Assembly (NCBI RefSeq): GCF_029024465.1
Contig: NZ_CP118950.1
Location: 1,116,001 to 1,180,000 of the forward strand
Direction: 5' to 3'
Length of the DNA stretch: 64,000 bases
From: Lactococcus garvieae subsp. garvieae
Lineage (GTDB): Bacteria > Bacillota > Bacilli > Lactobacillales > Streptococcaceae
In this document: positions 1-64,000 of the stretch, piece by piece
Layout of the letters: the number at the start of each line of letters is the position of its first letter
Position numbering within the stretch: the first letter of the stretch is position 1
Translations under genes and position numbers: made by a program
Notes under the pieces: generated by a model
What the model saw: only the letters and a program-made list of their open reading frames with translations
The model's database searches: none
What the model was told of the DNA's origin: nothing

Positions 1-543
1 TTTGGTAAACAATTCATCCGCGTTGTTTATTCTTTGGGTATAGAGTGCAAACTTATCACGTATTGGTAAGACACGCTTTAATCCAGCTTTCTCAACAGTA
101 AGAATTCGGAATTTCCAGTTGAAATTTTCCCACCGTAAGTGCTGTATTTCTGAAAAAGTTAAACCAAACTCAAGGATTAAAAATGCTAAGAAATGACCAG
201 GAGAAGTCACCGGTTTATAAACGGATGACATATTCTTGATTTCTAATTTTTTCTTTACTTCTTTCTTTGGCGCATTTACCTGCTGAATTTTATGATACTC
301 TTTCAGTAAATTTTTATCATAAAGATAGAGTAGAAACTGATTTGCACTTGATATCTTGCGGCGTTGTGCTGCCACAGCCAATTTTTTCAAAGACTGGCGA
401 TAAAGCATGAGCGACTCACGAGAAACTGTTCTTTTCTCAAAAAACTCGGCAAAATTTCGTAAATCATAAAGATAATTTGATTTGGTATTTGCTGAGAAAT
501 TTTTGCTCTCTAAAAAATTAGGAATTTCGTTCGATAATATCAT
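1..543 (-). CDS. XerD-like tyrosine recombinase family protein (3' end outside window)
   Basis: The minus frame is open from the window edge to an ATG and gives 181 codons without a stop. The N-terminus (MILSNEIPNFLESKNFS...) has the SAM-like core-binding fold of XerC/D proteins, followed by the start of the catalytic domain (residues about 110-181). At the first catalytic arginine, usually within a G-L-R-x-S-E motif, this protein reads GLTFSEI, so the arginine is replaced. That matches the XerD-like subgroup of streptococci and lactococci, which sits beside scpA/scpB and is thought not to be the chromosome-dimer recombinase. The ATG lies 26 nt inside the preceding CBS gene, so the two are probably cotranscribed. 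The C-terminal histidine, arginine and tyrosine lie outside the window. Confidence 0.85.
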   Translation of the reverse strand, partial: MILSNEIPNFLESKNFSANTKSNYLYDLRNFAEFFEKRTVSRESLMLYRQSLKKLAVAAQRRKISSANQFLLYLYDKNLLKEYHKIQQVNAPKKEVKKKLEIKNMSSVYKPVTSPGHFLAFLILEFGLTFSEIQHLRWENFNWKFRILTVEKAGLKRVLPIRDKFALYTQRINNADELFTK

Positions 544-982
544 ATTTTTTACTAAATTCATGGGCAAAAGCGTTAATGGCTTTGAGAATTTCTTGACGTG
601 CAATAATCCCCACAAACTCGGTTCTTTTTACCACAGGCAAGAAAGGCTCTTTGACCAATTTATGCAAGATCTCTTCCAAAGGTGCTGAAGGGGATACTGT
701 TTCTATTTCAGTGTCCACAATCTCCGCTATAGGTGTATTCATCGATTTTTCATAAAAGAAATCTTCACCCATCTCAAATTCGACAATATCTGCAAGCCCT
801 AAAACGCCTACAAACTCTTTATCTTTAGTGAGGACAGGTACTCTAGAATATTTATACTGACTGAGCAATAATTTTGCATGAGAAATATTGTGTTCGTCAC
901 ATAAAATAGCTACGTCATCAGCCTCTTTTATAAATGTTTCGCTTTGTTCTAAGAAATATTTTTCAATAGCTTTATCAATCAT
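518..982 (-). CDS. CBS-domain protein (CbpB/DarB-like)
   Basis: A protein of about 154 residues made almost only of two CBS domains (about residues 10-68 and 82-140). Its length and layout match the CbpB/YkuL (DarB) family of Firmicutes, where such proteins bind c-di-AMP and in some species act on the (p)ppGpp synthetase Rel; ligand binding here is inference. The start is ambiguous: an ATG lies 10 nt after a GAGG ribosome site, and an in-frame GTG two codons upstream lies 4 nt after it. The ATG was chosen. The gene lies between a phosphoesterase (20 nt away) and the XerD-like gene (overlapping), the usual streptococcal order. Confidence 0.85.
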   Translation of the reverse strand: MIDKAIEKYFLEQSETFIKEADDVAILCDEHNISHAKLLLSQYKYSRVPVLTKDKEFVGVLGLADIVEFEMGEDFFYEKSMNTPIAEIVDTEIETVSPSAPLEEILHKLVKEPFLPVVKRTEFVGIIARQEILKAINAFAHEFSKKYDIIERNS

Positions 983-1002
983 TTTCACTCTACCTCTTTT
1001 TT

Positions 1003-1512
1003 CTAAAGCTCAAAAGTAAATTGTAGACCCGGAATTTCCTGATGCTCTAAATCGCGATAAGAAACCTTATAGCCATATTCTAATACTGTGACGACGGCGT
1101 ACATTTTTATATTGATATTTCCTCTAGGCTGACTTACTGAACCAGGATTAATATACAAAGTGTTTCCTATCATTTGTGCAACAGGCTGATGGATATGGCC
1201 AAAAAGTGCAATATCCGCTTCTTTTTCTTCTGCAAAGTAAGAATAACGATCAAGCCCTAAGCCAACATAAAATTGGTGGCCGTGCGCGATAAGGACTTTC
1301 TTTCCTTCGACATCCACCATTTTTATCTCAGAATAGCCTTCATCGTAATCGCAATTTCCTGCAACTACATTTATCCCTTGCCATATTTCATCATTACTTG
1401 GCAATTCAGAATCACCGCAATGAAACAAAGCTGATGCTGTGCCTTCATATCTTTTTTTGATTTTTTTAATTACGTCACGATCAGTGTGTGAATCACTCAT
1501 TACAACAAACAT
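1003..1512 (-). CDS. YfcE/MJ0936-type metallophosphoesterase
   Basis: Calcineurin-like phosphoesterase of 169 residues. The metal-binding motifs are in order: SDSH (residues 6-9), HCGD, GNCD, and GHIH followed by NPGS. This is the compact YfcE/MJ0936 form that hydrolyses phosphodiesters with a bound metal pair; the cellular substrate is not evident. The ATG is preceded by AAGGAG at 6 nt. It sits in the MurI-RdgB / phosphoesterase / CBS / XerD-like series, all on one strand with short gaps, suggesting one transcript. Confidence 0.9.
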   Translation of the reverse strand: MFVVMSDSHTDRDVIKKIKKRYEGTASALFHCGDSELPSNDEIWQGINVVAGNCDYDEGYSEIKMVDVEGKKVLIAHGHQFYVGLGLDRYSYFAEEKEADIALFGHIHQPVAQMIGNTLYINPGSVSQPRGNINIKMYAVVTVLEYGYKVSYRDLEHQEIPGLQFTFEL

Positions 1513-1547
1513 TGAAGACTCCTTTTAGCTAACACTCATGCCTCGTT

Positions 1548-2960
1548 TTATTTTTTAATGTGCTCCAGCCATTCTGGGAGTTCTGTCATTAATTTTTGTA
1601 AAGCTTGACCACGATGTGAAGCTGTATTTTTTTCTTCAGCACTAAGCTGAGCAGCAGTTCGGTCTGATGTTCCCACCAAAAAGATAGGATCATAGCCAAA
1701 CCCATTTTCTCCTTGCGGCGTAAGGCCAATACGACCTTGCCAGTCTGCTTCAACCACCAAACTTTCATGGCCTGGGTAAGCAGCAACTAATGTCGTATGG
1801 AAATGCGCCGTCCGGCGTTCCGGCGTGATTGCCGTTGAGGCTAACTCATGGAGAAGTTTGGCAATGTTTTCCTCATCCGTTGGATCAGGTCCAGCAAAAC
1901 GATGACTCCAGACACCAGGCAAGCCCCCTAAAACATCTACACATAAACCAGAATCATCACCGATAACAACTTCGCCAGTAATTTCAGCAATTTGTTCTGC
2001 TTTGAGACGTGCATTTTCTTCAAAAGTCATGCCAGTTTCAGCAATATCTGGTAACTCAGGATAATCTTTAAGATTTTTAATTTTGTAGCCAAATTCTTCA
2101 AATAGACGTTTGAATTCCGCGGTTTTCCCATCGTTACGTGTGGCGATGAGCAAGGTTTTTTCAGCAGATAGTTCTGTGTGCTGTGCAATAATTTTCCCAG
2201 AACCAAGCCATCTGTCCGCAATAGCTTGGAAATCTTCTGCCTTACCTGTTGTATAAAAACGGTGATGGAGACTTTGACGTTCTTCACCGTTGAGATCAAA
2301 ATAGTTGAGTAAAACAGTGATATCGCGTACAGTTTCAGAACCACTGTCAATAAGCTGGACATTTGGCCCCATTTCTTTTTGGATGAGTTTGCGCAAAAGA
2401 GGATAATGTGTACAGCCCAAAATCAAGGTGTCTACTTTACCAACCATTGGTTTTAAAGCCTTCGCTACTATTTCTTGAGCCTCTTCCGAATCCGCACCGT
2501 TGGATTCAACCAATGGTACAAACTCTGGGCAAGCCAAACTACGCACATCAACACTTGATGATTTGAGCTGAATAACTTTACGATATTGATCAGAATTAAC
2601 CGTTGCTTGTGTCGCAATTACGCCGACTTTCTTGGTGATTGTTTTTTGAATCGCACTTGAAGCACCTGGTAAAATCACACCTATGACAGGAATATCAAGA
2701 GCTGCTCTTACTTCTTCAATTGCAACTGCTGTCGCTGTATTGCAAGCGAAAACAATCATTTTTACATTTTTAGAAAGCAAAAAATTGACCATATCCCAAG
2801 TGAAAGCAGTAATCTGCTCATTTGAGCGTGGCCCGTAAGGCGCACGTTGCGTATCACCGATATAGACAATTTCTTCGTTTGGTAATTGACGGAGAATCTC
2901 GCGAACAACGGTCAAGCCTCCAACTCCTGAATCTAGTAAGCCAATAGGTCTGTTGTCCAT
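1548..2960 (-). CDS. murI: Bifunctional glutamate racemase / dITP-XTP pyrophosphatase (MurI-RdgB fusion)
   Basis: One uninterrupted frame encodes two enzymes. Residues 1 to about 262 are glutamate racemase, making D-glutamate for peptidoglycan, with DSGVGGL, the two catalytic cysteine motifs ACNTAT and GCTHYPLL, and GDTQRAPYG. From about residue 270 ([10 protein letters not shown]) to the end is a complete HAM1/RdgB pyrophosphatase that removes dITP, dUTP-like and XTP nucleotides (GDDSGL, GYDPIF). Start choice: the longest frame begins at a TTG lying inside the ribosome site, whereas GGAGG stands 5 nt before the ATG used here, giving 470 residues. In streptococci murI and rdgB are usually adjacent separate genes, so this is a translational fusion of neighbours. 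No stop or frameshift is seen at the junction. Confidence 0.92.
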
Positions 2961-2987
2961 AAATACCTCCAAAATTTACTTTTTATC

Positions 2988-3227
2988 TTATTTTTTCTTA
3001 GTGTCTGCTTGTTTAGCTGCACTACGAATTTGACGAAGCACTTGTTGTACTTGTGCTTCAGATGGTTTGCGTCCCATTGAACCCATCATCATACGTACTG
3101 CATCTTCATTCAATGGTGGGTTATCCATCAAGAGCTTTTTAGTTTGTTTTTGTGTAAACCAAGCGCCCCCAGCAAAACCAGCAATGGCAAAGACAATCAT
3201 AAGTAAAATTGCAACAAATAAATTCAT
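2988..3227 (-). CDS. UPF0154 (YneF-like) small membrane protein
   Basis: A 79-residue protein with one N-terminal membrane helix (about residues 3-24), then a basic cytoplasmic segment with NPPLNEDAVRMMM and GRKPSEAQV, which are hallmarks of the UPF0154/YneF family. The function of the family is unknown. AGGAG precedes the ATG by 7 nt. It lies 27 nt upstream of murI on the same strand and probably shares its transcript. Confidence 0.9.
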   Translation of the reverse strand: MNLFVAILLMIVFAIAGFAGGAWFTQKQTKKLLMDNPPLNEDAVRMMMGSMGRKPSEAQVQQVLRQIRSAAKQADTKKK

Positions 3228-3347
3228 TAATACTCTCCTACAAGAAAGCTATAAAATCGCTTTCGTAATTTTTACTCCTTATTATATCAAATTTAGACAC
3301 ATTTGTCAGCTGCAGATTCCTCTCACAATTTTTGAATCTCTTATTTG

Positions 3348-4370
3348 TTATTCAACGGTATAAATCCAACCTTCTGGAGCTTCCTTATCGCCAAATTGAA
3401 TACCAACAAGTTCATTGTATAAGCGTTGCGTCACTGGGCCGACTTCTGTTTCTGAATAAAAAACATGGTGTTTATCCTGATCATCAATAGCACCAATCGG
3501 TGAAATGACTGCAGCTGTACCACAAGCGCCTGCTTCGACAAAATCATCTAACTGATCCACAAAAACGTCACCTTCAATGGCTTTCATTCCCAAACGCTCT
3601 TCAGCCAATTGTAATAAAGAATATTTCGTGATAGAAGGCAAAATTGAAGGGCTTAACGGCGTGATAAACTCATTATTCTTGGTAATCCCAAAGAAGTTTG
3701 CTGCACCCACTTCTTCAATCTTAGTGTGCGTGGCAGGGTCAAGATAAATTACATCAGAGTAGCCAGCTTCATGTGCTTTTTGTCCTGGTTCAATCGAAGC
3801 GGCATAGTTCCCCCCGACTTTTGCCGCACCTGTACCATGTGGCGCTGCACGGTCATAATCACGGGACACGAGGAAGTTTGTTGGCACAAGACCACCTTTA
3901 AAGTAAGAACCTACGGGAACTGCAAAAATTGTAAAGATATATTCATCTGCTGGTTTTACCCCAACAAGGCCGCCCACACCTATTAATAATGGGCGAAGGT
4001 AAAGCGTAGCTCCAGTTCCATAAGGAGGGACGAAGTCTTCATTTGCCTTAACGACTTGTTTTACGGCATCGATAAACTTATCTGTTGGCACTTCCGCCAT
4101 ACGTAAGCGACGTGCTGTAGCTTGTAAACGCTCAGCGTTGCGGTCAGGACGAAAAAGATTTATTTTTCCGGATTTTGTACGGTAGGCTTTGAGCCCTTCA
4201 AACCCCTGTTGACCATAGTGAAGCGCTGGCGAGCCTTCCGAAAGGTGCAAAGTTGCATCGCCTGTAAGTTTTCCATCATCCCATTTCCCATCTTTAAAAT
4301 GTGAAATATAGCGATAAGGCAACTCTCTGTATTCAAAACCTAAATTTTCCCAATCTAATTCAACTGTCAT
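3348..4370 (-). CDS. ilvE: Branched-chain amino acid aminotransferase
   Basis: PLP-dependent class IV aminotransferase that interconverts leucine, isoleucine and valine with their 2-oxo acids (BcaT in lactococci). Visible hallmarks are FEGLKAYR, YLRPLLIG, and AKVGGNYAAS with the PLP lysine, plus EVGAANFF and EAGACGTAA in the C-terminal half. The 340-residue length is usual for the family. A longer frame exists upstream (start at 4424), but its first 18 residues are unlike the family and overlap the promoter leader; the start used, MTVELDWENLGF, has GGGGGA about 8 nt upstream. The gene is alone on its strand and has its own promoter with a CodY-box-like sequence. Confidence 0.95.
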   Translation of the reverse strand: MTVELDWENLGFEYRELPYRYISHFKDGKWDDGKLTGDATLHLSEGSPALHYGQQGFEGLKAYRTKSGKINLFRPDRNAERLQATARRLRMAEVPTDKFIDAVKQVVKANEDFVPPYGTGATLYLRPLLIGVGGLVGVKPADEYIFTIFAVPVGSYFKGGLVPTNFLVSRDYDRAAPHGTGAAKVGGNYAASIEPGQKAHEAGYSDVIYLDPATHTKIEEVGAANFFGITKNNEFITPLSPSILPSITKYSLLQLAEERLGMKAIEGDVFVDQLDDFVEAGACGTAAVISPIGAIDDQDKHHVFYSETEVGPVTQRLYNELVGIQFGDKEAPEGWIYTVE

Positions 4371-4444
4371 TCTTTTTCGTCCCCCATTTTTATCGATATC
4401 TTTTTCCATAAAGCCAAACTTCATGGTATTTGTTATAATTAATT

Positions 4445-4473
4445 ATTATAAGCTATTTTGAATGTGATTTCAA
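4445..4473 (-). promoter_or_regulatory. ilvE promoter
   Basis: On the minus strand there is TTGAAA, a 17-bp spacer, and a perfect TATAAT, about 75 bp upstream of the ilvE ATG. It points away from the mscS gene. Confidence 0.8.
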
Positions 4474-4475
4474 CA

Positions 4476-4490
4476 TAAATTCAGAAAATT
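4476..4490 (-). promoter_or_regulatory. Candidate CodY box upstream of ilvE
   Basis: The 15-mer matches the CodY consensus AATTTTCWGAAAATT at 12 of 15 positions and lies 2 bp upstream of the -35 of the ilvE promoter. CodY is the known branched-chain amino acid-responsive regulator of bcaT in L. lactis. Binding here is inferred from the match alone. Confidence 0.6.
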
Positions 4491-4507
4491 ATAGAAATGG
4501 AAATAAA

Positions 4508-5254
4508 ATGAATATTCTTAGAATAAACTTTCAAGAACTCGGACAACTCTTGTTGGATAAATTAATCTACGTCTTTTTAGTCAGTCTTTTGTTTTTTATT
4601 TTATACCGGATCAGTGTCCGCATCGTAGAAACGCTTTTCAAAAACTACAGCAATCGTTCTTGGGCAGACGCTTCTCGGATAATGACTTTAGCCCGCTTAA
4701 CAAAAAGTGGTTTAACTTATCTGACAGCTTTTCTCTGGATCTATACTACCCTCTCTATTCTTGGTGTTCCTGTAGGAAGTGTGCTTGCCGGTGCTGGTAT
4801 TCTCGGTGTTGCTCTTGGTTTTGCGGGGCGTGATCTCGTCGCCGATATCATCAACGGCTTCTTTATTATCGTCGAACATCAGATTAATGTGGGCGATTGG
4901 ATTCGCTTTGAAAATCTAGGTATCGAAGGGGAAGTCACTGCTGTAGGTATTCGCTCAATCACTTTAATTTCAGATGATGGCGCTACAGCCTTCATCCCTA
5001 ACCGTAATATTGAATCCTTGAAAAATTTCTCTTACAAAGACCGGACGATGAACTTAGATATCCCAGTTACAGCCGAGAACTTAGAAACGATGAAAGCTCA
5101 AATCCTTCGTGTGAACGCTGAATACCCTCAAGTCGTTTACAATGGGATTATCACACAGGACGAGAGCATTTTTATACGGAGTTTGCTCACGGCGAATCTC
5201 AGCGAAATAAATGGTTTACGGATGGAAATCATGAACAAATATTATACAAAATAA
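4508..5254 (+). CDS. MscS-family mechanosensitive ion channel
   Basis: A 248-residue small-conductance mechanosensitive channel homologue. Two membrane helices lie at about residues 15-40 and 70-90, then the pore-lining TM3 region rich in Gly and Ala (GSVLAGAGILGVALGFAGRD), then the beta domain with the family signature NGFFIIVEHQINVGDWI. It would release solutes on osmotic downshock. The gene stands alone on the plus strand, convergent with rnhB, and its stop codon lies in a shared terminator hairpin. The ribosome site is weak. Confidence 0.92.
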   Translation: MNILRINFQELGQLLLDKLIYVFLVSLLFFILYRISVRIVETLFKNYSNRSWADASRIMTLARLTKSGLTYLTAFLWIYTTLSILGVPVGSVLAGAGILGVALGFAGRDLVADIINGFFIIVEHQINVGDWIRFENLGIEGEVTAVGIRSITLISDDGATAFIPNRNIESLKNFSYKDRTMNLDIPVTAENLETMKAQILRVNAEYPQVVYNGIITQDESIFIRSLLTANLSEINGLRMEIMNKYYTK

Positions 5255-5278
5255 GCAGATCATCCTGATCTGCTTATT
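5250..5278. terminator. Bidirectional terminator between mscS-like gene and rnhB
   Basis: A perfect 13-bp stem (AATAAGCAGATCA) with a 3-nt loop and U-rich flanks on both strands. Both converging stop codons lie inside the stem. Confidence 0.85.
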
Positions 5279-6035
5279 TTTCTACCATTGATTTGATGGG
5301 TTCATAAGATTTACGGTGAATCGGTGTAATGCCGAAGTTCTTTAACCCCTCCAAATGCTTGGCCGTGCCATAACCTGCATTATGTTCAAAGTCGTAATGG
5401 GGGTATTTGTGGGCATACTCCGCCATCATTCGATCTCGCGTCACCTTTGCAACAATACTTGCTGCCGCGATGCTTGAGGACTTGGCATCACCTTTGATAA
5501 TACTGACTTGAGGGATATTGATGTCTAACTTCATCGCATCGATGAGGAGGCACTCTGGCTGTATTTCTAATTTTTCTACAGCTTGAAGCATCGCAATTTT
5601 AGTCGCCTGATATATGTTCACTTGGTCGATCGTTTCGTTGTCAACTAGACCAATACCTATAGCAAGCGCTTTTTCTTGGACTTCTGTAAAAATGGCTTCA
5701 TGTTTAGATTTTGGAATTTTCTTACTGTCGTTAAGACCTTTAATCTTACAATTTTTAGGTAAAATAACGGCTGCAGTCACAACTGGACCAGCTAATGGAC
5801 CACGTCCAACCTCATCTATACCCGCAATTAAGTCCAGCCCTTGCGCATATGCTTGTCGCTCAAAGTTCAGCATCATTTCTAAGCGTTCATCTTCCGCTTG
5901 TTCTGCTAAAATCTCTTTTTTCCGACGTTTAATCGCTGCTTGAACGCCGGCACGACTGTCTTCTAGAAAAGCCTCTACTTCGACCAGTGTATTTAAGCCA
6001 TTCAGTTGCTCTTTTATTTCTTTAATCGTTGACAT
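5274..6035 (-). CDS. rnhB: Ribonuclease HII
   Basis: Type 2 RNase H that nicks RNA-DNA hybrids and embedded ribonucleotides. The catalytic core begins with [16 protein letters not shown], carrying the first Asp and Glu, and later shows DAMKLD and [20 protein letters not shown]. There is a roughly 70-residue N-terminal extension with a helix ([12 protein letters not shown]), as in Bacillus and Streptococcus RNase HII. An in-frame GTG lies two codons upstream; the ATG was preferred. It overlaps the end of rbgA by 14 nt, so the pair is translationally linked. Confidence 0.95.
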
Positions 6036-6879
6036 AGTCACTCACTTTATCCAAGCAATATTCACCCATTCTGCCATCACGCACATCCTTAACAAACATT
6101 TGATAAAAACGGTCATAATCATCACGGAAGCCAAAACGTTTGGTCAATTCCATGATAAGATCGGGGATCTCTAACTCTAAGTCTGCTTCTTTCATACGCA
6201 AACGTTTCATGGTTGCTGCTTGGTAATTTTCAAGGAAATACTGCAAACCAAAGATTGTCACATCATCCATAGGCAAAAGTTGGTCCTTGATAGCGCCTGT
6301 TAAAGCAAGTTTTAGACCAACTTGGTCATCTTCAAATTTTGGCCACAGTATCCCCGGTGTGTCGAGAATTTCCAACTCTTTATTGGTACGCAACCATTGT
6401 TGTCCCTTAGTTACACCGGGTTTATTTCCTGTAACAGCTACTTTTTTTCCTGCAAGACGGTTCATCAGTGTTGATTTACCCGCATTAGGTATACCGACAA
6501 TCATCGTACGTAAAGAACTGTTCTGGATGCCACGCTCAGCATTACGCGCAAGCTTATCAGCCATCAAAGTTTTCGCTGCAACAGTCAAACGTTTGGCAGT
6601 ATGTGCTTCTTTTGAATTGATGGCTAAAGCAATGATGCCTTGCTTTTCAAAAAACTCCACCCACGATTTCACCGCATTTCTATCAGCTAAATCGGCCTTG
6701 TTTAAAGCGATAAGACGTGGTTTATCCCCAATAATTTTATCCAACATTGGGTTACGTGAACTGATCGGCAAACGTGCATCTACCAACTCAATCACAAAAT
6801 CAACATATTTTAAATTTTCTTGAACTTGACGACGCGCTTTGGACATGTGTCCTGGGAACCATTGAATTGCTACACCCAT
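6022..6879 (-). CDS. rbgA: Ribosome biogenesis GTPase RbgA (YlqF)
   Basis: Circularly permuted GTPase needed for late 50S subunit assembly. The motif order is the diagnostic G4-G1-G3: NKAD at 60-63, GIPNAGKS at 129-136, DTPG at 173-176. The N-terminal QWFPGHM segment is also typical. AGGG stands 7 nt before the ATG. It heads an operon with rnhB, the usual Firmicutes pairing. Confidence 0.96.
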
Positions 6880-6890
6880 TTTTAAACCCT

Positions 6891-6910
6891 GCTATAACTG
6901 GTGTTATAGC
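6891..6910. repeat. Perfect inverted repeat in the rbgA leader
   Basis: GCTATAAC, a 4-nt loop, then GTTATAGC, 12 bp upstream of the rbgA ATG and just before its ribosome site. It could be an operator or a leader hairpin. There is no U-tract on the rbgA strand, so it is not an intrinsic terminator for that direction. Confidence 0.5.
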
Positions 6911-7133
6911 CTTTCATTTTTATTTTTTAGTGATGAAAATAAATACCAAATACATCTAGAGATGACCTATCTCTATTTTACTTGAATCTGCTCTCTCTGT
7001 TTTTTTCTTACATAAAAAAGCCTTGTAGAGCATATCATACTAGGTTATTCTATCATTTTTTGAGCATCTGCGCTAATATGTAGCCGTTTGGCTTTGTGAG
7101 TTATCTTCTTGTTCAATCATTCTTTCTCATACA

Positions 7134-7152
7134 AAAAGACATGAATTCATGC
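7134..7152 (-). terminator. Terminator of the 3-methyladenine glycosylase gene
   Basis: On the minus strand an 8-bp palindromic stem (GGCATGAA/TTCATGTC with one G-U pair) is followed by TTTTTG and overlaps the stop codon. Confidence 0.65.
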
Positions 7153-7791
7153 CTCTTGTATCGTTTCTTCTCGCTCGTTTTTATTCTCCTGAAAGGCGGG
7201 ATTCTCCCAAGTCAACTCATCGTCACCGAATATTTCTTTTTTGCGAATACGAGAAACTTGCGAATTTCCTTTTACGTAAAATCCTAAAGGTTCATCTCGC
7301 CATTCATCCTTACATGTTATTCCAGTTCTCTTTCGACAGGCAATCTCTTTTGGTGTTTTGTCTACTTCTAATGTCAAACGTGAGTCAACAAAATACTCTC
7401 CGTCTATCTCTTTCGTTATGCCAAAGGATTTCGTGAGCTTTCCCGGACCACTGCCATCATGTTCTGGAGCCTCTGCTTGAACGGCGCGAATTAAAACAGC
7501 CTCCGGAACATTTTCGCCTTTAGTGACTAGATTTAACATAAAATGACCATGAATTTGATATACATACCAGTGGCCGGCAGCGAGGTACATGGATTCATTA
7601 CGCGGGGTTCGTTTTCCCATGAAACTATGGCATGCACTGTCCCGTGTCCCAAGATAAGCTTCAGTTTCTACGATATTCCCAAGTATTTGTGACTCACCGC
7701 CTTTTTCCAAGACAAGTTTCATACCGAGAAGATTTTTAGCTGTCTCAATTGTGCTTTTACTTATAATATCTATAAAATTTTTATCTTTCAT
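7147..7791 (-). CDS. DNA-3-methyladenine glycosylase (AAG/Mpg family)
   Basis: Base-excision glycosylase of the alkyladenine (Mpg) fold that removes alkylated purines. Recognisable segments are IVETEAYLG with the catalytic Glu, DSACHSFMGKRTPRNE, GHWYVYQIHG, AVLIRAVQ and GPGKLTKSFGI. Length is 214 residues from the chosen ATG. The longest frame starts at a TTG (7872) that adds 27 unlike residues. From the ATG, GGAGG is 12 nt upstream, which is long. A terminator overlaps the stop, and the gene appears monocistronic. Confidence 0.92.
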   Translation of the reverse strand: MKDKNFIDIISKSTIETAKNLLGMKLVLEKGGESQILGNIVETEAYLGTRDSACHSFMGKRTPRNESMYLAAGHWYVYQIHGHFMLNLVTKGENVPEAVLIRAVQAEAPEHDGSGPGKLTKSFGITKEIDGEYFVDSRLTLEVDKTPKEIACRKRTGITCKDEWRDEPLGFYVKGNSQVSRIRKKEIFGDDELTWENPAFQENKNEREETIQEA

Positions 7792-8042
7792 AAATAGCTT
7801 AATCCTCCACATTGATATATTTCTATAGAAAAAGCAAAACAACCGTTCGGCTTTCTTCCTCCATGCTATCAATACCTCATTTAATTTTACTTAAATAATA
7901 CTCCAAAGACCTAACATTTTCAATAAGTTTAGCCTAGTAATTACAATATTTATTTTTTCTAATATACAGCGGTTTAGTTTAATATTTTCTTTATCGTTTA
8001 TACCTTTTTTCGGACATTAAAAAGGCATAAAATCTTCCCTTT

Positions 8043-8441
8043 TTATATTCTCTCCAAAGGATCCGCAATCATATCCTGTTTACTTGAGGCATCTCCAGCT
8101 ACGTCATTGAGATATGTTTCCATACGTATGGCGTTAATTTGCATCTTGTCTTGACTAAAATCAATATTAGATTTCTTGATTACAAGTTGTTGGGTAATCA
8201 GGGTATTGGAGATACCATAGCGGAACTTAATCTCGTTTTGTTTTGCAAAAATATCCATCCAAGTAATTTGAGGAATACGGTTTAAGACTTTTTCTATATC
8301 AATATTTTTTACGGGATTGTCTGTAAAAAGTGTACTCAATGGCCCTACACTTAGCATATCATAAGTCTTAATATATGATTGGGTGAAATACAAATGAGCC
8401 CTATCTCCGTAGTAGCTCTGTTCCTTGTTGATCGCAGCTAC
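8043..8441 (-). pseudogene. Remnant of an unrecognised gene
   Basis: An open frame of about 132 codons bounded upstream by an in-frame TAA at 8442-8444, with no ATG near its beginning. The first possible start is a TTG in mid-frame without a ribosome site. Protein-like text begins right after the stop (INKEQSYYGDRAHLYFTQ...) and runs to a normal stop, as if the N-terminal part had been lost. Composition is soluble and mixed, and no family was recognised. It lies downstream of the glucosaminidase gene on the same strand. It could be a real gene with an unusual start, but a decayed C-terminal fragment is more likely. Confidence 0.45.
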
Positions 8442-8511
8442 TTACTACAACCATTTATAGTCTAACCCCCAACAGATAATTTTAATTTGGCTTCACTTTA
8501 AAAAAGAAAAT

Positions 8512-9150
8512 TCAAACTTTATCATAGTGAAACAAACTATAGTTTTCGATAATTTCCAGAAGTCTTTCAGTATAAGCTGGATCAGTAGCATAGCCAGATA
8601 GTTGTACAGCATGAGCTGCCTCTTTATAATCTTTAGCCGCAAGGACAAGAGCATACTGGTTAGGGTTCCACGTTGTTCCTTCAGTGAAAAGATAGGCATG
8701 CCCTTCTACAGACTGTTGCCAATTGTCATAAACACGAAAAGGTTCACGCACTGTTATCCATTGATTATTTTCAAACTCCTTGGTTTCCAAAGCAACTTTT
8801 GGCACGTTACCGTAAGCTTTTATGCCAAACAGATTATAATATTTAGCTGCAAGTCCACTTCGACCAAAGTCACTTTCTAAGGCTGCCTGACCGAGCGTCA
8901 GGGAAGCGAGAATACCGTATTTTTCTTGGGTCTCTTGTGCATAAGGAGCTATCGTTCGGATAAAATCATATTCCTTGGTAGTTTCAACTTGTACCGCAAG
9001 TTCATTTGTATTACGATGATCCGCTGGATGAAGGGTGCTAAGTTCCAAAAGATCTACTATTACAAACAGGGTAATCAAAAATTTTACAGTAAAACGAAAG
9101 ATTTTTCTAGATTTAGTGGAAAGTACTCCGCGCTTTTTATGGTATGTCAT
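8512..9150 (-). CDS. GH73 N-acetylglucosaminidase, peptidoglycan hydrolase (AcmC-like)
   Basis: Small autolysin of 212 residues: basic N-terminus, one membrane anchor or signal helix (about 18-37), then a glucosaminidase domain (about 60-210) with ASLTLGQAALESDFGRSG carrying the catalytic Glu at about 92, YYNLFGIKAYG and FRVYDNWQQSVEGHA. No LysM repeats are present, which resembles lactococcal AcmC rather than AcmA. The frame continues upstream to 9411, but that part is unlike the family. The ATG used has no ribosome site and is 6 nt after a TGT-TATAAT extended -10, so the mRNA may be leaderless. Confidence 0.88.
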   Translation of the reverse strand: MTYHKKRGVLSTKSRKIFRFTVKFLITLFVIVDLLELSTLHPADHRNTNELAVQVETTKEYDFIRTIAPYAQETQEKYGILASLTLGQAALESDFGRSGLAAKYYNLFGIKAYGNVPKVALETKEFENNQWITVREPFRVYDNWQQSVEGHAYLFTEGTTWNPNQYALVLAAKDYKEAAHAVQLSGYATDPAYTERLLEIIENYSLFHYDKV

Positions 9151-9156
9151 AAAACC

Positions 9157-9165
9157 ATTATAACA
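9157..9165 (-). promoter_or_regulatory. Extended -10 of the glucosaminidase gene (leaderless start)
   Basis: Minus-strand TG-T-TATAAT is followed by six bases and the ATG. No -35 close to consensus was seen. Transcription starting 6-7 nt after the -10 would begin at the start codon. Confidence 0.6.
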
Positions 9166-9241
9166 AAAAGTTACAATATTTTTACGAAAATGATAGTAGC
9201 TTTTCATTAGCGAATAAATATACTTTTTGCAACTCATCCAG

Positions 9242-9457
9242 TTATGCCAGAGTGTAAGTATACTTAAAGCGTTCATCAAGAGCAACATCAACCTTGTAAT
9301 CACAATGGTCGGTGTCCCACTGCTCAGCAACTGTATCATAAACACTAGAAAACCAAAATCCCTCTTGATAAAAGATTTCATTAAATTGTAAATGAAGTCC
9401 TGCTCTTTCATACGAGGTATAAAGCAGCGAAATAATCTTACTTTCTACAACCGATTT
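9242..9457 (-). pseudogene. Start-less open frame upstream of the glucosaminidase gene
   Basis: An open minus-strand frame of 71 codons between an in-frame TAA (9458-9460) and a TAA (9242-9244). It reads like a real acidic, aromatic protein (YERAGLHLQFNEIFYQEG..., then VALDERFKYTYTLA), far more so than the ATG-initiated frame that overlaps it. It has no ATG, GTG or TTG, so it is either the tail of a lost gene or uses a non-standard start. No family was recognised. Confidence 0.35.
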
Positions 9458-9592
9458 TTAGTTTCATTATAGCATTCCCATTTCTGTTTTTACTATTAAT
9501 TTGAGAATCTCATGTGTTTTTCTATTACATTTTTTATAAAATATCATTTAGATTACATAAAGAATAAATATTGAATTTATAATTATTTTTCT

Positions 9593-9621
9593 TTGTTTTA
9601 TTTCTTTTATAGGTATATAAT
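9593..9621 (+). promoter_or_regulatory. Promoter of the Y-family polymerase gene
   Basis: TTGTTT, a 17-bp spacer and TATAAT, 34 bp before the ATG. Confidence 0.7.
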
Positions 9622-9625
9622 ATCG

Positions 9626-9643
9626 AATAAATCAATATTTATT
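9626..9643. promoter_or_regulatory. Inverted repeat over the predicted transcription start of umuC
   Basis: AATAAAT-CAAT-ATTTATT, a perfect 7-bp dyad starting 4 bp after the -10. A related AATAAATATTGA lies about 60 bp upstream near 9563. The position suits a repressor operator. HdiR is the SOS-type regulator of umuC in L. lactis, but identity with its operator was not verified. Confidence 0.5.
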
Positions 9644-9654
9644 GAGGGTATAAT

Positions 9655-11106
9655 ATGTTTATTGACTATACGTATGAACCACGGCGCGCCATTTTTTTTG
9701 AGGATGTGAAATCGAACTATGCCTCAATCGAATGTGTGGAGAGAGGGCTCCATCCTTTAAAGAGTTCACTTTGTGTCATGAGTCGCTCAGATCACTCCTA
9801 TGGCCTTATCTTAGCTTCAAGTCCGAAATTTAAAGAGGTTTTTGGAAAATCTAACGTCAGTCGTGCGGCAGATTTACCTTTTTTACTAGAAAATAGGAAG
9901 TTTAACTACCGGCGTTGGTATGCCAAACATACTGACATTTACGGGCAACGCACAGAACCCTCCATGCAACATGTCGCTTTTATTGAAAGTTGGGCTAAAC
10001 GCACACATATCGTTCCCCCGCAGATGGCCCTTTATATCGATAAGAATATCGAGATGCAGCAACTTTTGGCTAACTATACTTCTTCTGAAGAAATTCACTT
10101 GTATTCTATTGATGAGTCCTTCCTTGATGTTACAGAATCCCTGAATCTTTTCTACTCTGGCATCAAAGATAAATATGAGCAAATGGATTTGTTAGCCCAG
10201 GATTTACAGCAGAAAGTCCTTGAGCAAATGGGCCTATTTGTGACCGTTGGAATGGGAGATAATCCCTTGCTGGCTAAGTTGGCGATGGATAATTATGCCA
10301 AGCACAGCGCAACTATGCGGGCACTCATTCGTTATGAGGACGTCCCTGATAAAGTTTGGACACTTCCCAAAATGACTGATTTTTGGGGGATTGGAAGACG
10401 AACAGAGAAAAGATTCAATAAGTTAGGAATTTACTCTATCAAGGATCTAGCCCATGCAAACCCTGATAGGATTAAACGCAAAATGGGAATCGTTGGTCTT
10501 CAACAATTTTTTCATGCTCATGGTATTGATGAAACCAATGTTCGCGACAAACACCACAAAAAATCAGAAAGCTACAGCAACAGTCAGATTTTGCCACGTG
10601 ACTATGTACAGCAAGATGAAATAGAGCTAGTGATTAAGGAAATGGCTGAGCATCTTGCTATTCGACTTCGAAAAGGGAAAAAGCTTGCGGGCGGTCTCTC
10701 GCTCTATGTTAAACCTTCCTACAAAGAGTACTCTTCTTCAATAAAGACAGCCAGTAAAATTGAACCCACTCAAAGTACGACGGCTATTCAAGCCGAGTTT
10801 TTGCGCCTCTTTAGAGAAAAATATCATGGTGAAATTGTAAGAGAGATAGGTATCGGCGGTTTTGATTTATCTAGCGAAAATATTAAGCAACTTAATCTTT
10901 TTGAAACAATGCTCCCCAATGAATCTCAGGTCATCACCCATCAAAAACAGGAAGCTCTGCAAGATGCCATCGATGAAATACGTGATAAATTTGACTTTAC
11001 AGCCATTCAAAAAGCCAGCGTTTTGACAGCTGGCTCTAGAGTTTTAGAAAGAAACAAAATGATTGGCGGCCATGCAGCCGCAGGAGGAGAAAAAAATGAC
11101 CGTTGA
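9655..11106 (+). CDS. umuC: Y-family translesion DNA polymerase (UmuC-like)
   Basis: A 483-residue ImpB/MucB/SamB-type DNA polymerase of the UmuC/UvrX branch. The palm motifs FFEDVKSNYASIE (first Asp) and YSIDESFLDVT (catalytic Asp-Glu) are intact. They are followed by helix-hairpin-helix text (KMTDFWGIGRRTEKRFNKLGI) and a little-finger domain (about 300-420). GAGGG precedes the ATG by 6 nt. A small YolD-like gene overlaps its end, the usual Firmicutes arrangement. Induction by DNA damage is expected for the family and supported here only by the promoter palindrome. Confidence 0.93.
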   Translation: MFIDYTYEPRRAIFFEDVKSNYASIECVERGLHPLKSSLCVMSRSDHSYGLILASSPKFKEVFGKSNVSRAADLPFLLENRKFNYRRWYAKHTDIYGQRTEPSMQHVAFIESWAKRTHIVPPQMALYIDKNIEMQQLLANYTSSEEIHLYSIDESFLDVTESLNLFYSGIKDKYEQMDLLAQDLQQKVLEQMGLFVTVGMGDNPLLAKLAMDNYAKHSATMRALIRYEDVPDKVWTLPKMTDFWGIGRRTEKRFNKLGIYSIKDLAHANPDRIKRKMGIVGLQQFFHAHGIDETNVRDKHHKKSESYSNSQILPRDYVQQDEIELVIKEMAEHLAIRLRKGKKLAGGLSLYVKPSYKEYSSSIKTASKIEPTQSTTAIQAEFLRLFREKYHGEIVREIGIGGFDLSSENIKQLNLFETMLPNESQVITHQKQEALQDAIDEIRDKFDFTAIQKASVLTAGSRVLERNKMIGGHAAAGGEKNDR

Positions 11107-11278
11107 TCGCTCATATAGCCCTTATGAATCCATCCGTAACTATCATGACAGAGGCATGATGAAATGGGGAGCTTTCGCCACCGGAGAACTGTCTGAAGCA
11201 CAGCGGAAATTGCGAGAGAAAGAGGAATTAGAAAATGAAACATTCCCAAAGAAAGCAACTTCAAAATTAGATGATTAA
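11096..11278 (+). CDS. YolD-like protein, partner of the Y-family polymerase
   Basis: A 60-residue protein with the YolD-type core DRGMMKWGAFATGELSEAQ. Such proteins are routinely encoded with UmuC-type polymerases in Firmicutes; their exact role is unsettled. AGGAGG stands about 8 nt before this ATG, which decides the start over an in-frame ATG 11 codons upstream. It overlaps the polymerase gene by 11 nt, indicating coupled translation. Confidence 0.8.
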   Translation: MTVDRSYSPYESIRNYHDRGMMKWGAFATGELSEAQRKLREKEELENETFPKKATSKLDD

Positions 11279-11289
11279 GATTTTGCATA

Positions 11290-11670
11290 TCATTCTGGTA
11301 ACTCAGACTGTGCAAAGGCATAATAATTGCCATCCGGATCTTGGAAGTTAAAGTTCACCATACCTTGGAAATCATTGATTTCACTCACTGTATCTGTTGC
11401 TTCAGCAACACGTGAGTGCCACTCTTGTAGGTTATCTACAGTAAAGAGCATTGAGCCTTTCATCTCCGCCACTTCTGGTGAATTTTGACGAATAAAATCC
11501 AGATTCCATAATTGAATACGTGCGCTTGGCGCATCCGCATCCACTGCAAAAATCACCGTTTCTTGTGAGTCTGAACCTTGACGGCGAAGTTCTTGCAAAC
11601 CGACTTTCGTCCAAAATTCTGCGTGCTTTGGGACATCCGAAACATAAAGCATATTACAAAGATTAATCAT
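11290..11670 (-). CDS. VOC-superfamily (glyoxalase/bleomycin-resistance fold) protein
   Basis: A 126-residue single VOC module pair: MINLCNMLYVSDVPKHAEFWTKVGL opens the first beta-alpha-beta-beta-beta unit, and MVNFNFQDPDGNYYAFAQS closes the second, with the usual DPDGN turn. The substrate cannot be told from the sequence. Its stop is only 12 nt from the convergent yolD-like stop, with no clear hairpin between. The ribosome site is weak (GAGA). Confidence 0.82.
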   Translation of the reverse strand: MINLCNMLYVSDVPKHAEFWTKVGLQELRRQGSDSQETVIFAVDADAPSARIQLWNLDFIRQNSPEVAEMKGSMLFTVDNLQEWHSRVAEATDTVSEINDFQGMVNFNFQDPDGNYYAFAQSELPE

Positions 11671-11966
11671 AGTATTTTCTCTTTTCTATAAAGTAAACAG
11701 ATGGCGGATTGTTATAAAACGCACCTTCTTCTTATATATTGATTATCCCACAGTCTAAGGCAAAAAACAATTTAGAAACTCTGGAATACCGAGAGGGATA
11801 ATTTATACATTTAACCAATGTGATAAGAAAATGCATCTTTTTAATAAGACTTTTCTTATTTTCAAATATTCAGTTCATTTTTCCAAGTCTAATTGCTCCT
11901 CAAAGCCTATGTTCCTGTGCTATACTAGAATTATAAAATTACGCGACTAATCACGGAGGTTCTCAT

Positions 11967-12365
11967 TTGATTCAATTTAATTTTTTATCGAAAACTTTTA
12001 ATGTCATCATAAAAGTCTGTTTAAGTTTACTCGGGTTGGTTATTGCCTTCCTTATGTTCAAAGAGATTTGGGTCCTTCTCTCCTCCTTCACTACTGGATT
12101 TATTGATTACAGTTTCTATGATATTATTGACCGTATCTTAACTTTTTTCCTCTTTTTGGAATTTTTAGAACTCATCATTCACTATCTTTCGGATAATGAT
12201 CACCCAACAATCAAGAAATATATCTATATCGCCGTTGCTTCGATCGTTCGACTTTTGATTTCAAATCACGAAACTTCTCAACTCAGCTTGTTCCTCCAAT
12301 GTTCAGCCATTTTAGTCCTCATCATTGGAACTGTGATGCTCAACCTTTGGGGAGATTTAAAATAA
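11967..12365 (+). CDS. psiE: PsiE-like membrane protein
   Basis: A 132-residue protein with four hydrophobic segments (about 13-30, 55-75, 83-98, 103-125) and the PsiE-family text FFLFLEFLELIIHYL, DNDHPTIKKYIYIAVASIVR and LISNH. PsiE is phosphate-starvation inducible in E. coli; the function in lactococci is unknown. The start is a TTG, supported by GGAGG exactly 7 nt upstream. A TG-TGC-TATACT extended -10 lies at 11921-11926. A strong terminator follows immediately. Confidence 0.85.
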   Translation: MIQFNFLSKTFNVIIKVCLSLLGLVIAFLMFKEIWVLLSSFTTGFIDYSFYDIIDRILTFFLFLEFLELIIHYLSDNDHPTIKKYIYIAVASIVRLLISNHETSQLSLFLQCSAILVLIIGTVMLNLWGDLK

Positions 12366-12369
12366 TAAA

Positions 12370-12397
12370 AACCTTCGCTTATTGTCGAAGGTTTTTT
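12370..12397 (+). terminator. Terminator after psiE
   Basis: Stem AACCTTCG/CGAAGGTT with an 8-nt loop, followed by TTTTT. It can also serve ppdK on the other strand. Confidence 0.85.
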
Positions 12398-12406
12398 TAC
12401 ATCCTC

Positions 12407-15025
12407 TTACTTAATACTCATCTGTGCAACCGTAAGAAGAACTGCAGGAACGCGATATGGTGAGCATGATACATAATCCAAACCGATGTTTTGAAGAAAA
12501 GCAACGGAGTCTGGATCGCCTCCCACTTCACCACACACCCCAAAACTAATATCCTTATGTCGCGGTTTGACAAGCTCTATTGCTGTTTTCATCAAACTGC
12601 CCACGCCTTTCTGATCCAAATGTTGAAAAGGATCATCTTCTAAAATCCCTTTCTCAATGTAGTCTGGCAAAAATTTAACCGAATCATCACGAGAAAAGCC
12701 ATAGGTCAGCTGTGTCAGGTCATTGGTACCAAAACTGAAGAACTGTGCCGAAGTCGCAAGCTGGTCGGCCGTCAAGCAGGCTCTTGGAATTTCAAGCATT
12801 GCACCGATCTTATACGTCAGTTTCATCTTGTGTTTTTCAAAGACATGTTGAATTTTGTCTTCCAACATCTTTTTAAGATAAGATAATTCTTTTTCTTCAG
12901 CAACTAAAGGAATCATAATCTCTGGTTTGACCTGCTTTCCTGTTTTAGCAAGCTCCAAAGCAGCTTCCATTATGGCTTCAACCTGCATTTCATATATTTC
13001 AGGATAAGTTATGGCTAAACGACAACCACGATGCCCCAGCATTGGATTGAACTCTTCGAGATCTTTCCCTCTTTGTATGATAAAGTCAACCGTTTGACCG
13101 CATGCTTCAGCCACTTGCTCATATTCTTCCTTCGTTTTAGGCATAAATTCGTGAAGCGGCGGATCCAAAAGGCGGATCGTACACGGCATTCCCTCGGTGA
13201 GATTCAAAATTTCAGCAAAATCTTTTTTCTGGAATGCTTTGAGTGTTTCAAGCGATTGCTTACGCTGCAGTTGATCTTCTGAGAGAAACATTTTACGCAT
13301 TTCCAAAATTCGTTCTTTTCCAAAAAACATATGTTCTGTACGCGCCAAGCCAATACCGCTCGCACCAAACTCTAACGCAGCTCTGATATCTTCAACAGTT
13401 TCAGCATTTGCTCTGACCTGCAACTTCCCTATGTGAGAGGCCCATCTGAGCACTTTTACTAAAAGATCGAGATCTTGTGCCTTATCAAGTTTAATTTCAC
13501 CCCGGTAGATTTTTCCTGTTGTACCATCTACTGAGAGTAAATCACCTTCATTTATGGTATGTGTACCATCGTATGCTTGTTTGAGTTTTTCATTAATCGT
13601 TAATTGTTCACATCCAACCACGCAGCACACCCCCATACCTCGTGCTACGACAGCCGCATGAGAGGTCATTCCTCCACGAGATGTGACAATGGCCTCACTC
13701 ACAACCATACCTTCAATATCTTCTGGTGAAGTTTCTGTTCGAAGAAGGATAACTTTTTGTCCCGCCGCGTGTGCGTTTTGCGCATCTTCTGCATGGAAAT
13801 AAACTCTCCCAGAAGCTGCACCAGGGCTTGCAGGTAATCCTTTTGCTATAGCTTGACTCTCCGCCAACATTTGTTCATCAAACACAGGATGAAGCAGCTG
13901 GGTAATCATGGAAGGCGTTAGGCGTTTCAAGCTCTCCTCCTTACTTATTACGCCATCTTCTGCCATTTGAGTCGCAATTTTAAAAGCGGCCTTTGCTGTT
14001 CGTTTCCCGTTACGTGTTTGAAGAATGAAGAGTTTTCCCTCTTCTATGGTGAACTCGATATCTTGCATATCTTGATAATGCGCTTCCAACTGATGGCATA
14101 TTTTTTCAAATTGCAAGTAAATCGCGGGTTGGTCTTGTTTCAGCTCTTGTATTGGACGCGGCGTCCTAATCCCTGCAACAACATCTTCCCCTTGAGCATT
14201 CAGCAAAAATTCGCCAAAAACACCGGCTTCTCCTGTGGCGGGATTACGTGTAAAGGCTACACCTGTCCCACTATTCCCGCCAGTATTTCCAAACACCATT
14301 TCTTGGATATTAACAGCTGTTCCAAGTTTATCGGAGATTTCATGGATACGACGGTAAGTTACAGCGCGCGGATTATTCCAAGAAGTAAATACCGCTTCTA
14401 CTGCCGCATAAAGCTGTTTGGAAGGGTCTTGGGGAAAGTTTTCACCAACTTCGTTCAGATAGATTGTGGTAAATTGTTGGATAATCTCCTTCCAATCTTC
14501 CGCTTTCATCTCAATATCTGAGCTGTAACCATGTGCCGCTTTATATTGCGTGAGCGCTTCTTCAAAAATGTTTTTATCCACGCCTTTAACCACATCGCCA
14601 AACATTTGGATTAAACGACGGTAACAATCATAAGCAAACACAGGATTCCCAGTCTTGCGGGCAAAAATTTCAACACTCTGATGGTTTAAACCTAAATTCA
14701 AAATGGTATCCATCATGCCCGGCATTGAAAATTTTGAGCCACTTCTGACCGACACTAAAAGTGGATTTTCCTCATCTGCAAATTTCTTCCCCGTTTCATT
14801 TTCTAGCTTCACAATATGTTCTTCTATTTCCTTAACCAACTCAGGCAATAATTTTTTCGAATCCAGATACTCTAAGCAAGCTTCGGTAGTAATGGTAAAT
14901 CCTCTGGGTACGGGTAAACCAATCCCAGTCATCTCTGCAAGATTTGCTCCCTTTCCTCCCAAGAGATCCTTTTGTTCTTTTGAACCTTCTGTAAAGTTAT
15001 AAACCCGTTTTTTTGCTCGTGACAT
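12407..15025 (-). CDS. ppdK: Pyruvate, phosphate dikinase
   Basis: An 872-residue PPDK that converts pyruvate, ATP and Pi to PEP, AMP and PPi. The order is the ATP-grasp domain (about 1-340, LLGGKGANLAEM, SVRSG), the phosphohistidine domain (SRGGMTSHAAVVARGMG with the catalytic His), and the PEP-binding TIM barrel (GIGLARTEHMFF ... FSFGTNDLTQ ... SFGVCGEVGGDP). The ATG used has AAGGAG 6 nt upstream; an in-frame ATG 8 codons earlier has none and lies in an operator-like site. It is divergent from a CcpN-like repressor and the PPDK regulatory kinase, so expression and phosphorylation state are both controlled next door. Confidence 0.95.
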   Translation of the reverse strand: MSRAKKRVYNFTEGSKEQKDLLGGKGANLAEMTGIGLPVPRGFTITTEACLEYLDSKKLLPELVKEIEEHIVKLENETGKKFADEENPLLVSVRSGSKFSMPGMMDTILNLGLNHQSVEIFARKTGNPVFAYDCYRRLIQMFGDVVKGVDKNIFEEALTQYKAAHGYSSDIEMKAEDWKEIIQQFTTIYLNEVGENFPQDPSKQLYAAVEAVFTSWNNPRAVTYRRIHEISDKLGTAVNIQEMVFGNTGGNSGTGVAFTRNPATGEAGVFGEFLLNAQGEDVVAGIRTPRPIQELKQDQPAIYLQFEKICHQLEAHYQDMQDIEFTIEEGKLFILQTRNGKRTAKAAFKIATQMAEDGVISKEESLKRLTPSMITQLLHPVFDEQMLAESQAIAKGLPASPGAASGRVYFHAEDAQNAHAAGQKVILLRTETSPEDIEGMVVSEAIVTSRGGMTSHAAVVARGMGVCCVVGCEQLTINEKLKQAYDGTHTINEGDLLSVDGTTGKIYRGEIKLDKAQDLDLLVKVLRWASHIGKLQVRANAETVEDIRAALEFGASGIGLARTEHMFFGKERILEMRKMFLSEDQLQRKQSLETLKAFQKKDFAEILNLTEGMPCTIRLLDPPLHEFMPKTKEEYEQVAEACGQTVDFIIQRGKDLEEFNPMLGHRGCRLAITYPEIYEMQVEAIMEAALELAKTGKQVKPEIMIPLVAEEKELSYLKKMLEDKIQHVFEKHKMKLTYKIGAMLEIPRACLTADQLATSAQFFSFGTNDLTQLTYGFSRDDSVKFLPDYIEKGILEDDPFQHLDQKGVGSLMKTAIELVKPRHKDISFGVCGEVGGDPDSVAFLQNIGLDYVSCSPYRVPAVLLTVAQMSIK

Positions 15026-15039
15026 TCGCGTCTCCTTTA

Positions 15040-15050
15040 TATGTGACATA
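15040..15050 (-). promoter_or_regulatory. CcpN-like operator 1 (ppdK leader)
   Basis: TATGTCACATA matches the B. subtilis CcpN consensus TRTGHYATAYW at 10 of 11 positions. It lies between the ppdK promoter and its ribosome site. Confidence 0.55.
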
Positions 15051-15069
15051 CTATTTGGTGAATAAACAC

Positions 15070-15098
15070 ATTATATAGTGTGTCACATTTATTGTCAA
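15070..15098 (-). promoter_or_regulatory. ppdK promoter (consensus)
   Basis: Perfect TTGACA and perfect TATAAT separated by 17 bp on the minus strand. Such a strong promoter would be expected to need repression; a CcpN-like site sits in its spacer. Confidence 0.88.
15079..15089 (+). promoter_or_regulatory. CcpN-like operator 2 (in the ppdK promoter spacer)
   Basis: TGTGTCACATT matches TRTGHYATAYW at 10 of 11 positions and lies between the -35 and -10 of ppdK. Confidence 0.55.
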
Positions 15099-15163
15099 GT
15101 GTTTTATAACCGTATTCTTTTATGGCTTATTTACCTTATATATAGCAGATTTCCTTTTATAAA

Positions 15164-15192
15164 TTGCTTTTAAAAGATAAAACACATATAAT
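15164..15192 (+). promoter_or_regulatory. Promoter of the ccpN-like operon
   Basis: TTGCTT, a 17-bp spacer and TATAAT, 33 bp before the TTG start codon. Confidence 0.75.
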
Positions 15193-15198
15193 ATATAG

Positions 15199-15209
15199 TA
15201 TGTCTTATT
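15199..15209 (+). promoter_or_regulatory. CcpN-like operator 3 (autoregulatory position)
   Basis: TATGTCTTATT, 10 of 11 to the CcpN consensus, begins 6 bp after the -10, over the predicted transcription start. Confidence 0.5.
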
Positions 15210-15225
15210 TATTAAGGAGTGGCAC

Positions 15226-15858
15226 TTGAAACTGACAACAAGACAAACTGAAATAATTAATATCGTAAAAGCAGAACAGCCCATAAGTGGTGAAAAAATT
15301 GCACAAAATTTAGGTTTAAGTCGTGCAACTTTAAGGAACGACTTGTCTATACTAACCATGACGGGATTACTTGATGCTAAGCCAAAGGTGGGCTATTTCT
15401 ATACGGGGCAAAAAATGCAGCCTCTTTATATTGAAAGCTGCTACTCAAAAAAAGTAGCAGACGTTATGACTTCGCCCCTAATTGTTGAGCAAAATATGTC
15501 TGTTTACGACGCTGCGACAAGTCTTTTTCTCTATGATATTGGCAGTATATATGTCAAAAATGAAAATGGCGATTTAGCTGGCCTTCTTTCTCGGAAAGAT
15601 CTTCTCCGCTTCGCTATTAGTGGCAACAATCTGGAGAAAACACCCGTTGCTGTCATAATGACACGTATGCCTAATATTCATACTATAACTGCCGACAAGA
15701 CTTTACTTGAAGCTGGGAATATTCTTTCCCAATACGAGGTTGATAGCTTACCTGTGCTTGAAAAAGTAGACTCGAAAAAAATCATCGGTAAAATATCCAT
15801 CAAACACATCATGAAAGCTTTCATCCAAACAGGAAACGAAATGCAAGGCGAAGATTAA
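15226..15858 (+). CDS. ccpN: CcpN-like transcriptional repressor (HTH + two CBS domains)
   Basis: A 210-residue regulator: N-terminal helix-turn-helix (TTRQTEIINIVKAEQPISGEKIAQNLGLSRATLRNDLSIL in outline, about residues 3-60) and a CBS pair (about 75-130 and 140-200). This architecture is that of B. subtilis CcpN, which represses gluconeogenic genes and senses nucleotide or energy state through the CBS domains. The start is a TTG with AAGGAG 6 nt upstream. It is followed 9 nt later by the PPDK regulatory kinase, echoing the Bacillus ccpN-yqfL pair, but here the divergent target gene is ppdK. Confidence 0.9.
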   Translation: MKLTTRQTEIINIVKAEQPISGEKIAQNLGLSRATLRNDLSILTMTGLLDAKPKVGYFYTGQKMQPLYIESCYSKKVADVMTSPLIVEQNMSVYDAATSLFLYDIGSIYVKNENGDLAGLLSRKDLLRFAISGNNLEKTPVAVIMTRMPNIHTITADKTLLEAGNILSQYEVDSLPVLEKVDSKKIIGKISIKHIMKAFIQTGNEMQGED

Positions 15859-15867
15859 GGGGACAAA

Positions 15868-16671
15868 ATGCAAAATATAAAAATTTATCTCATTACTGAC
15901 TCTGTCGGTGAAACAGCCAAAAAAATTATTTCTGCTGTTGTGGCACAATTTCCAACTGTTGATTTATCAGATGTTCAGCTTTATCCTTTTACCAATGATA
16001 AAGCTTCCCTATTAGAAATTTTGAATGATGCCAAAAAAGAAAATGCACTGGTTGCTATCACTCTCGTTGATAAGACTTTAGTAGCTTGTGTCAAAAAATT
16101 TTCAGATACACATGATTTGGCCTATGTGGATTTTATGTCGCCACTCATGCAACTTATTGAAGAACGCTCAGGGGAGCAACCTACACAAGAGTCTGGCAGT
16201 GTTCATCGGTTAAATCAAGCATATTTTAATCGTGTAGCTGCTATCGAATTTGCGGTAAAATATGACGATGGCAAAGATCCTAAAGGATTTTTAAATGCCG
16301 ATATTGTGCTTCTGGGTGTCTCGCGAACTTCAAAAACACCACTGAGTATGTACTTGGCCAACAAAGGTTACAAGGTAGCAAATCTCCCGATCATTCCAGA
16401 GGTCGAAGTGGCTAAAGAACTTTATAAAGTTGATCCGCGTAAGATTATCGGCTTAACCAGTACTTCTGAAAGTTTAAGTAATATACGAAGCTACCGAGAA
16501 CAAACGCTTGGGCTTAAAACAAAATCCATGTATTCTGATGAAAAGCGTATTCTTGAAGAGTTGGCTTATGCAGATACACTCTTTGAGCAATTGGGCATCG
16601 AGACAATTGATGTCAGTAAACGTTCAATTGAAGAAAGCTCAATGCTTATTGAGAATCTTATCCAAAAATAA
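15868..16671 (+). CDS. PPDK regulatory protein (bifunctional kinase/pyrophosphorylase)
   Basis: A 267-residue DUF299-family protein. In this family it phosphorylates a threonine of pyruvate phosphate dikinase with ADP and reverses this with Pi, switching the enzyme off and on. The start IYLITDSVGETA and the P-loop GVSRTSKT (150-157) are diagnostic. It is cotranscribed with the CcpN-like gene and faces ppdK, its expected substrate. AGGGGA precedes the ATG. Confidence 0.93.
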   Translation: MQNIKIYLITDSVGETAKKIISAVVAQFPTVDLSDVQLYPFTNDKASLLEILNDAKKENALVAITLVDKTLVACVKKFSDTHDLAYVDFMSPLMQLIEERSGEQPTQESGSVHRLNQAYFNRVAAIEFAVKYDDGKDPKGFLNADIVLLGVSRTSKTPLSMYLANKGYKVANLPIIPEVEVAKELYKVDPRKIIGLTSTSESLSNIRSYREQTLGLKTKSMYSDEKRILEELAYADTLFEQLGIETIDVSKRSIEESSMLIENLIQK

Positions 16672-16697
16672 AAAGCACACAAGTGCTTTTATTTTTT
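16671..16697 (+). terminator. Terminator after the PPDK regulatory protein gene
   Basis: AAAAGCAC/GTGCTTTT stem with a 4-nt loop and a following T-rich tract. Confidence 0.8.
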
Positions 16698-16785
16698 ATC
16701 TTACAGAAGAGTAAGTTTTTGAATCCTAATTCCCTGATAAAATAAATAAAGAAATAAAAAAACTTTAGAAAAGGACAACACTACA

Positions 16786-17382
16786 TTGACAAAGAAACTT
16801 TGGATTATTCCAGCACTCATCTTGTTTATCGCAGGAGGCTACTTTGCCGTTAGTAAAGTTATCTCTTTATTCCACCAGCCTGTTCATGGCATCATTCTTT
16901 ATAGTTCTGACAAAAAAGAGCTCGAACAAAGCTTAAAAGACAACCAATCTTACATAAAAAACAACATCACTGTGGAAGGAAAATATATCACTGAAACGGA
17001 TACTTTAGTATTAGATGCTGCTTCTGCTGAGAAATTGATTCAAGCAAAAGCTGTCAACACAGTAAGCAAAAAGGGAGACGAATTTAACTTTAAACATGTT
17101 ACCTCACTTCCGAAAACTCCTGCTTTATGGACAGCTGATACACAAGTAAACACTATCGAAGATGAAAAAGGGCAACGTTTTACTGCTGCAACAACGGAAT
17201 ATGTTGTCTTAGGTGAATCAAGCATGACGAAAAAAACACTTGTTCTTGACAAAGAAGCCTTCAAAAAGTTCCAAGCTCCTGCCAAATATGTCAGCATGAT
17301 TGAAGAAAAAAGAGATGCTGCACATGCTTTAACAGAGTACAAAGCCGATAAAGCACAAATTTTTAATTTTAAACAAAAATAA
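16786..17382 (+). CDS. Membrane-anchored protein of unknown function
   Basis: A 198-residue protein with one N-terminal helix (about 5-24) and an extracellular domain of about 165 residues rich in Lys, Thr and beta-prone text (HGIILYSSDKKELEQSL, LVLDAASAEKL, YVVLGESSMTKKTLVL). It vaguely resembles the BA_5634 lipoprotein family, but no lipobox cysteine is present and the assignment is weak. The start is a TTG with AAGGA about 11 nt upstream; no better start exists. It is single-gene, with terminators on both sides. Confidence 0.75.
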   Translation: MTKKLWIIPALILFIAGGYFAVSKVISLFHQPVHGIILYSSDKKELEQSLKDNQSYIKNNITVEGKYITETDTLVLDAASAEKLIQAKAVNTVSKKGDEFNFKHVTSLPKTPALWTADTQVNTIEDEKGQRFTAATTEYVVLGESSMTKKTLVLDKEAFKKFQAPAKYVSMIEEKRDAAHALTEYKADKAQIFNFKQK

Positions 17383-17406
17383 ACACAACCAAGGTTGTGT
17401 TTTTTA
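17383..17406 (+). terminator. Terminator after the anchored protein gene
   Basis: ACACAACC/GGTTGTGT with a 2-nt loop and TTTTTT, directly after the stop codon. Confidence 0.85.
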
Positions 17407-17456
17407 TATTGCATCCATATTTAAATAAAAAATAAAATATGAACAAGTTCCTTGTG

Positions 17457-17945
17457 TTATGCATTAGGTTTAAGTTTTTTCACTAAAAATGTCCCAACAC
17501 TCCAAAGTAATAATACGATAATAACAAAAAGAATCAATAAGCCAATTGAGCCATTAGCAATCGAGCGGAATAAGGTCAGGCCTCCTGCAGCGTAGACAAA
17601 GCCCCAAGTTAAATAGCCTGGAAGGGCTACAAGTGTGTACTTGCTCCATTTCCAATCTAACATGCCAGCCGCAAGCTGTACGACAGTTTGAAAACCAACT
17701 GTCAAGAAACTCAAAGGTATAACAGGCCATCCATATTTTTGAAGAGCGAGCATTCCTGCTCGATTTTCTTCGGATTTCTCTGCCTTTTTACCCCATTTTG
17801 TCTTCAATATTCCCATATGAATGAGTTTTCCTAGACCAAAGGTCATTTGTGCTCTAAAGAAAACAACAATAAACAAGAACAAGGTGGCTTGCCAGAGGGG
17901 CAAACTTGCCACCCAATTCAGCATCTTTTCAACCATCTGTTTCAC
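17457..17945 (-). CDS. DedA/VTT-like small membrane protein
   Basis: A 162-residue protein with four to five hydrophobic segments. The central part (KYGWPVIPLSFLTVGFQTVVQLAAG ... GYLTWGFVYAAGG in outline) resembles the VTT/SNARE-associated domain of DedA proteins, with the Gly-rich re-entrant segments. DedA proteins are linked to lipid flipping and membrane homeostasis; the family call here is from pattern only. It is monocistronic, and a terminator lies upstream on the same strand. Confidence 0.7.
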   Translation of the reverse strand: MKQMVEKMLNWVASLPLWQATLFLFIVVFFRAQMTFGLGKLIHMGILKTKWGKKAEKSEENRAGMLALQKYGWPVIPLSFLTVGFQTVVQLAAGMLDWKWSKYTLVALPGYLTWGFVYAAGGLTLFRSIANGSIGLLILFVIIVLLLWSVGTFLVKKLKPNA

Positions 17946-18070
17946 TCCTCTTATTTTACATAAGCTTAATTATAAAGCTCTCTACTATTGAAACATAATA
18001 TATTAAAAAGTCAAATTCTTTTGTTTTACATAAAATATAAACTAAAAGACTGCAACTTCTTCTGTAATAA

Positions 18071-18096
18071 AAAGCAAGTACCTTAGTACTTGCTTT
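18071..18096. terminator. Terminator after the truncated gtfA
   Basis: An 11-bp perfect stem (AAAGCAAGTAC) with a 4-nt loop and T-rich flanks on both strands. It ends the secA2-gtf3-gtfA' transcript. Confidence 0.85.
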
Positions 18097-18121
18097 ATTT
18101 TATTCCTTCCTAAATATTTTC

Positions 18122-18412
18122 TTATTTATTCTTATGTTGTGGTTTGCTTGCAAAGCTCTTTTCAAGTTGTTTAAGTGTAAAAGTTGTGGGGCTAATTTTA
18201 ATGTTTGTGAAGTATTGGTAGAGCCAAATAATTTCATGGTCTTCAAAACCGATATTTTTAGTCATTGCTTCCAGATTTTCATGGAAAATATCTGTAAAAA
18301 TAAATTTTGCCTCTTGTTTATTCTTCTTAAAAATATTGGAACGGTAAGCTTGTGCATACTCTACACCTGAACTGGCCCAACCTATGCCAAGATTGAAATT
18401 ATAAATGGTCAT
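18122..18412 (-). pseudogene. gtfA: Truncated accessory-Sec glycosyltransferase GtfA
   Basis: 96 codons matching only the N-terminus of GtfA (Gtf1), the GlcNAc transferase that starts glycosylation of serine-rich repeat adhesins: MTIYNFNLGIGWASSGVEYAQAYR, EAKFIFTDIF and IIWLYQYFTNIKISPTTFTL (quoted in pieces). The full protein is about 500 residues. Here the match ends near residue 85 and a different tail (FASKPQHKNK) leads to a stop and terminator, so about 80% of the enzyme, including its catalytic domain, is missing. It overlaps gtf3 by 14 nt. No gtfB, adhesin gene, secY2 or asp genes are seen nearby. Confidence 0.85.
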
Positions 18413-19427
18413 TTTCTTTTCCCTTTTCTAAAAATAAGTAATTTTGTATCTCCATAAGCAACTGCTTGGTGAAAAAACCTTCCTTCACCAGTGCGCCAAC
18501 ACGTTGCACGTTGGTACTGAGTCGCATATACTCTGCAGAAGACATGTATTTCACATAGTCTATTGCCTCTTCAAGATTACTTGCCACTAAACCAATCTCT
18601 TGTTCTTCCACAAAGTTTTGCTTTGCTAAGCCTTGATTAACAATAATTGGTAAGCCTGCAGCAAGATAGGTGCTAAATTTAAAAGAAGCATTCATTTCTG
18701 AGTATTCTCTTTCAAATTGATTTTCAATATTTTCGCTCCAGACTAAGCCAAAACCGCCTTTATTAAGTTCACGTAAAAGTTGATCATCATGTTGCCAACC
18801 TTTCATCCTTAAAAAACCTTTTGCATTCACCTCACCACTGCTAAAAACTTCCAATGGTAAATCACTGCTCCATTCTTTCACAAAAGGAAAACGCGTAATA
18901 TTTCCAGCGAATTTCAATTTGCGTTGAAATTTTGGTTGTCTCAAATTTTCAATTCCTACCAAATGATCCCAGATACCTTGTATTTTCACAGGACTTGTCA
19001 AACCACGTTCTCGTAGTTTTTTCTCCATTCGTTCGGATGGCAATATTACTAAGTCTGCTAAATTGTAAGCCTCTAGGTATCTCTCAAATAAATAATCATT
19101 ATTTTGAAACATAAGAGGCACAAAGTCATGGATAAATACCACCAGTTTATCTACCCTTTCACGGAGTATTTTCAAAAAAACTTCATCAAATGCGATGCCA
19201 TTCCAAGATGGCATTTGAGCAATGGCCAAATCGCCTTGCGTAACAGATGACAGCATACCAAAGATTCTTTTTTCTTTTTCCTCTGCTGTATCTTCGCTCA
19301 CCGAATAAGCAGAAATACTGATTTCTTTAAAACCTTCATCTTGTGCAAGCTTGGTAATCATATGTTGCGCGGTCATAGCCGTGCTTTGTTCACTTTGTCC
19401 ATATAAATTTGTTATATACTTTCTCAT
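18399..19427 (-). CDS. gtf3: Accessory-Sec glycosyltransferase Gtf3
   Basis: A 342-residue GT-B-like transferase. In streptococci Gtf3 adds glucose to the GlcNAc placed by GtfA/GtfB on serine-rich repeat adhesins. Family text includes KYITNLYGQS, IAQMPSWNG, VFIHDFVPLMF, and near the C-terminus FSTYLAAGLPIIVNQGLA. A GTG five codons upstream is in frame; the ATG with GAGG just before it is used. It lies 20 nt after secA2 and overlaps the gtfA remnant. The frame itself is intact, though its acceptor glycan may no longer be made. Confidence 0.85.
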   Translation of the reverse strand: MRKYITNLYGQSEQSTAMTAQHMITKLAQDEGFKEISISAYSVSEDTAEEKEKRIFGMLSSVTQGDLAIAQMPSWNGIAFDEVFLKILRERVDKLVVFIHDFVPLMFQNNDYLFERYLEAYNLADLVILPSERMEKKLRERGLTSPVKIQGIWDHLVGIENLRQPKFQRKLKFAGNITRFPFVKEWSSDLPLEVFSSGEVNAKGFLRMKGWQHDDQLLRELNKGGFGLVWSENIENQFEREYSEMNASFKFSTYLAAGLPIIVNQGLAKQNFVEEQEIGLVASNLEEAIDYVKYMSSAEYMRLSTNVQRVGALVKEGFFTKQLLMEIQNYLFLEKGKENDHL

Positions 19428-19446
19428 CTGTCCTCTTATCACTTCT

Positions 19447-21774
19447 CTAAGGAAAAGTTACTATAAGTTCCCCTTTCTTAATATCTAGCAAACTTAATGC
19501 AGCATTTTTTAGAATGAGCAATGAGACTTCACTTTGTCTTTGTTGGTAACTTCTTTGGGCCTCTTTTTCAAATTCAGCAATTGGCTTTTTCTGTGCTGTC
19601 GATCGACTTTGCACAACAAAACGAAGTTGATTCATTGCGTCTACTTGATTACTCCAAGCATTATCTATAGCTTTCAACATTGTAATCTGTAAATATTGAA
19701 GAAAAGCTCTATCATCACCAATTTTTTCTCTTTTTACTTGAAGATTTTCTTTTAAAATATGCCTTATATACAATTGTTTAAGTTCATTTGTTTTCAGGTA
19801 TTCTTCATTAACATTTTTAAAATTATAATCAATATGATCTAAAATAAAACGCTGTATACTCCGTGATGTCTGTCTCTCTGAAGTTGAAAAATACTCATTA
19901 ACGACAATTTCTGCACTCTGATTTACTATTAATAAAGCTTCAGAAACACTTCTAAGTTCCATAATTTCTTGACGCTTCTTATTTACTTGCTCTTTTTGCA
20001 GGCGTAAAACTTCATCAAATTGGAGCGCCTTTATTCGCTCATCATAGCCGTTTTGCTCTGAAATTTTTTGAGCTTTCATAAAAGCATGTTTTACCTTATA
20101 ATTACGAATTGGTCTTGTAACTTCTTTATATTTTTCATAGTAAGCTTGTATGCTTTCTTGAACGAAATTTTTAATCACATCATCTTCTAGGGACTCAAAG
20201 GTATAAGTATCTCCAGGTTCCCCCTGCCTGCCTGCTCTCCCCTTGGCTTGTAATTCAATACGCCTATTTAACATCCGCTCAGTGATAACAACTGCAAGCC
20301 CTCCTTTTTCACTAGCTTCTTCCGATATCTTAATATCCGTCCCTCGACCAGCCATAGAGGTAGAAACAGTCACCGCTCCGACCTGACCTGCTTCAGAAAT
20401 AATTTGTGCTTCTTTAGAGCTACTCTTCGCATTAAGAATATTATGAGGAATTCCTCTATTAAGTAAATTCAAAGAATAAAGTTCTGAGGCATCAACAGAC
20501 CCTGTAATGACGAGAACAGGACGTCCCTCTGCATGTAAGGAAGATATTTTTTCAAGACTTGCTTCTAATTTAGCCGCAAAATTTGTGTAGCTTTTCGGTT
20601 TGTGGTCGACTCGGATACTTTTTTTATGCGTTTTTATCATTTTTACTGGGAGATTATAGGTATTGATAAATTCATTTTCTGCAACTTTTGCTGTACCTGA
20701 CATGCCAGCCAACTGTTGAAACTGACGAAATAAATTTTGGTAAGTTATAGATGAGATTGTCTGTGTTTCATTACTTAATTCAACAAATTCTTTTGCTTCT
20801 ATAGCTTGGTGTAAACCATTTTGTAGATTCGACCCTTCTAAAATTCGTCCATCTTTTCGGTCAAGCAGTTTAACTTCACCCTCTTCCACAAGATAATCTC
20901 GGTCTCGTTTTAATGTATGATGTGCTTTTAATGCCAATATAATATGTTGGTAGAGCGTAAAGAATTGTTGGTCAAGAAGATTTGAAATCGAAAAATATTT
21001 CTTTGCTTTTATAATGCCTTTTTCTGTTAACCAAACATTTTTCTGTTCTTCGTCCAACTTAAAATCGATTTCTTTTTTGAGTATCGTAATGAAAGCATTC
21101 GTGTTTTCAAAATAATTGGACTGAACTTTTGGCGCACCTGAGATAATCAAAGGCATTTGCGCACTGTCTAGGAGAATTTCATCCACCTCATCTAAAAGGG
21201 CATAAGTTAACTTCGATATAAATTTCTCTTCTCTTTTTTCAGCCAAGCCATCAATCAAAAAATCAAAAGCTAAAGTTCCATTTGAAATATATATAATATT
21301 TGCAGCATAAACTTCTTGCCTTTTTTTCACATCAAATTCTTCTTCCTCAGGATCACTCGTACCATCTGCGACTTCTAACCCTAACCATTGGTAAACCGCA
21401 CCTATACGTTCAAAGTCCCTACTGGCCAAGTAGTCATTCGTTGTCACTAGAAAGACTGTGTCCAGATACAGCGCTTTTAAATAAAGAGGTAAAGTAGCCA
21501 CTAAGCTCTTTCCTTCCCCAGTCTTCATCTCAGCAATCTGCCCCTCATAAAGGGCTAGAGCTCCTAGAACTTGTTCATCTGTAGGATATAAACCCAGCAC
21601 CCTTCTATCTGCTTCGCGAACTACTGCAAATGCCTCGGCAATAATATCAATTTCTTTCTCATTATTTGAAATACGTTTTTTTAATTCATCAGTTTTATTT
21701 TTGAGTTCTTTGTCACTAAATTTCATTACAAGTTCTGATAAATTATTTATTTTTCTTAGTAGCTTCTTATACAC
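19447..21774 (-). CDS. secA2: Accessory Sec translocase ATPase SecA2
   Basis: A 775-residue SecA paralogue of the accessory Sec (SecA2-SecY2) type. Walker A is MKTGEGKS, Walker B is LLDEVDEILLDSAQ, motif TSMAGRGTDIKI, and the arginine finger region is AKGRAGRQGEPG. The C-terminal metal-binding tail of SecA1 is absent, as usual for SecA2. The start is a GTG with a distant purine-rich site; a later ATG at residue 17 would remove conserved N-terminal helix text. It heads a three-gene unit with gtf3 and truncated gtfA. SecY2 and Asp partners are not in this window, so substrate and partner are uncertain. Confidence 0.92.
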   Translation of the reverse strand: MYKKLLRKINNLSELVMKFSDKELKNKTDELKKRISNNEKEIDIIAEAFAVVREADRRVLGLYPTDEQVLGALALYEGQIAEMKTGEGKSLVATLPLYLKALYLDTVFLVTTNDYLASRDFERIGAVYQWLGLEVADGTSDPEEEEFDVKKRQEVYAANIIYISNGTLAFDFLIDGLAEKREEKFISKLTYALLDEVDEILLDSAQMPLIISGAPKVQSNYFENTNAFITILKKEIDFKLDEEQKNVWLTEKGIIKAKKYFSISNLLDQQFFTLYQHIILALKAHHTLKRDRDYLVEEGEVKLLDRKDGRILEGSNLQNGLHQAIEAKEFVELSNETQTISSITYQNLFRQFQQLAGMSGTAKVAENEFINTYNLPVKMIKTHKKSIRVDHKPKSYTNFAAKLEASLEKISSLHAEGRPVLVITGSVDASELYSLNLLNRGIPHNILNAKSSSKEAQIISEAGQVGAVTVSTSMAGRGTDIKISEEASEKGGLAVVITERMLNRRIELQAKGRAGRQGEPGDTYTFESLEDDVIKNFVQESIQAYYEKYKEVTRPIRNYKVKHAFMKAQKISEQNGYDERIKALQFDEVLRLQKEQVNKKRQEIMELRSVSEALLIVNQSAEIVVNEYFSTSERQTSRSIQRFILDHIDYNFKNVNEEYLKTNELKQLYIRHILKENLQVKREKIGDDRAFLQYLQITMLKAIDNAWSNQVDAMNQLRFVVQSRSTAQKKPIAEFEKEAQRSYQQRQSEVSLLILKNAALSLLDIKKGELIVTFP

Positions 21775-22343
21775 TCTCTACGCTTCCTTCTTTAATTATT
21801 TATTCACTTGCATTTTTTAGACAAACCTTAATTTTATTGCCAATTAACCTATGTAAATTAAAAAACATACAGAAAAAATGAAATAAAATTCATATTTCTG
21901 TATATCTATTCACAATCTTTTTCTCAAATAGTTATAAAAAAATTGTTTTTAAAGAGAAAGTCATAAAACTCAAGAAAAAATGCACTAAAAAACAAAAAAA
22001 ATTGAAAAAAGCCCCTGAAAACAGGAGCTTCTTTCAATAAAATTAAGGTTTTTTTTACAGATGTCCACAAGAAAATTTTATAGCGAAATATTATTTCACG
22101 AAAAACTTCTCATTTATCTCACACTTACATAATATCATATATTTAAAATGAACACAATAAGCAAATCTTTCCAAAAAACAAAAATACGAAAGTCCTTTTC
22201 TTATCCAAATAATTTTTGTCCTTTCAGAGCTGCAAAATACAACAAGATTTTCTCTTTCTTCGCTTCCTTTTTTTCCTCCTGAATTATGGTTGTAGGTCAA
22301 ATAGAAGATAGGTGATTTGAGGCTATGGTTTAAAAATCAAAAA
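21775..22343. other. AT-rich gene-poor interval between secA2 and uspA
   Basis: About 570 bp with no convincing gene. It holds one terminator-like hairpin at 22009-22030. A minus-strand frame of 69 codons (22091-22300) starts with TTG and has atypical cysteine-rich composition, so it was not called. A GGAGG at about 22276-22280 on the minus strand precedes no good reading frame with a standard start. Confidence 0.4.
22009..22030 (-). terminator. Terminator-like hairpin without an obvious upstream gene
   Basis: AAGCTCCTG/CAGGGGCTT on the minus strand with a 4-nt loop and a TTTT tail. It lies about 310 bp beyond the uspA terminator and could close a small transcript. Confidence 0.55.
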
Positions 22344-22366
22344 AAGCCCTCGCAATACGAGGACTT
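22344..22366 (-). terminator. Terminator of the first uspA gene
   Basis: On the minus strand AAGTCCTCG, a 5-nt loop, CGAGGGCTT, then a TTTTTTT tail. Confidence 0.8.
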
Positions 22367-22434
22367 GGGAGTTTTATGAAAAATTTTGGAACAAGTAAAG
22401 TATAACCTTTCTTTCTTAAATCAAACAAAGAATA

Positions 22435-22869
22435 CTATTTTTTAACCACAATGACATTGCAAGGTGCGTGATTAATAACATAATTTGTGGTTGAGCCTAC
22501 CAAAAGGCGGTCAAACATATCTGTTCCCGTTGCACCAATGACGATTAAGTCAATATTTTTATCTTCTTCTTCCGCAAAGTTAACAATTCTTAGTTTCGGT
22601 TTGCCTGCGATTTCATAAGTTTCATATTCAACTTGTTCGCGGATAATATCTTTGCAGTTTGCTAAAATATCTTGCGCAAGTTGATCCAATCCTGGTGTTT
22701 CTACAATACCTTTATGAACAGCACCGTAATATTTATTGATATCTTTTACTGTCAGAACATGTAGTTTTGCATGATTGAGACGAGCAATGCGTATCGCTTC
22801 ATCTACTGCTTTGTAAGATTGTTCAGATCCGTCCACAGGAACCAAAATATTTTTATAATAGTCAGTCAT
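22435..22869 (-). CDS. uspA: Universal stress protein (UspA family), copy 1
   Basis: A 144-residue single Usp domain. It has the N-terminal NILVPVDGS (ATP-binding Asp) and the C-terminal GATG-x2-x9-GSTTNYV nucleotide-binding motif, so it is of the ATP-binding type. The ATG used has AGGAGG 7 nt upstream; the longer frame adds two residues without support. Together with copies at 23115-23540 and 46420-46845 it forms a set of three paralogues. Function: stress survival, exact role unknown. Confidence 0.92.
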   Translation of the reverse strand: MTDYYKNILVPVDGSEQSYKAVDEAIRIARLNHAKLHVLTVKDINKYYGAVHKGIVETPGLDQLAQDILANCKDIIREQVEYETYEIAGKPKLRIVNFAEEEDKNIDLIVIGATGTDMFDRLLVGSTTNYVINHAPCNVIVVKK

Positions 22870-23114
22870 AATCATTCCTCCTTTTATGTCTTTCTCTACT
22901 TCTATTGTACATTTTCTTTCCCTAAAAACGAAATCATTTCCTTAAAAGCAACGCTCAACCGAAAAAGGAGTAAAAGAAATACGCCCACAATAGTGAGCGC
23001 ATTGAAGTGATAAGATAAACATCTTACTGGAATACTTGTATTATATCGCCTTTGTCTTAAGCAATACTAAAATTAAAGCTTTTAAAGAAGTCAATGACAA
23101 GCTACTTTTTGTGT

Positions 23115-23540
23115 CTATTTAACGACCAAGACATTGCATGGTGCATGATTTACAACAAACTGTGTGGTTGAACCTAACATGAGTTTATTAATCATCCCTG
23201 CCCCAGTTGCGCCAATAACAATCAAATCCATCTTCTTGTCTCCGGCAAATTGGACAATCATATGTTTGGGCGCACCAACAATTTCATAACTGTCATAAGG
23301 TACTTCATCACCGATAATCTCCGCTGCTTTCTTCAAAATATCTTGTGCCATCATATCAATTTCAGGATTTTCGACGATACCAAAACCGGTCATTCCGTAA
23401 TGATGTTCCATATCCTTAACAGTCAAAACATGAAGTTTTGCATTGTTTCTCTTTGCCAAAGTAATTGCCTCATGTACGGCATTATAAGATTGATCTGAAC
23501 CATCTAGTGCAACTAAAATATTGTGATATTGTTTTTCCAT
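23115..23540 (-). CDS. uspA: Universal stress protein (UspA family), copy 2
   Basis: A 141-residue Usp domain with NILVALDGS and GATGAGMINKLMLGSTTQFV as ATP-binding signatures. It is closely related to copy 1 (shared VHEAIT/VDEAIR, LHVLTVKD and VNHAPCNV segments), which lies about 250 bp downstream on the same strand, so this is probably a tandem duplication. GGAGG lies 8 nt before the ATG. Confidence 0.92.
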   Translation of the reverse strand: MEKQYHNILVALDGSDQSYNAVHEAITLAKRNNAKLHVLTVKDMEHHYGMTGFGIVENPEIDMMAQDILKKAAEIIGDEVPYDSYEIVGAPKHMIVQFAGDKKMDLIVIGATGAGMINKLMLGSTTQFVVNHAPCNVLVVK

Positions 23541-23660
23541 TATTAGTACCTCCGCTTCATTCTTTCCTTAAGTCTATTATCGCTCTTTCGCTGCAACATT
23601 TCAAATATTTCAGTGAAAAGTTAGAGCAAATGTTCAGGATTACTTTTAAAATTAGCTTTT

Positions 23661-23689
23661 TTGTACTTTTAAAGAGAATGTGTTACAAT
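23661..23689 (+). promoter_or_regulatory. Promoter of HicB-like micro-gene A
   Basis: TTGTAC, a 17-bp spacer and TACAAT. The predicted start near 23696 gives a leader of about 65 nt. Confidence 0.7.
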
Positions 23690-23697
23690 AATTATGG

Positions 23698-23760
23698 AAT
23701 TTCGTTATGTACGTTATAGTGTCCTTTCGTCGATATCATATAGAGAAAGGAGAATGCATT
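23698..23760 (+). promoter_or_regulatory. Conserved leader with RBS-sequestering hairpin, copy A
   Basis: The first 32 nt match the leader of the second micro-gene (28620-28651) at 30 positions, including a tandem 9-mer of the form TTCGTTATR. TCCTTTC (23722-23728) can pair with GAAAGGA (23745-23751), which contains the ribosome binding site. In copy B the pairing is kept with one G-U pair although the loop differs in length and sequence. This suggests control of translation by the leader. Confidence 0.6.
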
Positions 23761-23916
23761 ATGACATTCACTAACAAAAACAAAAATTTCAAGTATACTG
23801 TATCTTTGGATACTTCAAAAGATATTTTTAAAGTATTTTTGGCTAATGATCCAGCGGTTTATGGGCTTGGTCGTACCATCGAAGAAGCAATGCACAACTT
23901 GGAAGAATTAGCATAA
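23761..23916 (+). CDS. HicB-like micro-protein A
   Basis: A 51-residue soluble protein, MTFTNKNKNFKYTVSLDTS..., ending GLGRTIEEAMHNLEELA. The pattern of a beta strand, a short turn, then G-x-T-x-EEA-x-x-N-x-E resembles the partial RNase-H fold of HicB antitoxins, but it is short, has no DNA-binding tail and no adjacent HicA toxin. A paralogue with the same first codons is at 28678-28836. AAAGGAG lies 8 nt before the ATG. An in-frame ATG at 23707 is not conserved in the paralogue and has no ribosome site. Function unknown. Confidence 0.8.
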   Translation: MTFTNKNKNFKYTVSLDTSKDIFKVFLANDPAVYGLGRTIEEAMHNLEELA

Positions 23917-23951
23917 GGAGCTCATAGCAATGGATGAATATTCCTCGTGAT

Positions 23952-23989
23952 GGTATCTACTTCACACGTTTAAGTAGATGCCTTTTTTT
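23952..23989 (+). terminator. Terminator of HicB-like micro-gene A
   Basis: GGTATCTACTT/AAGTAGATGCC stem (one G-U pair), 9-nt loop and TTTTTTT. Confidence 0.85.
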
Positions 23990-24101
23990 GTACTCAAAAA
24001 GCTAATTTTCCTCCCCCAAATATATCCTCAAAGATTTACTTCTTCCCTAAATTATGATTTAATGGCATCATAGATATCTGAATAGAAAAGAGATTGTACA
24101 C

Positions 24102-24533
24102 ATGATTTCAAAAAATATTCAAAGAGCGATGCTCAAAGCAAACCATGTCGGTGCTGAATCTAAGGGCTTCCCCTATCTGGCCGAATGCTTAAGACAGGAA
24201 GGAATTGTAAAAAATACATGGCATCTTCCTTCTGGAGACAGTTTTTATTTTTCGGAAACGGGCTCACTCGTAAACCCAGGAAACCCTTTAATCGGGCGTG
24301 TTGGGCCTTGCCCAGATTTTGATCAAATTGCTCTGGTCCAAAACATTCGTGCAAACCAAGCTGGTAAAATTTCCTTCTCTGAATTCTTGGCTTCGCTTTG
24401 GAAAGCGGGTATCATCCGATATGAGGTGGATTTCACTACACGGCAGATGAGTTATTTTGGAGCATTTGACCAAGTCTATCAAGAAAGCTACCCCAGTGTT
24501 GCTATTGATGTTTCATCTACCGAATCTTTTTGA
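24102..24533 (+). CDS. DUF1398 (YbcV-like) family protein
   Basis: A 143-residue soluble protein. The text FPYLAECLRQEGIVKNTWHLPSG, FSEFLASLWKAGIIRYEVDFTTRQMSYFG (in pieces) and the C-terminal YQESYP match the DUF1398/YbcV family, whose function is unknown. It is single-gene on the plus strand; no clear ribosome site was seen, only GAGA about 10 nt upstream. Family call from pattern recognition. Confidence 0.75.
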   Translation: MISKNIQRAMLKANHVGAESKGFPYLAECLRQEGIVKNTWHLPSGDSFYFSETGSLVNPGNPLIGRVGPCPDFDQIALVQNIRANQAGKISFSEFLASLWKAGIIRYEVDFTTRQMSYFGAFDQVYQESYPSVAIDVSSTESF

Positions 24534-24599
24534 TTTACGGAGTGTGCAGCGCATGATGTATTTTATCTCTTCATAAGATAAACTATTATCACAGAAGTT

Positions 24600-24628
24600 T
24601 TGCTTCTCCTTGCCATTTTTGTTAAAAT
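24600..24628 (+). promoter_or_regulatory. Promoter of membrane peptide gene 1
   Basis: TTGCTT, 17-bp spacer with TGT before the -10, TAAAAT, six bases, ATG. Identical in layout to the promoter of peptide gene 2. Confidence 0.65.
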
Positions 24629-24634
24629 TCATCT

Positions 24635-24742
24635 ATGTTAAAAATTTATTTTAAAGCATTAATTCAAGCATTGCTTATTTTGGCAGTATGCCTCTTTCTT
24701 CTGATTTATATAGGCACAAAAATGCTAGCCTTTATTGCTTAA
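24635..24742 (+). CDS. Small membrane peptide 1 (35 aa)
   Basis: A 35-residue peptide MLKIYFKALIQ... with one hydrophobic helix (about 9-27) and a short tail. It is not recognised as a known family; size, positive N-terminus and single helix are compatible with a type I toxin-like or regulatory membrane peptide. The start is set by the promoter: the ATG is 6 nt from the end of an extended -10 and has no ribosome site. The neighbour at 24795 is a probable tandem duplicate sharing MxKIxF-x3-I and promoter spacing. Confidence 0.6.
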   Translation: MLKIYFKALIQALLILAVCLFLLIYIGTKMLAFIA

Positions 24743-24759
24743 AAAGTTCTAATCTTCTT

Positions 24760-24788
24760 TTGCTTATCTTCTTTCTTTTTGATAGAAT
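24760..24788 (+). promoter_or_regulatory. Promoter of membrane peptide gene 2
   Basis: TTGCTT, 17-bp spacer with TGA before the -10, TAGAAT, six bases, ATG. Confidence 0.65.
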
Positions 24789-24794
24789 TAAGGA

Positions 24795-24899
24795 ATGGTT
24801 AAAATTTTATTTACCTCAATTATTAAAGTAGCAATTGCACTTTTCATCATTATTTCTTTTGGAATGATGATGTTCACTTCACTCTTACCTATCATGTAA
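24795..24899 (+). CDS. Small membrane peptide 2 (34 aa)
   Basis: A 34-residue peptide MVKILFTSIIK... with one hydrophobic helix (about 7-31). It is similar in length, N-terminal pattern and promoter to peptide 1, so the two probably arose by duplication of gene plus promoter. The ATG follows the -10 by six bases, implying a leaderless mRNA; AAGGA in that gap is too close to act as a ribosome site. A bidirectional terminator follows. Function unknown. Confidence 0.6.
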   Translation: MVKILFTSIIKVAIALFIIISFGMMMFTSLLPIM

Positions 24900-24904
24900 G
24901 CAAT

Positions 24905-24936
24905 AAAAAAGTACCGGTCATTTACCGGTGCTTTTT
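24905..24936. terminator. Bidirectional terminator between peptide 2 and the CDF gene
   Basis: AAAAAGTACCGGT/ACCGGTGCTTTTT with a short loop and T-runs on both sides. Confidence 0.85.
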
Positions 24937-25811
24937 TAGTCGGAAAAGGGTTCAACATGTACGTCAACATCAAAAACTTCAAACTTTTCGGACAACTGCC
25001 GCTCTATTTCTTCAGTAATCAAGTGACTTTCCGCAACCGAAAGTTGAGCATCCACATAGATGACGATGTCTAGAAAAATATTGGCACCATAAGTTCTTCC
25101 TCTAAGAAAAGGGACACCCCTCACCCCAGGAATTTCTAAAATATACTTCTTATACTTTTCCAAATCTTCTTCAGGAAAACCATCCGATAACGTAAAACTA
25201 CTCTCTCTGAAAATATCAATAGCCGTTTTGATAATAATAATACCAATAATAAAAGCCGCTATCGTATCTAAAATATAAAAGTGAAGATAAGAGGCGGCGA
25301 TTGCTATAGCCGCACCAATTGATGTATAAGCATCACTTAAATTATCTTTTGCTGCTGCCATCAAGGCTTGCGAATTAACTTTTTTCGCTAATCTGCTGTT
25401 ATAGATATACACAGCCACCATGATCAAAGCAGAACCGATACCGACTAACGCAGATAAGGGATTTGGTGGTGTAAAAGAATTATTTACAATCTTTTCAAAA
25501 GAAGAATATAAAACTTCGAGCCCAACCATAAGCATGATAAAAGACGTAATCATGCTCGCAATATTCTCAAATTTCCAATGCCCATAACGATGATTATCAT
25601 CCTTTGGTTTTCGGGCAAGTTTCAGGCCTATAAGTACGGATATTGAGGCAATCACATCTGTAAAGTTGTTCAAGCCATCCGCACGCAAGGCTTCCGAATT
25701 TGCAAATATTCCCATAAATATCTTTGTAAAGGCTAAAATGATATATGCTGAAATACTAATCCACGCGCCTTTCTCAGCGATTTTCAGTTCTTTGTATCTC
25801 TTATTTTCCAT
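24936..25811 (-). CDS. Cation diffusion facilitator (CDF) family transporter
   Basis: A 291-residue metal-proton antiporter. Six helices occupy about residues 15-215, with the TM2 metal site ALRADGLNNFTD and the TM5 site AAAKDNLSDAYTSIG. A cytoplasmic ferredoxin-like domain follows (about 220-291), ending in DVDVHVEPF. The first TM2 metal ligand position reads as Asn in NNFTD, as in the manganese/iron-type MMT1-YeaB branch, so the exported metal could be Mn, Fe or Zn. AAGGAG-AAGGAT precedes the ATG. Monocistronic. Confidence 0.92.
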   Translation of the reverse strand: MENKRYKELKIAEKGAWISISAYIILAFTKIFMGIFANSEALRADGLNNFTDVIASISVLIGLKLARKPKDDNHRYGHWKFENIASMITSFIMLMVGLEVLYSSFEKIVNNSFTPPNPLSALVGIGSALIMVAVYIYNSRLAKKVNSQALMAAAKDNLSDAYTSIGAAIAIAASYLHFYILDTIAAFIIGIIIIKTAIDIFRESSFTLSDGFPEEDLEKYKKYILEIPGVRGVPFLRGRTYGANIFLDIVIYVDAQLSVAESHLITEEIERQLSEKFEVFDVDVHVEPFSD

Positions 25812-26027
25812 ATCCTTCTCCTTCTGAAAAAAAGTAACCTTTCTATTGTATCATCGACGATTGTAAAAACAAAATGAAATGTTGTTTTAATTTAATCAAG
25901 AGAATTTAGAACATTATTGTTTGGATTGCTCCTCTATTTTTACTTTTCTTCTATTAAATGACTTTCTTACAGTAAAAGAAAGCGTACTCTTTTCATCTAT
26001 GGTATACTATAATTAGGAGATTAATTT

Positions 26028-26771
26028 ATGAAAAAAATTATATTAGCATTTATTCCACTACTTTTACTTGTTGGTTGCGGAGCGGATAAAAAAGAGAACA
26101 CTGCCAATTTTGCTCAAGATAAGCAGTCAAGTACTCGCACTTCCTCCTCAACATCTGCCCCTCGTTCTTCTCAAGATAATGTCGCATCAAGTGAACAGCC
26201 AAAAAGTTATCCTGTAGCTTTAGAACAGTTTTCCAAAGGAGACTATTCAAACTTTCATGGACTCTATAAAAACAGCAGCAACGATATTCTAATCATCACA
26301 AAAGGCCATATTGAATATTATTCTCATACCGGAAAAGATATTGGCTCTGTCATTATCAATGAAAGTACTTTTAAATCTAAGACTGAAAATCAACCCTTTA
26401 ACCAAATTTATCTTTTTAATCAAGGACAAGTAGAGATCAACTTTAATGCAACAGCAGATAAGATTGAAACAATTCGAATTACAGATAATGCTGGTACTTC
26501 TTCTGATTTTACTTTAGCAGCCCAACTTGACAGCAATAATTTTACGAAGGATACTGTACTTAATTATTTTAAAAGCTATCTTTCCAATCCAGAGGATTTT
26601 TATTTTGATGCTGTGAACACGCAAGATTCTTTTGTAATCCAAGTTTTTTCAAAAGAAATGCGAGCAAATGGTGGAAGCGGAACCGTTGGTTTATACAAAG
26701 TTTTACCTGATGGCACCATTTACCTTGTTACTTATGATGTAGCAACAAATACGTATCCCAAGGCCGAATAA
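26028..26771 (+). CDS. Lipoprotein of unknown function
   Basis: A 247-residue protein with a lipoprotein signal peptide: basic start, hydrophobic core and lipobox LLVGC (Cys about 17). A Ser/Thr/Gln-rich linker (about 20-65) precedes a folded domain (about 70-247) with beta-rich text (YSNFHGLYKNSSNDIL, GSGTVGLYKVLPDGTIYLV). The domain layout resembles the DUF4767/DUF6287 lactobacillal lipoproteins, but this is uncertain. TATAAT stands 14 nt before the ATG with AGGAG in between. Terminator follows. Confidence 0.85.
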   Translation: MKKIILAFIPLLLLVGCGADKKENTANFAQDKQSSTRTSSSTSAPRSSQDNVASSEQPKSYPVALEQFSKGDYSNFHGLYKNSSNDILIITKGHIEYYSHTGKDIGSVIINESTFKSKTENQPFNQIYLFNQGQVEINFNATADKIETIRITDNAGTSSDFTLAAQLDSNNFTKDTVLNYFKSYLSNPEDFYFDAVNTQDSFVIQVFSKEMRANGGSGTVGLYKVLPDGTIYLVTYDVATNTYPKAE

Positions 26772-26805
26772 CCTCTTGTCGAATTATTCCTATATTATAA
26801 ATTCA

Positions 26806-26840
26806 AAAAATCTACGTTATATATACGTAGATTTTTTTTA
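26806..26840 (+). terminator. Terminator after the lipoprotein gene
   Basis: AAAAATCTACGT/ACGTAGATTTTT stem followed by further Ts; also usable by yxeA on the other strand. Confidence 0.8.
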
Positions 26841-26850
26841 AGTATATTTC

Positions 26851-27198
26851 CTAAATTTTATTCAGTGCTTTTTGAGGAACATCTTGCTTCTGGACTTCTT
26901 CCCAGCTCGTGACCCCCTTCTTATCGTTATATACGAGTCTTAAATAAGCATCGTGTCTAAGATTATGATCTCCAGTGAATTCCATTTCTTTTGCTTCTCC
27001 CTTTTCATCATAGCCGGTCAGCGTATAATAGTACCTCGTAAATTCTTGCCCCGAATCGTCTTTTTCTTTTTTAGCAACACCATCTTCTTGAATATGCACA
27101 TAGTAACTGTCGCCACCATATGCTGTATGATACCAAGCATAACCTCCACCGACAACAATCAATACAAGTGCCACAATTCCCACTAATACTTTTTTCAT
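26851..27198 (-). CDS. YxeA family protein, copy 1
   Basis: A 115-residue DUF1093/YxeA protein: N-terminal helix (about 4-23) then YGGDSYYVHIQEDG, YYYTLTGYDEKGEAKEMEF, LRLVYNDKKGVTSWEEV and a VPQKAL end. The family is exported or membrane anchored and of unknown function. Paralogues in this window are at 27315-27665 and 45931-46281. No lipobox is visible. Confidence 0.88.
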   Translation of the reverse strand: MKKVLVGIVALVLIVVGGGYAWYHTAYGGDSYYVHIQEDGVAKKEKDDSGQEFTRYYYTLTGYDEKGEAKEMEFTGDHNLRHDAYLRLVYNDKKGVTSWEEVQKQDVPQKALNKI

Positions 27199-27314
27199 AT
27201 TTCATACCTCATTTATTTTTCTTCTATAAAACTATTTTACTGTTATTTTTACTGTTATAACTTACATTTTCTTAAGAAAGTAATTTTCACTCTTCATTAA
27301 ATGTGAAAAATCCA

Positions 27315-27665
27315 CTATTCCTCAAGCTTATTTAGTGCTGTTCGAGGGATTTCATACTCTTGCCTTGTTTCCCAGCTGTTTGCATCCTTTTTATTGGCCG
27401 CATGAATTTCCAGATAAGTTCCCACATGGATTTGATGATCTGTTTTAAGATGAAGCTCTCGAACATCTCCTCTAGAACTGACTCCCCTTACCGTATAATT
27501 ATATTGACTGTCTAAAGTCCCATCCGTATTCTTATGTGTTTTCGCATTTACCTTCCCTTGCACATGGGCAAAGTAAATCGTTTGTGTATAGCTAAGACTT
27601 TTCCAAAAAAAGCCAATATCTAAAATTAAGAGTATGCCTAAAAAACCAAACAATATTTTTTTCAT
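27315..27665 (-). CDS. YxeA family protein, copy 2
   Basis: A 116-residue YxeA/DUF1093 protein with N-terminal helix (about 4-20), then IYFAHVQGKV, YNYTVRGVSSRGDVRELHL and NSWETRQEYEIPRTAL. The start at MKKILFGFLG is preferred over one 9 codons upstream because it begins the signal-type helix as in copy 1. It is adjacent to copy 1 on the same strand, probably an old tandem duplication. Function unknown. Confidence 0.85.
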   Translation of the reverse strand: MKKILFGFLGILLILDIGFFWKSLSYTQTIYFAHVQGKVNAKTHKNTDGTLDSQYNYTVRGVSSRGDVRELHLKTDHQIHVGTYLEIHAANKKDANSWETRQEYEIPRTALNKLEE

Positions 27666-27919
27666 TTTATTTTTCCATTCAACACACAACATTAAGTTGT
27701 TAGCATTATTTTACTCCAAATTTGTCTAAAATATCCTTACATTATTGTAATAATCAAGCTTGAGTCTTCTTGATATCTTTGTGAGAGTGTATTTTTTAAT
27801 TTATATACTTAAACTAAATTTGCCTCTCAAGATTTAAAGAACGGATAAAAAAGCAAATAAAACTCTAATAGTTCAAAAGGATTATCTGACTTCACTTGCT
27901 CTTTATTCAATCACAACTG

Positions 27920-27964
27920 CATAAATAGATAAACTCCTGCTGCGTGGGAGTGTATCTATTTATG
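27920..27964. repeat. Long interrupted palindrome upstream of yagU
   Basis: CATAAATAGATA pairs perfectly with TATCTATTTATG, and inside them ACTCC pairs with GGAGT around a 9-nt loop. No T-run follows on the plus strand. It lies in a roughly 370-bp gene-free stretch between yxeA copy 2 and yagU; nothing else was recognised there except the yagU promoter region. Confidence 0.6.
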
Positions 27965-28032
27965 AAGTTTTAACACACAATCTTGCAAAGTTTTTTTGTT
28001 AAAATATAAATTACAATAAAAGGAGTTATTCT

Positions 28033-28572
28033 ATGTTTTCATTCACTATCCCTAGTGCTTCTCTTCAAGAAGTAATTTTTCTAAGTATCTGGTATGGCTT
28101 TATTTCAGGCATGATTTCCGGAATGGTTAAGATTGGTTGGGAAGCAATTCTACCACCGAGAACTTCTGAAAGAAATGCCACGAATCCACCCCAGCGTATG
28201 TTGGAGCAATTTGGAGTACCCTCTTCACTTACGCATGCTTATGTTTTATATTCACGTGATCAAAAAGTATATTGGTTTTCTTTAATCTTACATTTTAGTT
28301 TTTCCGTATTCTTTGCTACATTATTTATTTTTATTGCACAATATTGGCCATGCATTGCCCTTTGGCAAGGAGCTGCTTATGGAATCATCATCTGGTTCAT
28401 CTGGCACATCGTTTTATTGCCTATTATGAAAACCATTCCTGCACCTTGGAAACAGCCGTTTGCTGAACACTTCTCAGAGTTCTTTGGACATATCGTTTGG
28501 GCCTGGTCGATTGCTGCCTGTCTTTATTATTTAATATCAAAAGATAGCAGTGGAATTTTAACGAACATTTAA
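28033..28572 (+). CDS. YagU-like (DUF1440) membrane protein
   Basis: A 179-residue membrane protein with about four helices (14-32, 87-107, 112-130, 150-172). GMISGMVKIGWEAILPPR and PPQRMLEQF near the N-terminus and the WHIVLLPIM segment match DUF1440/YagU, an inner-membrane protein linked to acid tolerance in E. coli. AAAGGAG precedes the ATG by 7 nt. Single gene. Confidence 0.85.
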   Translation: MFSFTIPSASLQEVIFLSIWYGFISGMISGMVKIGWEAILPPRTSERNATNPPQRMLEQFGVPSSLTHAYVLYSRDQKVYWFSLILHFSFSVFFATLFIFIAQYWPCIALWQGAAYGIIIWFIWHIVLLPIMKTIPAPWKQPFAEHFSEFFGHIVWAWSIAACLYYLISKDSSGILTNI

Positions 28573-28583
28573 GTAAATTAAAT

Positions 28584-28611
28584 TTGTGTTTTAAGTTTAT
28601 TGTGCTACAAT
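28584..28611 (+). promoter_or_regulatory. Promoter of HicB-like micro-gene B
   Basis: TTGTGT, 16-bp spacer, TACAAT; the -10 is identical to that of copy A. It begins 12 bp after the yagU stop. Confidence 0.65.
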
Positions 28612-28619
28612 AAGAATAG

Positions 28620-28677
28620 AATTTCGTTATATTCGTTATAGTGTCCTTTCGAAGAGAAACAAGAAAGGGGAATGCAT
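28620..28677 (+). promoter_or_regulatory. Conserved leader with RBS-sequestering hairpin, copy B
   Basis: Same leader as at 23698. TCCTTTC (28644-28650) pairs with GAAAGGG (28663-28669), which holds the ribosome site, across a 12-nt loop. The upstream tandem 9-mer TTCGTTATA is perfect here. Confidence 0.6.
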
Positions 28678-28836
28678 ATGACATTCACTAATAACACTAA
28701 AAACTTCAAATACACAGTATCTCTAGATACTTCAACGAATTTATTTATAGCTTCTCTGGTAGACGCTACTTCTTCATTAAGTAGTCTCGGCAACACCATT
28801 GAAGAAGCCGTGTATAATTTAGAAGCGATAGCATAA
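28678..28836 (+). CDS. HicB-like micro-protein B
   Basis: A 52-residue paralogue of micro-protein A: identical MTFTN start and KNFKYTVSLDTS, then a divergent middle (FIASLVDATSSLSSLG) and a similar end NTIEEAVYNLEAIA. The same HicB-like strand and G-x-T-x-EEA pattern is kept, while the middle varies, as in a protein under selection for fold but not for one partner. No HicA-like gene is adjacent. It lies just outside the prophage remnant. AAAGGGG precedes the ATG by 7 nt. Confidence 0.78.
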   Translation: MTFTNNTKNFKYTVSLDTSTNLFIASLVDATSSLSSLGNTIEEAVYNLEAIA

Positions 28837-28841
28837 CTAAC

Positions 28842-28869
28842 AGCGCCTATTTGAATGGGCGCTTTTTTG
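28842..28869 (+). terminator. Terminator of HicB-like micro-gene B
   Basis: AGCGCC/GGCGCT stem with a 10-nt loop and TTTTTT. Confidence 0.8.
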
Positions 28870-28935
28870 TATGTAAAAAGCCACCATTTACGGCAGCTTA
28901 AATTTAATAGTTTTTATCAAGCACTCCCTGTAAGC

Positions 28936-28976
28936 ACTTGTAATAACTAATCAAGGAATCGAACCTTGACCATGAG
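28936..28976 (-). other. tRNA T-arm-like remnant
   Basis: On the minus strand, GGTC is followed by CAAGG-TTCGATT-CCTTG, a 5-bp T stem with the canonical TTCRANTC loop. No anticodon arm, D arm or acceptor partner could be built around it. Next to a lysin gene it may be a phage tRNA remnant or an attachment site residue. Confidence 0.4.
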
Positions 28977-28997
28977 ACCAACTTTAGCTACTTAACT

Positions 28998-29678
28998 TTA
29001 TTTATTGTTTTTATGTGATGGATATACTTCACATAATGCTTGGTATTCAGCCGTAGAAATTTCATTTTTAATAGGTTTGATCAAACCGTCATTTTCCATC
29101 ATTTTTAATTTTTGATAAATAGTATTGTATTTACCAGTACTACCACCTACTACAAATGCCCCATTATAGAGATACCCAGTTGTACCTCCGCCTGCGTTAT
29201 CTTTTCTTACTGTCAATTTAATCATTTCTTCTTCCTCCTCTGGTTGTGGGTCTGGATCTGGTTTTGGAGTAGAATCTCCTAAACGTAATCCGTATGCAAA
29301 CGACAAGCCAATATATTCTGACCATGCAAAACTATCTCGTGTTACATATTGTCGTCCATTCATATTTTGTTGAACAAGTGTTGGGCGTGTAGGTTCTTCG
29401 ACGATTGCAACGTGACCGTAACTTCCATCCGAAAAGACTACTATATCTCCCCGTTGGAGTTCTCCATGGTTTGTAATACGTTGAACTTTTACTCCTGCAT
29501 TTTGCAAAGCAGCAATATTACTTGCACTCCCAGTATCAATAGCATTACCGCCCATATGAACACCATATGCAGTTTGAACAACATAGACAATCAAGTCCAT
29601 ACATTGACCACCGTACATGCCATCCATATCTACAGTTTGGCCAAGCTTAGCTGATGCTAATGCCAATAAGTCTGCCAT
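28998..29678 (-). CDS. CHAP-domain endolysin (prophage remnant)
   Basis: A 226-residue peptidoglycan hydrolase without signal peptide. The N-terminal CHAP domain has the catalytic Cys26 (GGQCMDL) and His89 (YGHVAIVEE). A proline-aspartate linker (about 136-150) leads to a C-terminal domain (MIKLTVRKDN ... SGYLYNGAFVVGG-like text) seen in lactococcal and lactobacillal phage lysins. AGGAGG lies 6 nt before the ATG. The frame is intact although neighbouring phage genes are broken. It points away from the integrase, as a lysin at the phage's far end would. Confidence 0.85.
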   Translation of the reverse strand: MADLLALASAKLGQTVDMDGMYGGQCMDLIVYVVQTAYGVHMGGNAIDTGSASNIAALQNAGVKVQRITNHGELQRGDIVVFSDGSYGHVAIVEEPTRPTLVQQNMNGRQYVTRDSFAWSEYIGLSFAYGLRLGDSTPKPDPDPQPEEEEEMIKLTVRKDNAGGGTTGYLYNGAFVVGGSTGKYNTIYQKLKMMENDGLIKPIKNEISTAEYQALCEVYPSHKNNK

Positions 29679-29864
29679 TTCCTACCTCCTTTATTTTTTA
29701 TTCTTTTAAGATAATTAGAGGCCTCTTAGTTATCTTAATTTTATTATACCCTCCGATTTTTAATTGGTTTAGGTAAAAAACGGAAAATGAAATCAGTATA
29801 AAGTTTCTCTCCTTCCCCCTCTCTCAGTATCTTTTTAAAAGCATCGTACTATTTTCTGACTGTA

Positions 29865-30018
29865 CTATCTATTATCTTTAAAACCTAATAATTCCACAAC
29901 TTCTTTTTTTGAAAGTACTAAACTAAAATTACTATCTTCAGATATAAAATCATGTAAACAGTCAAGAATTGTAGCTCTAACTGAATCTCTAATTTTTTTG
30001 AATCATTTCTTCGAACAT
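29865..30018 (-). pseudogene. Small gene broken at an A7 run
   Basis: AAGGAGAGG stands 5 nt before ATG, and the frame reads MFEEMIQK then meets a stop after a run of seven A. Removing one A (six instead of seven) joins it to a fluent frame (IRDSVRATILDCLHDFISE ... LSKKEVVELLGFKDNR, stop), giving a protein of about 50 residues. The tail resembles small phage or ICE DNA-binding/excisionase proteins, but this is not firm. Either a recent frameshift or a site of transcriptional slippage. Confidence 0.55.
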
Positions 30019-30422
30019 ACGATCCTCTCCTTGGAGAATGTGATACCACTGGTTCTCAAGAGAAACGAACAAATAAAGTAGCTATTCTTTTTCTATCAGA
30101 TATATTCCTAACTGATGGGGGTAATTTTGAGCTTTTTCAAAAGTTCATTGAAATATCTGTATGCCCTTGTAACACTTCTTTTTTTCTTCTTGGTAAAGTT
30201 AACAAAAAAGTCATAAATGAGTTAAACAAAGAGGATAACAACCAGAAAGACCTTAGCAAATATCACCTAAGGAATACGTTATCGACTATATTTCATATTT
30301 TGATATTGTTGAGTAGATAAACACTTATCAATTTCTTGAAGCATACAATTTACCTTACGAAAATTATGATAAAACAGTCGAAATTTTTAAGAATGTGTTA
30401 AAATTGTATTATGCCTTTATAT
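29990..30422 (+). pseudogene. Multiply frameshifted phage-like gene
   Basis: Coding-like text runs on the plus strand in two frames: about 105 codons (RTYDPLLGE ... LFLSDIFLTDGGNFELFQKF ... KVINELNKED), then after a shift KEYVIDYISYFDIVE, a stop, and INTYQFLEAYNLPYENYDKTVEIF ending in a stop near 30422. No frame has a proper start and ribosome site. The family was not recognised. The pattern is that of a decayed prophage gene. Confidence 0.5.
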
Positions 30423-30448
30423 AGAAAAGGACATATATTAAATTTGGA

Positions 30449-30583
30449 ATGAGAAAACCAAGTATCAAAAAAAGCTTAAAAGCTCGTACTACAGGTAAAG
30501 AAAAAAGACAAATAAAAAAGCCCTTATTCCCGGATATGGAAAAAAGGTATAAGATTTATTTAAATGAATATTACGTGCGCTAA
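30449..30583 (+). pseudogene. Truncated small basic phage protein
   Basis: 44 codons starting MRKPSIKKSLKARTTGKEKR, the beginning of a small basic protein common in streptococcal and lactococcal prophages, normally about 60 residues with a GYGKKG segment next. Here the frame leaves the pattern after PLFP, while GYGKK-like text continues in another frame, so one indel has broken it. Confidence 0.55.
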
Positions 30584-30611
30584 CCACGTTAAAAGGGTAA
30601 GGAGAAATTTT

Positions 30612-31301
30612 ATGAAATGGAAAAAAAACCTGTCTTTACTGACCATTGCTGTTACCAGCTTAACAGCTAGTTTAGTATTTGCTACTAATACTAAAGCAGA
30701 CTCTGTAAATGTGTACCGTCTGTATAATAAAGTATCAATGGAGCACTTATATACAGCTAGCAAAAATGAGTATCAATCATTGCCCAAAATTTCCAGAGAT
30801 TGGAAGCAGGAAGGTATTAATTTTAGAGCACAAGGTAATCCAGGACAAGGAACAAAAGCGATTTTACGTGTTTACAATCCTCGTTCGGGAGAACATCTTT
30901 ACACATCTGACAATTATGAAGCTCAGGTACTAACAACTAAAAATGGATGGAGAAACGAGGGTGTCGCTTTCTATTCTCAAACAAAATCTACTAAAGCTGT
31001 TTATCGCTTATATAACCCCGCGGCAGGCATCGGAGCACATTTCACTACAATGGACGCCTACGAAAAAAATATTTTGGCTTCTCGTGGATGGAAATATGAA
31101 GGAATAGCTTGGTATGCTGCTGATCCATCAACTACAACTGTATATGTAGCCGGTACAGACTCAAAAGTATACTGGTATAGTCGTAAATCACTTCTCGACT
31201 ATGGTAACAAAGTAGGAAATCCAGTGAATCAATCTCAAATTATTGTTATGACTGAACAAGCTGCGTTAAATCAAAATCTACGTCATTCTTCTAAAGAATA
31301 A
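30612..31301 (+). CDS. Secreted repeat protein (DUF5648-like)
   Basis: A 229-residue exported protein: signal peptide (1 to about 30, ending TKADS), then three to four imperfect repeats of about 45 residues built on VYRLYN-x-EHLYT-x-Y ... GW-x-EGIAFYA, the DUF5648 beta-trefoil-like repeat found at the ends of Gram-positive hydrolases and phage lysins. No catalytic domain is attached. AAGGAG stands 7 nt before this ATG, which also begins the signal peptide; an upstream in-frame ATG is unlikely. It may bind cell wall or glycans. It sits inside the prophage remnant with an intact frame. Confidence 0.85.
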   Translation: MKWKKNLSLLTIAVTSLTASLVFATNTKADSVNVYRLYNKVSMEHLYTASKNEYQSLPKISRDWKQEGINFRAQGNPGQGTKAILRVYNPRSGEHLYTSDNYEAQVLTTKNGWRNEGVAFYSQTKSTKAVYRLYNPAAGIGAHFTTMDAYEKNILASRGWKYEGIAWYAADPSTTTVYVAGTDSKVYWYSRKSLLDYGNKVGNPVNQSQIIVMTEQAALNQNLRHSSKE

Positions 31302-31439
31302 ATAAAAAAATCCGCCCCAAAGCTTTGGACGGCAAGGAGGGATTAAACAATGAATTTAAAAACAGCTCTTTTAGAGCTGTTTTAATATACTCTATTATAG
31401 AGTATAGTGAGGTTAAAATCAATTATGGATATAAAATCT

Positions 31440-32439
31440 TTATAAAAAGAAAAATGGGACTACTTCTTACAAATTTAAAGCGTACATCGAAAAAAAGAAT
31501 GTTAAGAGACAATATGCCGAAAAAAGTGGTTTCAAAACGAAAGCGGAAGCTCGAACAGCCTTACATTGTATTCAAGAAGAGATTAATAATCCTGTGCCTA
31601 AAAGTGAAAGGACATTTAGAGAACTTTAGAATGAATGGCTTCTTGTTTATGAAAAAGAAGTCCAAAATAGCACATAGTATAAAACAACTCGTGCTTTCGA
31701 TAAACGAATTTTGCCAGTTTTTGAAAAGCTTAAGCATGCTCGTAAGCTTTTTGAAATGGGTTCGTAAAGTATTTAACCATGCTGCCCTTTTAGGCTACAT
31801 ACAAGCTCATCCTGCAGCTCCTGTGACATCACAAAGTATCAAGAAAAAGTTGATGAAAAAAAGATTTTTTATGATACTGATGAGCTAAAAATTCATGAAC
31901 TTTGTAGAAGAAACAAATGATATTAAAAAATAGCACTTTTCAGATTGTCAGCTTTCACTGGAATAAGGAAAGGTGAACTTCTAGCTCTTGAATGGAATGA
32001 TTATAGAAAGGGAACGCTCGACATAAACAAAGTCGTTTCTCATTCTCCAATAGGTTATGAAACTTTACCTCCTAAAGCAAATTCAAATAGATTATTAAGT
32101 CTAGATATAAAAACTTGCCAGATACTTGATAAGTTGCATAAAGAATTTCCAACCTCTCCTCGTATTTTTGAATCAGAAAAAGGAGGAATGCTTTCTCTTT
32201 CGAAACCAAGGAAGTGGTTATTGGAAATTACAAAAAATAAAAAGATTGAACCTATTCGAATACACGCCTTCCGTCATACTCATGCAAGTTTATTATTTGA
32301 ATCAGGCATGAGTTTAAAGCAAGTTCAATATATATTAGGACATTCTGACTTAAAAACTACTATGAACGTTGATACTCAAATAACTGAATATGCCAAAGAT
32401 AATATTGGGGATAAATTCTCCGAGTACATTGATTTTTAA
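31440..32439 (+). pseudogene. Degenerate phage integrase (tyrosine recombinase)
   Basis: N-terminal integrase text (KNGTTSYKFKAYI, FKTKAEARTAL) is followed by in-frame TAG codons at 31627 and 31675 where related proteins have other residues, then by frameshifts. VFNHAALLGYIQAHP follows in another frame. From about 31945 the catalytic domain is open to a stop: TGIRKGEL keeps the first Arg and HAFRHTHASL the His-x-x-Arg, but the catalytic Tyr position reads NVDTQITEY, with Asp in place of Tyr. The integrase is dead. It ends about 150 bp from the 3' end of ssrA, a common phage integration site. Confidence 0.85.
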
Positions 32440-32467
32440 CTAGCTCTTCTTCAGCTAGTTTTTTTAT
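32438..32467 (+). terminator. Terminator after the integrase remnant
   Basis: AACTAGCT/AGCTAGTT stem with a 7-nt loop and TTTTT. Confidence 0.8.
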
Positions 32468-32534
32468 TTTTTAGTTATCAATTTAGTTATCACTTTTTGT
32501 CAAAGTACAAAAATATAAATTAAAATAAAAAACA

Positions 32535-32558
32535 AAAACCGCTCAACAGAGCGGTTTT
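32535..32558 (-). terminator. Terminator of ssrA
   Basis: On the minus strand AAAACCGCTC, a 4-nt loop and GAGCGGTTTT, followed by more Ts, about 33 nt beyond the tmRNA 3' end. Confidence 0.85.
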
Positions 32559-32590
32559 CTTAAACTACAATAAAGTAGTTATACATACAA

Positions 32591-32944
32591 TGGAGGCGAG
32601 GGGAGTTGAACCCCTGTCCAGACACCTTGCTACATCAACGTCTACAACCATAGGACTTTCTCTAGTTTAACAAATTTCCAAAGCCAGTCTCAAACAGCAG
32701 AAATTTGCGGTGCTTTAAAATCTCTTTTTTTATGTAAAGCCACCATAAAAACGTATCCGACTGAGGTTTAGAGCTTCAGGCCGCCATCGGCGAACGATCA
32801 TCAGCTACGCAAGCTGGTGTTTAGGCAGCGAGTGCGTAAGAAGTGTTATTTTTAGCAGTTATATTTATCTGCGATGGATTTAGGTGACATCACCACCAGT
32901 TGCAGTTCATGCGCGACAATGCCTGTCGAATCCGTAACGCCCCC
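32591..32944 (-). ncRNA. ssrA: Transfer-messenger RNA (tmRNA)
   Basis: About 354 nt on the minus strand. The 5' end GGGGGCGTTACGGATTCGAC and the 3' end with TTCAACTCCCC and CTCGCCTCCA form the alanyl-tRNA-like domain. The tag frame reads GCT-AAA-AAT-AAC and on to TAA, encoding AKNNTSYALAA. It rescues stalled ribosomes with SmpB. The tag differs from the AKNNTQTYAMAA form I recall for L. lactis. A terminator follows, and a dead phage integrase lies next to the 3' end. Confidence 0.97.
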
Positions 32945-32989
32945 GTTACGGTGGAATAACTTCCAGACATTAATTATAGCACAAGTCAC

Positions 32990-33739
32990 CTAATATTTCA
33001 CGCGCAATGGTCGTACTAAAATGGCCATAATCGAGAGGACTATAATGCCAACACAAATGCCAACAGTAACAAGATTAACTTGGCCAGGCGCATTTAACAC
33101 GTTGATTGGAGAGAGCAAACTGAGGGGCAACCATTCGGAAATATCACTCAGTGTCTGAATGATCGAACTCACTACCATCAGTACAATTGTAGAAACAACT
33201 GCTAGAAATGCCTTCCGTGTCCAAACAGTAACAGCACTGCCAAATATGACCAAGGTAAGTAGAGCTAGGCTTTGAACCAAACTCGACGAGAGTACCCTGC
33301 TCAACTCAATTTCAGGAAAGAAAACCCAGGTTACATATGTGGCACTTGCCACACCTACCAAGTTACTCACTAGAGTGACTAAAAAGGCAAGGAAAAGCTT
33401 AGGCGTCCATAGGATAATCGAATTCCGGGCTACGGTTGAATAATAAAGCCCGAGTGAACTCTCCTTTTTCAACTTAAAAGTATCCGCAGTAAAGTAAACC
33501 AAAACAAAAAGGCCAATCTGAGAAATATTACTAAAATACGACTCCATCAAAGCTTTCCAATTGGGGTCTGGCATGAGAATAATCGTCCCTTCTGTCCCTC
33601 CAAAAGTTGCAAGAAATTCCTTCATATAATAAATCAAAACGGGTGAGGTAATGCCAAAAAAAGCAAATAAAAAGAAAAGAATGAGGAGACGGCTATTGCG
33701 CCACCACATTTTCGTTTCCAAAAGAATTAATCTTCTCAC
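32990..33739 (-). CDS. ABC exporter permease
   Basis: A 249-residue membrane protein with about six helices (about 15-35, 58-80, 105-130, 145-172, 177-200, 222-244), the ABC-2-type layout. It is translationally coupled to the ATPase gene just upstream (4-nt overlap), so the two should form one exporter. The substrate is unknown; such pairs often handle peptides, lipids or drugs. The ORF ends close to ssrA. Confidence 0.85.
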   Translation of the reverse strand: MRRLILLETKMWWRNSRLLILFFLFAFFGITSPVLIYYMKEFLATFGGTEGTIILMPDPNWKALMESYFSNISQIGLFVLVYFTADTFKLKKESSLGLYYSTVARNSIILWTPKLFLAFLVTLVSNLVGVASATYVTWVFFPEIELSRVLSSSLVQSLALLTLVIFGSAVTVWTRKAFLAVVSTIVLMVVSSIIQTLSDISEWLPLSLLSPINVLNAPGQVNLVTVGICVGIIVLSIMAILVRPLRVKY

Positions 33740-34623
33740 TGTTCTCCTCCTGTAATTGCACGCTCAAAAGCCATCTCAAGACTGTTGCTTGTAGCACGAT
33801 AAGTACTTATTTTTTGCCCAATATCCGGGAAAATTTGTAGTAGTTTCTCTGTGTACTCACTCTTAATCATCAATTTCCCCGTAATTTCAGGATAGAATTC
33901 AATATCATTTACCTGAAGAATATCCATGACTTCCTGTTTGACTAGTTCACTTTTAATCTCTAATTCTGCAAACTCGTCCATCTGGCTGCTTTCAATGAAC
34001 TGATAAAGTGTGCCTTGAAAAATAAGTTCGCCATGATTTAAAACAAGGAGGCGATCGGCAATGTTTTCAATATCTGCGAGAAGATGACTGGAAACAACCA
34101 CCGTTTTTTCCTGTGATACTTTAGTAATCAGTTGCAAAATCTCAATGCGACCAATAGGATCTAGAGCACTTGTTGGTTCGTCTAGAAATATCAAAACTGG
34201 ATCAAGTAAGAGCGCAACTGCAATTCCCAAACGTTGCTTCATCCCCCGTGAATAGCCCCCAACTTTCTTATTGGGATACTCTGACAAACCGACTTTTTCG
34301 AGGGTTGCCTCAATTTGTTGAGGATCTTCTGCTTTTTCGTTCAAGGCGCAACTTTGTTGCAATACCTCTGTTGCGGTAAGGTAGGCAGGAAATTCAGGTG
34401 TGTCCGGACAATAGGCCAAAGCTTGATTGGCAAGCTTAATTTCACCCTGACTCGCTTTATGTTGTCCTAAAATCGCATGAATTAAGGTTGTCTTTCCTGC
34501 ACCATTAGGGCCAATCAAACCAATGATACCCGGATCTGCACTGATTGAGCACGTCACGTTTTTTAAAGCATCAAAATTGCCGAAAGAAACCGTCAAGTCT
34601 TCTATTTCAATGATTTTATTCAT
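33736..34623 (-). CDS. ABC transporter ATP-binding protein
   Basis: A 295-residue ABC ATPase. Walker A is GPNGAGKTT, Q-loop AYCPD, signature GGYSRGMKQRLG, Walker B LLDPVLIFLDEPTSALD, and H-loop VVSSHLL, followed by a C-terminal extension of about 80 residues seen in CcmA/drug-export type ATPases. It overlaps the permease by 4 nt and the small PLDc_N-type gene by 8 nt, so the three genes form one operon. Confidence 0.93.
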   Translation of the reverse strand: MNKIIEIEDLTVSFGNFDALKNVTCSISADPGIIGLIGPNGAGKTTLIHAILGQHKASQGEIKLANQALAYCPDTPEFPAYLTATEVLQQSCALNEKAEDPQQIEATLEKVGLSEYPNKKVGGYSRGMKQRLGIAVALLLDPVLIFLDEPTSALDPIGRIEILQLITKVSQEKTVVVSSHLLADIENIADRLLVLNHGELIFQGTLYQFIESSQMDEFAELEIKSELVKQEVMDILQVNDIEFYPEITGKLMIKSEYTEKLLQIFPDIGQKISTYRATSNSLEMAFERAITGGEQ

Positions 34624-34804
34624 ATGTGTCCCTTCCTACAATAAAATAAAGAATTCCGCCTAAGGGAATCGAAATGATACAGACAAGGGCCCAAGCCCAT
34701 TTTGGCAGGTGTTTAACATGCGCACTTTTAAAAATACTGTAAAAGCAAGCCCCTAAATAGAGACAAGCCAGTAGAATCAATGGAACAATGATACGGATAT
34801 CCAT
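34616..34804 (-). CDS. PLDc_N-type small membrane protein
   Basis: A 62-residue protein with two helices and the PLDc_N signature (ACFYSIFKSAHVKHLPKWAWALVCIISIPLGGILYFIVGR in outline), otherwise seen at the N-terminus of cardiolipin synthases and as an accessory of ABC exporters. The start used has GGAG 8 nt upstream; the longer frame adds three residues. Overlaps the ATPase gene by 8 nt. Confidence 0.85.
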   Translation of the reverse strand: MDIRIIVPLILLACLYLGACFYSIFKSAHVKHLPKWAWALVCIISIPLGGILYFIVGRDTYE

Positions 34805-34828
34805 TTTGTACACTCCATTCTTTACCTT

Positions 34829-35164
34829 TTAAAATTCATCTTCATCAATTTTTTGAATTTCACGCAACTGTGTTGTTAAGTGTTGATCAGACGCGTATTC
34901 TGCTAAAAGCTCATCGATCAACTGGTTGCGCACCACATAATTAGAAAAAAGATGCAACTTCTCCTCATAGCCTTCTAATACTTTTTCTGTCCGCTTAATA
35001 TTATCATATACAGCTTGACGACTAACATTAAATTCCTCAGCAATCTCAGCTAAGCTATAATTATCCGCATAGTAAAGTTCAATATAATTCATCTGTTTAT
35101 CCGTCAAAAGTGTCGCATAGAACTCAAACAAGGTGTTCATACGATTTGTTTTTTCGATTTCCAT
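34829..35164 (-). CDS. ylxM: YlxM-like DNA-binding protein (UPF0122)
   Basis: A 111-residue sigma-like helix-turn-helix protein: [46 protein letters not shown] and a C-terminal helix. YlxM is normally encoded next to ffh/ftsY and linked to the signal recognition particle; here neither is adjacent, and it heads the ABC exporter cluster with a 24-nt gap. AGGA precedes the ATG by 4-5 nt. Confidence 0.92.
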
Positions 35165-35324
35165 AATTTCCTAATATTCTAAGAAAACAACTGATTTTTT
35201 AATCTTTGTTTTCATCCTTTTTCATAACTTAATTGTCCGTTATCTTTTATAATTTTATCATAATTATCGTTATAATCATAAGGACATCTTTCCAGATTTT
35301 AGGCTTTGTTTTCAGATAAAAGCT

Positions 35325-35333
35325 TGTTATAAT
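35325..35333 (+). promoter_or_regulatory. Extended -10 of the two-component operon (leaderless start)
   Basis: TG-T-TATAAT, six bases (AGAGGA), then ATG. A TTTGTT at 35305-35310, 17 bp upstream, may be a weak -35. Confidence 0.6.
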
Positions 35334-35339
35334 AGAGGA

Positions 35340-36038
35340 ATGAAAAAGATTTTAATTGCGGATGATGATCGTTCGATTTTAACCTTACTTTCTTATAATT
35401 TTAGACAGAGCGATTTTGAAGTTACAACTGTCAGTGATGGCAAACAAGCTCTGGATAAGGCTAAGAGAAATCATTACGATTTAATTTTGCTGGATTTAAT
35501 GATGCCCGAACTCTCTGGTATTGAAGTAACGGAAATTTTGCGAAAAAAGCAAAATTTTACACCTATTTTGATACTCACCGCGCGTGATGACGAAGAAATG
35601 AAACTGACTGGTCTTAATTCAGGTTCAGATGAATACTTGGACAAAGCAACACCTATGAAAGAAATTATTGTCCGAGTAAATGCGCTCATTCGACGCCACC
35701 AGCACTATAATAAAACGATTGAAAACGAAAAATCCGCGGAAAAATCTGGTATTAAATTTGACCGATTGGAGCTTGATTTCACTAAAAAAGTTTGTATCTT
35801 TGATGGACAACCTTTAGAGCTAACTAAACGTGAATTTGAAATTTTAGAACTTTTAATTGAGCGCTCAGGCGATGTGATTTCGCGTGAAGAATTGCTGCAG
35901 CACTTTTGGGGGATTTCTTCCGCTGCCGAAACGCGAACTATTGATGTTTTAATCAGTAAAATTCGTAAAAAGTTAGACAATCAATTTATAAAAACAAAAC
36001 GAGGATTTGGGTACTACTTCTCTGATGAAAAAGATTAA
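35340..36038 (+). CDS. OmpR/PhoB-family response regulator
   Basis: A 232-residue regulator: receiver domain (1-120) with acidic pair Asp8-Asp9, phosphoacceptor Asp52 (LLDLMMPE), Thr80 and the switch Lys102; then a winged-helix DNA-binding domain (about 135-228, LTKREFEILELLIERSG ... RTIDVLISKIRKKL). The residue after Lys102 is Ala in place of the near-invariant Pro (LDKATPM). The ATG follows an extended -10 by 6 nt, suggesting a leaderless mRNA. Overlaps the kinase gene by 14 nt. Confidence 0.93.
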   Translation: MKKILIADDDRSILTLLSYNFRQSDFEVTTVSDGKQALDKAKRNHYDLILLDLMMPELSGIEVTEILRKKQNFTPILILTARDDEEMKLTGLNSGSDEYLDKATPMKEIIVRVNALIRRHQHYNKTIENEKSAEKSGIKFDRLELDFTKKVCIFDGQPLELTKREFEILELLIERSGDVISREELLQHFWGISSAAETRTIDVLISKIRKKLDNQFIKTKRGFGYYFSDEKD

Positions 36039-37587
36039 GCTAAAAAATATTGTCCTCTCGACAATCATTTATCTTGTTGCGACTGTGATTCTGCTTGTTT
36101 TTCTCAACATTCAGATTCTAAAAACAGATACTAATCGTGTCTTGCACACCATTGATACTACGAAAACGCTCCTCGCAGAAAATCCAAATTCTGCGCTTCC
36201 TAACAAGTTTCAGTATCTTCCTGCAGGTACACACAACCAGGAGACCGCAAAGATTGAAGAGGGCGCAGACTATGCACAATCTGTTAGCCGTCACTCTATT
36301 GAAATTACAAGCCCTATCCGTGTTGACGGTGTGATAACAGGTTACCTTCACGCTGAAGACAGTCGCACTTCACCTTGGTTTACCAACATGATGGTCGGTG
36401 GCTTTGCTTTGATTGTTTACCTTGCCTGTGCTTCTTACGTTTTTGTTCATGCCAGACGTAATTATCTTTTCACTCAAGATATTGTCGCTAAAATCAAAAA
36501 CATCGAACGTAGCCCTCTCACGCAGAGTTATTTGATGAGCGAAAACGATGATAAAGTAACTCTAGCGCTAAATTCTCTGGGCGAATACATCCAAAATCAA
36601 ATTTTATCGCACAGTGAAAAGAAAGAGAATATTTACGAATTCATTGAACTGTTCCAATTTCCTATTTTCATTTACAATGCTAAAGGAAAAATTCGTAAAA
36701 CAAACGCTTCGTTTAAAAATGAATTTGCGGATACACACAACCTTGATATTTTCAGCCCTTATGCTGACTTTTTGAGTTTCTTAGTGGATAAGATGCTTAA
36801 TCCGACAACACAAGAGAAGAACTTTTACTTTGAGAACATTAATGCTTATTATCAAGTACGTATCTCGCCTTTACCAGACTTGGACAACCGCTTCTTGGTT
36901 ACTTTACTTGATATAACAGCATTTAAGCGAACACTAAATGCCCATAATGAACTGATTGCTAATGTCAGTCACGAACTGAAGACACCTTTAACTTCAATTA
37001 AAGGATTTGCTGAGTTACTGAAAGATGACACACTTTCTGAAGCAGACCGTCATGAGTTTTCCCACATTATCAGTAAAGAAAGCTCACGCTTGATTGCACT
37101 CGTTCAAGACACGCTTCTTTTAACCAAACAAAATATTCATATCGACAAGAAGAAAATTAATCTTGCCACACTTGTCGAGGAGATTTTAAACACTTCACAA
37201 CCCTTGCTTGATGAAAAGCACTTGTCACTTCAGACAGATATTGCTCCCATCTCTCAAGTTACCAACCGTCAGATGGTTCATAGCATTTTTGAAAATTTAA
37301 TTGAAAATGCGATTAAATACACGGATGATTATGGAAAAATCTACGTTGGCCTCCATCAAAACAAGAAAAAAGTTGTTTTCACCGTCACAGATAACGGTCC
37401 TGGTTTAACAGAAATTGAAAAATCACGTATTTTTGAACGTTTCTACCGTGTAGATGAAAGCCGTACCCAAGTCACAGGAACTGGTCTAGGCTTGTCTATC
37501 GTGGACAAAAACGTCCGAGAACTTCAAGGACACATCGAGGTAATCAGCGTTCCGGGTAAAGGAACGACATTTACTGTTACTTTATAA
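36025..37587 (+). CDS. PhoR-like sensor histidine kinase
   Basis: A 520-residue membrane kinase: TM1 about 9-30, extracellular loop of about 90 residues, TM2 about 122-142, a PAS-like region (about 205-300), HisKA with ANVSHELKTPLTS (His316), and HATPase_c with NLIENAIKYT, TDNGPGL and GTGLGLSIV. The layout is that of PhoR/WalK-type sensors, with the loop too short for a full Cache domain; the signal is unknown. The start is the ATG overlapping the regulator's end; an in-frame TTG six codons upstream lies 2 nt from GAGGA. Terminator follows. Confidence 0.92.
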   Translation: MKKIKLKNIVLSTIIYLVATVILLVFLNIQILKTDTNRVLHTIDTTKTLLAENPNSALPNKFQYLPAGTHNQETAKIEEGADYAQSVSRHSIEITSPIRVDGVITGYLHAEDSRTSPWFTNMMVGGFALIVYLACASYVFVHARRNYLFTQDIVAKIKNIERSPLTQSYLMSENDDKVTLALNSLGEYIQNQILSHSEKKENIYEFIELFQFPIFIYNAKGKIRKTNASFKNEFADTHNLDIFSPYADFLSFLVDKMLNPTTQEKNFYFENINAYYQVRISPLPDLDNRFLVTLLDITAFKRTLNAHNELIANVSHELKTPLTSIKGFAELLKDDTLSEADRHEFSHIISKESSRLIALVQDTLLLTKQNIHIDKKKINLATLVEEILNTSQPLLDEKHLSLQTDIAPISQVTNRQMVHSIFENLIENAIKYTDDYGKIYVGLHQNKKKVVFTVTDNGPGLTEIEKSRIFERFYRVDESRTQVTGTGLGLSIVDKNVRELQGHIEVISVPGKGTTFTVTL

Positions 37588-37591
37588 ACAG

Positions 37592-37624
37592 AAAAAAGAC
37601 TTCTATAAAGAGAGTCTTTTTTCT
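37592..37624. terminator. Bidirectional terminator between kinase and GntR genes
   Basis: AAAAAAGACT/AGTCTTTTTT with an 11-nt loop and T-rich continuation. Confidence 0.8.
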
Positions 37625-37626
37625 TT

Positions 37627-38334
37627 TTAACGTTCCAAATAAAACTCAAATCGATCCCCAACATACTGAGACAGGACGTACTCAAATGCGCGACCATCGG
37701 CCAAATAAGAAATTTGGGTAAGGCCTAAAATAGCATCGCCTGACTTAATCTTAAGATATTCAGCAACTTCGGTACTGACTTTTTTAGCGGAAATAATCTG
37801 CTGACTACGCTCAATTTCATAGCCTGCTTGTGTCAGTGTGTTAAAAAAGTTAGAGGTAATATTTTTCTTTTCAAAAGATTTTACCACATCATAAGGAATA
37901 CTTGCAACTTCATAACAGATGGGGACTTGATCTGCATAGCGCACACGTTCCATCCGGATAATCGTTTGTTCTTTCGAAATTTCCAGCTTCTCGCACTCGA
38001 CTTCGTTAGGCAAAGTTTTGAGGTAACTTAAAACTTCAGTTGACGGTGTTTTTCCCTGCGCAGTAATAATTTCTGTAAAGGAGGTTGTGCCCCGCATCTT
38101 TTCACGCACCCGACGACTAGCAACATACGTCCCACTCCCCACACGGCGTTCCAAGATTCCTTCCTCGACAAGTGATGTTACTGCTTGCCGCGCAGTCATT
38201 CGACTTACGCCAAAGCGCTCAGCTAAATCTCGTTCACTCGGCAGCCGTTCACCAATCTTCCAAACTGCTTTTTCAACTTCTTCTTTGATTGCATCATGAA
38301 TTCTTATATAATTTGGAACATTGCTTCTTTGCAT
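37627..38334 (-). CDS. GntR/HutC-family transcriptional regulator
   Basis: A 235-residue regulator: winged helix-turn-helix (about 8-72, ERLPSERDLAERFGVSRMTARQAVTSLVEEG in outline) and a UTRA ligand-binding domain (about 90-232). GntR/HutC proteins sense small metabolites such as sugar phosphates or GlcNAc-6-P; the ligand is not evident. It is downstream of bmpA on the same strand but separated by a terminator and its own promoter region, with GGGAG 8 nt before the ATG. A link to nucleoside uptake is only positional. Confidence 0.9.
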   Translation of the reverse strand: MQRSNVPNYIRIHDAIKEEVEKAVWKIGERLPSERDLAERFGVSRMTARQAVTSLVEEGILERRVGSGTYVASRRVREKMRGTTSFTEIITAQGKTPSTEVLSYLKTLPNEVECEKLEISKEQTIIRMERVRYADQVPICYEVASIPYDVVKSFEKKNITSNFFNTLTQAGYEIERSQQIISAKKVSTEVAEYLKIKSGDAILGLTQISYLADGRAFEYVLSQYVGDRFEFYLER

Positions 38335-38384
38335 GGTGTCTCCCTCTGCCTTGTTTTTTTATTATTATATACCAATTTCAAATA

Positions 38385-38409
38385 AAAAACCAGCTATAAT
38401 AGCTGATTT
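38385..38409 (-). terminator. Terminator of bmpA
   Basis: On the minus strand CAGCTA/TAGCTG with flanking A-T pairs, then GTTTTTTATTTG. Confidence 0.7.
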
Positions 38410-38424
38410 ATATAATTGGTATAA

Positions 38425-39477
38425 TTATTTTGCAGGGACTGTGATCTCACCATTGATGATTTTTTCTTTAGCAGTTTCAACAGCTTTCCATGCTTCATCG
38501 GAAGTATTGTTACGTGCGAGAGCTACACCTGAGTTTTTCAAGTCGTACTTAAGAATTTCACCACCAGGGAATTTGTTGTCTTTAGTTTTGTTTGAAACGT
38601 CTTTGACAACATTACCTACTTCTTTAAGTGTAGAAGCTAATACGAAGTTAGAGTCTTTACCATCTTTAGATTTAAAGTCACCTTCAGATTCTTGGTCACG
38701 GTCTACACCGATAACCCAAACTTTGTCTGCTTCGTTCTTTGTTTCGTTAAGGACACGTGCTTCTGTGAATACACCAGTACCTACACCACCAGCTGCTTGA
38801 TAGATAATATCTGCGCCGCCAGAGTACATTGCTGAAGCGATGGTTTTCCCTTTACCTGCATCGCTAAATGAACCTGCATATTGCACATCTACTTTGATGT
38901 TTGGATTAACAGATTTAACACCTTCTTGGAAACCAACTTGGAAGGCTGTGATTATATCTGATGCAATCCCTCCGATGAATCCAACATGGTCAGTTTTTGT
39001 CGTTTTGGCTGCTGCAACACCGGCAAGATAAGCTGATTCTTGGTCAGCAAATGTTGCTGAAACAACGTTTTCTTGATTTTCAATCACAGAGTCAATAATT
39101 GCAAATTTAGTGTCTGGATTATTTTTAGCAGCTTGTGAAGTTGCTTCTTGGAGGCCGAATCCAATACCGAAAACTAAGTCATATCCACCAGATACAGCTG
39201 AGTTGAAGTTCGCTGTGTAGTCAGAAGCTGAGTTAGATTGGAAATAGTTGATACCTTTACCTCTTGAAAGGTTGTTTTCTTTACCCCATGCTTGCAAACC
39301 TTCCCAAGCTGATTGGTTGAATGAACGGTCATCAACACCACCAGTATCGGTAATCATCGCTACATTGAGATCTGTTTTGGCTTCACCACCTGAAGCTGCG
39401 TCACGTCCACGGCATCCTGCCAGAACTGCTACTGATGCAAGTGCAAGAGCACCAACTGCGAAAATACGTTTATTCAT
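38425..39477 (-). CDS. bmpA: BMP-family nucleoside-binding lipoprotein
   Basis: A 350-residue lipoprotein with lipobox VLAGC (Cys about 21) and a BMP/PnrA-type periplasmic-binding fold: MITDTGGVDDRSFNQSAWEGLQ (start in outline), FGIGFGLQEA, VGFIGGIASD, DIIYQAAGGVG, and VIGVDRDQ. In L. lactis BmpA is the ligand-binding subunit of a nucleoside ABC transporter with NupA/B/C, which are not in this window. The start at MNKRIFAVG is followed directly by the signal peptide; GGAGG is 11 nt upstream. The gene has its own promoter and a PurBox-like site. Confidence 0.93.
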   Translation of the reverse strand: MNKRIFAVGALALASVAVLAGCRGRDAASGGEAKTDLNVAMITDTGGVDDRSFNQSAWEGLQAWGKENNLSRGKGINYFQSNSASDYTANFNSAVSGGYDLVFGIGFGLQEATSQAAKNNPDTKFAIIDSVIENQENVVSATFADQESAYLAGVAAAKTTKTDHVGFIGGIASDIITAFQVGFQEGVKSVNPNIKVDVQYAGSFSDAGKGKTIASAMYSGGADIIYQAAGGVGTGVFTEARVLNETKNEADKVWVIGVDRDQESEGDFKSKDGKDSNFVLASTLKEVGNVVKDVSNKTKDNKFPGGEILKYDLKNSGVALARNNTSDEAWKAVETAKEKIINGEITVPAK

Positions 39478-39509
39478 GGAAACGTTTTCCTCCAAATTTA
39501 AAAATTTTT

Positions 39510-39533
39510 AAAACTCTCGCAAGTAAGAGTTTT
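39510..39533 (-). repeat. Hairpin in the bmpA leader
   Basis: AAAACTCT/AGAGTTTT with an 8-nt loop between the promoter and the ribosome site, followed by TAAAAATTTTT on the minus strand. It may be a leader attenuator or mRNA stabiliser. Confidence 0.45.
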
Positions 39534-39546
39534 TATGTATAAGTTT

Positions 39547-39575
39547 ATTTTAAGATATTTTGCATATTAATTCAA
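39547..39575 (-). promoter_or_regulatory. bmpA promoter
   Basis: TTGAAT, 17-bp spacer, TAAAAT on the minus strand, about 70 nt before the ATG. Confidence 0.7.
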
Positions 39576-39581
39576 GCCAAA

Positions 39582-39614
39582 AACAAAGATGTGGCATTTA
39601 TCCACATCTTTGTT
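39582..39614 (-). terminator. Terminator of the rsmC-pdp-deoC-cdd operon
   Basis: Perfect 13-bp stem AACAAAGATGTGG with a 7-nt loop and TTTT on the minus strand. It separates bmpA from the operon. Confidence 0.85.
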
Positions 39615-39621
39615 CGGAAAT
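39609..39621 (-). promoter_or_regulatory. PurBox-like element upstream of bmpA
   Basis: ATTTCCGAACAAA on the minus strand matches the lactococcal PurBox AWWWCCGAACWWT at 12 of 13 positions. Its centre is about 74 bp upstream of the predicted bmpA transcription start, the spacing known for PurR-activated promoters. Confidence 0.65.
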
Positions 39622-39648
39622 AGCTTTTTTTCTGTCAATTTTAGAATT

Positions 39649-40041
39649 TTATTCCAGTTCTTTAAAGGAATAAGGCAACAATTGCCCCACTGATGTCTCT
39701 TTAACTTCCCCCATTTTTGAAAGAAGATAAACCGGCATATCAGCCTCACAAAATTCAGAGACGACTTGACGGCATGCCCCACAAGGACTGATTGGAGCAG
39801 CCGTTTCTCCATAAATATACAGACTTGAAAATTCCAAATGATCTTCGGACACAGCCTTAAAAATAGCTGTTCTCTCCGCGCAATTGCTCAAGCCAAAGCT
39901 CGCATTCTCAATATTACATCCTTGATAAACTTTACCATCCGTAGTGACTAGCGCTGCACCCACAGGAAAATTGGAATAAGGGACATAAGCATGACTGCTT
40001 GCTTCGCGTGCTGCTTCAATGAGTTCTTTAGTAGCTGGCAT
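39649..40041 (-). CDS. cdd: Cytidine deaminase
   Basis: A 130-residue homotetrameric-type cytidine deaminase converting cytidine and deoxycytidine to uridines. Zinc and catalytic residues: NCAERTAIF (Cys and the proton-shuttling Glu) and PCGACRQV (two Cys). The ATG chosen ([12 protein letters not shown]) has AAGGTG about 9 nt upstream; the longer frame repeats deoC sequence in another frame. Overlaps deoC by 14 nt. Confidence 0.95.
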
Positions 40042-40690
40042 TGGCAGTTTCACCTTCCATGATTGCGACACCTGAAGAACAGCCCAAGCGGTTTGCACCA
40101 GCTTCAATCATGGCTTTGGCATCTTCAAGATTACGGATACCGCCTGAAGCTTTGACACCCATATCTGGTCCAACGGTTTCACGCATCAATTTTACATCTT
40201 CAACTTTGGCACCAGCTGTTGAAAAGCCTGTTGATGTCTTAACAAAATCAGCGCCCGCACGTTGTGCAGCTTGACAAGCTTTGACTTTTTCTTCATCTGT
40301 CAAAAGACTTGTTTCGATAATAACTTTAAGGATACGACCATCCTTAACGGCATTAACTGCTGCAATATCACTTTCCACTAAGTCCCATTTTCCGTCTTTA
40401 GCTGCACCAATATTAATCACCATATCTACTTCGTCTGCACCTTTTTTGATAGCATCTGTGGCTTCAAAGGCTTTGACTTCTGAAGTATTTGCTCCGAGAG
40501 GGAAACCGATAACTGTACATACTTTTGAAACTTCATCTTTAAGTTGTTCAGCAGCAAAAGCTACCCAAGTTGGATTGATACACACACTAGCAAATTCGTA
40601 TTTTTTTGCTTCATCAATGATAGCTTGAACTTTTTCTTGTGTGGCATCTGCTTTGAGGATTGTGTGGTCAATGTATTGATTGATTTTCAT
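40028..40690 (-). CDS. deoC: Deoxyribose-phosphate aldolase
   Basis: A 220-residue class I aldolase splitting 2-deoxyribose-5-phosphate to glyceraldehyde-3-phosphate and acetaldehyde. It has [11 protein letters not shown] at the N-terminus, the catalytic [10 protein letters not shown] and the Schiff-base lysine in FVKTSTGF, and VKASGGIRN. It works with Pdp and Cdd to use deoxynucleosides as carbon source. Overlapping genes indicate one operon. Confidence 0.96.
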
Positions 40691-40761
40691 TTTTAGGTCT
40701 TCTCCTAGTTATTATTTATTATGCGAACTTTTAAGTACGCTTTAGTTGTGAACGTTAAAAT

Positions 40762-40956
40762 CTATTTGGGCTTGCGACTTTTAAGGTAAAGCATACCAAT
40801 AATCGTATAAACCGAGATAAAGATAAGGATAAAAAGTGTAACTTTAAGCAGCGTATTCTGGGCCCAAAGATTCATTCCAATTGCGCCAAGTATAGCGGCT
40901 GTTACACTTTGGAGTGCTTTTATTCCGTTAGGAATAGGGGGAAGTTCATTTTTCAT
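40762..40956 (-). CDS. Small two-helix membrane protein in the nucleoside operon
   Basis: A 64-residue protein with two hydrophobic helices (about 12-30 and 34-56) and a basic end (KSRKPK). It is not assigned to a known family. Its ATG shares one base with the pdp stop (TGATG), so translation is coupled, and it lies between pdp and deoC. A role in the nucleoside pathway is inferred from position only. Confidence 0.75.
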   Translation of the reverse strand: MKNELPPIPNGIKALQSVTAAILGAIGMNLWAQNTLLKVTLFILIFISVYTIIGMLYLKSRKPK

Positions 40957-42248
40957 CAGCGAATAATTTCCAAAATTTCAGGTGCATGAACTTGCTGGTC
41001 AGAAATTTCGATATTGTTCTTAAACTCCGCAATCAAATCGGAAGAAATGGCACGATTGCTATAAAGTGTAGCAATAAGATCACCTTTTTGGACGGGGTCA
41101 CCCACTTTTTTCGCGAGGTTAATACCTGCTTCAAAATCGATTGTATCTGTCTTGGTCGCTCTTCCAGCTCCTAGCTTCATCGCAACAATACCGACACCCA
41201 TTGCTTTTTCTTGTGAGATATAACCTTCACGGTCAGCATAGATCTCAACAGTATGTGCCACATTTAATTCTGCAGTCAAATGCTTAAAAGCTGTTGCATC
41301 TCCGTGTTGTGCTTCACACATAGCAAGGAATTTAGCATAAGCTTTACCATTATCAAGGTTTTCGATGATTTCTGGAACAGTTTTTTCTACACCTGCTAAC
41401 GCAAGCATAATTTGAGCCAGTTCCGCGATAAAGTGACGGAATGCCGACGTACCTTTTCCATTTAGCGTATTCACGGCTTCCGTAATTTCATTACGATTAC
41501 CAATAGCATGTCCTAACGGCTGGTTCATATTGGTCAAAACTGCTACTGTTTCACGTCCAACAGCCTTCCCTAAGTCTACCATCGTGCGGGCTAAGAGGCG
41601 CGCATCTTCGATATTTTTCATAAAAGCACCATCGCCGACAGTTACATCAAGCAAAATAGCATTTGAGCCAGAAGCAATTTTCTTAGACATGATAGAACTT
41701 GCAATCAATGGAATAATATCAACTGTGGCTGTCACATCCCGAAGTGCATAGAGAAGTTTGTCTGCTTTTACCAACTCATCAGACTGACCAATCACAGCGA
41801 TTCCTGAATTCTTTACTTGGGCAATAAAGTCTTCTTCTGTTTTTTCAATTTCAAAGCCGGGAATAGACTCTAACTTGTCTAAGGTTCCACCGGTATGTCC
41901 CAAACCACGGCCGGACATTTTAGCGACAGGGACATCAAAGCTGGCTACTAAAGGTGCTAAAATAATCGTTACTTTATCACCTACACCCCCTGTAGAATGT
42001 TTGTCTACCTTCACACCAGGAATGGCTGACAAATCAAATTCTTTACCTGAGGCAACCATGGCCATGGTCAAGTTGGCTGTTTCTTCTGTCGTCATACCTT
42101 TAAAATAAATCGCCATAGCTAGTGCTGCCATTTGGTAATCCGGAACTTCGCCCGTTGCATAACCAGAGATAAGCCAATCGATTTCAGCCTTCTCAAAGTG
42201 GCCGCCATCACGTTTTTTTTGAATCAGGTCTACCATTCTGTAGGTCAT
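40956..42248 (-). CDS. pdp: Pyrimidine-nucleoside phosphorylase
   Basis: A 430-residue phosphorylase of the thymidine/pyrimidine family (Pdp type), splitting uridine, thymidine and deoxyuridine to base and pentose-1-phosphate. Visible signatures: DKHSTGGVGDKVT (phosphate binding), KMSGRGLGHTGGTLDKLES, and the C-terminal ATLYSN region. It overlaps the upstream methyltransferase by 4 nt (ATGA) and a small membrane gene downstream by 1 nt. Confidence 0.95.
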   Translation of the reverse strand: MTYRMVDLIQKKRDGGHFEKAEIDWLISGYATGEVPDYQMAALAMAIYFKGMTTEETANLTMAMVASGKEFDLSAIPGVKVDKHSTGGVGDKVTIILAPLVASFDVPVAKMSGRGLGHTGGTLDKLESIPGFEIEKTEEDFIAQVKNSGIAVIGQSDELVKADKLLYALRDVTATVDIIPLIASSIMSKKIASGSNAILLDVTVGDGAFMKNIEDARLLARTMVDLGKAVGRETVAVLTNMNQPLGHAIGNRNEITEAVNTLNGKGTSAFRHFIAELAQIMLALAGVEKTVPEIIENLDNGKAYAKFLAMCEAQHGDATAFKHLTAELNVAHTVEIYADREGYISQEKAMGVGIVAMKLGAGRATKTDTIDFEAGINLAKKVGDPVQKGDLIATLYSNRAISSDLIAEFKNNIEISDQQVHAPEILEIIR

Positions 42249-42850
42249 AGTTTCTCCTTATAACTTCTTAAAATGTAATATCCTTTATCTTTAGCGACAA
42301 TCTCGCAATTGCCAAAGACATCCTTCATTTTCTTTTGTGCACTCGGTGCTCCCTGTTTTTTCTGAATAACGATCGTTAAATGCCCGTCATCATTTAAATG
42401 CTCATAGGCGTCGGATAAAATAGTGTGCACCACTTCTTTCCCCGCACGAATAGGGGGATTAGAAATAATAGCATCAAACTTTCCTTCAACATTATCATAT
42501 ATGTTTGATAAAAAAATATCATTGACTTCTATATTATTTTTATCTGCATTTTTCTTAGCTAAATCAAGGGCACGACTATTTACATCGACAAGTGTGGCTT
42601 TCAAACCATATTTTTTTGCTAAAGTTAAAGCCAGTGTACCATAGCCACAACCGACATCAAGCAAAGTTTTTGCTCCTTCTGGTTGAAAATTATCGAGTAA
42701 AACACATGAACCATAATCAATAGCGTTTTTAGAAAATACACCTGCATCGGTCAGGAAGTGGAGGGAGAGCCCCAAAAGTTCAACCGATAGTTCCTGCACA
42801 TCATGTGCTAAATCTCGGTTGTCTTCATAATACATATTTGTTTTTACCAT
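42245..42850 (-). CDS. RsmC-like class I SAM methyltransferase
   Basis: A 201-residue methyltransferase corresponding to the C-terminal catalytic domain of 16S rRNA G1207 methyltransferase RsmC (YbxB type): LLDVGCGYGTLALTLAKK (SAM motif I) and the N6/N2-type NPPIRAGK motif IV. It heads the pdp-deoC-cdd operon with a 4-nt overlap, an arrangement common in streptococci and lactococci. No ribosome site is seen; a TGA-TAAAAT extended -10 ends 8 nt before the ATG, so its mRNA may have almost no leader. The second Met (residue 6) is an alternative start. Confidence 0.88.
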   Translation of the reverse strand: MVKTNMYYEDNRDLAHDVQELSVELLGLSLHFLTDAGVFSKNAIDYGSCVLLDNFQPEGAKTLLDVGCGYGTLALTLAKKYGLKATLVDVNSRALDLAKKNADKNNIEVNDIFLSNIYDNVEGKFDAIISNPPIRAGKEVVHTILSDAYEHLNDDGHLTIVIQKKQGAPSAQKKMKDVFGNCEIVAKDKGYYILRSYKEKL

Positions 42851-43070
42851 TACAGTTTATTTTATCACAAAATATTTCATTTTTTCTGGGAAAACCTTTA
42901 CAAATAGAAAGGAACCATTAGAAAACCCTTACATTCTAATCTTGTTTTTTTCCAGAGTGTTAGAGCTTCCTCCTTTAGATACTGCTTACGTTTGGAGTAC
43001 ATTTCTATAATTTTATAAAGTTAATCTTGACCTTAGAACAAGTCTCTAAACACAGCCTACAAGCAAAATG

Positions 43071-43079
43071 TGCTAAAAT
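43071..43079 (+). promoter_or_regulatory. Extended -10 of coaA (leaderless start)
   Basis: TG-C-TAAAAT, six bases, ATG. No good -35 was seen. Confidence 0.55.
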
Positions 43080-43085
43080 ATCCTT

Positions 43086-44006
43086 ATGAATAAATTCATC
43101 AATTATGATGAAATTTCGCGAGAAACTTGGCAAAATCTCTACCTTTCTTCAATCGTGCCTTTGACAAATAAGGAGCTCGATGCCATTCGTTCACTCAATG
43201 ATGAAATTTCACTCCAAGACGTTATCGATGTATACTTGCCTTTAATTTATCTGGTCCGCCTCTATAAGAAAAATATTGAGGATTTAAGCTTTTCAAAAGG
43301 TTTATTTTTACAAAAAATTGTTAAAACACCACCATTAATTATTGGAATCTCTGGTTCTGTTGCAGTTGGAAAATCAACCGCGGCGCGCCTTGTTCAACTT
43401 CTTTTGTCCCGTGAATTTAAAAAATTAAGTGTGGAGCTCGTGACAACCGATGGCTTTCTTTATCCTACAGCCGTCTTAGAAGAGCGCAACATGTTAGAAC
43501 GCAAAGGATTCCCGGAAAGCTATGACATGGAGCACCTCTTGAACTTTCTTTACCGCGTAAAGAACGGTGAAACATGTGAGATTCCGATTTATTCCCACGA
43601 AAATTACGATATCCTCAAAGATCAAACCCAAACGATTGATCAACCTGACATCTTAATTGTTGAAGGGATAAATGTTCTCCAAAATCCACAGAGCGAGCAT
43701 CTCTATGTCAGTGATTTTTATGATTTTTCTATCTATGTGGATGCAGATGAAGCGGTGATTGAAAGATGGTATCTGGAGCGTTTTGACAGTCTGCTCAAGC
43801 TTGCCGAAAATGACCCCCATAATTATTATCACCAATTTACAAAAATGCCTTACGATGAAGTGATGCAGCTGGCTCGTCAGACTTGGGCCAATACCAATCT
43901 GCCTAATTTACGTGACTACATTGAGCCCACACGAAATCGCGCGGAAGTCATCTTGCACAAAACAGAGAATCATTACATTGATAAAATTTATTTGAAAAAG
44001 TTTTGA
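43086..44006 (+). CDS. coaA: Pantothenate kinase type I
   Basis: A 306-residue CoaA, the first step of coenzyme A synthesis. The N-terminus [17 protein letters not shown]-loop [27 protein letters not shown] and the C-terminal [20 protein letters not shown] segment (in outline) are typical. It is divergent from the rsmC-like operon. There is no ribosome site; the ATG is 6 nt after an extended -10, suggesting leaderless translation. Confidence 0.95.
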
Positions 44007-44122
44007 AAAAGCATAACATTAATTTACTCTTTAATTAAAAATGCTGTATTTTTGTATCAAACGTTTTTATAATCTGTTCTTTTATGATAAAATATTTTAA
44101 TATTAATTTTTAGGAGGCCCAC

Positions 44123-45664
44123 TTGTCTGATAAACAACTTGAAAAAATTATCGTTCTTGACTATGGTAGTCAATATAATCAATTGATTGCGCGTCGCATT
44201 CGTGAAATCTGTGTTTTCTCAGAGCTGATGAGTCATAAAGTCACAGCTCAAGAAATCCGTGAAATAAACCCTTTGGGGATTGTACTTTCTGGGGGTCCTA
44301 ACTCTGTTTACGACGAAGGTTCATTTGATATTGATCCTGAAATTTTTGAACTTGGATTGCCTATTTTAGGTATCTGCTATGGTATGCAACTCATCAGTCA
44401 CAAATTAGGTGGTAAAGTTGAGAGTGCTTCTGAAAGCGAGTATGGTGTTGCACCAATCGAGCTTAAAGCAAAATCTGAACTTTTCGCTCATACTCCTGAA
44501 ACACAAGATGTTCTCATGAGCCATGGTGACCGCGTTGTTGAAATCCCTGAAGGCTTCCATGTGGTTGCTACTTCTCCAAATAGCCCATTTGCAGCGGTTG
44601 AAAATACAGAACGTCACATTTACGGTATTCAATTCCACCCTGAAGTTCGTCACTCTGTATACGGAACAGATATGCTCCGCAACTTTGCTTTAAACATTTG
44701 TGGTGCTAAAGGTGATTGGTCAATGGAGAGCTTCATTGACATGCAAATTGAAAAAATCCGCGAACAAGTGGGAGACAAAAAAGTCTTGCTTGGTCTCTCT
44801 GGTGGTGTAGACTCATCTGTAGTTGGTGTGCTCTTACAACGTGCTATCGGTGACCAATTGACTTCAATCTTCGTGGACCACGGTTTCCTCCGTAAAGGCG
44901 AAGGCGATCAAGTAATGAACATGTTGGGAGACAAATTCGGCTTAAATATCATTCGTGTTAATGCTGAAGAACGTTTCATGAATAAGTTAGCTGGTGTGTC
45001 TGATCCAGAGAAAAAACGTAAAATCATCGGTAACGAATTTGTTTACGTCTTTGATGATGAAGCTTCTAAACTTAAAGATGTTAAATTCCTTGCTCAAGGT
45101 ACACTTTATACAGATGTCATCGAGTCAGGAACAGATACTGCTCAAACGATCAAATCACACCACAATGTTGGTGGCTTGCCTGAAGACATGCAGTTCGAAT
45201 TGATCGAACCTTTAAACACCCTTTTCAAAGACGAAGTTCGTGCCCTTGGTACAGAGCTTGGTATGCCTGATGAGATCGTATGGCGCCAACCCTTCCCAGG
45301 ACCTGGTCTTGCCATTCGTGTTATGGGTGACTTGACACCTGAGAAAATTGCGGTTGTCCGTGATTCAGATGCCATTCTTCGTGAAGAAATCGCTGCTGCT
45401 GGCTTAGACCGTGATGTATGGCAATATTTCACTGTTAATACTGGCGTTCGTTCAGTTGGTGTAATGGGCGATATCCGTACTTATGACTATACACTCGCTA
45501 TCCGTGCGATCACTTCTATCGATGGTATGACAGCTGAGTTTGCTAAACTCCCATGGGATGTTTTACAAAAGATTTCAGTACGTATCGTTAATGAGGTGGA
45601 CCACATCAACCGCGTCGTCTACGATATTACCTCTAAACCACCTGCAACTGTTGAGTGGGAATAA
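44123..45664 (+). CDS. guaA: GMP synthase (glutamine-hydrolysing)
   Basis: A 513-residue bifunctional enzyme converting XMP to GMP. The glutamine amidotransferase domain (1-200) has GICYGMQL (Cys) and FHPEVRH (His, Glu). The ATP-pyrophosphatase domain has [12 protein letters not shown], and the C-terminal dimer domain ends KPPATVEWE. The start is a TTG with AGGAGG 5 nt upstream. Single gene, with terminator; the 116-bp upstream interval shows no purine riboswitch fold. Confidence 0.96.
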
Positions 45665-45693
45665 TACCTAGGTAAAATAACTAAAATAAAAAC

Positions 45694-45722
45694 AAAAAAT
45701 CGCTCTATTGAGCGGTTTTTAT
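45694..45722 (+). terminator. Terminator of guaA
   Basis: AAATCGCTC/GAGCGGTTT with a 4-nt loop and TTTTTATTTT. Confidence 0.8.
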
Positions 45723-45807
45723 TTTGTCTAAATCGTTAAAAAACACTAACTTTGAAAAAATTTGGCACCTTCAAAGTATTACTTTTAAATTTTTCACATA
45801 AAATAAT

Positions 45808-45832
45808 CCCCCAGCCTTATTGCTGAGGGATA
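45808..45832 (-). terminator. Terminator of yxeA copy 3
   Basis: On the minus strand ATCCCTCAGC, loop, GCTGGGGGAT, followed by TATTTT. Confidence 0.7.
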
Positions 45833-45930
45833 GAGTTTATTATTTTTTACACTGTTATTATAACATCAAGAAAGCGTTATCGCAAGTGTTAAATAATTTT
45901 ATTTCATCTAAAGAATTAACGCAAGTTAAC

Positions 45931-46281
45931 TTAAGCTTTTTCAAGCTCAAACAGTGGGTTTTTAGGGATTTCTTGCTTTTTAACTTCTTTCCAGCTCAAA
46001 ACTCCTTTTTTCTTATTGGTTACGACTTTCAAATAGTCATAGTGCTTTAAACTATATTGCGCCGTAAGCTTTATTTCTTGCGATTTTCCTTTTTCATCAA
46101 ATCCGATGACGGAATATTTATATTTTGTAACGTGACCATTATCCGATTTTTTCATTTCAATTTTTTCGTCTTCTTGAATTTTAACGAATAAATTCTTGCC
46201 ACCATGCTCTGAATTATGCCATATAGAATTTCCAATTATTAAAACTATGATTGCAACCAGGCCAAATACAACTCTTTTCAT
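45931..46281 (-). CDS. YxeA family protein, copy 3
   Basis: A 116-residue YxeA/DUF1093 protein with N-terminal helix (about 4-21), then GGKNLFVKIQEDEK, YSVIGFDEKGKSQEIKL, and KKGVLSWKEVKKQEIPKN. It is closer to copy 1 (GFDEKG/GYDEKG, KKGV-SW-EV) than to copy 2. Located about 18 kb away from the other two. Function unknown. Confidence 0.88.
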   Translation of the reverse strand: MKRVVFGLVAIIVLIIGNSIWHNSEHGGKNLFVKIQEDEKIEMKKSDNGHVTKYKYSVIGFDEKGKSQEIKLTAQYSLKHYDYLKVVTNKKKGVLSWKEVKKQEIPKNPLFELEKA

Positions 46282-46384
46282 TATAAAATCCTTTTACTTA
46301 TTTTTCCTGTAAAAACTATTATATAATGCTTCGCCCTTTTTTTTAAGGAAAACGACTCAGAATTCAGAAAAAAATTTTTATAAG

Positions 46385-46414
46385 AAAAAAAGCTCTCCCA
46401 AGAAGAGCTTTTTT
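46385..46414 (-). terminator. Terminator of uspA copy 3
   Basis: AAAAAAGCTCT/AGAGCTTTTTT with a 7-nt loop. Confidence 0.85.
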
Positions 46415-46419
46415 CTTAC

Positions 46420-46845
46420 TTATTTGACAACCATAACGTTACAACGCGCATGATCAATAACATATGCTGTTGTAGAACCGACCAATAAACGGTCAAAGGC
46501 TCCTTTACCAGTAACACCAATAACGATCAAATCAATATCATTGGATTGCGCAAAATCAACGATTTCTTTTTTGGGTGACCCTTCCACACGATATGCCTTA
46601 AACTCTACCTGTTTCTTGATAATCTCAGAAGCTCTTTCAATGATTGCCCGTGATTGCTCTTCTAAATTTTCAAGAATAAGTGGTACACCGTAAGCTGAAC
46701 CATAAAGTCTCACATCATCTTTGACATTCAAAACAAATAGCGATGTTTCATTACGTGCTGCAATTTTTACAGCTTCACGTACTGCTTTATCAGATTGTTC
46801 TGAACCATCAACAGCTACCAGAATGTTTTTGTATTTTTCTCTCAT
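46420..46845 (-). CDS. uspA: Universal stress protein (UspA family), copy 3
   Basis: A 141-residue Usp domain with NILVAVDGS and GVTGKGAFDRLLVGSTTAYV, so ATP-binding type. It differs from copies 1 and 2 in the middle (VLNVKDDVRLYGSAYGVPLILEN). The preceding AGGGAGGC region 7-11 nt upstream of the ATG serves as ribosome site. Single gene. Confidence 0.92.
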   Translation of the reverse strand: MREKYKNILVAVDGSEQSDKAVREAVKIAARNETSLFVLNVKDDVRLYGSAYGVPLILENLEEQSRAIIERASEIIKKQVEFKAYRVEGSPKKEIVDFAQSNDIDLIVIGVTGKGAFDRLLVGSTTAYVIDHARCNVMVVK

Positions 46846-46978
46846 AAAAAGCCTCCCTTTTCTGAAATTATCAATTTAATTCCTCTATAATTATATTTTA
46901 AATTAAAAAGAGAGAAAAAGATAATAATATGGTTGGAAAATTAAAGAAAAATTTAGTTTCTACTGTACTTAGCAGCCC

Positions 46979-47572
46979 TTACTTTGTTGGTCGTGTAATT
47001 TCAAACATATGCCCTAGCTCTGTATAGGCTCTCCCTGACAAGCGCGCAACGGGATCAAGTTCTTGCGCTTTAATATAGAGTTTTTCCTCATCAATGACAG
47101 AATCATCCATAAGAATATTTTTTACTTCTAAGAGCATGAGTTGACTTATTTTTCCTACCGGAATATGCTGATGGAGTACGACCTCTAAACGGGCTTTAGC
47201 ATTTTCTATGGCAGGTACTTTCACTTCTTCTGACTCTGTCATTTTAATGCCAAACTTTTCAATTTCACTTTCTGTAGCCGTGAGAGGCGCTGATGTTTGA
47301 TTCATCGTTTCAACATTATCCATATTGACCAGATGGATAACCCCTTCCTTAGTTTCTAAAAGGTTTCTAACAGAATCTTTCATCTCTGTCATAGCAATGG
47401 ATACAATGACTGGCTCTTTTGATACAACATTAAAAAAGCTAAACGGTGCTGCGTTAACAAGGCCTGTAGCGTTTTGAGTTGTCAACCACGCAATTGGTCT
47501 TGGAATAACCAGTCCTGAAATTAATTTGTAAGCATCAGTACTGCTCATATCTTCTGGTTTAAATGCTTTCAT
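46979..47572 (-). CDS. Flavin reductase-like FMN-binding protein
   Basis: A 197-residue protein of the flavin reductase-like (split-barrel, DIM6/NTAB) family: ITSGLVIPRPIAWLTTQN-like start (residues 17-34), NAAPFSFFNVVS and IHLVN. Such proteins bind FMN and often reduce flavin or a quinone-type substrate. It overlaps the upstream dioxygenase gene by 14 nt, a pairing seen in quinone or aromatic stress operons of Firmicutes. Confidence 0.88.
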   Translation of the reverse strand: MKAFKPEDMSSTDAYKLISGLVIPRPIAWLTTQNATGLVNAAPFSFFNVVSKEPVIVSIAMTEMKDSVRNLLETKEGVIHLVNMDNVETMNQTSAPLTATESEIEKFGIKMTESEEVKVPAIENAKARLEVVLHQHIPVGKISQLMLLEVKNILMDDSVIDEEKLYIKAQELDPVARLSGRAYTELGHMFEITRPTK

Positions 47573-48704
47573 TTTTTCTCCCTATACGACGTTCTTGAAT
47601 TTTTTTCATACTCCACAGTGGCTCTAATTTCCTATCGCGAAATGCATCTGACGTATCCAAACGACGTAAAGCTGCTGCAGTTCGTGCCTTTTCCGCTTCT
47701 GCTCCTGGAAAGAGATGGGGAGGTAAACTCAGTGAAAGGCCTGCCTCATCCGGAGTCTCATCTATCCAAAAACCAGAGGTTACGAGCGCTTCTTCGTAAC
47801 TATCAACCTTTGCTTGCCCAGACCGCACCATATCTAAAGCAGCAATACCTGGAGTATCTGTAGCAATTTCGAAAAGCACACCAGGGGCAACCTTCACATA
47901 TTCACTCGAAAAATAAAAACGTTCTACTAATCCTGAGTGAGGTATCATATAAGATTTGACACGCTCAATCCAATATCTAAGGGTATCGGGATTAGCTGTA
48001 CGAAAAGCGACATGATGCACCGTGCCATGCCCTTGATATGCGTGCTGCCCTTCTTTATCTTGCTCAATGATAATCGAGGCACCATTGCCACCCCCTGCTC
48101 CCTCAAATAGTGTGAAATTATCTTCAGTTGCGTGCCTGCGAAATCCAAAAACTTCTGCGAGCAATTGCTGGATAATATTTACTTCTGACAACTTAATGAA
48201 AACAGGTCCTAAGCCTAAAATAGCATGCTCAGCCTCTACATTTGAAAGCTGCCAAGGTTTTCCTGGAGCAAGAACACCTTGATTTTTTTCATCGGAAATC
48301 AATTGGTACCGCTGACCATCAAAATCCTCAAACTCTAAATATTTTTTACCAAAGCGCTCTGCCACCAAACCATGTGGTACAGCTGCTGCATCAAATCTTT
48401 GATGCCAGTATTCCAAAGATATATCCTGAGCAACACGAAAGGAAATACGGTCAATGCTATTGATGCCGTGGCTACCGGCTCCTATTCCAGGAAAATCAAA
48501 AAACGTCATGTCCGTTCCAGGATTCCCCTCTTCATCCGTAAAATAAAGATGATAGGTTTCGTAATCATCCTGATTAACAGTAAGTTTTGCCAGTCGCAGC
48601 CCTAAAATATTTGTAAAAAAATCATAGGTCTTTTGGGCACTTGAAGTAATCGCTGTAACATGGTGTATCCCTCCCAGTGCAACTTCCGAATTTAGTTTTG
48701 TCAT
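47559..48704 (-). CDS. Ring-cleaving dioxygenase (VOC superfamily, MhqO-like)
   Basis: A 381-residue protein with two duplicated VOC halves: GGIHHVTAITSSAQKTYDFF and QGHGTVHHVAFRTAN give the metal-binding His residues, and VAPGVLFEIATDTPG the Glu. This is the glyoxalase-fold extradiol dioxygenase type, MhqA/MhqO in Bacillus, linked to resistance to quinones. The start used has AAGGGA 7-8 nt upstream; a longer frame adds 26 unlike residues. It forms an operon with the flavin reductase gene. No MarR-type regulator lies nearby. Confidence 0.9.
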   Translation of the reverse strand: MTKLNSEVALGGIHHVTAITSSAQKTYDFFTNILGLRLAKLTVNQDDYETYHLYFTDEEGNPGTDMTFFDFPGIGAGSHGINSIDRISFRVAQDISLEYWHQRFDAAAVPHGLVAERFGKKYLEFEDFDGQRYQLISDEKNQGVLAPGKPWQLSNVEAEHAILGLGPVFIKLSEVNIIQQLLAEVFGFRRHATEDNFTLFEGAGGGNGASIIIEQDKEGQHAYQGHGTVHHVAFRTANPDTLRYWIERVKSYMIPHSGLVERFYFSSEYVKVAPGVLFEIATDTPGIAALDMVRSGQAKVDSYEEALVTSGFWIDETPDEAGLSLSLPPHLFPGAEAEKARTAAALRRLDTSDAFRDRKLEPLWSMKKIQERRIGRKNESI

Positions 48705-48788
48705 AATTATTTCCCTTAAATTAATGTTTACAGTTGTAAATCTTAATTTTATTATATCATCTCTTGCATAATTTTCAAGCAACTTGAA

Positions 48789-48818
48789 TTAAAAAATGCC
48801 TCTCTTCAGAGACACATT
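48789..48818 (-). terminator. Terminator after the purK operon
   Basis: On the minus strand TGTCTCT, short loop, AGAGGCA, followed by TTTTTT. Confidence 0.7.
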
Positions 48819-48820
48819 TT

Positions 48821-49645
48821 CTAGATTTTAAAATAATTTAAGAGGAGCTGGCAAAAATACAATTCTGTTGTGCTTTCTTTCACTTGCGCTTGCTTTATCT
48901 TTCCAAGGAGCTCATTGAGTATTTCTTCTTTTTTATAAGAAGATATTGTATTAATCCCTTTTTGAAAAAGTTCCTGCTCTTCAGATATAGGGATGCTCTT
49001 TGTTTTTTCTAAAAGCGCAACAACACTAGAAGCTTGATTTCTTAAGTCAGTGTGTCGCGTAATATTGCTAAAGATTTCTTCTAAGTGTGTGGCTGCCTCA
49101 ATACATAGGTTTTTTCCCATCATCCCATTTAAGTTTGAACGTATTATGCTTTGTTCCCAAATATTTAAAACTCGCGCCGCGGCTGAAGTAAAGAGCAAAC
49201 TGAACTGACAAATTTCCTCCGTTCGTAAATAAAAGTTATAAGCCATCTGTAACGTATACGCCAACTGATAAAGTTCCAAGTGACTTAAAGGGCTCTCCTT
49301 TGTTTTTAAAGAAGAATAATTTGCATTGATAAACTCAAAATGTAGCTTTAATAAGTGGACGATGATATCCCTAATTTTTTCATCATTTGAAGCCAGCGGT
49401 ACAAATAAACTGGCTTGCATGGCGGAGTGTTGCAACCAAAAAGTTGTTTCTCCTTGAAAGAAAAGACCACGCTTCGTTTTTTCTTGCTCTTCTAAATAAG
49501 TTATCAGTTTATCTTTGAAAATCCTGTGAAACACAAGTGTCCATTCGGGATTGATCTCTTCACTCAGCGTTTCGATTCGAAAAATTGTTTTTCGACTTTC
49601 CATTGACAACCTGATTGTGTGCATCCTTTTCTTCCTTCCTGTCAT
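48821..49645 (-). CDS. Unknown protein following purK
   Basis: A 274-residue, mostly helical, soluble protein with no recognised family. It has a basic N-terminus (MTGRKKRMHTIRLSMESRK), a Trp/Phe-rich segment (FFQGETTFWLQHSAMQASLFVPLAS) and many Leu/Glu helices after residue 90. The ATG directly abuts the purK stop (TAAATG), so it is translated from the same mRNA. A second start at MESRKTIFR (residue 15) is possible. Position suggests a purine-linked or cell-physiology role, but nothing in the sequence shows it. Confidence 0.75.
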   Translation of the reverse strand: MTGRKKRMHTIRLSMESRKTIFRIETLSEEINPEWTLVFHRIFKDKLITYLEEQEKTKRGLFFQGETTFWLQHSAMQASLFVPLASNDEKIRDIIVHLLKLHFEFINANYSSLKTKESPLSHLELYQLAYTLQMAYNFYLRTEEICQFSLLFTSAAARVLNIWEQSIIRSNLNGMMGKNLCIEAATHLEEIFSNITRHTDLRNQASSVVALLEKTKSIPISEEQELFQKGINTISSYKKEEILNELLGKIKQAQVKESTTELYFCQLLLNYFKI

Positions 49646-50764
49646 TTATTCCCATATTTTTAAACGGGATATTTCTTTCAAACTTTTTGAAAAATCATCG
49701 GTCAATATAGTCACATGTCCCATTTTTCTATCGACCTTCGCTTCCAACTTTCCATAATCATGAATATGCCACTCAGGCCTTTCATGCGCCAATCGCTCCA
49801 TTTGTGGGACGTCTTGGCCAAGAATATTGAGCATAATGGCTTTTTTCAAAAGTCGAGGTTGCGGGAGTTCCTCACCGAGAATACCTTTGATATGTAAGTC
49901 AAATTGCGAAAAATCACAAGCCTCTATGGTATAGTGTCCCGAGTTATGGGGACGTGGGGCAAGTTCATTTACATAAATCTCGCCCGATGCTGTCAGAAAC
50001 ATTTCTACACAAAGCGTGCCTGCAAGCTGGAGCTCTTTAGCTATCGCCAGTGCCAGATCTTTGGCTTTCTCGCTGACCTCAAGAGGTAGAGGCGCGGGAG
50101 CAATCGTGCGGTGTAGGATATTATTGATATGTTCATTTTGACAAAGCGGGAAGGTTACAAAATCCTGCCCGTTCCCACTAATAATTAAAGAAATCTCGCA
50201 ATCAAAATCAACAAAGTCCTCCAATACACATTCCGCGCGCTCTGCTAACTTCATCGCCTCCAGCAAATCCTCATCTGATTTCAAGACAACCTGACCATGT
50301 CCATCATAGCCGCCCGTTGTTGTTTTCAACACGTGTTTTTTTGTCACTTGCTCTGGAAGGTCTTGAGCATTTTCTACGCGTTGCCACGGGGCTATTTTCA
50401 CGCCACATTGTTCTAGAAACTCTTTTTCTAACCGACGATTCTGCGTGATTTCTAATAATCGAATGCCTTGCGGAATAGCGACACAGGCATCAAGCTGATG
50501 CAAGGCGCTCGCCGATACGTTTTCAAACTCATAGGTTATTAAGTCACAAGCATAAGCGAGCTTAAGAAGCGCATCAACATCATCATATTCCGCAATGATC
50601 AACTCATCCGAACACTTTGCTGCGGAACAGTTCGGATTAGGATCAAGTGTAATCACTTTATGGCCCATATATTGTGCAGAAATCGCCATCATTTGGCCCA
50701 ACTGCCCACCACCAATAATTCCAATTGTTTTTTTCTTATGTTGCATATTCTTATTATAGGCCAT
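49646..50764 (-). CDS. purK: 5-(carboxyamino)imidazole ribonucleotide synthase
   Basis: An ATP-grasp enzyme that carboxylates AIR to N5-CAIR with ATP and bicarbonate; PurE then makes CAIR. It has TIGIIGGGQLGQMMAI near the N-terminus, TTTGGYDGHGQ and NELAPRPHNSGHYTIEAC. Length is 372 residues from the first ATG (GGGAG 11 nt upstream). A second ATG six codons later (50746) is preceded by TATAAT at exactly 6 nt, so a leaderless start there is an alternative. A terminator hairpin separates it from purE. Confidence 0.94.
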   Translation of the reverse strand: MAYNKNMQHKKKTIGIIGGGQLGQMMAISAQYMGHKVITLDPNPNCSAAKCSDELIIAEYDDVDALLKLAYACDLITYEFENVSASALHQLDACVAIPQGIRLLEITQNRRLEKEFLEQCGVKIAPWQRVENAQDLPEQVTKKHVLKTTTGGYDGHGQVVLKSDEDLLEAMKLAERAECVLEDFVDFDCEISLIISGNGQDFVTFPLCQNEHINNILHRTIAPAPLPLEVSEKAKDLALAIAKELQLAGTLCVEMFLTASGEIYVNELAPRPHNSGHYTIEACDFSQFDLHIKGILGEELPQPRLLKKAIMLNILGQDVPQMERLAHERPEWHIHDYGKLEAKVDRKMGHVTILTDDFSKSLKEISRLKIWE

Positions 50765-50800
50765 TTTTCTTTATTCTCCCTATTCTTTTCGGATAGTTTA

Positions 50801-50829
50801 AAAAATAAATCCGCATATCATCCGGATTT
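50801..50829 (-). terminator. Terminator between purE and purK
   Basis: On the minus strand AAATCCG, 9-nt loop, CGGATTT, ATTTTT. It could limit readthrough from purDE into purK. Confidence 0.75.
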
Positions 50830-50887
50830 TCGTTTACTAAAATCAAAATATTTTTACAAATATTACGCTCGCTTTTAAATTAAAAGT

Positions 50888-51373
50888 TTACAACAATTCT
50901 TTAGTGGAAGAGACCGATAGATCGGCTGCTTCTTTTCTATATTTTTTCAATTTTTCCGCCAAACTTTTATCAGCAAGTGCCAAAATCTGAACCGCATAGA
51001 GGGCTGCATTTTTGGCTCCTGCAGAGCCTATAGCCATACTGGCAACAGGAACTCCACCCGGCATCTGGACAATGGAGTAAAGGCTATCGAGGCCTGATAA
51101 GGCACGTGATTGAATAGGCACACCAATCACAGGAAGCAAGGTCATTGCAGCAACCATTCCAGGTAAATGCGCCGCGCCTCCCGCACCAGCAATTATGAGC
51201 TTGTAACCTTGTTGCTCCGCATTTTTCGCAAAATTCATCATAATTTCTGGCGTCCGGTGAGCGGAGACAACTTTTTTATCAAAATCTATACCGAACGTCT
51301 CCAAAATATGAGCCGCTTGTTTCATTGTCTCCCAATCTGAAAGTGATCCCATAATAACTGCAACATCTGCCAT
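50888..51373 (-). CDS. purE: N5-carboxyaminoimidazole ribonucleotide mutase
   Basis: A 161-residue class I Pur[12 protein letters not shown] at the N-terminus, SAHRTPE, and [16 protein letters not shown], the active-site loops. It converts N5-CAIR to CAIR. It lies 2 nt after purD and is followed, after a terminator hairpin, by purK. Confidence 0.96.
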
Positions 51374-51375
51374 TT

Positions 51376-52608
51376 TTATACTCCTTTATTTCCAATATCT
51401 TTACGATAAAACATTCCTGTGTTGTCTAATTTATCTAATTTCTCGTAAAGGGACTGCTGAATACTTTTTATTTCTTTGCCGGTTTCAGTTACCATGTATA
51501 TGCGCCCCCCCTTTGAAAGGAGCTTTCCGTCTTTTTTTATAACACCAGCATAAAAACAGTTCAAATCCTGCATCTCTGGTAGAACAACACTCTCTGTTGA
51601 GGCGTCTGGATAGCCCTGATTTGCTACAACTACGCCTAAGGTAACTTCTTCAGTATTACAGGTCAAATTTGGCTCGCGTCCTTGCAAGATATCCAATACA
51701 TTTTCAAAAAAATCACTGGTAATCGTTTCTAAAACCACTTGCGTTTCTGGGTCACCAAAACGTGCATTAAATTCAATCGTTTTTACACCTTCGGCTGTCA
51801 CTATTAATCCTGCATAAAGAATACCCGTAAAAGCCTTATTCTCTGCCTCTAACCCAGATACAGTTGGCTGGACAATTTTTTCTATGGCTTCCTGTACCAC
51901 GGCTTCTGGAATATGAGGTACAGGTGCATAAGCACCCATCCCGCCTGTATTTGGGCCTTGATCACCGTCAAAGGCACGTTTATGATCTTGCGCAATAGGT
52001 AACGGGTAAATCTTTCCTTCATGTACTAAGCTGAAAAGTGAAAACTCTTCGCCCTCAAGGTATTCCTCTACCACAACTTTTGCTTCTTTTGTCTGGAAAA
52101 TATCTGCTAAAGCAGCTTTTGCCGCTTCTAAATCCATGGCAACTGTGACACCTTTACCTGCAGCTAAACCATCTGCCTTGATAACAATCGGTGCGCCTTT
52201 TGTCTCAACATAAATTAGAGCATTGGCAAAATCCGTAAAGCTCTCATAGTCTGCCGTGGGCACGCCATATTTTTTCATTATTGACTTGGCAAAAGTTTTA
52301 CTGCCCTCGATTTGAGCAGCCTCAGCTCTCGGTCCAAATATAAGCAGCCCCTCATCTAAGAAAGCATCCACAATACCGTTCATTAATGCTGTTTCTGGAC
52401 CAACAAAAGTCAAGTCTACTTTTTTCTTTTTCGCAAATTCCACCAACAAATGATTTTCAAGTTCGGAAATAGCTACATTTTCCAGCTTTTCCTCCGTCAT
52501 ACCCACATTTCCTGGGCAAATAAAAACTTTATCTACTTTTTCACTTTTTGCAAACTTTCGTGCAAGTGCATGTTCACGCCCACCTGAACCAATAACTAAA
52601 ACCCTCAT
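51376..52608 (-). CDS. purD: Phosphoribosylamine-glycine ligase
   Basis: A 410-residue ATP-grasp enzyme joining glycine to phosphoribosylamine (GAR synthetase). [12 protein letters not shown] at the N-terminus, [27 protein letters not shown] and [12 protein letters not shown] are typical. The ATG with GAGG just upstream begins [10 protein letters not shown]; a longer frame adds seven basic residues without support. A perfect PurBox lies about 78 bp upstream of the predicted transcription start. Confidence 0.95.
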
Positions 52609-52633
52609 ATTTCCTCGCTTTCTTCTCACTTCT

Positions 52634-52639
52634 ATCTTA
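52634..52639 (-). promoter_or_regulatory. Possible -10 of purD
   Basis: TAAGAT on the minus strand about 26 nt before the ATG. The -35 is poor, as expected for an activator-dependent promoter. Weak on its own. Confidence 0.4.
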
Positions 52640-52658
52640 AGATATTTAGAGAAAAAGA

Positions 52659-52678
52659 AAAAGCCCCAAGGGGCTTTT
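52659..52678 (-). terminator. Terminator of the HAD gene, between PurBox and purD
   Basis: AAAAGCCCC/GGGGCTTTT with a 2-nt loop and T-rich tail on the minus strand. Confidence 0.85.
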
Positions 52679-52697
52679 CTAAATATATTCTTATTCT

Positions 52698-52710
52698 ATT
52701 GTTCGGAATT
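52698..52710 (-). promoter_or_regulatory. PurBox upstream of purD
   Basis: AATTCCGAACAAT on the minus strand matches AWWWCCGAACWWT at all 13 positions. PurR activates pur genes from such boxes in L. lactis. The box lies just after the stop of the upstream HAD gene. Confidence 0.8.
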
Positions 52711-52711
52711 A

Positions 52712-53404
52712 TCAAGCGAGGACAGGAAGAGAAGGTATTTCTAATAAATCTTCGATGACACAATCTGGTGTTAAATCTTTTTGAGCTTCCAAGTGTTTAG
52801 GGTTATACCAGATCGTCTTAATACCTGCATTTTTCCCGCCGAGGATATCCGTAGCCAAAGTATCACCAACAATCGCAAAATCTTTATCTGCAGCGTGATC
52901 GATGTGGTCAAACACATAATCAAAGAATTCTTTTGATGGTTTATGTTTTCCAATCTCTTCACTGATAAAAATTTCTTGGAAATATCCGGCAATGCCAGAT
53001 TCTAAAATTCGTGGACGAGAAACTTTGGATGTACCGTTACTCACAATGTACATCTCTGTCGCTTCTTGCGCCAGTCGATCCAAAAGTTCCATGGCATGAT
53101 CCATCAATTCATGACCTTGAGCCAAGTGAAGTTGGTAAGCTGCATCAACAGCTGAAGCATCATAAGCTTCTTTAACTCCCAAAGCTGTAAAAGCATGTGC
53201 AAAGCGTGTAGAAAGAAGCTCTTCACGACTGATTTCTCCTGCTTCATGACTTCGCCAAAGGGCTTTGTTTTCACGTGAGTAGATGGCTCTGTTTTCTTTT
53301 GTATCTTCAATATGGTATTGCTCAAAGATTTTGCCTAAAGCCATGTACTCTGCCTTATCAAAATCAAGAAGTGTGTTGTCTATGTCAAAAAGTAATACAG
53401 TCAT
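52712..53404 (-). CDS. HAD-family phosphatase (YjjG-like)
   Basis: A 230-residue HAD hydrolase: motif I DIDNTLLDFD, motif II IVSNGTS, motif III Lys in KHKPSKEFF, motif IV VGDTLATDI. The helical cap follows the first motif, as in YjjG/YfnB 5'-nucleotidases that clear non-canonical pyrimidine nucleotides. Located between treC and purD with its own terminator. Confidence 0.9.
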   Translation of the reverse strand: MTVLLFDIDNTLLDFDKAEYMALGKIFEQYHIEDTKENRAIYSRENKALWRSHEAGEISREELLSTRFAHAFTALGVKEAYDASAVDAAYQLHLAQGHELMDHAMELLDRLAQEATEMYIVSNGTSKVSRPRILESGIAGYFQEIFISEEIGKHKPSKEFFDYVFDHIDHAADKDFAIVGDTLATDILGGKNAGIKTIWYNPKHLEAQKDLTPDCVIEDLLEIPSLPVLA

Positions 53405-53490
53405 TTTTATCTCTTTCTAAAAATTTATGATAGCTCTAGTTTAACGATTTCATCATATTTTTTCAACAAAAGAGACTTTTATCACGGACA

Positions 53491-55101
53491 TTATCTAGCC
53501 AATAAAGCAACCGACTGATAAGGCGCCAGTGTTTCAGACTTGTATGAATCATAGTTATTCACGAAGACTTCTGCATCTTCAAACCCTGGGGGCAAGCTAA
53601 AGTTCACGCTGTGATTGGCAAAGTTATTCAATACAAGTAAACGCTGGCCTTCATATTCGCGCACAAAAGCATAAATGTGCTCTGAATCTTTAAGTGCAGC
53701 TTTATAATCTCCCTCCGAAATAATTTTTTCCGTTTTTCGCAAACGAATCATTTCTTTATAGAAATTATAGATTTCTCCGTTTTTATCTCTTTTCAGATTA
53801 ATGTCGGTATGTTTGCCCACCTTCAACCACGGCTCTCCTTTGGTGAACCCCGCATTTGCGCTATCGTCCCATTGCATCGGCGTTCTTGAATTATCACGTG
53901 ATTTACTGCTGATTATTTCAAAAGCTTCGGCTTCTGTTTTTCCTTGTTCCAAGAGCCGTTCGTAAGCATTTAAAGCTTCTAAATCTTGATAATCAGCGAC
54001 AGAATCATAATCAGGGTCAATCATACCAATTTCTTCCCCCATATAAATAAAGGGTGTGCCACGGCTGAGGTGAATCGCGGCAGCCAGCATTGTTGCTCCT
54101 TTGATACGGAAATTTTTCACATCCACAAAACGATTGAGTGCCCGAGGTTGATCATGATTATTCCAGAAAGTAGCATTCCAGCCCCCACCTTCTGCCATTT
54201 TTTCGCCCCATTCATGGAAAAGCACTTTAAGTGCTTGAAAGTCAAAGGGAACTTTTGTCCATTTATCACCAGCTTTGTAATCTGTTTTTAGATGATGGAA
54301 ATTAAAAACCATACTGAGTTCTTTTCGCTCCGGTTGCGTATAGAGAATACTGTTTTCAATTGACGTTGAGCTCATTTCTCCCACAGTGATGGCATGTTCA
54401 TCTTGACCAAAGGTGGCCGCATTGAGCATTTTTAGATATTCATGCGTGATAGGTTTATCTGTATACTCAAATTTTCCATCAAATTCTGGGTTGTTTTTAA
54501 GTATTTCGTCTTTTCCAATAACGTTTATCACGTCAAAGCGAAAGCCTGATATACCTTTGTCACGCCAAAAATTGACAACTTCAAACAGTTCTTGGCGGAC
54601 ATTTGGATTACGCCAATTTAAGTCGGCTTGGGAAATATCATAAAGATGAAGATAATATTTACCTGTATCTCCAAATGGTGCCCAAGCATTGCCGCCAAAT
54701 TTCGACACCCAATCCGTAGGTTCATCTCTAAGAATGAAGAAATCTTGGTAATATTTATCACCGGCAAGAGCTTTTTTAAACCACTCATGTTCTGTTGAAA
54801 CATGGTTCAATACCATGTCCAACATAAATTCAATACCTAACTCTTTGCCACGCGCTACCATTTGATCAAAATCTTTAAAATCACCAAATACTGGATCTAT
54901 ATTAGTATAGTCAGAAATATCATAACCATTATCTCTTTGCGGACTGGGGTAAAAAGGATTAAGCCAAATCATGTCGATTCCTAATTCCGCCAAATAAGGT
55001 AATTTTTCCGTTACCCCTCTGAGATCACCAATACCATTTCCTGTCGTGTCTAAAAATGATTTAGGGTAAATTTGATAGATGACTTTTTCACTCAATGTCA
55101 T
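53491..55101 (-). CDS. treC: Trehalose-6-phosphate hydrolase
   Basis: A 536-residue GH13 enzyme splitting trehalose-6-phosphate into glucose and glucose-6-phosphate. The start KVIYQIYPKSFLDTTGNGIGDLRG is shared with alpha-phosphotrehalases; FRFDVINVIGK holds the nucleophile Asp, VGEMSSTS the acid/base Glu, and WNNHDQPRALNRF the third carboxylate. It ends the treBC operon 19 nt after the EIIBC gene. Oligo-1,6-glucosidase is the nearest alternative, but the trehalose PTS context fits better. Confidence 0.9.
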   Translation of the reverse strand: MTLSEKVIYQIYPKSFLDTTGNGIGDLRGVTEKLPYLAELGIDMIWLNPFYPSPQRDNGYDISDYTNIDPVFGDFKDFDQMVARGKELGIEFMLDMVLNHVSTEHEWFKKALAGDKYYQDFFILRDEPTDWVSKFGGNAWAPFGDTGKYYLHLYDISQADLNWRNPNVRQELFEVVNFWRDKGISGFRFDVINVIGKDEILKNNPEFDGKFEYTDKPITHEYLKMLNAATFGQDEHAITVGEMSSTSIENSILYTQPERKELSMVFNFHHLKTDYKAGDKWTKVPFDFQALKVLFHEWGEKMAEGGGWNATFWNNHDQPRALNRFVDVKNFRIKGATMLAAAIHLSRGTPFIYMGEEIGMIDPDYDSVADYQDLEALNAYERLLEQGKTEAEAFEIISSKSRDNSRTPMQWDDSANAGFTKGEPWLKVGKHTDINLKRDKNGEIYNFYKEMIRLRKTEKIISEGDYKAALKDSEHIYAFVREYEGQRLLVLNNFANHSVNFSLPPGFEDAEVFVNNYDSYKSETLAPYQSVALLAR

Positions 55102-55120
55102 AATTTTTTCCTTTTGTTTC

Positions 55121-56665
55121 TTATTTATTTACGGCTGATTTAAAGACGTTTTTCTTTTCAAGCCCTGTTCCCATTGTATCTGAGTCTTTGAAGCCAAAGA
55201 ACCAAACCAATGTCATGGATACAACAATACAAACGGCTGTCGCAATCCAAAAGTAGATAAAGTTGTTAGGATTGCCCGCAGCATGAGTCAAAGGATTTGT
55301 CGTTGCCGCGAAGTTAGGGAAACCAATAAGTGAGCCTGAGAAGCCATACATATGTAGGTCAAATAAGCCAGCAACCGCAGCACCTGCAGCTGCACCGATC
55401 GAACTCATGATGAAGACGCGAATGTATTTTAAGTTAATCCCATACATGGCTGGCTCCGTTACCCCACAGAAAGCTGAAATTGCTGCTGGTAGAGCTAATC
55501 CTTTAAGACTTTGTTGGCGCGTTTTGAGAAAGACTGTTAGAGCGCCTGCACCTTGTGCCAACATTGTAAAGGAAACGATCATGTTAATATTTGATTCCCC
55601 TGTTGTTACGATTTGTTGAGTCAAGATAGGAATAACCAACCAATGGAGACCAAAGATAACCAGAACTTGGTAAAGTCCGCCAATAATTGCTCCTGCGATA
55701 GTGAGGTTAAGGTTAATCAACCCTGTAATAACTGAAGCAAGCGCAGAGGAAACAATACTAATTACGGGACCTACCAACAAGAGCACTAATGAAGCTACTA
55801 CAAAGAAGGTAATCATCGGTACAAAAATTGAACGAAGCGCTAAAGGCATGTGTTTCTTAAGCCAAGCCCCGATTGGTTTAGCCATCCAAGCGGCTACAAT
55901 AATCGGGAAAATAGTATAAGCATAATTTGGTAGACTGACAGGAATATTAAAATAACTTGTATTAAAAGTTACGCCAAATAATTCCATAACTACTGGTGCT
56001 TTTCCAGCTACAATCTCTCCCTTTTCAATAACATTAGGTGCTGCAACTAGACCTTGTAAAGCAGGGTGGATCATAAATCCACCAACTGCAGCCACGACAA
56101 ACGGGTCTGAACCTAACTGTTTGGCAGCAGCATAACCTACCAAGACAGGGAGGAAGTAGAATGGTGCCATCGCCATTGTTGAAATAATAATATAGGTTGG
56201 ATCTGTCGGACTAATAAGTTCAAAAATATGATTTCCTTTAACAAACATGTTAAGAATCCCGTTAATCATACCGCCAGCCGCTAATAAACCGATAATCGGC
56301 ATCATTGATCCTGTAATTGTTCCAACTACAACTTGAAAAGCGCGAATGATAGGGTTTTTAGAAACTTTAGTTTCCACGACTTCCTCATTACTTTCGCCAT
56401 CCACTACACGGCTCCCCAGCTGTGCAACAATTTCGTCATAGACGTCTTCAACAGCTTGACCGATAACGACTTGGTACTGCCCCAAATTTGCATTGTAGAC
56501 AACCCCGGCTACCCCATCCATTGCTTCAAGTTTTTCATCGTCTGCTTTTTCTTTGTCGACTAAATAGAAACGTAAGCGTGTGATACAGTGAATCACCTTT
56601 GTGATATTTTCCTCACCACCAACAGCGGCAATGATTTCTGTTGCTAATTTTTTGTAATCTGCCAT
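55121..56665 (-). CDS. treB: PTS EIIBC component, trehalose type
   Basis: A 514-residue permease: EIIB domain (about 1-85) with the phosphocysteine in KVIHCITRLRF, then the EIIC membrane domain (about 105-500) of the glucose/sucrose/trehalose superfamily with about ten helices. It lacks a fused EIIA; the following gene supplies one. Substrate inferred from treC and the divergent regulator; sucrose or maltose EIIBC proteins are the alternatives. Confidence 0.88.
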   Translation of the reverse strand: MADYKKLATEIIAAVGGEENITKVIHCITRLRFYLVDKEKADDEKLEAMDGVAGVVYNANLGQYQVVIGQAVEDVYDEIVAQLGSRVVDGESNEEVVETKVSKNPIIRAFQVVVGTITGSMMPIIGLLAAGGMINGILNMFVKGNHIFELISPTDPTYIIISTMAMAPFYFLPVLVGYAAAKQLGSDPFVVAAVGGFMIHPALQGLVAAPNVIEKGEIVAGKAPVVMELFGVTFNTSYFNIPVSLPNYAYTIFPIIVAAWMAKPIGAWLKKHMPLALRSIFVPMITFFVVASLVLLLVGPVISIVSSALASVITGLINLNLTIAGAIIGGLYQVLVIFGLHWLVIPILTQQIVTTGESNINMIVSFTMLAQGAGALTVFLKTRQQSLKGLALPAAISAFCGVTEPAMYGINLKYIRVFIMSSIGAAAGAAVAGLFDLHMYGFSGSLIGFPNFAATTNPLTHAAGNPNNFIYFWIATAVCIVVSMTLVWFFGFKDSDTMGTGLEKKNVFKSAVNK

Positions 56666-56677
56666 GATTTCTCCTTT

Positions 56678-57163
56678 TTATTTTGCAGTTGCTTGGCCCA
56701 ACATATCACCTGCTTGAGCATTTCCTTTTTGAACGGTAAGACTGTCGAGTTTTTCATTTGTATTCGTAATTAAAATCATACTCGTAAGTGGTAATCCTGC
56801 TGCTTCAACTTCTTTCCAATTGACCTGTCCCAGAGCATCGCCGCCCTCAACTCTATCACCTACTTTAACCTTAATCTGAAAAGGTTGTCCATTTAAACTT
56901 ACTGTATCAATTCCGAGATGAAGCAACACTTCTAAACCATCTGCCCGCTTGAATCCGATAGCATGTCCTTGTACCAAACTGACTTCTCCTGCTACTGGAC
57001 TGACAATCTCACTACTTGTAGGTTCAATAGCATAGCCATCTCCCATAACTTTTTTGGCAAATACAGGGTCGGAAACCTTTTCCAAATCAATAACTGTACC
57101 CGCTAAAGGTGCATAGAGGTTCTTGTCCTCACTCACACTTTTTTTCTTTCCAAAACCAAACAT
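56678..57163 (-). CDS. PTS EIIA component (glucose/Crr type)
   Basis: A 161-residue EIIA of the glucose family: APLAGTVIDLEKVSDPVFA near the N-terminus, the phosphohistidine pair region FKRADGLEVLLHLGIDTVSLNGQPF and VGDRVEGGDALGQV. It passes phosphate to the EIIBC encoded 12 nt downstream. It is the first gene after the operator-controlled promoter. Confidence 0.93.
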   Translation of the reverse strand: MFGFGKKKSVSEDKNLYAPLAGTVIDLEKVSDPVFAKKVMGDGYAIEPTSSEIVSPVAGEVSLVQGHAIGFKRADGLEVLLHLGIDTVSLNGQPFQIKVKVGDRVEGGDALGQVNWKEVEAAGLPLTSMILITNTNEKLDSLTVQKGNAQAGDMLGQATAK

Positions 57164-57193
57164 CTTTATTCTCCTTCAATAAAAATAAACTAC

Positions 57194-57211
57194 AACTTGT
57201 ACGTACAAGTT
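57194..57211. promoter_or_regulatory. TreR-type operator
   Basis: AACTTGTACGTACAAGTT is an 18-bp perfect palindrome starting right after the -10 of the tre operon, between it and the divergent regulator gene. It fits GntR/HutC half sites such as TTGTA-N2-TACAA. Confidence 0.75.
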
Positions 57212-57212
57212 T

Positions 57213-57241
57213 ATAATAGCAAAATGAAAGCGGTTTTGCAA
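57213..57241 (-). promoter_or_regulatory. Promoter of the tre operon
   Basis: TTGCAA, 17-bp spacer, TATTAT on the minus strand. Confidence 0.75.
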
Positions 57242-57250
57242 GCGGTTATA
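57225..57250 (+). promoter_or_regulatory. Two overlapping cre-like sequences
   Basis: TGAAAGCGGTTTTG (57225-57238) and TGCAAGCGGTTATA (57237-57250) each match the cre pattern TGWAANCGNTNWCA at 12 of 14 positions and cover the -35 region. CcpA repression would be expected. Confidence 0.5.
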
Positions 57251-57277
57251 TTTTCACTTTAACTTAAAGTGGTTTTT

Positions 57278-57286
57278 TGTTACACT
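57278..57286 (+). promoter_or_regulatory. Extended -10 of treR (leaderless start)
   Basis: TG-T-TACACT, six bases, ATG. A TTTAAC at 57258-57263, 17 bp upstream, may be a weak -35. Confidence 0.5.
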
Positions 57287-57292
57287 TAGGTT

Positions 57293-58009
57293 ATGAAAAA
57301 GTACGAAATTATTCTTCGGGATTTGGAGAAAAAAATTCATGAAGGAAGATATCCCGAAAATGAGCTCTTGCCCAGTGAAAACCAGCTTACAGTGCTCTAT
57401 CAAACAAGCCGCGCAACAGTAAGACAAGCACTAAAAATCTTGGAAGAAAACGGGATTATTCAACGCCGTCATGGCTTTGGCTCCATTGTTATCCCAAGAG
57501 AGAGATTGATGTTTCCTATTTCAGGTTTAACTTCTTTCAAAGAGCTTAAAGACTCTTTAAACTTCAGCTCAACCACTGAAATATTAATTTTTGAAAAAAT
57601 AACTGTAGATAAACAACTCTCAGAACTTTCTTTTTTTGAAGAAGGTACTCAAGCTTTCCATATCCTCCGCCGACGAAATATCGATGAACAGTTTGTTATC
57701 CTAGACCGTGACTATATTTTGGCTTCTGCAGCACCTGATATGACCAGAGAAAAAGTGAAGTCTTCTCTATATGCTTATCTTGAAGATCACGTGCATCTCG
57801 ATATTTCATATGCTCAAAAAGAAATCACAATTGATTTTGTCAATGATGAAGATAAAACTTATTTGGATTTGAACCCTAAAGACCGCCATGTCGTGAGCGT
57901 GCGCAGTCATGTTTACCTCGCGAATAATAATGTTTTTCAGTACACAGAAAGCCGACATCAAGTGGATAAGTTTCGCTTTACTGAGTTTTCGAGACGGCAA
58001 AAACATTAA
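57293..58009 (+). CDS. treR: GntR/HutC-family repressor of the trehalose operon
   Basis: A 238-residue regulator: GntR winged helix (about 4-70, ENELLPSENQLTVLYQTSRATVRQALKILEENG in outline) and UTRA ligand domain (about 85-235). TreR proteins of this family sense trehalose-6-phosphate. It is divergent from the tre operon with the palindrome between. There is no ribosome site; the ATG is 6 nt after an extended -10, so a leaderless mRNA is likely. Confidence 0.88.
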   Translation: MKKYEIILRDLEKKIHEGRYPENELLPSENQLTVLYQTSRATVRQALKILEENGIIQRRHGFGSIVIPRERLMFPISGLTSFKELKDSLNFSSTTEILIFEKITVDKQLSELSFFEEGTQAFHILRRRNIDEQFVILDRDYILASAAPDMTREKVKSSLYAYLEDHVHLDISYAQKEITIDFVNDEDKTYLDLNPKDRHVVSVRSHVYLANNNVFQYTESRHQVDKFRFTEFSRRQKH

Positions 58010-58044
58010 TAAAAAGCTAGACTCTCGTCTAGCTTTTTATTAAT
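58005..58044. terminator. Bidirectional terminator between treR and purH
   Basis: Perfect 18-bp stem ATTAATAAAAAGCTAGAC with a 4-nt loop; both converging stop codons lie inside it. Confidence 0.9.
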
Positions 58045-59590
58045 GACGGAAATGTCTCACACCCGTAAAGACCATCGTGATCCCATGCTTGTCACACGCG
58101 TCAATGACTTCTTGATCGCGGACAGACCCACCCGGTTGGACAATTGCTTTGATGCCAGATTTGGCAATCTCATCAATATTATCTGCAAAGGGGAAGAAGG
58201 CATCAGAGGCAAGCACAGCATTATCTAGACCTTTTTCCTGCGCTGCTTCGATGGCTATTTTAACCGAAGCTACACGGTTGGTTTGACCAGGGCCAACGCC
58301 CAGTGTTTGGTGTTCATTTGTGACAATAATACCGTTAGACTTCACATATTTGACCGCTTTCCAGGCAAATTTTAGCGCCTCCCATTGCTCCTTATTAGGT
58401 TGGGCTTGCGTTGCTACTGTCCAACTTTCTGGTTGTTCTGCAACAACATCTTGCTCCTGGATTAAAACACCACCAAGCACACCTGTAATCATGGCTTCTT
58501 TTTCTGACGCTGCAATTTGTTCAAAATCAAGCGTAAGCAAACGGATATTTTTCTTTTTTGTCAAAATTGCCAGAGCTTCATCAGAAAAGGCTGGGGCAAT
58601 TATGATTTCTAAAAATATTTTGCTCATTTTCTCAGCTGTTTTTTGGTCAACAGGGCGATTTAAAACGACAATACCGCCGAAGATGGAGACGGGGTCGGCC
58701 TCATAAGCGTAATCCCAAGCCTGCTCAATCGTTTCAGCTTGGCCTATGCCGCAAGGATTCATGTGTTTAAGGGCTACAACTGTTGGTTGCTCCGTAAAAT
58801 CACGCGCAATCTGCAAGGCTGCATCTGCATCACGTACGTTGTTGTATGATAATTCTTTCCCGTTTAATTGCACACTTTGACCAATCGAATAAGGAGTTGG
58901 AAGTGCATTTTCATAAAAATCGGCATCTTGTTGTGGATTTTCACCATAACGCATTCCTTGTTTTAAATCATAGGTCAGTGTCAGCTTTTCCGGCTTTTCC
59001 TCTTGATCAGAAAATTTTTCTGTTAAATATTGTGCAATGAGCGCGTCATATGCAGCAGTATGTCGAAAAGCTTTAGCCGCCAAGCGTTGACGAAGCTCTA
59101 AGCTGGTTTCACCCGCTTTTTCAAGTTCTTCGAGTACTGCAGCATAGTCCGTTGGATCAACAAGAACAGTAACATCTGCATGATTTTTAGCTGCAGAACG
59201 CAACATCGAAGGACCACCAATATCAATATTTTCGACAATTGTTTGATGATCAGCTCCTGATAAGAGTGCCTCTTTGAAAGGATAAAGATTGACAACAACC
59301 AAATCAATGGGTGTAATATTGTGCTCTTCTAAGGCAAGGAGGTGGCTGTCCAAATCACGTCGTGCCAAAAGTCCGCCATGAATCATTGGATGCAATGTTT
59401 TCACACGCCCATCCATCATTTCCGGAAAATGCGTCACTTCTTCAATCGCTAAGGTTGCAATACCTGCTTCATCTAAAGCTTTTTTTGTTCCGCCCGTTGA
59501 GATAATTTCAAAACCGAGTTTACTTAAAGACCCAGCCAATTCAACACTTCCATTTTTATCTGACACACTAATAAGCGCACGTTTAGTCAT
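58040..59590 (-). CDS. purH: Bifunctional AICAR transformylase / IMP cyclohydrolase
   Basis: A 516-residue enzyme doing the last two steps of IMP synthesis. N-terminal MGS-like cyclohydrolase (about 1-150, [25 protein letters not shown]) and AICAR formyltransferase (about 200-516, [26 protein letters not shown]). Its stop lies within the shared terminator with treR. Gap of 40 nt to purN, no terminator between. Confidence 0.96.
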
Positions 59591-59630
59591 TTTTATTCCT
59601 TTTCTATTTTTAAGTTTATAATAGCTCTTA

Positions 59631-60173
59631 CTATTTTTTGATAAGCTCTTGTACTACTTTTATATACAATTCATGCTCTGCTTGATGGAGCTTTTTTTCA
59701 TACTCAGCGAGTTCCCGATGATAATCAAGCTGCTGCTGGGCTAAAATTTCTCCTGTATCGACGCCTGAATCCACCCAATGAACTGTGATTCCTAAACCTT
59801 CTTGAGCTTGCCAGGATTCCTCCAAAGCATGAGCTGAACCAGCAAAAGCTGGCAGATAAGAGGGATGTATATTAATAATTCGTCCTTCATAAGCTTGTAA
59901 AAGAGTGGGACCAACAATTTTCATATAACCTGCAAGACAAATCAAATCAATCTGGTGGTCACGAAGTAAAGCAACTAAGGTTTCTTCATAACTCTGCTTA
60001 TCAGCAAAAGATTTTAACGTAAAGCTGACGGCAGTTACATTGAGCTTCTGCGCTCTTTGCAGAGCATAAGCCTCAGTCTTATCCGAGAACAAGAGCTGAA
60101 TTTCCGTGGGAAAAGCTTGAGCGAGGGCTTCAAAGTTAGATCCTGATCCTGAGGCAAAAACGGCAATCCTCAT
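59631..60173 (-). CDS. purN: Phosphoribosylglycinamide formyltransferase
   Basis: A 180-residue GAR transformylase using 10-formyl-THF. [12 protein letters not shown] (phosphate binding) and [14 protein letters not shown] with the catalytic His are seen, plus [17 protein letters not shown]. It overlaps purM by 4 nt (ATGA). Confidence 0.95.
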
Positions 60174-61183
60174 TTTATAATTACCGCTTGTTTCACACGT
60201 GGAGTAATTTTTCCGATTTCATAACATTTTACTCTTTGCTTCACTTCTTCAACCTTTTCTGGGGCCACAGCAAGGACCATACCAATTCCCATATTGAAAA
60301 TTTGGAACATTTCGTCATGAGACACTTGACCGTATTTCTCCAAAGCTTGGAAAATAGGCAATATCTCCCAGCTGCCTTCTTTAATTTCAGCTGTTAAATG
60401 ATCACCAAACATCCGCGGAAGATTTTCATAAAAGCCCCCTCCTGTAATGTGTGATATCCCTTTAATCATCGTGTCCTTTATGAGCGGTAAGAGCTCCTGA
60501 ACGTAAATATGAGTCGGTTCAAGCAACTCTTCTTTGAGGGGACGGTCCAGCTCAGGAAGAATTTCTTGTTTATCGAAATCTTTAAATATTTTTCGAACGA
60601 GCGAATATCCATTCGAATGAATGCCGGAGGAAGGAAGCCCTAATAAGACATCACCTGCCTCAACATTCTGGGTTCCATCAATAAGCGTTGACTTTTCAGC
60701 AATACCGACCGCAAAACCTGCAAGGTCATAATCATCTGTATCATACATATCTGGCATTTCTGCTGTTTCGCCACCAATCAAGGCTGCACCTGACAGCAAA
60801 CAACCTTGGGCAACACCTGCGACGACTTTTTCAAGCTTTTCCGGTTGATTTTTCCCAGTAGCAATATAGTCAAGAAAGTAGAGAGGTTCAGCTCCTGCTG
60901 CAATGATGTCATTGACACACATGGCCACACAATCAATCCCTATCGTGTCATGCTTATCTGCTTCAATAGCCAACATTAGCTTTGTCCCTACACCGTCTGT
61001 TCCAGAGATAAGCACAGGTTCCTTAACATTAAGACTTGAAAGATCAAAGGCTGCCCCAAACCCTCCAAGTCCACCAATAACGCCTTGTCTCTTCGTTTTT
61101 TCGGCATGTTTTTTTATGCGATCAACCACTTGGTAACCCGCTTCAACATCAACCCCGGCCTTTGCATAAGCATTTTTAGACAT
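60170..61183 (-). CDS. purM: Phosphoribosylformylglycinamidine cyclo-ligase
   Basis: A 337-residue AIR synthetase: [12 protein letters not shown] at the start, [33 protein letters not shown] (outline) and [11 protein letters not shown]. It overlaps purF by 8 nt and purN by 4 nt, so translation is coupled through the operon. Confidence 0.96.
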
Positions 61184-62591
61184 TTTTTCCTCCTAAAGAT
61201 TTCAGGTAATTTTCTTCGTAATCGTAAAGTGGTGTCGGATATATACCGTCAAAGTAAGACAGACAGAGATTATCATGACCAATAGCCTCAACCAACCCTT
61301 CTTGACTTAAAAAAGTAAGACTGTCTGCTCCAATGATTTGGCAAATTTCATCGACCGAATGTTCAGCTGCAATCAGCTCTTCTCGCTTTTGAATATCGAT
61401 ACCATAAAAGCACGGATAAGCGAGGGGTGGACTCGCAATTACCACATGGACTTCAGCAGCGCCAGCATCTTTAAGTAAACGCACAATTCGTCTGCTTGTC
61501 GTTCCACGTACAATAGAATCGTCCACCATGATGACCTTTTTACCCTCAACCACACTGGAAACAGCCGAGAGCTTCATTCGTACACCTTGTTCTCTTAATT
61601 CTTGCGTAGGCTGAATAAATGTACGTGCCACATATTGATTTTTAATCAGGCCCATTTCGTAAGGCAATCCAGATTCTTCTGCATATCCTGATGCTGCAGA
61701 GAGGGACGAGTTAGGTACACCAATAACGATATCTGCATCTACCTGCGCCTCACGCGCCAGGATACGTCCTGATTGTTTACGGGCTGTATGGACATTGACA
61801 CCTGCAATAACACTGTCCGGACGTGCAAAATAAATATACTCCATCGAACAGATTTGTGTATTGGTCTTATCTGTAAACTGCTCAACATGTAAACCTTGAT
61901 CATTAATTTGGATAATCTGACCGGGTTTAACTTCCTGTACAAATTCCGCACCTATAACATCAAAGGCACACGTTTCGCTGGCTACAACGAGCGCACCATT
62001 AGCCATTTTCCCAATAGATAAGGGACGGAAGCCATTAGGATCAAGAGCTGCAATCATAGAATCTTCTGTCATCAAGAGATAAGCAAAGCCTCCTTTGACA
62101 GTGTTCAAAGCCTCCTTTACTTTTCCCATAAATTCAGGATGGTGGCTACGTCGAATCAGATGCGCCAAAATTTCCGTGTCTGAACTTGAAGAAAAGATGG
62201 CCCCTTGTGCTTCTAATTCACGCCGTAACGATATGGCATTGGTCAAGTTGCCGTTATGGGCAAGGCCAAGCTGCGTGTCTTGAAATTTAAAGTGAAAAGG
62301 CTGAATGTTGTTTAATTCTGCTGAGCCTGCTGTGGCGTAACGCACATGCCCCATAGCTGCTTTCCCTGACAATTTTTGTAAATCTTTTTCGTGACGAAAA
62401 ACCTCTGTTACTAAGCCTAAATCACGATGGCGCTGAAGTTCTCCCTCATTATTTGACAAAATGCCAGCACCTTCTTGCCCTCTGTGTTGCAAAGCGTGAA
62501 GTCCAAAATAAGTCAGTTGTGCTGCTTCGGGATGCCCCCAAATGCCAAAAATGCCACATTCTTCGTTTAAGGACTTTACTTCATAAGACAT
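61176..62591 (-). CDS. purF: Amidophosphoribosyltransferase
   Basis: A 471-residue enzyme making phosphoribosylamine from PRPP and glutamine, the committed step of purine synthesis. The nucleophile Cys12 is in NEECGIFGI, after an 11-residue propeptide. The phosphoribosyltransferase PRPP loop is [14 protein letters not shown]. The 16-nt overlap with purL indicates coupled translation. Confidence 0.96.
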
Positions 62592-64000
62592 GGAATTGCT
62601 CCTTCATAAATCGCTTTCGCTTCTGCAGTAGATAGGGAAATTTCACCATCTTTTGCTGAAATTTTAATTTCTGACTTATCTGTAACTTGTCCTAACTTGC
62701 TTGCTTTCCCTGCCATCAGTGCTTCAAAATTCTTTTCATCTTTTGGATGAACCGAGAGGATAAAGCGGCCTTGACTTTCAGAGAAAAGTTGTGATACCTT
62801 GCCCTCAAAATGAACCGAAATTCCTTTATTGTTCGCAAAAGCTGACTCAACAAGAGCCACAGCCAATCCCCCTTCAGATAAATCATGGGCTGATTTAACG
62901 AGACCGGCTTGGATGGCTTTCAGTACATGTTTTTGATTTTCTTTTTCTGCTTGCAAATCAAAGTTTAGCGTACCTGAAATCTTTCCTGTCATCATTTTTT
63001 GAATCTCCGAACCGGAGAAATCATCGGCAGTCTCCCCAATAATATAAATTAAGTCACCTGCATCTTTAAAATCCTGTGTTGTAATGTGTGTCACATCTTC
63101 AATCAAGCCCGCCATCCCAATCATTGGTGTTGGTAAAATTGCTTGACCATTCGTCTCGTTATAAAGGGAAACATTACCTGAAATAACTGGAGTAGAGAGC
63201 ACACGGCAAGATTCCGAAACACCGTCACACGCCTTACTTAACTCATAAAATTGCTCTGGCTTTTCTGGATTACCAAAGTTAAGACAATCCGTAATTGCTA
63301 AAGGTTTCCCTCCTGAAGCAATGATATTTCGTGCTGCTTCTGCGACAGCTATTTGTCCACCAATCTCGGGATTCAGGTAAAGGTAGCGTGCATTACAGTC
63401 TGTCGTCATTGCTAAAGCTTTATTGGAATGACGGAGGCGAATAACTGCTGCATCAGACCCTGGTGCAACGACTGTATTTGTCATTACTCGACTATCGTAG
63501 GTTTCATAAATACTGCGCTTGCTCGCAATCGTTGGTTGACTAAGAAGATCTTTGAGAACCTCTGTCGCGTTTGCGATTTCAGGTATGAATTTTTCAGCTT
63601 TTACAAATTCAGCAATGCGTGCGGGTTCTTTCATTTCACGAGAATAAACTGGTGCATCCTCCGCTAAAGAATCTACTGGAATTTCTGCAACCTTTTCTCC
63701 CTGATGGAACAATGTATACATCCCATCGTCAGTAACTTCACCAATATTTACCGCATCAAGTTCATACTTTTTGAAAAGCTCAACGATTTCATCTTCATGA
63801 CCTTTTTTAATGCAAAGGACCATCCGCTCTTGCGACTCTGAAAGCATCATTTCGTAAGGTGTCATATTCGTTTCGCGTTGTGGTACTAAATCCAAATTAA
63901 GTTTCAAACCCGAGCCAGCCTTTGAAGCCATTTCTGAAGTTGAAGAAACGAGTCCGGCAGCACCCATATCTTGAATACCAACAAGAATATCGGAATGATT
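62576..64000 (-). CDS. purL: Phosphoribosylformylglycinamidine synthase II (5' end outside window)
   Basis: 475 codons of the C-terminal two thirds of the small-type PurL (FGAM synthase subunit II), open to the window edge in frame. It begins with the conserved [11 protein letters not shown] segment, then [28 protein letters not shown] and [11 protein letters not shown] (in pieces). It would work with PurS and PurQ encoded further upstream. The internal ATG at 63967 is not the start, since the conserved text continues before it. Confidence 0.95.

Follow-up and report, generated by a model that had tools for sequence, protein, structure and literature searches.

Two short genes in the 64,000-nt stretch of Lactococcus garvieae subsp. 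garvieae DNA analyzed here (the window) raise the question of why a solitary HicB-fold peptide should each time be preceded by the same leader RNA, one able to pair with the ribosome-binding site of its own gene. Our answer, to which we assign a probability of roughly 60%, is that the leader acts as a gene-specific translational repressor, opened by a factor in trans. What the analysis shows is that the leader is conserved, exclusively linked to one gene family, and complementary to the ribosome site, that the first codons are biased, that the product has a HicB-class fold, and that a micro-ORF downstream of the gene is conserved. The masking of the ribosome site is a structure prediction; the repression, the opening factor, and a role for the micro-ORF are inferences.

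The initial annotation described a promoter, a leader of about 65 nt, and a 51-codon gene recurring about 4.9 kb away. Both copies are indeed present (Table 1), the second with a gene encoding 52 amino acids (aa). The first parts of the leaders (AATTTCG..CCTTTCG) agree at 30 of 32 bases, as had been counted, and the tandem TTCGTTATR 9-mer attributed to both is exact in copy B, whereas copy A reads TTCGTTATG TACGTTATA. With up to three mismatches allowed, a 29-nt leader pattern matched the window only at copies A and B and was absent from 100 shuffles. The reported pairing of TCCTTTC with the ribosome site was likewise reproduced in both copies: CCTTTC of copy A (23723-23728) is complementary to GAAAGG (23745-23750), with a seventh pair that is U-A in A and U-G in B. 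This last difference had been read as a covariation-type signal; it is one-sided (U-A to U-G) and is therefore not covariation, of which two copies carry none. An in-frame upstream extension of the copy A gene (a 69-aa ORF from 23707) was rejected: its start is missing from the homologues, and the stretch that it would add is leader. The copy A promoter was not among the calls of a strict consensus promoter scan, nor was the copy A terminator called by a terminator scan, the limit of which its loop exceeds. Two tandem universal-stress-protein-like genes (window positions 22435-22875 and 23115-23540) are divergent from copy A, and endolysin-like and integrase genes (28998-29678 and 31945-32439), probably a prophage remnant, adjoin copy B.

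Table 1. Features of the two leader-bearing loci, in window coordinates.
Feature	Position	Strand	Details
Copy A promoter	23661-23689	+	-35 TTGTAC 23661-23666, 17-nt spacer, extended -10 TGnTACAAT with TACAAT 23684-23689; read from the sequence
Copy A leader, 65 nt	23696-23760	+	Likely start G23696; 5' motif GGAATTTCGTTAT 23696-23708; covariance model R1, E 8.8e-14
Copy A GTTATAGTGT	23713-23722	+	Predicted partner GCATTATGAC 23756-23765, spanning the start codon
Copy A anti-Shine-Dalgarno strand of P3, CCTTTC	23723-23728	+	Paired in 39/39 A3 sequences; P3 in MFE of 91/96
Copy A ribosome-binding site GAAAGGAG, 3' strand of P3	23745-23752	+	Sequence, alignment, and fold
Copy A orphan HicB-fold gene, 51 aa	23761-23916	+	Stop codon 23914-23916
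Copy A micro-ORF Shine-Dalgarno, AAGGAG	23915-23920	+	Overlaps the gene stop codon
Copy A micro-ORF ATGGATGAATATTCCTCGTGA, MDEYSS*	23930-23950	+	6 codons
Copy A intrinsic terminator	23952-23989	+	Stem GGTATCTACTT/AAGTAGATGCC, then T7; -13.7 kcal/mol when folded
Copy B promoter	28584-28611	+	-35 TTGTGT, 16-nt spacer, -10 TACAAT 28606-28611; identified by inspection
Copy B leader, 60 nt	28618-28677	+	CCTTTC 28645-28650 pairs with GAAAGG 28663-28668; covariance model R1, E 2.3e-12
Copy B paralogue gene, 52 aa	28678-28836	+	No downstream micro-ORF
Copy B intrinsic terminator	28842-28868	+	

The leader is not peculiar to this genome. Of the 18 Lactococcus genomes, 15 encode the family protein (15 of 16 once completeness of at least 90% and contamination of no more than 5% are required), as do 127 of 395 Lactobacillales genomes; it also occurs on Enterococcus and Latilactobacillus plasmids and in Lactococcus prophages. 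None of the matches listed in the 395-genome search came from the sister genus within this family, and in a 300-genome sample of the class every match to the protein fell within the same order. A covariance model (R1) covering the leader and the first codons detected the leader in 15 of the 18 Lactococcus genomes and, across 19 genera, in 77 of the 395 Lactobacillales genomes, and every match lay at a family gene. A pattern restricted to the leader itself occurred at 62 places in 61 genomes, 61 of them directly 5' of a family gene, so the leader goes with a single gene family and does not mark a regulon. The single match away from such a gene (G295, with minimal spacing) is probably due to chance, since the reversed pattern, used as the control, also gave four matches.

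Family members without the leader exist elsewhere. Leaderless homologues of Lactobacillaceae type (L154, L158, L168, and L132) have cre-like boxes upstream, e.g., ATGAAAACGTTTCAT, which were spotted by eye and suggest carbon catabolite control. In a second paralogue group (L133, L151, L155, L144, and L167) the leader is another one, the strong 5' hairpin of which (e.g., GUGUAUUC..GAAUACAC) leaves the ribosome site uncovered. In Lactococcus prophage loci (L173 and similar), a short-leader copy lies on the opposite strand under its own promoter, flanked by an Alt-like late activator and by replication genes; it is a moron-like gene.

The anatomy of the transcript is regular across the family. 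A -10 box stands 7 to 9 nt upstream of the first base of the leader in 74 of 84 loci (with the TG extension in 68 of the 84), so that transcription most likely starts at the leader's first G and the transcript begins 5'-GGAAUUUCGUUAU. The transcript proposed here would include GGAAUUUCG, i.e., its start would not lie downstream of this segment. From 5' to 3', the leader consists of the 5' motif, a variable hairpin (P2), CCUUUCG, a variable loop, and GAAAGGAGAAUG, followed by the gene start AUGACAUUCnnUAAC. The 13-nt 5' motif is almost letter-for-letter constant over 19 genera, and its GGAAUUUCGUUAU is probably unpaired as well as conserved according to the fold models. P2, by contrast, varies in both strands (CAAC/GUUG, GAACC/GGUUC, GACU/AGUC, and others) and is entirely absent from the short leader form of the prophage copies. 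Constraint at the RNA level runs from the leader into the gene, where codons 2, 3, and 5 have a strong synonymous bias: codon 2 is ACA in 81 loci, TTC outnumbers TTT at codon 3 by 71 to 19 (45 to 147 further along the same genes), and AAC outnumbers AAT at codon 5 by 74 to 17 (126 to 190 further along). A fold that reaches into the coding region had not been part of the initial annotation.

The predicted fold is built around the helix P3 (CCUUUC/GAAAGG), which is paired in every cell of the 39-row alignment A3 and keeps at least five of its six pairs in 40 of 41 representatives. Minimum-free-energy (MFE) structures contain P3 in 91 of 96 homologues, with a mean folding z of -1.86 and a Shine-Dalgarno pairing probability of 0.82; the earlier proposal of a conserved cis element able to mask the ribosome site is thus upheld by the models. 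How the start codon is accommodated differs among copies. In copy A a longer hairpin is predicted, GUUAUAGUGU with GCAUUAUGAC, in which AUG is paired with a probability of at least 0.96 at 37°C, while the predicted fold of copy B leaves AUG mostly open. For E. faecium, L. cremoris, and others the prediction is a four-helix junction (P1, P2, P3, and P4) in which P1 joins GUUAU to the AUAAC of codons 4 and 5 and P4 (GAAUG/CAUUC) presents the AUG, open, in its hairpin loop. The 5' GUUAU has two fitting and mutually exclusive partners, this AUAAC and the start-codon AUGAC, and the alternative may constitute a two-state switch.

Not every part of this structure is equally well supported. Exchanging leaders and gene starts among the 41 representatives weakened the duplex between them (z 5.0), and exchanging P2 strands showed the native match to be better (z 5.3), both by a statistic that ignores relatedness. 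Against a null simulated along the tree, whole-region stability and the P2 hairpin exceeded 100 of 100 simulations; the P3 duplex (11/100) and the leader-by-gene-start duplex (9/100) did not go beyond this null. No single base pair was significant in a tree-based covariation null because the Shine-Dalgarno helix hardly varies: it is nearly invariant over the 96 homologues and changes mainly via G-U pairs, both strands differing together in only a few (L112 and the Latilactobacillus-like L056, each CCUUC/GAAGG). Covariation is therefore not claimed for P1 or P3. Overall, the structure as a whole is well supported and P2 is backed by covariation; for P3 the support comes from complementarity that does not vary and from a few paired differences, and the helices P1 and P4 are suggestions.

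The mechanism that we propose would start from a short transcript, often made beside stress genes, with its translation start held in a conserved RNA fold. The mRNA would fold from its first nucleotide to codon 5 or 6, CCUUUC covering the Shine-Dalgarno sequence through P3 and the start codon being either paired directly (copy A) or enclosed in a hairpin loop of the four-helix junction (Enterococcus and L. cremoris). With the Shine-Dalgarno covered and the start codon within the fold, ribosomes would initiate poorly until a trans-acting factor opened it. That this factor would most likely be a protein is a guess; the simplest guess, because the leader precedes one gene family only, would be the HicB-fold product itself, closing a feedback loop, or else an RNA chaperone of the cold-shock type. 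In most copies, the terminating ribosome would then re-initiate at once on a micro-ORF of 6 to 11 codons ending at the foot of the terminator. Several observations count against this mechanism: the P3 and leader-by-gene-start duplexes lie within the tree-based null, the predicted fold leaves the AUG open in the four-helix form and mostly open in copy B, and some family members have no such leader.

Several other readings of the leader have to be weighed against a translational repressor opened in trans. The fold could be a fixed dampener that sets a low, constant rate of translation and answers to no signal, as its high predicted stability at all temperatures would allow; an extended -10 promoter combined with a weak start would also hold output low and even. 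The near constancy of the 13-nt 5' motif across the genera nevertheless suggests recognition by something specific, and we consider a signal-free dampener rather unlikely.

A thermosensor had been among the original suggestions: known RNA thermometers are built with an anti-Shine-Dalgarno hairpin beside the start codon, and here warming would melt P3 and release the ribosome site. The genes neighboring the family are mixed but include stress genes, Usp being the commonest (12 of 93 scanned) and two encoding cold-shock proteins, which also speaks for temperature control. In silico, however, the sequences tested kept P3 83 to 95% formed at 60°C, and the 5' motif and P2 would be superfluous for a zipper. 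With masking predicted to hold even at that temperature, a simple thermometer is distinctly unlikely. We think a dual-function small RNA about equally improbable. Here CCUUUCG and the 5' motif would act in trans on the Shine-Dalgarno sequences of other mRNAs, in keeping with a short, terminated transcript, a C/U-rich anti-Shine-Dalgarno-like motif, and a conserved motif at the 5' end. Against this, the predicted cis pairing of CCUUUC has an average probability of 0.94, and the codon bias assigns the coding start to the fold.

A metabolite-binding leader, also raised originally, would account for a conserved and probably unpaired GGAAUUUCGUUAU, a helix junction, and masking of the ribosome-binding site. 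Riboswitch aptamers are usually common to several functionally related genes. This leader is instead tied to one family (61 of 62 pattern matches), free of transport or metabolic genes, and has a short conserved core; the prophage short form lacks P2 altogether. Exclusive linkage to one gene family makes self-control or a fixed dampener a better explanation than a metabolite switch, and we hold a riboswitch to be very unlikely.

The product of the gene bears on what might open the leader. AlphaFold confidently predicts a beta-beta-beta-alpha fold (mean pLDDT 86.6), and the best six PDB matches in Foldseek were all HicB (probability 0.98 to 1.00, TM-score 0.63 to 0.65, but E 0.05 to 0.4). The likeness to the HicB antitoxins (PDB 6g1c, 6g1n, and 6hpb) is one of a common core, with Foldseek probabilities of 0.95 to 1.00, query TM-scores of 0.61 to 0.65, and 21 to 30% identity; the family protein differs in being only 51 aa long and in having no C-terminal DNA-binding domain, HicA, or sequence-model match. 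Searches with the Pfam and NCBIfam libraries, HicB models included, gave no match, the protein falling below the cut-off, and a PDB sequence search, set aside, returned mainly designed repeat proteins. The prophage copies are members of PHROG 37441 (E 7.7e-22), which has no assigned function and no description of a leader or micro-ORF. HicB has been described as a derived RNase H fold that mostly does not bind DNA on its own (PMC2701414). A decayed HicAB toxin-antitoxin pair, as the HicB fold might imply, is extremely unlikely, as no HicA was found in the whole genome by a search that was positive in 10 of 14 control genomes, the Pfam HicB models do not match, and there is no room for a DNA-binding domain. 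The structural models and the HicA search agree with the initial annotation that the product is an orphan HicB-fold peptide; we do not regard it as half of a toxin-antitoxin pair.

The micro-ORF between stop codon and terminator, absent from the initial annotation, adds a second possible level of control. Right at the gene stop, TAAGGAG or TAGGAG provides the Shine-Dalgarno of a 6- to 11-codon ORF, the stop codon of which falls at the foot of the terminator stem. This arrangement was present in 63 of 81 leader-bearing loci (1.1 in shuffles) and in 29 of 60 leaderless homologues (0.4 in shuffles). Among other genes only 6 of 651 were followed by it, and neither copy B nor the prophage short forms have it. 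The peptides (MGEYPSQ and MGEYPKH in other Lactococcus; MNDCSSSH, MDDSRSSL, MEDSSYS, and MSDSSSNTI elsewhere) are polar, S, T, C, N, Y, D, and E making up 71% of residues in frame and 17 to 23% out of frame. Purifying selection on these residues was not found (synonymous fraction 0.22, expected 0.21). A sequence that is polar yet otherwise unconstrained suggests that the act of translating the micro-ORF matters more than its peptide. The mccA gene of microcin C, functional with about 7 codons, is a precedent for so short a gene (PMC6495379), albeit one set apart by the absence of any modifying enzyme seen beside the micro-ORF and of purifying selection on the micro-ORF's residues. The terminator stems of the family are alike in Lactococcus and Enterococcus (GCAYCTACT..AGTAGRTGC, e.g., L020, L022, and L043), which is unusual for a terminator.

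A fuller version of the proposal would be an uncatalogued three-part unit in Lactobacillales in which the HicB-fold product, a free HicB fold turned into an RNA-binding feedback regulator, opens or closes a start-site fold made of the 5' end and the first codons, and in which translation of the coupled micro-ORF at the terminator foot decides what becomes of the 3' end of the transcript; this combination is speculative and, as a whole, unlikely. If the translational repressor opened in trans is right, then a gene that almost every complete Lactococcus genome sampled has kept, as have many enterococci and relatives, is under a translational control element unlisted in the RNA and protein family libraries used, accompanied by a recurrent micro-ORF that is too small to be picked up by gene finders. 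Such an element would also give the toxin-free HicB fold a testable role and provide a model for the control of initiation through the first codons.

The earlier remark that no described element of this kind was known is in line with Rfam release 15 (cspA included), which gave no match at the leaders at the gathering threshold, and the literature searched did not contain the leader or protein strings. Permissive E-values yielded only matches that we discarded, namely, chance ones in the window and the neighboring csp leader in E. faecium.

Among known systems, fourU, ROSE, and zipper thermometers have an anti-Shine-Dalgarno strand that pairs with the Shine-Dalgarno sequence just upstream of the start codon, as does the present leader, which differs in being predicted closed at 60°C, in its conserved 5'-terminal motif, in a fold extending into codons 2 to 6, and in having no Rfam match. 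The cspA thermoregulator (RF01766) is a structured leader with a fold that includes the coding start. This it shares with our element, and a csp gene with an RF01766-like leader adjoins the E. faecium copy; the present leader is unmatched by that model, differs in sequence, and is much shorter. In the autogenous leaders of ribosomal proteins, one leader per gene family is the layout expected of self-control, and the same layout is seen here with no ribosomal gene involved. Lacto-int, a 2010 candidate motif from Lactobacillales and phages without an Rfam accession, is from the same taxa and, judged by its table row, may or may not be the same element (PMC2864571). Masking of a ribosome-binding site is thus a known kind of control, while the leader family, the use of the first codons, the tie to an orphan HicB-fold protein, and the coupled micro-ORF appear new, Lacto-int having been compared through its table row. 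Taken together, the predicted leader fold and the micro-ORF point to a form of translational control that has not been catalogued.
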